Virus record (IMG/VR): IMGVR_UViG_3300021519_000046
Coordinates: 1 to 29,599 of that record
Source of the DNA: a virus
Length of the DNA: 29,599 nt
Reading direction: 5' to 3' (one strand)
The translations under genes and the position numbers were made by a program. Below the pieces are notes generated by a model. That model saw only the letters and a list, made by a program, of their open reading frames with translations. It searched no databases and had not been told where the DNA came from. Position 1 is the first letter of the stretch; each line of letters starts with the position of its first letter. Of this stretch, positions 1 to 29,599 are shown in pieces.

Positions 1-22
1 CCCCCTATAGTCCCCCTCCCAA

Positions 23-313
23 ATGAAAATTTGTTCTAAGTTCTTAGATTTAGTATCTGATTTTGATAGAACTATAAATATTCAAATAGAATCTAGTACT
101 GATAAAGATAAACACTATGATATAACAATATATCTTTGGCAAAGAGAAAACTCTAAGTGTACGTGCGCAGGATATAAATACAGACATACTTGTTCTCACA
201 TTGAGCAAGTATATGACAACTACTTTTGCGAATGGAATGAAGTCGATGGAAAAGAAGAACAACATGAAGATGGAATCTGCCCAAGGTGCGGATCGTTTAC
301 AAAAGATATCTAG
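23..313 (+). CDS. Small SWIM zinc-finger protein
   Basis: A 96-residue protein. Residues 46-59 hold a SWIM-type metal site, C46-x-C48 then C57-x-H59 (CxC...CxH), and a second pair C86-x2-C89 (CPRC) sits near the C terminus. SWIM fingers are zinc modules used for DNA or protein contact; the role of this one is not known. An in-frame TAG at 8-10 shows the gene does not begin upstream of the window. ATG 23 is the first start after it, but no clear Shine-Dalgarno precedes it, only a C-rich stretch and a TATAGT at 6-11. The 3' end overlaps the next gene in another frame. A second, much larger SWIM protein lies at 24081-26135. The domain call is fairly secure; the biological role is open. Confidence 0.7.
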   Translation: MKICSKFLDLVSDFDRTINIQIESSTDKDKHYDITIYLWQRENSKCTCAGYKYRHTCSHIEQVYDNYFCEWNEVDGKEEQHEDGICPRCGSFTKDI

Positions 314-851
314 GGATCTAGATCTTCTTACAAAAGAAATGCTTGATGTCAATGAAGCAATAAAACGTTTAGATAAATCTAAAGAATCATTAAGGTCTAG
401 ATTCTTTGAACTTGCCAATGAGTATATAGAAATATCAGATACTCCGGAAAATCAGGTACTCGATATAAAATGCGCCTCGCGTGCGGAGGCGGAGCGGTAT
501 GTCGAAGAAAATAACCCAGGTTGGATAGTAATTCAATATAGTTCAGATGAAATCATTATTGAAGAAGACCCGTCTCAGATGAAGTTTGTTTGGACTACCG
601 ACGATGGATATCAGGTTGGTAGAACAACCGCAATTGTTGGAACAAAGTTTGATTTTGAAAGATTGAAAGATTTCAATCATGTGCTGTTCGATCAGATAGT
701 TGAATCTAAAATGGTTTATGAGTTGAACGAGAAGAAGGCTCAACAGATGATTGAAGACCATCCGGAAATTCTTCCCGTGTTGCAAGAAAGCACAAAACTT
801 GGTAAGATTCAATTACGCTTGTCGTCACCTAGGAAGGTTAACGAAGAATGA
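246..851 (+). CDS. Hypothetical protein with coiled-coil N terminus
   Basis: Unrecognised protein of about 201 residues from ATG 246. The first third is rich in heptad-like Leu, Lys and Glu (LQKISRDLDLLTKEM and onward), predicting a coiled coil. The rest is a mixed acidic globular region with no motif I recognise. The start is uncertain: the frame is open from TTG 201, and ATG 246, 264 and 270 are all possible. I chose 246 because a GGA lies about 9 bases upstream and the whole coiled coil is kept. Any of these overlaps the end of the SWIM gene. The stop overlaps the next gene by 4 bases (ATGA), which supports one transcript. Confidence 0.7.
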   Translation: MEKKNNMKMESAQGADRLQKISRDLDLLTKEMLDVNEAIKRLDKSKESLRSRFFELANEYIEISDTPENQVLDIKCASRAEAERYVEENNPGWIVIQYSSDEIIIEEDPSQMKFVWTTDDGYQVGRTTAIVGTKFDFERLKDFNHVLFDQIVESKMVYELNEKKAQQMIEDHPEILPVLQESTKLGKIQLRLSSPRKVNEE

Positions 852-1498
852 TTAGAGTTGGTGTTATTGGAGCGCCCGGTGCAGGCAAAACAAGATTCGC
901 TTCTGCACTCAAAAGAGGTCTGCCAGAAGAAAACCTTCTGGTGATCGATGGCTACGCAGACAAACTCAACCAACGGTTGGAAATGTCTGTGGGTATTGAG
1001 TCAAGTTATTTGCCGAATGTGCATATTTCCTCCCTTAGAGAGCAGGAGGTCAGGAAAGCAAGTCTTGAGGATAGAAACTTTATAGTTTGTGGGACAATGT
1101 TTGAGACTTTGTGTTATGCGGGATTTCATACAGAGATCATTGCAAATGGACCTGGCACTGAAGATCAGAAAAACACAATTCTTATGCGTGAAGTCACCGC
1201 TGCTCAAATGTTCGCATATATGGCAATAGATACAAGTCAATCGCTTACGCATTTGTTCTATTTGCCGATCACCGATCCAGCCCTTATCATCGCGATTTCG
1301 AAAAAGGACAACATTAACGAACCCCCCGGTGAGCACGAGGCTTTTGACAAGACCATCCAAGACGCCTTGCGCCGCTACGGCAACCCTGCTACCGTCCTCA
1401 ATGGTAAGCATCACAAGAACGTTCAAGCGGCCATCGAAATCATTAAGTCGGGGAAGAATGGAACACACACAGACGAGAGTCCTGTCGCTGGAGAATGA
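848..1498 (+). CDS. P-loop NTPase, kinase-like
   Basis: A 216-residue protein with a clean Walker A motif, GAPGAGKT, at residues 8-15, directly after a hydrophobic first strand (RVGVIG). This is the layout of small nucleoside, nucleotide or NadR-type kinases and single-domain AAA ATPases. The substrate cannot be read from sequence. A hydrophobic segment ending in D (LFYLPITD) near residue 140 may be a later core strand. The start is coupled to the upstream stop by an ATGA overlap. The 3' end overlaps the helicase gene by about 40 bases. Placed immediately before the replisome genes, it may act in nucleotide supply or replication, which is inference from position only. Confidence 0.8.
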   Translation: MIRVGVIGAPGAGKTRFASALKRGLPEENLLVIDGYADKLNQRLEMSVGIESSYLPNVHISSLREQEVRKASLEDRNFIVCGTMFETLCYAGFHTEIIANGPGTEDQKNTILMREVTAAQMFAYMAIDTSQSLTHLFYLPITDPALIIAISKKDNINEPPGEHEAFDKTIQDALRRYGNPATVLNGKHHKNVQAAIEIIKSGKNGTHTDESPVAGE

Positions 1499-2705
1499 AC
1501 TCCTCGACCATCTTGCCGTTCCACAAAACGCCCAAAGACTCTATGAGCAAAGATTCAAACCGGAACTTCTAACCGAAGAAGAGGCATTCGCTCGCTCCGT
1601 ACTTGAATTCCAGTTTTCGCACATACGAAAATATGGAGCCCCTGCAGAGAAAGAAATCCTTGAATCCCGTTTTGCTGACATCACTTTTGTTCGCCCATCG
1701 TCTGAGGTCGACTGGCTTGCCGACGAATTCAGAACGCGATACACGCGCTCCGAGACCGAAGAAGTCCTAACCTCTCTCGCAAGGAGGATTTACAAGGACT
1801 CTCCCCAAGAGATTATAGATGACGCTAGCGCACAACTCTATCGGATCAGAGAAACGATCAGAGATAAGAAAACGGAGATGTCCTCGTCTGAATACGCACC
1901 CGTCCTTCAGGACTACTGGGACAGCGTTGATGATAGGTCTGTTGGCATCACATACGGTTTCAAAGAGGTTGACTCTGCTTTAAAAGGGTTAAAGCCCGGA
2001 GAGTTGGTTTATGTCATTGGCCGCCCAAAGCGCTATAAGTCTTGGATGTTGATGAAGTCAATGGTCGGAGCACAGAAAGTGGGAAAAAGGGCCGTTTTCT
2101 TCACTTTAGAGATGGACATGCCGGAGATGTTTCAGAGATACGCCTGCATGGCCTCTGGAATCTCTTGGAGCGCTTTTAAGAACCGCGAATTAATGCCGTC
2201 TGATATGGACAACATGTCTCAAAATCTTAAGAAGATCAATGAGATCGCTGAGGTGAAAATAATCAAACCACCACGTGGTGAGAGGACCGTTCACTCCCTT
2301 AAGATGATCGCAAAAGAGCACGGCGCCGACATTGTGTACATTGACCAGTTGAAGTTCATTGAGTCGTCTGTGAAGGTCCGGGCAGACATGCGCTTCCGAG
2401 AGATTGAATACATCAACGAAGACCTTAAGGACGCCTGCTCGGAATTTCCGATCTATGTTGCAGCGCAGTTCAATCGGGAGGCGGCCAATTTGACAGAAAT
2501 GGCAGACCTTTCAAAGATCGGCCTCTCCGACTCAATTGGTCAAACCGCCGATGTTATCCTTGGTCTTCACCAGACCGAAGACATGAGAAAATCTCGCGTT
2601 CTTCAATTGGGCGTGATTGAAGCACGCTCCTATGAAAGCAAAAAATGGGAGATGGTGGTGGAGTTGTCTCAGAACTCTAATTTTAGGGTGACTGGGCAGG
2701 CGTGA
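1458..2705 (+). CDS. dnaB: DnaB-like replicative DNA helicase
   Basis: RecA-fold (SF4) helicase of 415 residues that would unwind DNA at the phage fork. The N-terminal 150 residues are helical, with RVLSLENELLDHL resembling the DnaB N-domain. The ATPase begins with TYGFKEVDSALKGLKPGELVYV, then Walker A GRPKRYKS at 188-195, motif H1a FTLEMDM near 216-221, Walker B VYIDQ with D296, and AAQFNR with Q337. The Walker A is atypical: Tyr replaces the Gly before the catalytic Lys. The frame is open upstream to 1329, but ATG 1458 follows GGGGAAGA and gives a normal N terminus. The stop overlaps the primase start by 4 bases (GTGA). The helicase-primase adjacency supports both calls. Confidence 0.9.
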   Translation: MEHTQTRVLSLENELLDHLAVPQNAQRLYEQRFKPELLTEEEAFARSVLEFQFSHIRKYGAPAEKEILESRFADITFVRPSSEVDWLADEFRTRYTRSETEEVLTSLARRIYKDSPQEIIDDASAQLYRIRETIRDKKTEMSSSEYAPVLQDYWDSVDDRSVGITYGFKEVDSALKGLKPGELVYVIGRPKRYKSWMLMKSMVGAQKVGKRAVFFTLEMDMPEMFQRYACMASGISWSAFKNRELMPSDMDNMSQNLKKINEIAEVKIIKPPRGERTVHSLKMIAKEHGADIVYIDQLKFIESSVKVRADMRFREIEYINEDLKDACSEFPIYVAAQFNREAANLTEMADLSKIGLSDSIGQTADVILGLHQTEDMRKSRVLQLGVIEARSYESKKWEMVVELSQNSNFRVTGQA

Positions 2706-3721
2706 AAACCATTAGCGAAAGGATGAAGGCCCTCAAGAAGTCTCTTGATATTGACCTTTTGGAAGACGCGCTTGGTATCGAGGTGTCCAACAGTGTTGGG
2801 GATGAGGATATGTGCAGTTGTCCCCTTCCCTCACATGAGGGCGTTGATTCTAATCCCAGTTTTTCTATAAACAGATCAAAACTTGTTTATAATTGTTTTA
2901 CGTGTGGTGTGGGCGGTAACATAATAGATTTAGTTGCAAGAATTCTTGATCTTGATTATGAAGATGCTTATAAGTTTTGTCGCAACCATAAAGATAACAC
3001 ACTTGGAAAAGATGATCCGTTTGCCTACGGTAGACAGTTGCAACAGATATTCGACTCTCAAAAAGAGTCAAAAATATCCAAACCAATGCCAAGATATAGC
3101 AGGTCAATATTAAATGATTGGCTTGAAAACTACTGTGAGTACTTAGAACATCGGGGAATCAATCAAGATTCTCAAGATAAGTTTATGCTCGGATTTGATC
3201 CGCAGCACACAAGAGCAGATTACACGGGTCCCGCAGTCATAATTCCACATTTCTTTGAAAACAATCTCGTTGGCTATCAGGAGCGTTGGACAGACGACGA
3301 CAGACCCAAGAACATACCGAAGTACACCAATTCAAAAAACTTCCCTAAGGCAGAAACTCTCTTTGCTTTCGATTCCGCGATCAAGGGCAATAATTCTCCA
3401 GTCATTGTTGTGGAAAGCGCGCTTACTGCGGTTTATCTTGATCAGTTGGGATACCCGTCCGTTGCCACGTTTGGGGCATCAGTCTCCGACGAACAGATAA
3501 GGCTGTTGCGTTCTTTCTCATGGGGTGTTACACTTTCATTTGATAACGATGCTGCCGGTCGGCAAGCCTGTGGTATGCTCTGCGATAGGCTCCATAAAAC
3601 AATCCCTATTCACATTACGGAGGAGTTTGGAGAACACAAACAGGACCTGAACGACCTTTCAAAAAATGAGGTCGAGAAGGTCATAACCAATGCAAAACCG
3701 TGGTTTATGAAAGGAGTATAG
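2702..3721 (+). CDS. dnaG: DnaG-like primase
   Basis: A 339-residue primase that would lay RNA primers for lagging-strand synthesis. The N-terminal zinc-binding domain has C40-x4-H45, then C65-x2-C68 within YNCFTCGVGGNIIDLV, matching the CHC2 finger. The RNA polymerase core includes PKYTNSKNFPKAETLF, like the DnaG KYLNSPET...K segment. The TOPRIM metal site is visible as VVES (E238), ATFGAS and SFDNDAAG (D281, D283). It is shorter than bacterial DnaG (about 580 residues) and lacks the long C-terminal helicase-binding domain. The GTG start at 2702 overlaps the helicase stop by 4 bases, so translation is probably coupled. Confidence 0.93.
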   Translation: MKTISERMKALKKSLDIDLLEDALGIEVSNSVGDEDMCSCPLPSHEGVDSNPSFSINRSKLVYNCFTCGVGGNIIDLVARILDLDYEDAYKFCRNHKDNTLGKDDPFAYGRQLQQIFDSQKESKISKPMPRYSRSILNDWLENYCEYLEHRGINQDSQDKFMLGFDPQHTRADYTGPAVIIPHFFENNLVGYQERWTDDDRPKNIPKYTNSKNFPKAETLFAFDSAIKGNNSPVIVVESALTAVYLDQLGYPSVATFGASVSDEQIRLLRSFSWGVTLSFDNDAAGRQACGMLCDRLHKTIPIHITEEFGEHKQDLNDLSKNEVEKVITNAKPWFMKGV

Positions 3722-3722
3722 A

Positions 3723-3884
3723 GTGGGATTTCAGAAGTTTCAAAAATCAGAAGAAGTAGAAAACGTAACAGAAGAAGTAAAAGTCCATCTCGAAAAGACA
3801 GCCAAGTCTTCGGTGTCTGAGATGAGCGAAGAAGAAAAAAAAGAACTCAACAAGGATCTAAACAAGGAGAACGAAAATGCCTAA
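3723..3884 (+). CDS. Small charged hypothetical protein
   Basis: A 53-residue ORF starting at GTG 3723, two bases after the primase stop. A strong ribosome binding site, AAAGGAG ending at 3716, lies 6 bases upstream, which is the main reason to accept the gene. The product is almost entirely Glu, Lys, Val and Ser, with no cysteines and no hydrophobic core, so it is probably disordered or helical. It overlaps the next start by 8 bases. Sitting between primase and the ssDNA-binding candidate, it could be a replisome accessory, but nothing in the residues proves it. Confidence 0.65.
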   Translation: MGFQKFQKSEEVENVTEEVKVHLEKTAKSSVSEMSEEEKKELNKDLNKENENA

Positions 3885-4698
3885 TTTCAGAAAAGGGAGC
3901 GCAGCCATTCTGGCCAATCCCCAGAGATCGGCGGCCGCAAATAATGACGGCAACCCCCGCCCACAGTTTGTTCAGTGGGAGCAAGAAGAAAAGAAGTTCA
4001 TCCAGTTCATCACTCCGCTGGAAGATATTCCGCGTGTGAAGATGCATCAGTTCATCATCACCGGTCAGCGCGATGATGGCTCCTTCATCTACAACGACTT
4101 TGTGTCTCGTCGTGACGCGGCGCTTGATGGCCCGGACGGCTACGACCCTATTTGGACGCGTTTTGATACACAGCCGCGTGATCGCTGTGTCGCTGCCGCC
4201 GCTGCCCTTGAGCCTATCCGCGGTTCCGGTAATAAGATCGAGGGTTGGGAAATTGCGGCAAAGACTAATCGCCGCGGTGAGTCCACCCCAGAGGTGGGCC
4301 TTATCATTCAGCATCCCGCCAACTTCTTTTCGTGGCTCGCTACCTATGAGAGTGACACCGGCAACGCCATTCAGGACCGGGTCTTTACAGTTACTCGTCG
4401 TGGCGAAGGCATCAATACCCGCTATGACTTTATTGCTACGGACTTCCCGTCGTTTGATGCGGGAGAACTTGCTGATCTTTCTCCGAACATTGACGAGTAT
4501 CTTTCCTATCTGTCGGATGAGAATCGTGTCCGTTCTTTGATTGATCCGCTGCCCGACAACGCAAAGATCTCGCGCTTTGGACCCGTTAAGGCCAAGGCTC
4601 CTGCCGAAGAGGAGTCTGCCCCGTGGGTTGACGATGAGACCCCGAAGAATACGCGCTTTGCCGCTCTTCGTGCAAAGATCGAAGAAGTCAACGAGTAG
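3877..4698 (+). CDS. Candidate single-stranded DNA-binding protein
   Basis: A 273-residue protein from ATG 3877, preceded by AAGGAG. It has a flexible basic N terminus (residues 1-25), a middle rich in beta-prone and aromatic segments (KFIQFITPL, VFTVTRRGEGINTRYDF), and an acidic tail (AEEESAPWVDDE). An acidic C-terminal tail on a beta-rich core is typical of phage ssDNA-binding proteins, and the position between primase and polymerase fits. I do not see a diagnostic zinc site like that of T4 gp32. The call rests on context and composition. It could instead be another replication accessory factor. A hairpin follows the stop. Confidence 0.55.
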   Translation: MPNFRKGSAAILANPQRSAAANNDGNPRPQFVQWEQEEKKFIQFITPLEDIPRVKMHQFIITGQRDDGSFIYNDFVSRRDAALDGPDGYDPIWTRFDTQPRDRCVAAAAALEPIRGSGNKIEGWEIAAKTNRRGESTPEVGLIIQHPANFFSWLATYESDTGNAIQDRVFTVTRRGEGINTRYDFIATDFPSFDAGELADLSPNIDEYLSYLSDENRVRSLIDPLPDNAKISRFGPVKAKAPAEEESAPWVDDETPKNTRFAALRAKIEEVNE

Positions 4699-4707
4699 AT
4701 AAACAAT

Positions 4708-4768
4708 TTGGGGCGAGAGCGGCTTGTTCTCCTTCTACGAAACTGGTTACTTTCCGTTCTCGCCCCAA
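4708..4768 (+). promoter_or_regulatory. Long-stem hairpin ahead of polymerase operon
   Basis: Positions 4708-4722 pair with 4754-4768, a 15-bp stem with a single G-U pair and a 31-base loop. It lies in the 88-base gap between the SSB candidate and the gene at 4787. The stem is followed by TCTATTTAAA rather than a U-run, so it is not a textbook intrinsic terminator. The loop carries TTGTTC (4724-4729), the complement of GAACAA (4782-4787), which touches the ribosome binding site and the A of the next ATG. It may be an mRNA-stabilising end, a weak terminator or a translational control element. The stem is directly visible; its function is inference. Confidence 0.65.
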
Positions 4769-4786
4769 TCTATTTAAAGAGGAACA

Positions 4787-4972
4787 ATGAGCCCATTCAA
4801 CATGGAATGGAACGGCGAACGTTTTCGGTGTTACGTCGATGGCAAGAACGGCAAGCGGCTACGCATCTCTCTGCTTCAAGAGGAAATAGTTATTGAACTT
4901 CTTGACGGAGAAAATACAGTTGCATCAGAGAAAGCAACGTATGAGGATATTGAAACGTCTTTGGAGCCGTAA
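4787..4972 (+). CDS. Small hypothetical protein before polymerase
   Basis: A 61-residue protein, unrecognised. ATG 4787 follows AAAGAGGA with about 4 bases spacing. The sequence (FNMEWNGERFRCYVDGKNGKRLRI, split here by function) alternates polar and hydrophobic residues and looks like a small beta-sheet fold, with an acidic C terminus. Its TAA shares one base with the ATG of the polymerase gene (TAATG), so the two should be translated together. Its start region is the possible target of the loop of the upstream hairpin. Confidence 0.75.
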   Translation: MSPFNMEWNGERFRCYVDGKNGKRLRISLLQEEIVIELLDGENTVASEKATYEDIETSLEP

Positions 4973-7900
4973 TGGCCGTTCCAATCCACAACCACAGCGA
5001 ATTCAGCGCTCTAGACGGTTTCTCCACCGTTTCTGAGATCGCAAATCGAGTCCAAGAGATCGGTGCTCCCGGTGCGTTTATAACAGACCACGGCGTAATT
5101 GCCGGTTGGCGCCCCTTCCAGAAAGAGATGCGCAGCAAGGGTCTTATTCCCGGTTTTGGCATTGAGGCCTATCAGGCCGCCGTGCATCGCTCGGCTAGAC
5201 CCGAAGATAAAAAGAAAAGCAGAGACCAACACCACCTAGTTCTTCTAGCCCAGAACAGCAAGGGTGTTGAAAATCTCATGCGTATTAATGACGAGGCCAA
5301 CAGAACCGGCTTCTATTTTGTTCCCCGTACCGACTGGGAAATCTTAGAGAAGTACAGTGAGGGCGTTATTGCAACGTCCGCATGTCTTTCTGGTCTAGTA
5401 TCAAAGGGAATAAATAATGACGACAACTCTGATCTTTATCGCTATCTCGATATTTTTGGCGACAATTTCTATATTGAACTTCATACTTATGACGATCCTT
5501 ATCAAAGAGAAATAAATAAAGAACTGGCAAGAATATCGCGGGAACATGGCGTACCGATGGTTTACGCCAACGACGCCCACTACGCATGTTCTTCTGATTA
5601 CACTCATCACGAGGTAATGCTATGCATGCAGACCGGAGCAAAGATCACAGACGAGAAGAGGATGTCCCATCCCCCATGTCTTTACATCATGGACGAGAAT
5701 GATGTTCGAGAGAGTCTGTCCTATCTATCTTCATCTGATGTCGATCTTGCCATCTCGGAGTCATATGAGATTCTTGAGAAGTGCAAAGATGCTTATTTGC
5801 CTGAACCGCGCATGCATTTGCCTGTATATGTCCCAAGAGAGGCGACACTCGATAAATCGAATGATCATACGATAATTCGTCTTGTGGAGGAGGGATTGAA
5901 TGAGCGTTTCAATGAGATCACTCCAGAGGTTGAAGACCGTGCCGCATACGAACTTGAAACCGTTATCGATGCTGGGCTTGCTGACTACTTCCTTATTACG
6001 GCAGATTTTTGTAAGTGGGCTGACGACAGCGGCATTGAGCGGGGACCGGGACGCGGTTCAGTTGGAGGATCGCTTATTGCGTACGCGCTTGGCATCACGG
6101 ACGTTGATCCGCTGAAATATAACCTTTACTTTGAGCGCTTTTACAACGCCGGTCGTGATGAAGGCCTTCCGGATATTGATATTGACTTTGAGCCAGAACG
6201 CCGCACAGAGATCGACGACTATTTGAGAAGCCGCTACGGGACGAACCAAGTCATCCCGGTCGGCAACCACATTCGTATGAAGCCCAAGATGACGATTGAT
6301 CGCGTTTCAAAAGCACTCGGCGTTCCATTTGGAGACGCAGAGGCGATCAAGAAGATCATTGATGCGATTCCAGACATTGGTATTATATCTGCCGATCAAA
6401 TTGGCTGGGAGCCAAGCACCGATGTAAAGATCTCAGTTTTTGGAGACGCTGAGGCTGCCGAAAAACTTCAGCCGTATGTTGAAAAACATCCAGAACTTTT
6501 TGAACACGCAAAAGCAATTGGCGGAAGGCTTGTCACCTATGGTGTCCACGCTTCGGCAATCATTATTTCTGACGTAGACATCCGTGGTGTTCTTCCAACG
6601 ATGTTGAGAACGTCAGATGATGGATCCAAGGGCAAGAAGGTTTTGGCAACCCAGGTTGATATGCGTGAAGTCGAGGCCTGTGGTTTTCCAAAGTTTGATC
6701 GTCTTGGTCTTCGCAACCTCAGTACCCTCAAGTCTGTTATTAATCTGACTGGTGGCGACTGGTCCTATAAGACCCTTGACTGGGACAACATGCCTAACGA
6801 CTTCTGGGAATTGATTGAGCGTGGTCTAACCCTTGGTCTTTTCCAAGTCGAGGACGGTAATGCCAAACGGATCGGCAAGAAGTTAAAGCCACGGTCTATC
6901 GAGGATCTTGCCGCAATTGTGGCGCTAAACCGTCCGGGTCCTCTTCGTTCCGGTGTTGTTGATCGATTTATTGACCGCCGCAGTGGAGTCGAGGAAGTTG
7001 TTTATCTACACCCCATCCTTGAGCCAATTCTTGGCGAAACATACGGAGACTTTCTTTACCAAGAACAGGTCATTGCCTACTTCCGTGCCATCGGTTACGA
7101 TATGAAAGAGGCCGACGGCATTCGTAAAATGCTCGGCAAGAAACTCGTTATTGAGATGGAGAACGAGTATCCCCGCTACCTTAGCCGTGCATCTGAGTTC
7201 ATGTCAGAAAACGATGCAAAGCGAATTTGGGATCTTATTGTGGACTTCTCAAAGTACTCGTTCAACAAATCCCACGCAGTGGCCTATGCAATCATTCTCG
7301 CTCGTACAATGTACGCAAAATGGAAACATCCTGTTGAGTTTATAATGGCCTCCATTCAGACAAACTCAGCGGATGTGGGTTCCTACATTCGTGAAGCCGG
7401 TCTTATGGGGATTAAGATCAATACGCCGGACATCAACATGTCCAATGTGGAGATCTCTGAAAAAGACGGGGAGATCTGGTTTGGTCTGAAGAACATTAAA
7501 TGGATCGGAGAAGAGGCAGCGAAATGGGTCGTCGAGAACAGGCCGTTCGCAAATTGCGAACAGTTCCGTTCCAAGCATGCTGAACTTCAAAAGCAGTGGG
7601 AGACGGATAAGAAGGGCAAATCTTCGCGCCAACTGCTTCGTTCAAGCCAGATAGATGCTCTTGTCGAAGCGGGTGCGTTCGATTCAACAGATCCTAGGGG
7701 GTATGATCCTCGGGAAGAAGCAGAGCGTCAAAAAGAACTTCTTGGTTTTGCAATTATTGATCCAAACTTTGATATAATCAAGAAAAATAGAGAGCGCCTC
7801 GATTCCCTTCCATCCTATAACGAACTTGATTCTATGCTCGGCCAGACCATCAGCATTCCTGGTGTTATCGTTGAGGTTAAAGAAATCAAAACAAAAAAAG

Positions 7901-8100
7901 GCACAAGCATGGGTCGCGTAAAGATCGAATGGAGCGGCAGCGAAGCAGAGTTCGCAGTCTTTGGACCCTCCCAATGGAACAACGACAATAAATGGGAAGA
8001 GTACAGGAACTGGCTTCTAAAACCGATGACCCTCGGTATCTGGAATGTTAAGATCGGTGAGCGTGGGCTCGTTCTACAAAACGGAGAGAAACTAAGTTGA
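4972..8100 (+). CDS. dnaE: DNA polymerase III alpha subunit (DnaE type)
   Basis: Family C replicative polymerase of 1042 residues, slightly shorter than E. coli DnaE (1160). It opens with a PHP domain: HNH (H6, H8), D15, TDH (D39, H40), GIEAY (E65), HH 87-88, SAC (C138) and NDAHY (D201, H203). The palm has GPGRGSVGGS (358-367) and PDIDIDF with D401 and D403; the third catalytic Asp is D576 in KFDRLGLR. A helix-hairpin-helix segment (QIDALVEAGAFD) and a C-terminal OB-fold (ISIPGVIVEV onward) follow. No separate DnaQ-type proofreader is seen in the window. Start and stop are coupled to both neighbours (TAATG, TGATG). Confidence 0.97.
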   Translation: MAVPIHNHSEFSALDGFSTVSEIANRVQEIGAPGAFITDHGVIAGWRPFQKEMRSKGLIPGFGIEAYQAAVHRSARPEDKKKSRDQHHLVLLAQNSKGVENLMRINDEANRTGFYFVPRTDWEILEKYSEGVIATSACLSGLVSKGINNDDNSDLYRYLDIFGDNFYIELHTYDDPYQREINKELARISREHGVPMVYANDAHYACSSDYTHHEVMLCMQTGAKITDEKRMSHPPCLYIMDENDVRESLSYLSSSDVDLAISESYEILEKCKDAYLPEPRMHLPVYVPREATLDKSNDHTIIRLVEEGLNERFNEITPEVEDRAAYELETVIDAGLADYFLITADFCKWADDSGIERGPGRGSVGGSLIAYALGITDVDPLKYNLYFERFYNAGRDEGLPDIDIDFEPERRTEIDDYLRSRYGTNQVIPVGNHIRMKPKMTIDRVSKALGVPFGDAEAIKKIIDAIPDIGIISADQIGWEPSTDVKISVFGDAEAAEKLQPYVEKHPELFEHAKAIGGRLVTYGVHASAIIISDVDIRGVLPTMLRTSDDGSKGKKVLATQVDMREVEACGFPKFDRLGLRNLSTLKSVINLTGGDWSYKTLDWDNMPNDFWELIERGLTLGLFQVEDGNAKRIGKKLKPRSIEDLAAIVALNRPGPLRSGVVDRFIDRRSGVEEVVYLHPILEPILGETYGDFLYQEQVIAYFRAIGYDMKEADGIRKMLGKKLVIEMENEYPRYLSRASEFMSENDAKRIWDLIVDFSKYSFNKSHAVAYAIILARTMYAKWKHPVEFIMASIQTNSADVGSYIREAGLMGIKINTPDINMSNVEISEKDGEIWFGLKNIKWIGEEAAKWVVENRPFANCEQFRSKHAELQKQWETDKKGKSSRQLLRSSQIDALVEAGAFDSTDPRGYDPREEAERQKELLGFAIIDPNFDIIKKNRERLDSLPSYNELDSMLGQTISIPGVIVEVKEIKTKKGTSMGRVKIEWSGSEAEFAVFGPSQWNNDNKWEEYRNWLLKPMTLGIWNVKIGERGLVLQNGEKLS

Positions 8101-9149
8101 TGGCAACAGAACAAGACTCACAAGATATTGCAAAGAAATTATCGAGCGCTGCTGGTATCAAGGGCGTTGTTACAACCGCCAACGAAAGCCTTGGCTACGA
8201 TGTGGTCCCGACTGGCTGCCTCTCCCTTGATCTTCATTTGGGTACGGGAGGCTGGCCGACCCGCAGATTGGTCGGCGTCTTTGGCCCGCGTGATGTGGGA
8301 AAGTCTGTTCTTGCTTTAAACGGAATTGCCAACGCCCAAAAGATGGGAATGACCTGCGGATGGGTCGCCGTTGAGCCGGACTTCAGTAAAGAGTGGGCTG
8401 AAATGCATGGCGTCGACACAAGCAAACTTGTTCTGTTTCATCCCGAAAGTGGAGAAGACGCCATTAAAGGTGCTCTCTACATGTTGGACAACGGTGTGCG
8501 TTTCCTGGTCTTTGATTCGATTGGCGCTTTGGCCCATGCAAGTGAACTTGATGCCAAGGACGGCAAGCCCCGTCAGGGCGGTCAGGCCAACCTTATCAGT
8601 TTCGCAGTGAAGGCAATGACTCCGCGTGCCTACGCAAAGAACGCCTGCATTATTCTTCTTAATCAGGTTCGTGCCGTAATGAGCGCAACCGTCGCTGGTG
8701 TCTACTCTCAGCCGGGTGGAAACGCCCTAGAGCATCACGAGCAAATCATTCTTCAACTTCGCAAAGGCGATTCTAAAGGTGACCGTTTCTACGACCCTGT
8801 GACACAAGAAATTGTGGAGAAAGGCAAGGAGGGTTCAATTCAAGTCTCTCACGAGGTCCGAATCATCACTCAGAGAAACAAGGTGGCCGTAGGCGGAAAA
8901 AGGGAAACCAGATACGATTTTTACAATACACCCGTTGAAGGACTCCCATTTGGTATTGACAGAGAGGGTGACCTTCTTTCAGTTGCCCTGCGTCTCAACA
9001 TTGTTGAAAACAACCGCGGTTGGTTTAAATACGACGGCAAAAGTTTTCGCGAACGTGAAATTGCTGAACTTCTTTATGCGGATAAATATGATGAGATCAA
9101 AGACATTGCTTATGAAAGGTTTGGCATTGGCCAACCGAAAACTAATTAA
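8100..9149 (+). CDS. recA: RecA-like recombinase
   Basis: A 349-residue RecA/UvsX-family strand-exchange ATPase. Walker A is GPRDVGKS (62-69). The catalytic Glu lies in AVEPDF (E92), Walker B is FLVFDS (D139), and LLNQVRAVMS matches the RecA segment with the sensor Gln before loop L2. The N-terminal GCLSLDLHLGTGGWPTRRLVG matches RecA, shown here as two blocks around the TGG turn. It would form filaments on ssDNA for recombination-dependent replication and repair. ATG 8100 shares a base with the polymerase stop. TTG 8097 is an alternative that sits better relative to GGAGAG at 8083-8088. Three nuclease genes follow directly. Confidence 0.95.
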   Translation: MATEQDSQDIAKKLSSAAGIKGVVTTANESLGYDVVPTGCLSLDLHLGTGGWPTRRLVGVFGPRDVGKSVLALNGIANAQKMGMTCGWVAVEPDFSKEWAEMHGVDTSKLVLFHPESGEDAIKGALYMLDNGVRFLVFDSIGALAHASELDAKDGKPRQGGQANLISFAVKAMTPRAYAKNACIILLNQVRAVMSATVAGVYSQPGGNALEHHEQIILQLRKGDSKGDRFYDPVTQEIVEKGKEGSIQVSHEVRIITQRNKVAVGGKRETRYDFYNTPVEGLPFGIDREGDLLSVALRLNIVENNRGWFKYDGKSFREREIAELLYADKYDEIKDIAYERFGIGQPKTN

Positions 9150-9483
9150 AGAGCATTCCATCGCTCAAGAAGAGTTTATTGCAAAGGCGACAGACGGTAA
9201 GCGTTCTCCGTCGTCCGGGGCGTCCCCCTATGACGATGGCGATGTCGAAAACGACATGTTTATAATTGAGTGTAAGTTATGTGGAAATCCGGATAAATCT
9301 GCAAAGAGTATTAGTTTAAAACTGATCGACTTTGAGAAGGTTTTTGATGAAGCGTCTCTTAATCGAAAGACCCCAATGATGACTCTTCGTATTTATAACC
9401 CTGAGTCGGTTTTAGCCGACCACAAGGGGAATGTTGATTTTGTTTGTGTCCGTCTAAAAGATTGGAAAAATCTAATTGGCTAG
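9112..9483 (+). CDS. Putative PD-(D/E)XK nuclease
   Basis: About 124 residues. The segment KRSPSSGASPYDDGDVENDMF runs into IIECK, giving the PD-(D/E)XK signature with D44 in GDV, E53 and K55. The small Gly/Ser-rich approach to GDV resembles phage Holliday-junction or recombination nucleases of the Hjc-like group. The C-terminal half (FVCVRLKDW) is a short beta-rich end. The start is unsure: ATG 9112 lacks a Shine-Dalgarno, while TTG 9127 has GAAAGG about 7 bases upstream; both overlap the recA end. The frame runs open much further back, but that part is the shadow of recA. Position between recA and a Cas4-like gene supports a recombination role. Confidence 0.65.
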   Translation: MKGLALANRKLIKEHSIAQEEFIAKATDGKRSPSSGASPYDDGDVENDMFIIECKLCGNPDKSAKSISLKLIDFEKVFDEASLNRKTPMMTLRIYNPESVLADHKGNVDFVCVRLKDWKNLIG

Positions 9484-10156
9484 TTTCATTAAGGATCTCG
9501 CAAAGAAAGAAATCCTTGTCCCACATATCAACAACTATCTAGCGCAAGCGGATTTTCCTAAAACGTTTGATATCGCAATACCAACACATAAAGAGCCTGA
9601 CGATGCTTTTCACCCTTCCGGCGATTGCACTCCTTGCGAGTGCGAACTTTATGCGAAATTTACAGGCGTTTCTGAGAAGCAGGAACTAACCGCCACCAGT
9701 CACAAGAACTTCTTTGTCGGCCATTTCTGGCACGGCCTGCTTCAGGATATTCTTTGCGACCGTCTTGGGTTCTGTGAAAAGGACGATGTAGAAAAGGAAC
9801 TTCGTTTTCAAGATCCAAAATGGTGGGCAAGGGGGTTTGCTGATATTGCGAAGTGTGACATCCCGGGTAAGGGATCTTACCTTATTGACTTCAAGACGAT
9901 GAACACTTTTAGTTATCAGAAGCCAAATGAAAACCTACTTGCCAAGTGGCGTTTGCAAGTTGCATGTTATATGGCTTGGGATAATCGTGTAGAATCTGCT
10001 ATAATTATTGGAATACAAAAAGATACACCGCATGAGTTTAAGGAATTTGTATTCCAGAGAGATGACTCCATTCTCGAACCAATTTACGAGAAGTGGACAA
10101 ATGTTTCTAATGCAATAAAGAATGAGACTCAGGTGGTGTGTTCGAAATGCACCTAA
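9476..10156 (+). CDS. Cas4/RecB-like PD-(D/E)XK exonuclease
   Basis: A 226-residue nuclease. Motif order fits the Cas4/AddB/RecB nuclease family: GHFWHGLLQ (H83, H86), then GFADI (D123), then LIDFKTM (D138, K140), and a C-terminal helix with QVACYMAW (Q-x3-Y). Cysteines C51, C54 and C56 near the N terminus and C222, C225 at the very C terminus could hold a 4Fe-4S cluster, as in Cas4, or zinc. No CRISPR array or other cas gene is present, so a role in DNA end processing with RecA is more likely than adaptation. TTG 9476 overlaps the previous stop by 8 bases; no strong ribosome site is seen, so coupling is likely. Confidence 0.85.
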   Translation: MASFIKDLAKKEILVPHINNYLAQADFPKTFDIAIPTHKEPDDAFHPSGDCTPCECELYAKFTGVSEKQELTATSHKNFFVGHFWHGLLQDILCDRLGFCEKDDVEKELRFQDPKWWARGFADIAKCDIPGKGSYLIDFKTMNTFSYQKPNENLLAKWRLQVACYMAWDNRVESAIIIGIQKDTPHEFKEFVFQRDDSILEPIYEKWTNVSNAIKNETQVVCSKCT

Positions 10157-10690
10157 ATGTCAAAACGAATTAAAATATTTGGTATAGATCCCGGCGCAAA
10201 GAGATGCGGCTACTCCGTAATCTCTGTTGACCTGGAGTTTAGCAACCACGAATATATTACTTCGGGTATTTTTGGTCTCTCTCGAAACGATGAAGAGATG
10301 GAGACCTACAGTGGATATAAAAAACGATTAATAAAGAATGCAATAGATAGTTTCCAGGATCTGCTTGATGAGCACGAGCCGGATATCGCAGTGTTCGAGT
10401 TTTTGCCAGTATCTAATGTGGGAGCCGCCGCCGGTCAACGGCTCCTTGCTTTTGCCGTTGCAACAGTTGGACAAGCAATGTGTGATTTAAATGCTGTCCC
10501 CTGGAATGAAATAACGGCTTCAACCGTTAAAAAGATATTGACCGATTCAGGTGTTGCAACAAAAGTTAAAGTTAAAAATAGCGTTATTGAAATATTCCCA
10601 CAACTAAAAGAAAAGAAATATCTCGCAGATGAGACTGATGCGATAGCGGTGCCAATAGCATGGACGAAAAGAAAAAACACAGAGCGTTAA
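10157..10690 (+). CDS. ruvC: RuvC-like Holliday junction resolvase
   Basis: A 177-residue RNase H-fold resolvase. It starts with FGIDPGAKRCGYSVI, giving D11 of the first strand. E81 lies in AVFEF and the final pair D158 and D161 in DETDAIAV, the same acidic set and spacing as bacterial RuvC (D7, E66, D138, D141). It would cut four-way or branched DNA so that replicated genomes can be packaged. ATG 10157 directly follows the previous TAA. The gene overlaps the next one by 31 bases. Length matches the family. Confidence 0.9.
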   Translation: MSKRIKIFGIDPGAKRCGYSVISVDLEFSNHEYITSGIFGLSRNDEEMETYSGYKKRLIKNAIDSFQDLLDEHEPDIAVFEFLPVSNVGAAAGQRLLAFAVATVGQAMCDLNAVPWNEITASTVKKILTDSGVATKVKVKNSVIEIFPQLKEKKYLADETDAIAVPIAWTKRKNTER

Positions 10691-11004
10691 GAGAAGCCGT
10701 CAGGCATTATAGAGAATTGCAGGAACTCTTCACTGGCAAGGGGGTTCTAGTGATATCTCATGATGGAATTGACATATGTTTTATGGATTTATCGGGTGCG
10801 CTTGAAAGACTGTCCCCAAGAAAAAAAGAAGCAATTTATTATAATGTCATTTGCGACATGAAACAAAAGGATGTCGCAAAGATTATGGGAATTACCACGG
10901 TATCAGTCGGTCAATATGTAGAGTCGGGATTTGCTCAGGTCGCAAAAGAGTATTTCTCGGATCAGATTCAAACTCCAAAAAAGAAGAGAAAATCAGTTGA
11001 CTGA
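10660..11004 (+). CDS. Sigma-70 region 4-like HTH protein
   Basis: A 114-residue protein. Residues 48-92 (ALERLSPRKKEAIYY, then MKQKDVAKIMGITTVSVGQYVE) match the sigma-70 region 4 helix-turn-helix, where the first block is the usual L-x-R-E-hydrophobic helix and the second is the recognition unit. Region 2, needed for -10 melting, is absent, so this is not a full sigma factor. It may bind -35 elements or RNA polymerase, or simply be a DNA-binding regulator. The C terminus is basic (PKKKRKS). The gene overlaps ruvC by 31 bases and the next gene by 8. The HTH call is firm; the link to transcription is inferred. Confidence 0.75.
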   Translation: MDEKKKHRALREAVRHYRELQELFTGKGVLVISHDGIDICFMDLSGALERLSPRKKEAIYYNVICDMKQKDVAKIMGITTVSVGQYVESGFAQVAKEYFSDQIQTPKKKRKSVD

Positions 11005-11422
11005 CTTCATAGATGACGAAGAAATCTTAGAAGACGAAGAGTATTATGGGTCGGATGAAGAGATTGTCCCTAAGAAAAGGGGGAAAAAAATAGTCGTCGA
11101 TCTTGGCAAAGAGGAGGAAGAAAATAATCTTGTTTTATATTCAGAAGAAAGATATAGTTCTTTTGAATTAGAAGAGATGGCTACTGAAATATTGAAAGCA
11201 AATGCAAGATCAATTGATCCGGAGACCGGCAAACCAAATGGTCTAGGAGACATTCTTTTTGAAGAGCATCTGTATTCTAGAAGAAGAAGAGAAATCTACA
11301 ACATGAACGGTACGCCCGATCCATCGATTAACGAGGGAATGTTCTGGCGAACGCACCCACAGGGCAGAAAAGTTAATAGCGATGAGCAAAGAAAAAAACA
11401 CGGCGCTAGTTTTTATAGGTAG
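10997..11422 (+). CDS. Hypothetical acidic protein
   Basis: A 141-residue protein from TTG 10997, chosen because it gives an 8-base overlap with the previous gene and follows AAGAAGAGAA; the frame is open further back only inside the previous gene. The first 60 residues are very acidic (DFIDDEEILEDEEYYGSDEE) with a short basic patch (KKRGKK). The remainder contains FEEHLYSRRRREIYNM and ends GASFYR. I recognise no domain. It sits at the junction of the recombination and packaging blocks, directly before the candidate small terminase. Confidence 0.75.
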   Translation: MTDFIDDEEILEDEEYYGSDEEIVPKKRGKKIVVDLGKEEEENNLVLYSEERYSSFELEEMATEILKANARSIDPETGKPNGLGDILFEEHLYSRRRREIYNMNGTPDPSINEGMFWRTHPQGRKVNSDEQRKKHGASFYR

Positions 11423-11427
11423 AAATT

Positions 11428-12117
11428 ATGGGTAGATTTGACGGACCAAAAGACAGTGGTGGTGGGGGCGGTAGAGCAACAGTACCTATTCCCAAGATGG
11501 AGATAAACGAGCCCCGCTGTTCTGTTTGTAAATCACAATTTAGAAGAACTATTGATCAACTTCTTGTTATGGGTGTTGCATTTGCCGAGATCTCAAGACA
11601 GTTTGAAGTCGAGGGTATCACACGAAGAGCGCTGTCTAACCACAAGCGCAAACATCTCAGTGTTGAACAGGCGGCAATCCGCAGGGTTATTGAAGAAAAA
11701 GCGCGACAAATTGGCGAAGATGTTGAAAACACTAGCCGTCTTCTTTTAACTCGAAAGAGTTATATGGAGATTGCCATGATGAAGTCCTATCAGGCAATTC
11801 TGGATGGGACTATTGTTCCCGAGCCCAGAGACATTGTCCAGATGATTTCTCTTATGGAGAAAATGGAAAAGGACACTGCGGCTACGCAAGTGGACGAGAT
11901 GATGCGCGATTTCAACGCATTCACTCAGGCCGTTAAAGAGGTTGTTGGCCAAGAGCAGTATGATAAAGTCCTATATAACTTTAAAAGAATTTTAGAACAG
12001 GAAAAAATGGTTGCGGAAAGATTTTTCGATAGCCCGCAAGTAATTGAGTCCCTACCTACGAGTCAACCAATAGATCTTTTGGTTGAGGAAAAAGAAGAGG
12101 AAGAGGAAGAAGAGTAA
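11428..12117 (+). CDS. Zinc/HTH protein, candidate small terminase
   Basis: A 229-residue protein. After a Gly-rich N terminus it has CSVC (C31, C34), a helical HTH-like region (IDQLLVMGVAFAEISRQF), and SNHKRKH (H72, H76), which together look like a zinc-stabilised DNA-binding unit. The rest is helical, with a long central coiled section, and the C terminus is a run of Glu. A DNA-binding N-domain, helical oligomerisation part and acidic tail two genes upstream of the large terminase fit a small terminase subunit. I see no motif that proves it. The stop shares a base with the next ATG. Confidence 0.55.
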   Translation: MGRFDGPKDSGGGGGRATVPIPKMEINEPRCSVCKSQFRRTIDQLLVMGVAFAEISRQFEVEGITRRALSNHKRKHLSVEQAAIRRVIEEKARQIGEDVENTSRLLLTRKSYMEIAMMKSYQAILDGTIVPEPRDIVQMISLMEKMEKDTAATQVDEMMRDFNAFTQAVKEVVGQEQYDKVLYNFKRILEQEKMVAERFFDSPQVIESLPTSQPIDLLVEEKEEEEEEE

Positions 12118-12455
12118 TGGATATCTCTGAACTATATGATTATGAACTAATGAAGGTCGGTAAAATTGCAAAAGAACTTGCAGCCGATTTTTCTAAAAAA
12201 ACAAACAATCAGATGAACCTTGCCGAAATGGCAAAGAAGGCCGAAGACCGTTTCCAGGCTATCGGATTGAAGGTTCATGTTGACCTTGCTCCGGTTTTGT
12301 TCTTTCAGCCACCCTGCATCGAAATTATGGGCCGCATCGATACAACAGAGAATGCCAAGCAGGAGTTCGATCACGATAAAAAGAGGTGGGAAGTGCTCAG
12401 TGGCAATGATCGTGGCGAGAAATATCGCGGCGAAAAAGAAAAGTACAATAGTTAA
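12117..12455 (+). CDS. Hypothetical protein between terminase genes
   Basis: A 112-residue protein, unrecognised. Residues 1-50 are predicted helical (ELMKVGKIAKELAADFSKK), followed by a beta-prone stretch (LKVHVDLAPVLFF) and a charged C terminus (HDKKRWEVL to the end). It shares one base with both neighbours (TAATG at each junction), so it is translationally tied to the packaging genes. A terminase or head accessory role is possible by position alone. Confidence 0.75.
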   Translation: MDISELYDYELMKVGKIAKELAADFSKKTNNQMNLAEMAKKAEDRFQAIGLKVHVDLAPVLFFQPPCIEIMGRIDTTENAKQEFDHDKKRWEVLSGNDRGEKYRGEKEKYNS

Positions 12456-14359
12456 TGTCTGTACTTGCAGAACAGGTGCTCAGACAATTCGACAATAAAA
12501 AAATCAGCATTGTCGAGTTTGCAGAGAGTGATCAGTTCTGCAATAAACCGTTGTATCCACGACAAAGAGTTTTTCTTAAGACGGTTTTTCTTGAAGAACT
12601 TGAGGGTTGGGAAGAAGACATTCTTAATGATTGGCTTTCTCCCAGTGGTGAGACGAGAATATCTCCGAAGGTAAGAGAACAAACACAATGGTTAAGAGAG
12701 AATGGCTATAACAATTTTCCGGAAGTCCAGTTGGTTGGTGGTCGTCGCTCCTCTAAGGGCTATATCACGTCTCTTGCCGTAGGCAAGAAAATGTTTGAAA
12801 CTTGGAAGTTGGGGGATCCGGGTCGCTATTACAATATTGACCCAGATAAAGAAATCTACTTCATGTGCCTGGCCACTGCCCTTCAGCAAGCAAAGGCATA
12901 TCAATATGCTGATCTTGTGTCGGCTATCACTCGTTGCCGCTATCTTCAGCCACATATTGGGAAGGTGCAAGAAGAAACCTTCACCCTTAAAACTTCGGCG
13001 GATGAGCATTATCTTGCACAGATGAGAACAAAAGGGATGAAGATTGGTAGGGATTTTGCCAAACTCCGTGGTGTTCCAAAATCCGCAAACGCTGACTCTA
13101 TCCGCGGTTCAGCCACCATGGTTATTGTTTTCGACGAGGCCGCGTTCATGACCTCGACTGAGGGCAACTCGTCTTCGCTGGAGCAGTGTTACTACGCAGC
13201 AGAGCCCTCCCTCGCCCAGTTCGGAAAAGATGGGATGATCTTTCTGAACTCCTCCCCGTACACCAAGATCGGGTTTTTCTATGACCGATTTGTTCAAAGC
13301 CACGAGGTCGTTGACAACAATGCAAAATTTCCCACGCTTTTAAGTTTTCAGTTTCCCTCGTGGGAATTTTACAGGGGTTACGACAAGGATCCCCATAGGC
13401 GTTTCAAAAACGCTATCATGGTTTCGCCAGATCTAAACCTTGAGGAACTCAGTTCTAGCGATAGAGACAAGGCTCGCGAAGCCCAACTTTCCGAAAAGGC
13501 CAACCCAGATAAGTTCAAGGTCGAGAGGCGCGGACAGTGGGCCGAGGTTGTTGACTCTTACCTCAATCCAGATGTTGTTGATCGTGCATTTGTATCCGAG
13601 TATCAGGGCAGCCCGGTTCAAATGACAACAAGCGGAACATATAAGCATAGATATTTTGCTCATTGTGACCCCTCGTCCACAACCGCCGGTTTCGGTTTTG
13701 CCATCGGTCATCTTGAAGAGTTTATGGATGAGGAAAAACAAATTACTCCGCATGTGGTTTTCGATTTGGTTAAGAGATGGAATCCAAAAGATTTCCCAGG
13801 CGAAACTATCAACTACGAAATCGTTTTAGAGGAGATTGTTAAATGGGCACAAGTCTTTTCTTTTGTTGAACTGAGTTTTGATCAATACTATTCAAACGTT
13901 CTTATTCAAACAATGAGAACAAAATTAATTGATAAAAGAATAAACACCAGGGTTATGGAGAAAACTGCCACTGCAAGCGGAAACATGAACAAATATGAGG
14001 CTTTGAAAACCGCGCTTAACCTGAATCTTGTACACATACCCATTAATTGTCCAGAGTCTGAGTACGCAAAACTAGAAATGAAGTTCTTACAAATCAGAAA
14101 CGGAAGGGTTGACAAGCAGGATCTTGGCCCAGTTCAGACAAAAGACATATCTGACTGTATTGCCGAGGTGACATCAACAATTCTTGGTGGCAGTTCTGCA
14201 CAAATCGCTGGTTTGAAGTCCCCTTTGAGATATGCATCGCAGGGTGGATATGGAATGGGAATGGATCGAAGTTTTGAAGATTACTATAGAGACGCTAAGA
14301 AGATTGAGCCGTCGTCAGCCAGATCCATGGATCGCCGTAAAAGATCCAGAGGCAGATAA
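12455..14359 (+). CDS. terL: Terminase large subunit
   Basis: A 634-residue packaging motor with both domains. The ATPase has an adenine motif YPRQRVFLK (34-42), Walker A GGRRSSKG (95-102, K101), Walker B MVIVFDEAAF (D227, E228) and coupling motif LNSSPY (265-269 region). The RNase H-fold nuclease has D405 in AHCDPS, D476 in LSFDQYYSN and D567 in DISDCIAEV. The Walker A ends in Lys-Gly rather than Lys-Ser/Thr, a departure tolerated in some terminases. It would translocate DNA into proheads through the portal encoded at 17525 and cut the concatemer. The basic C terminus (MDRRKRSRGR) may bind portal or DNA. Confidence 0.95.
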   Translation: MSVLAEQVLRQFDNKKISIVEFAESDQFCNKPLYPRQRVFLKTVFLEELEGWEEDILNDWLSPSGETRISPKVREQTQWLRENGYNNFPEVQLVGGRRSSKGYITSLAVGKKMFETWKLGDPGRYYNIDPDKEIYFMCLATALQQAKAYQYADLVSAITRCRYLQPHIGKVQEETFTLKTSADEHYLAQMRTKGMKIGRDFAKLRGVPKSANADSIRGSATMVIVFDEAAFMTSTEGNSSSLEQCYYAAEPSLAQFGKDGMIFLNSSPYTKIGFFYDRFVQSHEVVDNNAKFPTLLSFQFPSWEFYRGYDKDPHRRFKNAIMVSPDLNLEELSSSDRDKAREAQLSEKANPDKFKVERRGQWAEVVDSYLNPDVVDRAFVSEYQGSPVQMTTSGTYKHRYFAHCDPSSTTAGFGFAIGHLEEFMDEEKQITPHVVFDLVKRWNPKDFPGETINYEIVLEEIVKWAQVFSFVELSFDQYYSNVLIQTMRTKLIDKRINTRVMEKTATASGNMNKYEALKTALNLNLVHIPINCPESEYAKLEMKFLQIRNGRVDKQDLGPVQTKDISDCIAEVTSTILGGSSAQIAGLKSPLRYASQGGYGMGMDRSFEDYYRDAKKIEPSSARSMDRRKRSRGR

Positions 14360-14373
14360 TACTTATATGCTGT

Positions 14374-14404
14374 TTGCCGCTAATCTTAATGTATAGGTTA
14401 TATT
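14374..14404 (+). promoter_or_regulatory. Candidate promoter for structural genes
   Basis: In the 54-base gap after the terminase, TTGCCG (14374-14379) and TATATT (14399-14404) are spaced by 19 bases, a little long. The ATG at 14414 begins 9 bases after the -10-like box and has no Shine-Dalgarno, so transcription could start within a few bases of the start codon. Motif quality is moderate. Confidence 0.4.
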
Positions 14405-14413
14405 ACTTTGATC

Positions 14414-15913
14414 ATGCCAAATAAAACTTCAAAATGGAACGTGGTCGCTGCAGATGACGTTCTTGAGATCGATAGCAGAAATCCCGCTGCACAAGCAACT
14501 TCTGTCCCCGATGAAATTGCTGCAGCAGCAGCCGGAGACAACGCGCTTAAAGGTCCCGATCAAGAGCATGCCGACAGAGCCATTGGCGCTGCTCTTAAAC
14601 CGGTTATTGACATGTATAAAAATCAAGGTAAAAACCCGGGTGAGGATCAAGCGGCGATGCTCACATTGGCGCAAATGGTTCAGCAAAACTTTGGGGGATC
14701 GGTAGAGGAGGCGCTTCAGAAAGTCAAAGAGGCTCTTGATCTTCCCGAGGTCGGCGGAGCAAGAGTATCCGAACCCGCTGAAGAGGGTTCTAATCTTCAC
14801 GATGAGTCGCAAAACGTTTCAACAGAAAGCGTTATGTCCCCAACAACGGGTCTGGGCGAAACTAGCCCATCCTCAACACAATTTCAAATGGGTGCTTCCT
14901 TGGATAGAATCGCTGAGTACAGGGGTAAGCATAAGAAAAATAAAACCAAAAAACATCTCAAGGGTGAGGGTCCCAAGGCCGACAAGGCCAATGAGGTTTA
15001 TCACGCGATAATGCGAGACAGAGACGGAAAGGGCGAGCCAACCAAAGAGGAGCAAGCATCCGCTGCAGCGATTGCTTGGTCACAGGCAGAAAAAACTATG
15101 AAGAAAAAAGCATATTTCCGCGGTGCGGAGGCAAATATAATTGATTCATATCGTGGCATGTGGGGCGAGGAACTCGTCCGCATCTCCGTTGACAATACGG
15201 TGGTTGACGTTCCAAGAGAAACTATTGAGTTTGTTTCAACAGAGGTCATTGATCCCGTCGCCGAACTCAAAAAGTTTTTTTCGGCAATCCCAGAAGAGGC
15301 TGACACAAGGTCACAGATTCTTGCAAATATCCAAAATCTCAAAACCGCAAAAGATATTGCATATAGATTAATTGTGAGTGGTAATGACAACCTCTCCGTC
15401 ACGGAGGAAGCAACAATTGACTCTTTCCACGTCTCTTGCGAAACCAGAATCTCTAATCTTGAAAACGACTTGTTAAACTTTTCAAGCGGACATGACGAAG
15501 AATATGTAAATTCTCTTCCTAAATATGAAATTGGACAAGAGATCTTTGCCTCCAGTTTCAGTAGAGAGGGCGACGGTTGGATGGACGAGGTCATTGAGAA
15601 GATGGCCGCAGAGGCAGAAGAGATCGATATTGACAAACTTGCCAATGAGGATCCGCTAATTTTTGTTGCCAGCCTGTCCAAAGAAGTTATCGCGAATGCT
15701 TCGGCCGTCCAGAACATGGCGATGGAAAGAGTTCTTGAGGCCGCCGGTCCGCTCGACGAAGAAACAAAACAACAGGTTGTCTCGACATACATTGAAAAAA
15801 CAGAAACGGCTAGAAGAAAAGCGCTCGCAAGCATGAAGCAAAGCGCGGCGGAAGAGGTTGATATCCAACAGAAAACCGCAAACTCTATGCCAGACGAAGG
15901 ACTATTCCTATGA
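14414..15913 (+). CDS. Probable virion-associated protein
   Basis: A 499-residue protein from ATG 14414 (TTG 14408 is in frame but less likely). It is Ala/Glu-rich and helical. Residues about 193-230 hold KANEVYHAIMRDRDGKG and EEQASAAAIAWSQAEK, a module seen in several phage structural polyproteins. The end, MPDEGLFL, overlaps the next gene by 4 bases. The middle (155-190) is Lys-rich. Placement between terminase and portal suggests a head, scaffold or ejected protein. No catalytic motif is visible, and I cannot name a family. Confidence 0.7.
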   Translation: MPNKTSKWNVVAADDVLEIDSRNPAAQATSVPDEIAAAAAGDNALKGPDQEHADRAIGAALKPVIDMYKNQGKNPGEDQAAMLTLAQMVQQNFGGSVEEALQKVKEALDLPEVGGARVSEPAEEGSNLHDESQNVSTESVMSPTTGLGETSPSSTQFQMGASLDRIAEYRGKHKKNKTKKHLKGEGPKADKANEVYHAIMRDRDGKGEPTKEEQASAAAIAWSQAEKTMKKKAYFRGAEANIIDSYRGMWGEELVRISVDNTVVDVPRETIEFVSTEVIDPVAELKKFFSAIPEEADTRSQILANIQNLKTAKDIAYRLIVSGNDNLSVTEEATIDSFHVSCETRISNLENDLLNFSSGHDEEYVNSLPKYEIGQEIFASSFSREGDGWMDEVIEKMAAEAEEIDIDKLANEDPLIFVASLSKEVIANASAVQNMAMERVLEAAGPLDEETKQQVVSTYIEKTETARRKALASMKQSAAEEVDIQQKTANSMPDEGLFL

Positions 15914-17364
15914 GTGACATGTTTGAATACCTAGAGGCACAAGCCCAGGAAGAAAATATTCCGTTTAAGAATGCTGCAATCGTTTCTATTGATCGTGCTG
16001 AAAGACGTTTTTCGTCTTTTCTCTCTGCCGCACAGGGTGATAAAGAGTTTCAGTCTCGTCTTGCTCTTATCTCTGACGAGATTCAAAAGATTGCAGACGA
16101 CGTTTGTGATGAGCAGGGCTATGAAGATGCCCAGCATGTCGCAAAACTTGTTGTCGGCCAACTAGAACTTCTTTCCGCCCGTAACTCAGACTCTTCTGAT
16201 ACAGACGGTCTTGGTAATATTGAACGCCAAACCCTTAAACCAATGGATCCAAGCGGATACTACACAGATCCCACCGTTGCGCTTAACCCCGGTTCTGCTG
16301 GCGACAACATGAAGAACACGAACCCGTCGATTCCAGAACTCAAGCCCTTTGATCATCAGCATCCTGACGATCTGAGTTACCCGAATGATGGTGCGCTTCC
16401 CAAAGCCAACCTGGTTGACGCCGATAAGCCGATGCAGCCCGCTGATCACCATGGTGACAGCACTATGACCTTCCCCAACAAGGGCCAGGCCGATCCAGTT
16501 ACGTCGTCAAAAAAAAAATCTGAAGCCATAAGCCCGGCTGAGGTCTCTGGTAGAGAACCCATGGGGATTGACTGGTCTGGTTTTGGTCAAAACATAAAGA
16601 AAATGCTTCAGCCGGGAAGTCCAGAACATCAGGACGCGCTTCAGCAAGCCAAAAATGCTTTTGCTGAGGGAATGGATTTACCCTCTGTCAGAAGCAAATT
16701 CCCAGACCTTGGCATGGATGAGCCCGCGCTTCGTAAACTCCAACAGGAAGCGCTGGGGGAGGCCCAGTCAGAGAAGATCAGAGGCATGCAGTGGGCCAAT
16801 GACTTTGGTGGATTCAATTCTTCTATCAAAGAAGCGGCTGAAAGAATGGACTTCAACTCTATTTCTGAGATGATGACGCCTTCAGAGGCGGTCAGCCATC
16901 TTAGAGAGTCTGGCATGGAAGAGCATGAGGCCAGCGATCGTATTTACTGGTATGTCAATCATGTAAACCCCGGTTGGGCCAACAAGAATTGGACTGCAGC
17001 CGCAGAAGACGGCGAACCGGATGCTGGTGGCGATACAACACCAGATCTTATCCCAGAAGAAGAATACACTCCTGCGGATCAGATGACATACGATCGGGCC
17101 GTTGCAAATGTTGAACAAACAAACATAAATGTGCCCCCGGATCAGCAGGGAACGGTTGTTGGTCTTACAAGAGACAAGAGAAGCCCTTACATTGTCTATG
17201 GGCCCCAAGAGGGCAAGCCCTCAAAGCCTTCTTCGCAATATCAAGGTCTTTACCACGGAGCCCCCAAAATGCAAGAAGATGAAGTTATGGGCGGTTGGGA
17301 TGGCGAACTACCCGAATGGGTGGATATCGACAAACCATACAAAAGACCAGGTCGCGACGTATAA
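15910..17364 (+). CDS. Probable structural protein
   Basis: A 484-residue protein of unknown family, start coupled by ATGA. The N-terminal 95 residues are helical. A Pro/Asp/Asn-rich linker follows (about 95-210), then helical segments that include SVRSKFPDLGMDEPALRKL and EAVSHLRESGMEEHEASDRI, which look like two small helical modules. The tail is again Pro-rich and ends KRPGRDV. A run of ten A at 16509-16518 encodes Lys-Lys-Lys in frame. Long low-complexity linkers and the position before the portal point to a virion or assembly protein. The call is by context. Confidence 0.65.
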   Translation: MSDMFEYLEAQAQEENIPFKNAAIVSIDRAERRFSSFLSAAQGDKEFQSRLALISDEIQKIADDVCDEQGYEDAQHVAKLVVGQLELLSARNSDSSDTDGLGNIERQTLKPMDPSGYYTDPTVALNPGSAGDNMKNTNPSIPELKPFDHQHPDDLSYPNDGALPKANLVDADKPMQPADHHGDSTMTFPNKGQADPVTSSKKKSEAISPAEVSGREPMGIDWSGFGQNIKKMLQPGSPEHQDALQQAKNAFAEGMDLPSVRSKFPDLGMDEPALRKLQQEALGEAQSEKIRGMQWANDFGGFNSSIKEAAERMDFNSISEMMTPSEAVSHLRESGMEEHEASDRIYWYVNHVNPGWANKNWTAAAEDGEPDAGGDTTPDLIPEEEYTPADQMTYDRAVANVEQTNINVPPDQQGTVVGLTRDKRSPYIVYGPQEGKPSKPSSQYQGLYHGAPKMQEDEVMGGWDGELPEWVDIDKPYKRPGRDV

Positions 17365-17474
17365 TAAACTGCTAATTGTCTAGTTCAACTCCTGCGATTT
17401 GTATAGTTCGCACATGTCCTACGTCCGCCGGAAGCGTAATCTCTCCGCCCTAACCACCATTTCAAGGCAGATCG

Positions 17475-17483
17475 TGGTATAAT
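17475..17483 (+). promoter_or_regulatory. Extended -10 promoter element before portal
   Basis: TGGTATAAT fits the extended -10 pattern TGnTATAAT. No matching -35 is seen at 16-18 bases. It lies 41 bases before ATG 17525, in a 160-base gap (17365-17524) that also has TATAAT at 17360-17365 across the previous stop and TATAGT at 17402-17407, and a weak 5-bp hairpin around 17393-17412. I see no gene longer than 22 codons in this gap. Confidence 0.45.
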
Positions 17484-17524
17484 CAAACCAAGCCTGTTGA
17501 TTTGGATTGTGAGTCAAAGATTAA

Positions 17525-19645
17525 ATGGAAAAGAAAATCCGTACATCCAACCTAGACAAGGAACTAACGAGGCTCAAAAGCCAGAATCTCGTTCTTCCTA
17601 AGAATCCCATGCGGGCTCTTCAAACGGTTCAAGACATGTATGGTATGGCAAAATCAGGATCTCTGAAACAAGATCTTACCCGTATTGACAGCGGGGACAA
17701 CGACGCTCAACTGAAGGTTATTCGTGAGAACACGCGTCTTGCGCGTGCTGTTCGTGGTTCTCGTATGCAGAAGACGGGCTCCTCGGGAGATGTCTTCTCT
17801 GCTATTCCTCGTTTCTATGACCCAATGGAGTACTGGGATCTTTCCGGTCTCCCGTGGAACATGGCCGACGAGGGTCATCGTCATAAACTGCACAAATGGA
17901 TGCGCCTTTACTATATGACGCACTATCTTGTGCCTATTCTTGTTGATATTTTTACTCGTTTTCCCCTTTCGGGAATGTATTTGAATTCAAAAGATGATAA
18001 ACTAACTTCTTTTTACGAAGACATCTTCCTTGATCAGTTGAATTACCCAGAATTTCTGGTCTCTCTCGGGCGCGAATACTGGACCATTGGTGAGGCGTTC
18101 CCGCTTGCGTCCTTCAATGAGCATCTTGGCACATGGGAGCGCGAAGAACTCATTAACCCAGAAGACGTAATCATTGAGAACTATCCGCTGCTTGGCACCA
18201 AGCAGATGAAGATCGTTCCCCCAGAGTACCTCAAGCGCTTGGCCCGCACAAAGCAGCCAAACGACGAGTACAAGATGCTTGTCCAGCACTATGGGGATCT
18301 TATCCCGTATTTGGAACGTAGTGAAGCATTCCCAGTTTCTGATGTTCTTATGAAGCAGATCGCATTCAAGGCAAACCCATGGGACGATCACGGCACGCCT
18401 ATCTTGCTTCGTGGCCTTCGTACGCTCATCCACGAAGAGAAACTCCTTGCCTCGCAAGATGCGATTGCAGAGCGTCTTTATTCACCGCTTATTCTTGCAA
18501 AACTTGGCGCAACAGACTTGGGCGACGGTCAAGGACCATGGATCCCCGGTCCTGAGGATCTTGAGTCGTTCCGCGACGATATGGATTTTGCGTTGTCTTC
18601 TGACTTCCGCCTACTCGTCAATCATTTTGCCCTTGACATTCAAAACGTCTTTGGTCGTGAGCAGATGCCGGATCTGTGGAGCGATTTTGATCGCATTGAG
18701 CGCCGTCTCATGCAGGTCTTTGGTATCAACCCATCCCTTCTTGGTGGCGGCGCCAACTCGCAGCCCTATGCGTCATCCGCTCTACAGGCTGAGTTCATGA
18801 ACCAGATGCTTCGCACATATCAGGACTACCTCAAGCAGCACTATCGTGAAAGAGCGATGGTTATTGCTGAGGCTCATGAACATTATGATTATGAGAAAAA
18901 GGGCCAGACTAGAGTGCCAATATATGAAGAGGTCATTATTCCTGATCCTGAGGCAAAGGAAGGTTTCCGCATAGAGAAGCGCCCGAAACTCCTCATCCCA
19001 GAGATGGAAATGGCTGTCCTCGATATGCGAGACGAGGCAACCGAGCGTCAGTTCCTTCAGACACTCAAATCCATGGGCGTGCCAATTGCCGATAAGCACA
19101 TGATGGTTGGCGTGAACTTTGACTTTAAGGAAACCCTGGATCGTATGCAAAAGGAGATGGTCATGAAGACCATCGCTGCGCAAGATGCAAAGATGGAGTC
19201 TTACAAGATTCTGAAGACAAAGGGTCTACCGATCCCCCCAGGCCTCCTAGAGGAGATCCAGGCAATGGGCCTTGAAGGAGGTCCAGGAGGCGGCGTGGGA
19301 GCCCCACCGGCCCCCGCAGGGGGCCTTATGGGCGCCCCAGGCCCCGGTGGCATGATGGACCCGATGCTTATGCCCCCACCCCCAGGCGGCGGCCTAGGCC
19401 CCGGCAACATGGGAGAAGCAACACCAATGGGCGGTCCTCCGCCTGCCGGTCCTATAAGTCCAGAAATGGGACCAGTTCCTGAAATCAGCAATGAGCGAAG
19501 ACCAGGGTTACAGTATAATCGACAAAGTTCTAAAAAAAATGTTGAATATGAGTTGCAACCCGACGGCAAGTCTGCTATAAAAAAAGCGACAACTGCTAAA
19601 AGACGTCCTCGCCACATCAAACTGATTCAGGAAGACAATGAATAG
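17525..19645 (+). CDS. Portal protein
   Basis: A 706-residue portal, the dodecameric ring for DNA entry and exit. Supporting features are a helical N terminus, a conserved-looking core with LPWNMADEGHRHKLHKWMRL and LVDIFTRFPLSGM, the segment ERLYSPLILAKLG, and FGINPSLLGGGANSQPYASS followed by helices QAEFMNQMLRTYQDYL, which matches the stem-to-crown region of siphophage and myophage portals. Residues about 583-652 are a Gly/Pro/Met-rich tail, followed by a basic C terminus (KKATTAKRRPRH). The start at 17525 has no strong Shine-Dalgarno. The stop overlaps the next gene by 8 bases. Confidence 0.88.
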   Translation: MEKKIRTSNLDKELTRLKSQNLVLPKNPMRALQTVQDMYGMAKSGSLKQDLTRIDSGDNDAQLKVIRENTRLARAVRGSRMQKTGSSGDVFSAIPRFYDPMEYWDLSGLPWNMADEGHRHKLHKWMRLYYMTHYLVPILVDIFTRFPLSGMYLNSKDDKLTSFYEDIFLDQLNYPEFLVSLGREYWTIGEAFPLASFNEHLGTWEREELINPEDVIIENYPLLGTKQMKIVPPEYLKRLARTKQPNDEYKMLVQHYGDLIPYLERSEAFPVSDVLMKQIAFKANPWDDHGTPILLRGLRTLIHEEKLLASQDAIAERLYSPLILAKLGATDLGDGQGPWIPGPEDLESFRDDMDFALSSDFRLLVNHFALDIQNVFGREQMPDLWSDFDRIERRLMQVFGINPSLLGGGANSQPYASSALQAEFMNQMLRTYQDYLKQHYRERAMVIAEAHEHYDYEKKGQTRVPIYEEVIIPDPEAKEGFRIEKRPKLLIPEMEMAVLDMRDEATERQFLQTLKSMGVPIADKHMMVGVNFDFKETLDRMQKEMVMKTIAAQDAKMESYKILKTKGLPIPPGLLEEIQAMGLEGGPGGGVGAPPAPAGGLMGAPGPGGMMDPMLMPPPPGGGLGPGNMGEATPMGGPPPAGPISPEMGPVPEISNERRPGLQYNRQSSKKNVEYELQPDGKSAIKKATTAKRRPRHIKLIQEDNE

Positions 19646-20663
19646 AGAAATTCTCGATTACTGTTTAGAAAAAAAGCCAAAGTACTCCACCACCCCCTCG
19701 TGGCAGGAATTGGCCGATCAAATTGAAACAGACTTTGGGGTCACTATTGACTCTATCGCTGGCCTTCGTTCTAGGGTTGCCGAGTATCGCAGCCTAAAAA
19801 ACAGACAGGGGCGTTTTGTCCCCGGCTGCGGATTCATTGTCCCGGACGCAACCAAGTGGGGCGATGGCACCGCTCCCCTTGTTGACGTTACGACCAATGA
19901 TTTATTCGAAACTGTTGTTTCTATTTCGGATATTCATTTCCCTTACCACAACAAGACGCTGATTGAATCGACTCTTCTGCTTATGCAGGACATCAATCCT
20001 CATGTTGTCGTTATTAACGGAGACGTTAACGACTTTTTCCAGTTGTCTCGGTTCAATCAAGGACTTGAGCGCCTTGATGAATTGCAGGAAGAGATTGATA
20101 TGGGAGTTGAGTTCCGTCGTGCTCTTCGCGATATGCTTCCTAACGCTGTGATCAGAGAGAACCTCGGCAACCATGATGAACGGATCCTCTCGTATATCGA
20201 GAACAATGCAAGATCTTTGTCTAGCCTTAGGGCGCTTAAGCCGGAGGCTCTCCTCGGTCTTGAAGATCTAGAGATTACGCTCTTTGGACGTGCGGGACAT
20301 CGCATTCGTCCTGAGTTCGTTTTTGAGCATGGTCATGTTGTTCGTTCCGATGCAGGCGCAAGCGCCAAGGCTCGTCTAACGAACACGTTGATCTCGGGGA
20401 TGATGGGTCACACTCATCGTATGGCTGAATACCCGAAGTTTGGCTACCGCAACCTGACGTGGTACGAGCAGGGCTGCCTTTGTGCTCGCAATGCCGATTA
20501 CAAGATCGGTGAGACAAATTGGCAGCCGGGGATTGCCGTTGGGCACTTTTCCACAAAGACAGACAACTACCACGTTGAACTCGTTCGTGCTGTCCATGAT
20601 GGCTACATCTATGGCGGTAGACATTACGGCAATATCTATGATCAGGAGTTGAATTACGCATGA
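19638..20663 (+). CDS. Calcineurin-like metallophosphoesterase
   Basis: A 341-residue enzyme with all metallophosphoesterase motifs: SDIH (D98, H100), NGDVND (D129), GNHDE (N178, H179, D180), EHGH (H231) and GHTH (H258, H260). These bind two metal ions and hydrolyse phosphoesters. The first 80 residues are a separate helical domain (SWQELADQIETDFGV) that may be a small DNA-binding or interaction module. The substrate could be DNA, nucleotides or a host molecule and is not fixed by the motifs. It is unusual as the neighbour of a portal gene. Start overlaps the portal stop by 8 bases. Confidence 0.9.
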   Translation: MNREILDYCLEKKPKYSTTPSWQELADQIETDFGVTIDSIAGLRSRVAEYRSLKNRQGRFVPGCGFIVPDATKWGDGTAPLVDVTTNDLFETVVSISDIHFPYHNKTLIESTLLLMQDINPHVVVINGDVNDFFQLSRFNQGLERLDELQEEIDMGVEFRRALRDMLPNAVIRENLGNHDERILSYIENNARSLSSLRALKPEALLGLEDLEITLFGRAGHRIRPEFVFEHGHVVRSDAGASAKARLTNTLISGMMGHTHRMAEYPKFGYRNLTWYEQGCLCARNADYKIGETNWQPGIAVGHFSTKTDNYHVELVRAVHDGYIYGGRHYGNIYDQELNYA

Positions 20664-20836
20664 AAAGTCAAGACCATTACACCTACGTCTCAATTTGGAA
20701 TATGAACGGCGGCCCCCTACCTAACGGCGTTCGTGAAGCCCTGTCGACGGCTGTTGAAAAGATTGCAGCAGAGACAGATGAGAAGGATAATGTGCGCGTC
20801 CTCTGGGCAATGGGTGAAAGAAAGGCAGATTCATAG
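20660..20836 (+). CDS. Small hypothetical protein
   Basis: A 58-residue ORF that fills the space between two genes exactly. ATG 20660 overlaps the previous stop by 4 bases (ATGA), and its TAG shares one base with the next GTG. AGGAG lies upstream at about 20644. The product starts MKSQDHYTYVSIWNMNGG, has a central helix (VREALSTAVEKIAAE) and no cysteine or membrane segment. I recognise no family. The tight fit on both sides is strong support for translation. Confidence 0.75.
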   Translation: MKSQDHYTYVSIWNMNGGPLPNGVREALSTAVEKIAAETDEKDNVRVLWAMGERKADS

Positions 20837-21069
20837 TGGAACTTAGAGAGGTCACGATCTCTTACCGTGCAAGCGTTAAGGCCAACCTCGGCAACTATGA
20901 GTCAGCCGACATTTCTGAAAGCCGCTCTGAAACATGGATGGTCCTAGACGAACCAGATGATCAGGTCAATAAGTTTGTTTCAGAACGCCGTGACGTAATT
21001 AAGAAAGAAATTGATACTTATCTAGAGGAGGGCTACGCCGAACTCAAGGGAGGCGAGTCTAATGGATGA
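20836..21069 (+). CDS. Small hypothetical protein
   Basis: A 77-residue protein from GTG 20836, which shares a base with the previous stop. GAAAGAAAGG lies just upstream. The sequence begins with a beta-type segment (LREVTISYRASVKANLG) and continues in a helix (VSERRDVIKKEIDTYLEEG). This two-part layout is common among small actinophage proteins with no known role. It overlaps the following DUF3310 gene by 8 bases. Confidence 0.75.
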   Translation: MELREVTISYRASVKANLGNYESADISESRSETWMVLDEPDDQVNKFVSERRDVIKKEIDTYLEEGYAELKGGESNG

Positions 21070-21289
21070 TATGGTCAATCACCCACCCCACTACGACTTT
21101 GGTGCACATGAAACCATCGACGTTATTGAGGCGTGGGGGCTCCCCTACCACCTTGGCAATGTGGTAAAATATGTTTCCCGCGCTAAGCGCAAGGGCAAGG
21201 AAATCGAGGACCTTAAAAAGGCCTCCTGGTATCTGGACAGATATATAAAAATGATTGAGAGCAATCACGAAAATTCGAGATTATTTTGA
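21062..21289 (+). CDS. DUF3310 family protein
   Basis: A 75-residue protein that is almost all DUF3310: VNHPPHYDFGAHETIDVIEA, then LPYHLGNVVKYVSRAKRKG, then EIEDLKKASWYLDRYI. The family is frequent in phages and is the domain found in T7 gp1.7, which has nucleotide kinase activity; whether this short form is an enzyme is not known. GGGAGG lies about 7 bases before ATG 21062. Stop overlaps the next start by 4 bases. Confidence 0.88.
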   Translation: MDDMVNHPPHYDFGAHETIDVIEAWGLPYHLGNVVKYVSRAKRKGKEIEDLKKASWYLDRYIKMIESNHENSRLF

Positions 21290-21537
21290 GTGATATTCTT
21301 AAACACATAAATAATCCAGATCCTGAGATTGTTCGTATGCGTGAATCGGCTCGTGGACGTGCGGGCGAAGTAAGAAAGACTGGATGTCGTCATCCTATGT
21401 CGGCAATCGACTGGGTTGTTGATGATGACAGTTCAATAGGACGCCATAGTCGCCCAACAAACCTATTTGTCTGCAATGCCTGCAACGGCATGTTGCGCCT
21501 TGTCGACTTTAACGGAGCCGAGGCTGTAGATGGATGA
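21286..21537 (+). CDS. Small zinc-ribbon-like protein
   Basis: An 83-residue protein from TTG 21286, which overlaps the DUF3310 stop (TTGA). Cysteines are arranged as GCRHP (C34, with H36) and CNACNG (C67, C70), enough for one zinc ion. The part between is VVDDDSSIGRHSRPTNLFV. I do not recognise a family. No obvious Shine-Dalgarno precedes the TTG, so coupling to the upstream gene is likely. Overlaps the next gene by 8 bases. Confidence 0.7.
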   Translation: MSDILKHINNPDPEIVRMRESARGRAGEVRKTGCRHPMSAIDWVVDDDSSIGRHSRPTNLFVCNACNGMLRLVDFNGAEAVDG

Positions 21538-21901
21538 TTTATATGATATGTTTGGAGAGGGAATGTACGAATCAGAAGATTCTTTTGATTTAGAGAACGT
21601 TCATCAACTTCCTGTCAACATGGTTCTTCATTTGAAGAGTCGTGAAGAACCGCTTTTTGTTGAGCACGTTTTTTATTTTGAGAGGGAAGACCCAGTCGCG
21701 AGCCTTGAAGAACTTATGAACTTCATTGCTACATGGTGGAACGCCGTTACAGAAGACAAGAACGTTAAATTCCTTTTTCTAACCGACCGATTCCACAATA
21801 AAAAGGCCGTTCTTGCAGAAGATATTGCTGCGGCATCATTTATTACACCAGAAAAGCCAGAATGGATGCAAAATGGAAAAGACAATCCAGATTCCGATTG
21901 A
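21530..21901 (+). CDS. Hypothetical acidic protein
   Basis: A 123-residue acidic protein, start ATG 21530 with GGAGCCGAGG just upstream. It contains LPVNMVLHL, FVEHVFYFE, LEELMNFIATWWNAV and VKFLFLTDRFHN, alternating strand and helix, which suggests a small alpha/beta fold. No catalytic signature is seen. Overlaps the next gene by 29 bases in another frame. Confidence 0.7.
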   Translation: MDDLYDMFGEGMYESEDSFDLENVHQLPVNMVLHLKSREEPLFVEHVFYFEREDPVASLEELMNFIATWWNAVTEDKNVKFLFLTDRFHNKKAVLAEDIAAASFITPEKPEWMQNGKDNPDSD

Positions 21902-22130
21902 TGCAATTGAGGACACTGTGACTATTCTTCATCTCACGATGAGCGCCTACCAAGCGCGAGACGTTGCTGATACGTACGATAATCTTCAACCGGGTGTCTC
22001 ATACCGGCCCCTGACAAGAGAACTCACTAGGATTCATGAGCGCCTATCGGGATTCCTCAAAGATTACGTTTTTAATGAGTACAACGAGACGGAAGAAGAA
22101 GAGCAGAGCAAGGAGGCAAAAGATGCCTGA
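21873..22130 (+). CDS. Small hypothetical helical protein
   Basis: An 85-residue protein from ATG 21873, inside the end of the previous gene. It is helical (AIEDTVTILHLTMSAYQARDV, then LTRELTRIHERLSGFL) and ends in a Glu/Lys-rich tail (ETEEEEQSKEAKD). The frame is open back to 21813, but ATG 21873 follows GGATG and gives the shortest sensible overlap. No family recognised. Confidence 0.65.
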   Translation: MEKTIQIPIDAIEDTVTILHLTMSAYQARDVADTYDNLQPGVSYRPLTRELTRIHERLSGFLKDYVFNEYNETEEEEQSKEAKDA

Positions 22131-22419
22131 TAGGTATTCGGACCCATTAAATCCCTTCGGGGATCCTTTCAAGATTCAACGTACGCCTAAAGGCGGCATT
22201 AAAAAGCCCAGAAAGCATTATCAGGTTCCCGAGCCCAGAGCACTTTACGATTTGCAAACAGATATTCTAAAGGCTCTTTCAATTATGGAGACCGAAGATT
22301 ACGAGGGTGGCGCCCGCCGTCAAATGCGAAACGCCTACAAAATTATCAATAGATACTTAAGACAATATGCTCAGGGAACCAACGAAGAGCAGGAATTGTT
22401 TAGCGATGACAACCTATGA
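22123..22419 (+). CDS. Small hypothetical basic protein
   Basis: A 98-residue protein from ATG 22123. AAGGAGG lies 6-7 bases upstream, one of the best ribosome sites in the window, and fixes the start although the frame is open earlier. The N-terminal half is Pro/Lys/Arg-rich (FKIQRTPKGGIKKPRKHYQV), the second half helical (LYDLQTDILKALSIME, QMRNAYKIINRYLRQ). Nucleic acid contact is possible from the charge but unproven. Overlaps both neighbours by a few bases. Confidence 0.75.
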   Translation: MPDRYSDPLNPFGDPFKIQRTPKGGIKKPRKHYQVPEPRALYDLQTDILKALSIMETEDYEGGARRQMRNAYKIINRYLRQYAQGTNEEQELFSDDNL

Positions 22420-22579
22420 ATGGATAAACGATAAAGGAGAAACCGGGACATCAGAAAAATACGATAAGCCACCCAATGGTAAATACAAGTGGAAGAGGGT
22501 GTATTCTTTTGGTGTTTCATCAATCAGTGGTGCCGGAGGCTCGCCCAGTCGCCCTCCTTTAAGGGAGAAGAGGCCGTAA
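22406..22579 (+). CDS. FmdB-like protein lacking the zinc cysteines
   Basis: A 57-residue protein from ATG 22406. It starts MTTYEW and ends YSFGVSSISGAGGSPSRPP, the opening and the Gly-rich close of FmdB-type zinc ribbon proteins common in actinophages. Normal members carry two CxxC pairs between these parts. Here there is no cysteine at all: the first pair region reads INDKGETG and the second is GKYKWKR. It therefore cannot bind zinc in the usual way. The family link is a pattern call and should be tested by profile search. The start overlaps the previous gene by 14 bases. Confidence 0.5.
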   Translation: MTTYEWINDKGETGTSEKYDKPPNGKYKWKRVYSFGVSSISGAGGSPSRPPLREKRP

Positions 22580-22591
22580 CCTTAATAGGTG

Positions 22592-22795
22592 ATGGCTTAT
22601 TCTGAAAAAGAACAGCAAGTTATTGCCTGGAGAAAAGATGTTCTCATTAAGGCGGGTTGGGAACCGGCTATGGCTATTGAAATTGCAGTAAAAACAAACG
22701 TAGATCTTCGCGTTGCTGAGTCGGCTATCAAATGCGGCGATTCGCATCAAGCCTTGTACTTATTATCGCTCGTAGACGAGCCAAATAATAAATGA
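22592..22795 (+). CDS. Small helical phage protein
   Basis: A 67-residue protein; ATG 22592 with an in-frame GTG three bases earlier. It is built from short helices (VIAWRKDVLIKAGW, AMAIEIAVK, VDLRVAESAIKCG, QALYLLSLV) with the A-G-W...A...VDL...A pattern seen in many small actinophage proteins of unknown role. Its TGA (22793-22795) overlaps the first pairing strand of the structured RNA region that follows. Last gene of the small-gene cluster. Confidence 0.7.
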   Translation: MAYSEKEQQVIAWRKDVLIKAGWEPAMAIEIAVKTNVDLRVAESAIKCGDSHQALYLLSLVDEPNNK

Positions 22796-22945
22796 AGAAT
22801 CGGTATGGACAGGGGGGTGATCTGAGGTCTACTTCTCACAAAGAAGTCTTCGAAACCACAGGGGCCAGAGTACTGGCAAAGACCAGTCCTCACCGTTCTT
22901 CATGCCGGTACTCTGGCCTTGCCGCATTCTATTATGCATTTGTGT
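22794..22945 (+). ncRNA. Candidate structured RNA, attenuator-like leader
   Basis: No gene lies here. The clearest element is a 16-bp hairpin: 22863-22878 with 22903-22918, one wobble pair, 24-base loop. A second hairpin is ACTTCT (22831-22836) with AGAAGT (22842-22847). The big loop can also pair with the upstream strand: GGTCT 22826-22830 with AGACC 22880-22884, GGTGA 22816-22820 with TCACC 22890-22894, and GAAGAA 22794-22799 with TTCTTC 22896-22901, so a pseudoknot or rival fold is possible. ACTGG 22872-22876 with CCAGT 22883-22887 would break the main hairpin. An intrinsic terminator follows. It could be a cis-acting leader or a free small RNA. No strong promoter of its own is seen. Confidence 0.6.
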
Positions 22946-22978
22946 GCGTACTCTAATTAGTAGAGTGCGCTTTTTATT
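22946..22978 (+). terminator. Rho-independent terminator just before ATG 22979
   Basis: A 9-bp stem (22946-22954 with 22962-22970, one G-U pair; a tenth A-T pair is possible) closes a short loop and is followed by TTTTTATT. The next ATG begins at 22979, directly after the T-run. The 5' arm GTACTCT (22948-22954) is identical to 22908-22914 in the upstream hairpin, so the two segments can compete for the same partners. Confidence 0.8.
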
Positions 22979-24088
22979 ATGTCAAATATAAATAAAAAAT
23001 CAGACTTTGGCTGGGGCACAGATGCTTATCCTGCGCAAGAGCCACAAGAGGTGCAGTTCCAGCAGGAACGCGCAGACATGTCCCAGATGCCACCGGTCAG
23101 AGATCAGCAATATGCTTGGGTTGTCTCCGGTAAGGACATCCTGGTGGTGTCTGAAGACAAACTAGATGATGCATTTACTGCGCTTGGAATCAAGAGAGAT
23201 CACCATGGCCCGGTTGCCACCGGAACGGTCAACGTTTCAAACAGGTGGACCACATCTTTTGTCGTCAACGAGTCAAATGTGGATTTGGAATATCTTGACA
23301 AGATTTTTCAGCGTTGGGCAAAAAACCCCAAGATGGATTTTGAAGATTTAAATCACAATCTGTTCATTCAATCTGTCCAAAATAAAAACGGCATACCTCT
23401 GCCTGTAAAAACCAACTACACAAATAGAAAATTTGCTGCCGATCCTGGTTTTGGGGACGGATTTAAATACCCTTGGAAAAATACAGACGAGAGCCTATAC
23501 ACCGAAATACAAATACAGGACAATGATCGTGGCAAACTGCCGGGTCAAGGTGACCTGAGTAATGGTGGAGAAAAACTTACTGAGGAAACATACCAATGCC
23601 CAGGATGTTTGGGCGTGTTTGCTGATGGCATTCAACTTCGCGAACACATGGTTAATTTCCATCGCAAAGATCCGCCTACCGGCTATGAGGAGGAGATTCG
23701 TGACAATGACGAGATGTTTTATCCCGACAACGAAGCCTCAAGGTCAAACGGCGAAATGCTCAACATGATGTCGTCGGCAAAAGACGACGAGATTGAGATT
23801 GATGGCCCCATTCCCTTTTCTTTTAACCCAGAAAAAAGCCGAATCTATGTCGGTCAGCCAGGGGACGAGAGACCCGAAGTCGACTCTGTAAACATGTTTG
23901 GGCTTGCCGAAGGCTATTACACGCCGGATGGGGACATACTCATTGTCACTCAAGCGTTTGCCCCATATTCTATTAAGTACTTTCTAAGGCTGTGGTACGA
24001 AATTCATCCCGAACTTAAGGTGAAAAAGGTCTACCTGATTAGAAAACAAAACGGTAGAAAAATCAAAGAGAGGGTTGCAAATGCTTAA
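22979..24088 (+). CDS. Protein with classical C2H2 zinc finger
   Basis: A 369-residue protein, family unknown. Residues 205-228 form a textbook C2H2 finger: Y-x-C207-x2-C210-x3-F214-x5-L220-x2-H223-x4-H228. The N-terminal region (45-130) has strands and helices (YAWVVSGKDILVVSEDKL, DLEYLDKIFQRWAKN), and the C-terminal 100 residues form another alpha/beta region (SRIYVGQPGDE, GYYTPDGDILIVTQAF) ending in a basic tail. ATG 22979 has no Shine-Dalgarno and lies against a terminator; ATG 23078, with AGGA upstream, is an alternative start. The stop overlaps the SWIM gene by 8 bases, so the two are a translational pair. Confidence 0.75.
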   Translation: MSNINKKSDFGWGTDAYPAQEPQEVQFQQERADMSQMPPVRDQQYAWVVSGKDILVVSEDKLDDAFTALGIKRDHHGPVATGTVNVSNRWTTSFVVNESNVDLEYLDKIFQRWAKNPKMDFEDLNHNLFIQSVQNKNGIPLPVKTNYTNRKFAADPGFGDGFKYPWKNTDESLYTEIQIQDNDRGKLPGQGDLSNGGEKLTEETYQCPGCLGVFADGIQLREHMVNFHRKDPPTGYEEEIRDNDEMFYPDNEASRSNGEMLNMMSSAKDDEIEIDGPIPFSFNPEKSRIYVGQPGDERPEVDSVNMFGLAEGYYTPDGDILIVTQAFAPYSIKYFLRLWYEIHPELKVKKVYLIRKQNGRKIKERVANA

Positions 24089-26135
24089 CCTTCACCAAAA
24101 AGCGGCGGCCTGGGATAAAACGCCCAGTACGATGTCTTTTGAGGAGTCCGAGTATGTCACAGATCCCGCTCTTTATGAATCCCTGGATCCGTCTAAGGGT
24201 TTTGATTTAGAGAAACTGGGAGCCACTCAACACCTTTCTGAATGGAAGGATGTCGAGCAAAAGGCAAAAAGGATTATTGACTCTGGTGGTGTTGATATCT
24301 GGGCAAAAGAGCCTAGAGATCCAAACAATCCGCTCGGCGCTGTTTCCATAAGTGGACAAATAATAGGCGACAACGGCGTGCACAAAGGGGTGGTATTGAT
24401 ACCAAGTCCCGCTGCATCGACAGTTATTTCATGGAACTGTTCTTGCACGTGGGGCGAGTACCGAAGACCCGGACTTCCAAATGTTAATCCGGACTATTAC
24501 CATGTTTGGGAGAGGTATTCCGGCCGCGTGTGTTCGCACATACTCTCCCTGTACTGGAGGGCCCAAGATTATCGGCAACGCATCGACTTTTCGGATGTCG
24601 ACCCCGAAATAATGCGAGCCGCAGCACCCGCCCTAACTGAGATGGGGGCCCTTCCGCTGGAGATTGCAAAACAATATGCGGATGATGCGTCTCCAATTGA
24701 TCCAGCGATATTAGAAGGTCTCGAGCCTGGCGAAACAACTTATCAAGACATCTTGCAAGAAGAAGATAGAGAAAGGCAAAGACTTCTTAGACAGCCGATG
24801 GATCTCGATGAAGAATCAATAGCCCTACAAGAGAGAATAGACGAGTCTTTCAATGCAATTCTTGACCCTGAATACCGTGTACAGGATAAATCCAGAGGCA
24901 TATTTGATACGGATGAAACAGAGACTTATAAAAAAGAAATTAAAGAACTAGAACAGCACATCGTTCCCTGGCAAGAGCAAATCTCTTTAATCGATGGCGT
25001 TCTGTTTATGGTCGCTATCAATAATCAAGGCGAACTGCTTGATCAAAAACAACTTCTATCTGAAGATTATATAAACAACATAGAACGTTTTGAATTATAT
25101 GATAAATCAAAACATGATGGAAAACATATAATACTTCCAAAAAGAATCCTAGAGCATCTTTTAGAAGAAGAAAACGATGCTATAAAAAATAATTTTTTTC
25201 AAACAAGCACAAATTTTAGAAAAATTTATTCTCAAATAACAGGTGGAAAAAACTGGGAAAATCTTGATGACAACAGTAGAAAAGAATTTATTAATAGATT
25301 AAAAATTATAGTAAAAAATCTGCGGTATTTCTCTAATCATCTGCAGTCTTTGTCTAATCCATTTAAAAAAAATATAGAAGACCGAAGAAAAATAATATAT
25401 CGTGAGCAAAAAAGAAACGCACTTACCAGGGGCGTGTCCCCAGACTATTATAGACAGTGGTTAACAGAAGCGGAAAAAGAAAAAAGATATTGGCAGTATT
25501 ACAAGGAGTATACTGGCTCTCAATATCTTGAAAAATTTGAAAGTGATTTTGAGAAAGATCCGATGATGGCTCTTCAAAATTCTTTGGCTGAAAGAATGCG
25601 TAACAGAACCCCCATAGAGCAAACAGACCGGGCGGTTCAAGAGCAGACAAAATATCTTTTTGCCCCCAGGGAGGAACCCGAAGAGGACCAAGGATTTTCT
25701 CCAGAAGAGGGGCCAAGAACCTCTAATTTCTCATTCATCTCCTCAGAGTTCGACATTAATGACATTACTATTTATTTGCAAAACGAAATAGGTAATGGAG
25801 ACAAACCGCCAGGTTACGCAAGAAGAGAGATGTGGGGAGAGCAGCGTGCCGGACTATGCCCACACCCAAGCGCGGTTCCTGTAAGCATGCGACCTGACGG
25901 AAACTTGATTTACTCCCAAGACGATCTCGGATATCATCCCGAACTAGGTGAGATGGGTCATACCCTCGAAGAGAGGGGAACCTATGGTGCTATTCCTGTC
26001 GGCGAAGAGATTAAAATACTTTCTGTTCATCCTAAGGATAGGATGATTCTAATTGAATATGATTTGGGCAACCCATCCCCAAACCATCAGCATATCCATC
26101 TTTGGGTTCCAATCAAAGATGTTGATTTAATTTGA
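24081..26135 (+). CDS. Large SWIM zinc-finger protein
   Basis: A 684-residue protein from ATG 24081 (AGAGGG just upstream; TTG 24075 is also in frame). The SWIM site is C120-x-C122 ... C151-x-H153, with WNCSCTW and RVCSHILSLYW around it. Residues about 220-520 are Lys/Glu/Asn-rich and likely coiled; the matching DNA (about 24890-25560) is clearly more AT-rich than its flanks. The C terminus is a separate region with AGLCPHPSAVPVSMRPDG and a beta-rich end (EEIKILSVHPKDRMILIEY). Such size and modularity would suit a virion or ejected protein, but no catalytic site is seen. It pairs with the C2H2 gene upstream. Confidence 0.75.
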   Translation: MLNLHQKAAAWDKTPSTMSFEESEYVTDPALYESLDPSKGFDLEKLGATQHLSEWKDVEQKAKRIIDSGGVDIWAKEPRDPNNPLGAVSISGQIIGDNGVHKGVVLIPSPAASTVISWNCSCTWGEYRRPGLPNVNPDYYHVWERYSGRVCSHILSLYWRAQDYRQRIDFSDVDPEIMRAAAPALTEMGALPLEIAKQYADDASPIDPAILEGLEPGETTYQDILQEEDRERQRLLRQPMDLDEESIALQERIDESFNAILDPEYRVQDKSRGIFDTDETETYKKEIKELEQHIVPWQEQISLIDGVLFMVAINNQGELLDQKQLLSEDYINNIERFELYDKSKHDGKHIILPKRILEHLLEEENDAIKNNFFQTSTNFRKIYSQITGGKNWENLDDNSRKEFINRLKIIVKNLRYFSNHLQSLSNPFKKNIEDRRKIIYREQKRNALTRGVSPDYYRQWLTEAEKEKRYWQYYKEYTGSQYLEKFESDFEKDPMMALQNSLAERMRNRTPIEQTDRAVQEQTKYLFAPREEPEEDQGFSPEEGPRTSNFSFISSEFDINDITIYLQNEIGNGDKPPGYARREMWGEQRAGLCPHPSAVPVSMRPDGNLIYSQDDLGYHPELGEMGHTLEERGTYGAIPVGEEIKILSVHPKDRMILIEYDLGNPSPNHQHIHLWVPIKDVDLI

Positions 26136-26160
26136 CAAATTAGAATTAATTTATTATGCT
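26132..26160 (+). promoter_or_regulatory. Sigma-70-type promoter, leaderless layout
   Basis: A perfect -35 TTGACA (26132-26137) is followed after 17 bases by TATGCT (26155-26160). A TATTAT at 26152-26157 is an alternative with short spacing. With the usual 6-7 base distance, transcription would start at or next to the A of ATG 26167. No Shine-Dalgarno precedes that ATG. Confidence 0.6.
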
Positions 26161-26166
26161 GGTGGC

Positions 26167-26322
26167 ATGAGAAATTCACTCAGTAAAGATTACGAAGAAG
26201 TAGTCGAAAAAATAATTAAGGATCCTGAGTCTTACAACTCCTGGTCACCATCTGCCGAAGATGAGGCAGTGGAAATAAAAAATTTAATAAACGATATTGC
26301 ATGGAGCAGATATGAAGACTGA
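26167..26322 (+). CDS. Small hypothetical protein, probably leaderless
   Basis: A 51-residue ORF starting 6 bases after a -10-like box and ending in TGA 26320-26322. The product is acidic and helical (SKDYEEVVEKIIKDPESY, then EDEAVEIKNLINDIAW). No family recognised. It has no Shine-Dalgarno, but the next gene starts within it at ATG 26312 after GGAG at 26303-26306, giving an 11-base overlap. It may head a small operon reaching at least to 27636. Confidence 0.6.
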   Translation: MRNSLSKDYEEVVEKIIKDPESYNSWSPSAEDEAVEIKNLINDIAWSRYED

Positions 26323-26734
26323 AGAACTCGAATCAGTAATTAAGAGCGCTATTGCGGGTTGCGTTGTAGAACATTTGACCGATCAACCCGGAGAAGATGT
26401 TGTTGTTTTTAGAATTGAAACACCATTTTTTAATTTTAAGATTGATCAACAAATAGCAATTTTTGCATATTATCGCGAAAAAGACAATCTTCTGCAATTT
26501 TCGGATAGAGGACTTTATTCCTTCTGCATTGGCACAGAAGAAAGAGTTGCTATAAACATGAAACGTCACCGCAATTTCATCAAAGCAATCGGCTATATTC
26601 TTATGAGTGGCGAAACAGAGGACGGATCCTTTGTGGTCAATACCCCCACCGTTAGCCTAGATGTAGAAGATCTTGACCTGCCCCTATTCGTTGGCCAATA
26701 CATTTCGTCGCTTCTTTATTGCGGCGAAGTATGA
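26312..26734 (+). CDS. Hypothetical protein, DUF1828-like pattern
   Basis: A 140-residue protein from ATG 26312, with GGAG 5 bases upstream; the open frame begins at 26297 but that start is inside the previous gene and lacks a site. The core EDVVVFRIETPFFNF, IAIFAYYREKDNLLQFSDRG and FIKAIGYIL recalls DUF1828-type domains (a strand pair, then S-D-x-G and helices). This is a weak resemblance. No enzyme motif seen. The stop overlaps the next gene by ATGA. Confidence 0.7.
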   Translation: MKTEELESVIKSAIAGCVVEHLTDQPGEDVVVFRIETPFFNFKIDQQIAIFAYYREKDNLLQFSDRGLYSFCIGTEERVAINMKRHRNFIKAIGYILMSGETEDGSFVVNTPTVSLDVEDLDLPLFVGQYISSLLYCGEV

Positions 26735-27165
26735 TCCCAGTATTCTCAATTCACATGACTGTTGGGCTGGTTGATCCCCAGTTTGACTCAAATGAATTTT
26801 CGGAAATTCTTGACACGTATGCGCTTAACTATTTAGCACCAATCGGACCAGGGATGGCTGCTTTAACGCGTAGACCCGAGCCAGAGACCGAGGAAGAAGA
26901 GATTATGCAGGCGATAAGTCCAGGCACACACGAAATCAATATTGTTTTTGACTTTGACCCAAACGAAGAGAACTTCCTAAACATGCTGGTCCAGGACACC
27001 CCGTATAACAGATATAACATTGCAAATCAACTATCAACGATGGTATGCATGTTGTCTCTGAAAAGCATTGATTGTGCTCCGACATATTTTAATATTAAAA
27101 TAAGCGGAGATTATATAGAAGATGAACTATATGAAAAGATGAAGAAACAGAGATTTAAACTATGA
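26731..27165 (+). CDS. Hypothetical protein
   Basis: A 144-residue acidic protein from ATG 26731 (ATGA overlap). It reads IPVFSIHMTVGLVDP, a Glu-rich loop (PEPETEEEEIM), THEINIVFDFDPNEENFL and a C-terminal DYIEDELYEKMKKQ. The alternation suggests an alpha/beta fold with no visible catalytic site. It forms a close pair with the preceding gene; the two may be partners. Confidence 0.7.
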   Translation: MIPVFSIHMTVGLVDPQFDSNEFSEILDTYALNYLAPIGPGMAALTRRPEPETEEEEIMQAISPGTHEINIVFDFDPNEENFLNMLVQDTPYNRYNIANQLSTMVCMLSLKSIDCAPTYFNIKISGDYIEDELYEKMKKQRFKL

Positions 27166-27166
27166 A

Positions 27167-27382
27167 ATGGAAAAATTCATCAAGTGTTTCAAGTGCAAAA
27201 AAGTTATTGAAGCGGACAATAAGTCAATCATATCTTTTTATGCAATAAATCATTCTGACAAAAACGAGAGCGAATACAACTTTTGCTCTGAGCCCTGCCT
27301 TGATGGATTTTTTAAGGACAGGATTAAATTCAAAAAAATAGTAAAGGGTCTACAAGATGAAGAAGACAACAAAAACGACTAG
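27167..27382 (+). CDS. Small MYM/TRASH-like zinc protein
   Basis: A 71-residue protein. Cysteines are in CFKC (C7, C10) and FCSEPC (C40, C44), with a helix after the last pair (LDGFFKDRIKFKKIV). This C-x2-C...C-x3-C with FC...C plus following F resembles TRASH/MYM-type metal sites. ATG 27167 lies one base after the previous stop. A Lys/Asp-rich C terminus overlaps the next gene by 26 bases. Metal binding is likely; role unknown. Confidence 0.65.
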   Translation: MEKFIKCFKCKKVIEADNKSIISFYAINHSDKNESEYNFCSEPCLDGFFKDRIKFKKIVKGLQDEEDNKND

Positions 27383-27581
27383 TCTTGAGTCTACTCAAGA
27401 ACAGGAACCGGCTCAAGACACATTGAACTCTCCGGTGATGACAAATCTGGAATCGGACCCAAAGCCATCACCACCCAGTTCAATTGTCACAATGACTATT
27501 GGGAATGAAACAGTTTCTGTTCCCGTTAAAACAACAAGAGAACTTTACATGGAAGCCGGAAGAAATGATAAAAAGAATTAA
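27357..27581 (+). CDS. Low-complexity small protein
   Basis: A 74-residue protein from ATG 27357. The first 50 residues are Thr, Ser, Gln, Glu and Pro (probably disordered), followed by SIVTMTIGNETVSVPV and TRELYMEAGRND, which look like a strand pair and a short helix. A weak ribosome site only. It overlaps both the previous zinc protein gene and the next micro-ORF. Family unknown; confidence is moderate because of composition. Confidence 0.55.
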   Translation: MKKTTKTTSLESTQEQEPAQDTLNSPVMTNLESDPKPSPPSSIVTMTIGNETVSVPVKTTRELYMEAGRNDKKN

Positions 27582-27636
27582 AAAGATGCTCGGATTGCAT
27601 AAATGCAAATGCGATCAGTGTAAGTGCAACTCTTAA
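27565..27636 (+). CDS. Cysteine-rich micropeptide
   Basis: A 23-residue ORF, MIKRIKKMLGLHKCKCDQCK followed by CNS. The C-terminal half is CKCDQCKC (four Cys), the first half basic. CCGGAAGAA lies just upstream of ATG 27565, which supports translation. The four closely spaced cysteines could bind metal. It overlaps the previous gene by 17 bases and ends 20 bases before the next promoter. Very small, so treat as a candidate. Confidence 0.4.
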   Translation: MIKRIKKMLGLHKCKCDQCKCNS

Positions 27637-27662
27637 TATAATGACCGTAGCAGTGCTATAAT
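27633..27662 (+). promoter_or_regulatory. Extended -10 promoter, leaderless layout
   Basis: TGCTATAAT at 27654-27662 is an extended -10 box. TTAATA at 27633-27638 could serve as a weak -35 at 18 bases. ATG 27670 begins 7 bases after the -10 box, so transcription would start at or beside the start codon. No Shine-Dalgarno is present. Confidence 0.6.
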
Positions 27663-27669
27663 TATTGTA

Positions 27670-28245
27670 ATGGACGAGTCCGCCTACGAGGAATGGCCCG
27701 AGGGCATTGACGATACCCCATGGTTTCGTTGGCTCAGGGAAAACAAACCAGAACTTTTTGAAAGTTATCGTGTTCAAAAAGAAAAAGAGCAGTCAAGACA
27801 AAAGGTTGATAACGCCTGGTCTGATCTGAATGCCTGGTCTGATCTAGGTCCCCATTGGGGAGACAGGCGGGCAGCAAAGGAAGAAAAAAAGATTCCAGCG
27901 GCAGCAAAAAGCGCAATGAGACACAGAAGCGCTTGCGGAGTCAAACTGTCCGACAGTGACCTTGCGCGTTTCTGGTCCAAGATAGATGTCAAAAACGCTA
28001 GTAAGTGTTGGCCTTGGAAGAACAGCCTTAGGGGGTCTCTGGGCTACGGCCAATTTCGCATTGGTGACAAGATATGCGACGCCCATAGAATCTCTTTAGA
28101 ATTAAAAGAAGGCCCACTTAAGAAGGGCCGTTACGTTTGCCACAGTTGCGACAATCCGATCTGCTGCAATCCGCACCATCTTTTTGGCGGCACTCAAAAA
28201 GAAAACATGGATGATATGACCGAAAAGGGTCGCGGAGATAACTAA
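27670..28245 (+). CDS. HNH endonuclease
   Basis: A 191-residue free-standing HNH (HNH_3 type) nuclease. The nuclease half runs from FWSKIDVKN (102-109) through CWPWK, LGYGQFRIG and AHRISLEL (H139) to YVCHSCDNPICCNPHHLFGG (156-174), where C157-H158, N162, N167 and H170 form the finger and active site, then TQKENMDDM. Such genes are often homing nucleases; no intron or split gene is visible next to it. The N-terminal half is charged and has a tandem NAWSDL repeat coded by two 18-base copies. Promoter and ATG arrangement suggest a leaderless mRNA. Confidence 0.9.
   Translation: MDESAYEEWPEGIDDTPWFRWLRENKPELFESYRVQKEKEQSRQKVDNAWSDLNAWSDLGPHWGDRRAAKEEKKIPAAAKSAMRHRSACGVKLSDSDLARFWSKIDVKNASKCWPWKNSLRGSLGYGQFRIGDKICDAHRISLELKEGPLKKGRYVCHSCDNPICCNPHHLFGGTQKENMDDMTEKGRGDN
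27811..27846 (+). repeat. Two-copy 18-base tandem repeat in HNH gene
   Basis: 27811-27828 and 27829-27846 are identical except for two bases (C/T at position 3, G/A at position 18) and encode NAWSDL twice. It keeps the reading frame. Confidence 0.9.
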
Positions 28246-28289
28246 TCTTATCCCCTTTGCAGCAACATAAAAAGTAACAGGAGTAACAG

Positions 28290-29599
28290 TTGCCTAAAAG
28301 AATTGAAACATCAAAGGAAATGGTCCTTGGCGGCCGTATCCTGTCAAGAAACCTTCTTGAGGACATCAAAGAGAAGATTGCAATCAGCGCTCAGTTGATG
28401 GACAAGTCTTCGGCCGACACAGGGGACCAAGAATCGGAACAGGTGTCTCCCGAACCCGAGAATACCGACTATGCGAATATCTCGTTGGAGGATGCGCAGT
28501 CAATACTAGAGCATTCCGACTACGATCAGACAATAGCCCTTCTAGGCGGCCTAGAGGGAAAGATTGGCAATCTTGACAAAGAACTTTTAACAATTCAAAG
28601 AAGAATAAAGGGTGCTATCGAGGAGCATTTTGGTAGACAGTATCCCGCTCAGCAACAGCGCGATCTTGAGGACGAGCAGTATCGTCTTGAGTACGAGCAA
28701 GCACAACAGATTCCCAATTGGTCTAAAGATCCAATTCATATGCGTTACAGAAATTCAAAATATCTGTATTCGCAAGAAGTAAATATTGACCTTTTAAATA
28801 TTCTGAATAAACTGCAAGAAAACGCGGGAAGAGCCGAAATTCCTCTTTCTCATCAAGAATTACAATTACTTCAGTCTGCCCCTCCAGAGGTTCTAAACAG
28901 TGGTCTTTCAATAAATGAAAACGGCACGGTTTATGTACCACCGAGTTTTGTTAATCCTCTTCGTCCACAGTCTCAGGAGCAGATCACACCAGAGGGGCAA
29001 GAAAGCCTCTTCAACGAGCCTCCAAGAAGCCCTGGGTTTAATTTAAGCCCGGAACAACTTATGAACGCCGTTCTTCTCGGAAACGACGCAGAGTACAGAC
29101 AGCAATACGGAGAGGAACTGTTTGGAAAAATAGATCCACTTGTTGCTGAGTGGAAAACGGCTTTTGAAAATAAAAAAAATACAGTAAATCTTTATCGTGA
29201 AGTCGAACAAAAGTCAAAAGCGTTATATCAAGAGGCTATACCCGAAGAATTTAAAAACATAGAACGTCAGACACCACAAATGTTTGAAGAGTTTGATCCC
29301 GAAAAGGCGCGACAAAAAACACAAGAAATTGCGGAGAACAGAAAAGAATTAGCAGAAAAATACAAAAAAGAAAATGAACCGCTTAAGAGGGATTGGAAAA
29401 AAATACGCGAACTGCGTGAGTTGAAAAAGAAACTTCCGCTGGACCCCGTAGATCATAGGCCTTTTGAAAATCCACCCGTAGAAACTGTCTCAAAAAGTAC
29501 TGAGAGCATTCTTCAAGAATTTGATTCAATTATAAAAAACAATGGAACGATTGTTTTAAACGCGTTTTCAGACTCTGACCGCCAGTTAGCCGCTCTAAT
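28290..29599 (+). CDS. Large Glu/Lys-rich protein, 3' end outside window
   Basis: An ORF open from TTG 28290 to the last base (436 complete codons). AGGAG at 28279-28283 is 6 bases upstream, a good fit for the TTG start. Residues 1-50 are mixed (LGGRILSRNLLEDIKEK), then a Glu/Asp/Gln-rich section, then helices with heptads (LLGGLEGKIGNLDKELLTI). The later part (KARQKTQEIAENRKELAEKY) is a Lys/Glu coiled coil and is more AT-rich. No catalytic motif is visible. It resembles the SWIM protein at 24081 only in composition. Length suggests a virion or internal protein; no family assigned. Confidence 0.75.
   Translation, partial: MPKRIETSKEMVLGGRILSRNLLEDIKEKIAISAQLMDKSSADTGDQESEQVSPEPENTDYANISLEDAQSILEHSDYDQTIALLGGLEGKIGNLDKELLTIQRRIKGAIEEHFGRQYPAQQQRDLEDEQYRLEYEQAQQIPNWSKDPIHMRYRNSKYLYSQEVNIDLLNILNKLQENAGRAEIPLSHQELQLLQSAPPEVLNSGLSINENGTVYVPPSFVNPLRPQSQEQITPEGQESLFNEPPRSPGFNLSPEQLMNAVLLGNDAEYRQQYGEELFGKIDPLVAEWKTAFENKKNTVNLYREVEQKSKALYQEAIPEEFKNIERQTPQMFEEFDPEKARQKTQEIAENRKELAEKYKKENEPLKRDWKKIRELRELKKKLPLDPVDHRPFENPPVETVSKSTESILQEFDSIIKNNGTIVLNAFSDSDRQLAAL

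Follow-up and report, generated by a model that had tools for sequence, protein, structure and literature searches.

A conserved pseudoknotted RNA ending in an intrinsic terminator in a group of uncultured phages, and its possible contact with the 30S ribosomal subunit

Comparison of homologous loci from uncultured phages shows a conserved pseudoknotted RNA with a terminator, without a conserved open reading frame and without an Rfam class. The RNA was found in a viral contig of 29.6 kb (the window, by which we mean the whole stretch of DNA analysed), where it lies between p68, an upstream gene for a protein of 68 aa with no family assigned (22589..22795), and a downstream gene for a C2H2 zinc-finger-like protein of 369 aa (22979..24088). 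Both neighbours are conserved and, like the elements of the RNA described below, lie on the plus strand. The RNA is known from five loci, all metagenomic (the window, L003, L006, L008 and L009), and, on the evidence of these alignments, it represents a real, conserved and previously uncatalogued RNA family in this group of phages.

Results

The interval 22794-22978 folds at -70.2 kcal/mol, compared with -50.1 +/- 4.1 kcal/mol for 200 shuffles, none of which equalled it (z -4.9). The original prediction had placed four short segments here, and each is present exactly where it was put: A (AGAGTAC, 22867-22873), B (GTACTCT, 22908-22914), C (GTACTCT, 22948-22954) and D (AGAGTGC, 22962-22968). A and B do lie within a 16-bp stem (22863-22878 with 22903-22918, including one U-G pair), the hairpin P3 (22863..22918), which has an energy of -35.6 kcal/mol and a pair probability of about 1. 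C and D sit inside a 10-bp terminator hairpin (22946-22970) that is followed by TTTTT (22971-22975), ATT and the C2H2 ATG at 22979; this intrinsic terminator with its T-run (22946..22975) has counterparts in L003, L006, L008 and L009. Within one and the same molecule, P3 and the terminator each have a predicted probability of about 1. Two terminator-like sites were found where 3.1 are expected, a count that by itself is within chance. Upstream of P3 lies a further hairpin, P2 (22823..22852), made of 5 bp, a 3-nt bulge and 6 bp.

The loop of P3 had been proposed to pair with upstream sequence, and this is borne out: the strand TGAAGAA-T-CGGT (22793..22804) pairs with ACCGTTCTTCA (22892..22902) in the P3 loop, forming a helix, P1, of 11 bp with one bulge in the window. 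P1 is a pseudoknot and is for that reason absent from the ordinary fold. Mentioned only in passing in the original prediction, it is the better-conserved feature.

Conservation of the structure was assessed with a covariance model (R1) built from the window, L003 and L006, with the most divergent close relative, L008, left out. R1 recovers L008 at the syntenic position, scoring 43.9 bits (E 3e-11); L009 was not found by this model. When the four close sequences are aligned, 95% of cells pair and 9 of 27 pairs are changed on both sides, a result that none of 500 shuffles reaches, so that the covariation asked of homologues by the original prediction is indeed present. Sliding the partner strand by one to three columns lowers pairing to 34-48%; these slid controls are clear, although the set is small, with four sequences, and its alignment was itself fitted to the structure. 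P2 has 95-100% of cells paired in the four homologues, with covariation on three pairs, and P3 has six pairs changed on both sides. As for P1, hand alignment gives 9 of 9 pairs in each of the five homologues, with changes on both sides, whereas the slid control retains 16-26 of 45 pairs. The duplex energy of P1 exceeds that of shuffles strongly in the window (p 0.0005) and L006 and weakly in L003, and taken alone it is not significant in L008 (p 0.17) or L009 (p 0.50); the combined Fisher p is 2e-5, to be read with the relatedness, and hence non-independence, of the sequences in mind.

By alignment, the best-conserved part of the RNA is an 11-nt block with the family consensus GGNGGTGATC(C/T), which precedes P2 in every homologue and reads GGGGGGTGATCT in the window (22812..22823), at the 3' end of the strand joining P1 and P2. 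Between 9 and 11 of its 11 positions are identical to L008, while the remainder of the RNA is about 40-60% identical; L003 and L008 agree at all 11 positions of the block and at about half of the positions elsewhere. The block complements GGATCACCTCC, the 3' tail of 16S rRNA, which is single-stranded. The match spans the full block in four homologues and contains a single mismatch in L009, and the predicted pairing is worth -20 to -24 kcal/mol. Dinucleotide shuffles equal the tail match in 2 (window), 4 (L003), 3 (L006) and 17 (L008) of 5000 cases, counts that are not independent for the closely related RNAs of the window, L003 and L006. The L009 match (8.0) is equalled in 1157 of 5000 shuffles and is alone within chance. 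L009 also carries 17 nt complementary to 16S positions 1392-1408, with one G-U pair, which 2 of 1000 shuffles reach, and a search of other viral contigs for this double pattern of tail and second site returned L009 itself only. Both 16S sites are identical in the four bacterial sequences compared, from E. coli, Priestia, Sphingomonas and Clostridioides. A best match anywhere in 16S rRNA is as good in 7-45% of shuffles (window, L003, L006, L008), and the case therefore rests on the tail as a special target and on the conservation of the block. The GGU of the block is itself predicted to be paired, and in L008 GGUGAU pairs with AUCACC. Pairing of the block with the free 16S 3' tail is a plausible prediction from sequence complementarity.

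Other short elements recur. A CACC occurs in the P3 loop of the window (22879-22902), L003 and L006, and on the 3' side of P2 in L008; it could pair with GGUG of the block as an alternative to P1, which would mask the block. The sequence GCATTCTATTAT (22924..22935) is invariant in the window, L003 and L006 and is nearly matched in L009 as GCATTTCTTATTA. It could be a promoter element or a helix strand with ATAATA (22785..22790); this tentative helix, P0, would join ATAATA to TATTAT (22930-22935), and, being all A-U, it constitutes weak evidence. ATAATA is kept in the window, L003, L006 and L008 despite differing use of the reading frame, with stop codons in L003 and L008.

A portal search provided 20 relatives. 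The gene order from portal to SWIM is kept in L003, L005, L006 and L008, and partly in L009. The gap between p68 and the C2H2 gene holds the RNA and a terminator-like hairpin in L003, L006 and L008; the more remote L009 has a like layout in different sequence, with a P1 of 9 bp, a P3 of at least 11 bp and a terminator. A terminator-like hairpin with a T-run precedes the C2H2 ATG in all four RNA-bearing relatives, that of L008 being short (5 bp). L005 has both genes with just 30 nt between them, and its remnant AAGTAAGAGAGTCTTTTTCTTATG is similar to the terminator's 3' half, from which we infer that L005 lost the terminator's 5' half along with the RNA and kept the operon.

Scanning the L005 locus and the records of the other relatives revealed no second copies of the RNA, and among named phages there was no DNA similar to the RNAs of the window, L008 or L009. 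An exact 17-mer has true matches in viral contigs in L003 and L006 only, the others looking like coincidences in coding sequence. Alignments of the C2H2, p68 and phosphoesterase proteins led to no further RNA-bearing loci in viral contigs; the three relatives that they gave in genome contigs are remote. A match at position 2320 of L010, a more remote relative, was not accepted as a member (R1 8.5 bits, E 2.4); at this place GGGGGTGATCCGA immediately precedes a hairpin like that of an intrinsic terminator, and another intergenic sequence, GGTGATCC, occurs at 1712. No tRNA or tmRNA was found. The whole RNA matches no Rfam family at gathering or relaxed thresholds, with weak hits at chance level only, in agreement with the earlier statement that it belongs to no known class.

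The C2H2 protein has no Pfam or PHROGs family and no match in named phages, and its AlphaFold model is of too low a quality for use (mean pLDDT 55). Its homologue in L009 (13708-16100) is about twice as long, with a C-terminal domain that, read by eye, seems to occur in about four tandem copies. Two proteins of the window carry SWIM-like CxC...CxH motifs (23-313 and 24075-26135), the Pfam match of the shorter one (23-313) being sub-threshold (E 0.055). The protein encoded at 10660-11004 of the window contains sigma-70 region 4 (Pfam Sigma70_r4_2, E 4.5e-8); possibly this reflects a phage-specific promoter system with a bearing on C2H2 transcription. Rhodococcus and Mycobacterium phages have terminases that share 32-36% identity with that of the window.

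Discussion

How such an RNA might serve the phage is suggested by its most conserved part. On our reading the region encodes a structured RNA, about 150-190 nt long, that ends at its own intrinsic terminator; it folds into P2 and P3, and the pseudoknot between the 5' strand and the P3 loop locks this fold. The block is thereby held beside P2, on a joining strand some 18-23 nt in length, from where it may pair with the unpaired 3' end of 16S rRNA, and through this pairing the RNA would associate with 30S subunits during infection. It would act mainly as a separate RNA and presumably accumulate as such, while read-through, or else a phage promoter that escaped recognition, would account for expression of the C2H2/SWIM operon. 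L005, having p68 and the C2H2 gene in spite of the apparent loss of the RNA and of the terminator 5' half, counts for a separate RNA. We tentatively hold that this is a terminator-ended structured phage RNA contacting the 30S subunit, with a confidence that falls somewhat short of even, and it is the contact that we infer. A bolder proposal, which we consider unlikely in this full form, has the pseudoknotted RNA dock on the 30S subunit by way of the 16S 3' tail, and for the L009 lineage by way of the decoding-site strand 1392-1408 as well, and thereby redirect or damp translation in the infected cell.

The main rival to an RNA that contacts the 30S subunit is a cis-acting regulator of the C2H2 gene. 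It is conceivable, if on balance rather improbable, that the fold responds to a ligand or a protein, the downstream C2H2 product being one candidate, and alters read-through of the terminator to control the C2H2/SWIM operon without any competition among segments A to D. In each of the five RNA-bearing loci the terminator-like hairpin stands immediately ahead of the C2H2 ATG, so that this gene may be affected in cis. No sigma-70-like promoter was found between the terminator and the gene, and a fold of this complexity, conserved together with unpaired bases, resembles that of a riboswitch. However, no conserved alternative pairing opens the terminator, and in the window itself doing so costs 13-29 kcal/mol; moreover, in L005 the operon persists with both RNA and terminator absent, and the T-run lies too close to the ATG for a Shine-Dalgarno sequence to fit between them. 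The constant gene neighbour is uninformative in this matter because the whole block of genes is syntenic. Of the attenuator or riboswitch layout in the original prediction, the structured RNA with a terminator before the C2H2 gene is supported, but the switching mechanism is not.

Perhaps the block is instead a distant ribosome-loading site, at which the 30S subunit binds GGNGGTGATCC and is carried by the fold to the C2H2 ATG. The block is a strong match to the 16S tail, and no Shine-Dalgarno match precedes the ATG in the window, nor is one apparent in the relatives. Yet many other genes of the phage lack a Shine-Dalgarno sequence too, L005 retains the gene with neither the RNA nor a clear Shine-Dalgarno sequence nearby, and the terminator hairpin stands between block and ATG, so that loading at a distance strikes us as improbable.

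Still less credit can be given to the transcription attenuator as first proposed, in which A would compete for C, or B for D. The window does have A:B, C:D and identical B and C segments, but the identity is confined to the window: C is GCGCTCT in L003 and L006, where B is GTCCTCT or GTACTCT, so that the shared core shrinks to CTCT, and there is no counterpart in L008 and L009. Forcing A:C or B:D in the window costs 28.7 and 12.8 kcal/mol, respectively, relative to A:B plus C:D. The P3 and terminator hairpins form together rather than in alternation, and P3 forms before C and D are transcribed. A short translated ORF of 54 aa (22792-22956) in place of an RNA, open in the window and overlapping the p68 stop, was rejected as a gene and is hardly credible, as stops break its frame in L003 and L006, indels are not in threes, changes follow base pairs and no family matches.

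For an RNA acting on its own, the closest precedent appears to be the p40 5'-UTR RNA of phiKZ, which resembles the present RNA in size, structure, 5' UTR place and possible terminator, as far as the descriptions can be likened. In the portion of the phiKZ report available, this RNA is described as about 180 nt long, highly structured and present in RNAP-associated and 30S fractions, with two stem-loops, the last of which may terminate before the start codon, and with no convincing small ORF; the same portion reports no pseudoknot, covariation or 16S complementarity (PMC8545117). Actinobacteriophages make highly expressed noncoding RNAs whose function is not known, from Pleft in L5, D29 and StarStuff (PMC5712189) and in Rhodococcus phage WC1 (PMC10986025), and the Pleft region has toxic effects in M. 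smegmatis and, it appears, in E. coli too (PMC5712189). These too are phage RNAs, and the phage studied here has a terminase with distant relatives in Mycobacterium and Rhodococcus phages, but by their descriptions the actinobacteriophage RNAs are about 500 nt long, come from an early promoter at the genome end and have another gene context. Terminating riboswitches and attenuators share the layout of a folded leader and an intrinsic terminator before a gene; they differ in that the present RNA has no conserved antiterminator pairing and no Rfam match, and in that its terminator abuts the ATG. As in H-type pseudoknots, a 5' strand pairs with a hairpin loop, here with a hairpin inserted in the joining strand. 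The resulting strand order, P1a-P2-P3a-P1b-P3b, to our knowledge sets this RNA apart from the named ribozyme classes.

Few phage noncoding RNAs have been described, and hardly any has a known function. The present RNA offers a structure backed by covariation, a pseudoknot, a natural deletion in L005 and a concrete target that lends itself to testing. Should it prove to bind the 30S subunit, it would be a case of a phage acting on translation by means of an RNA rather than a protein.
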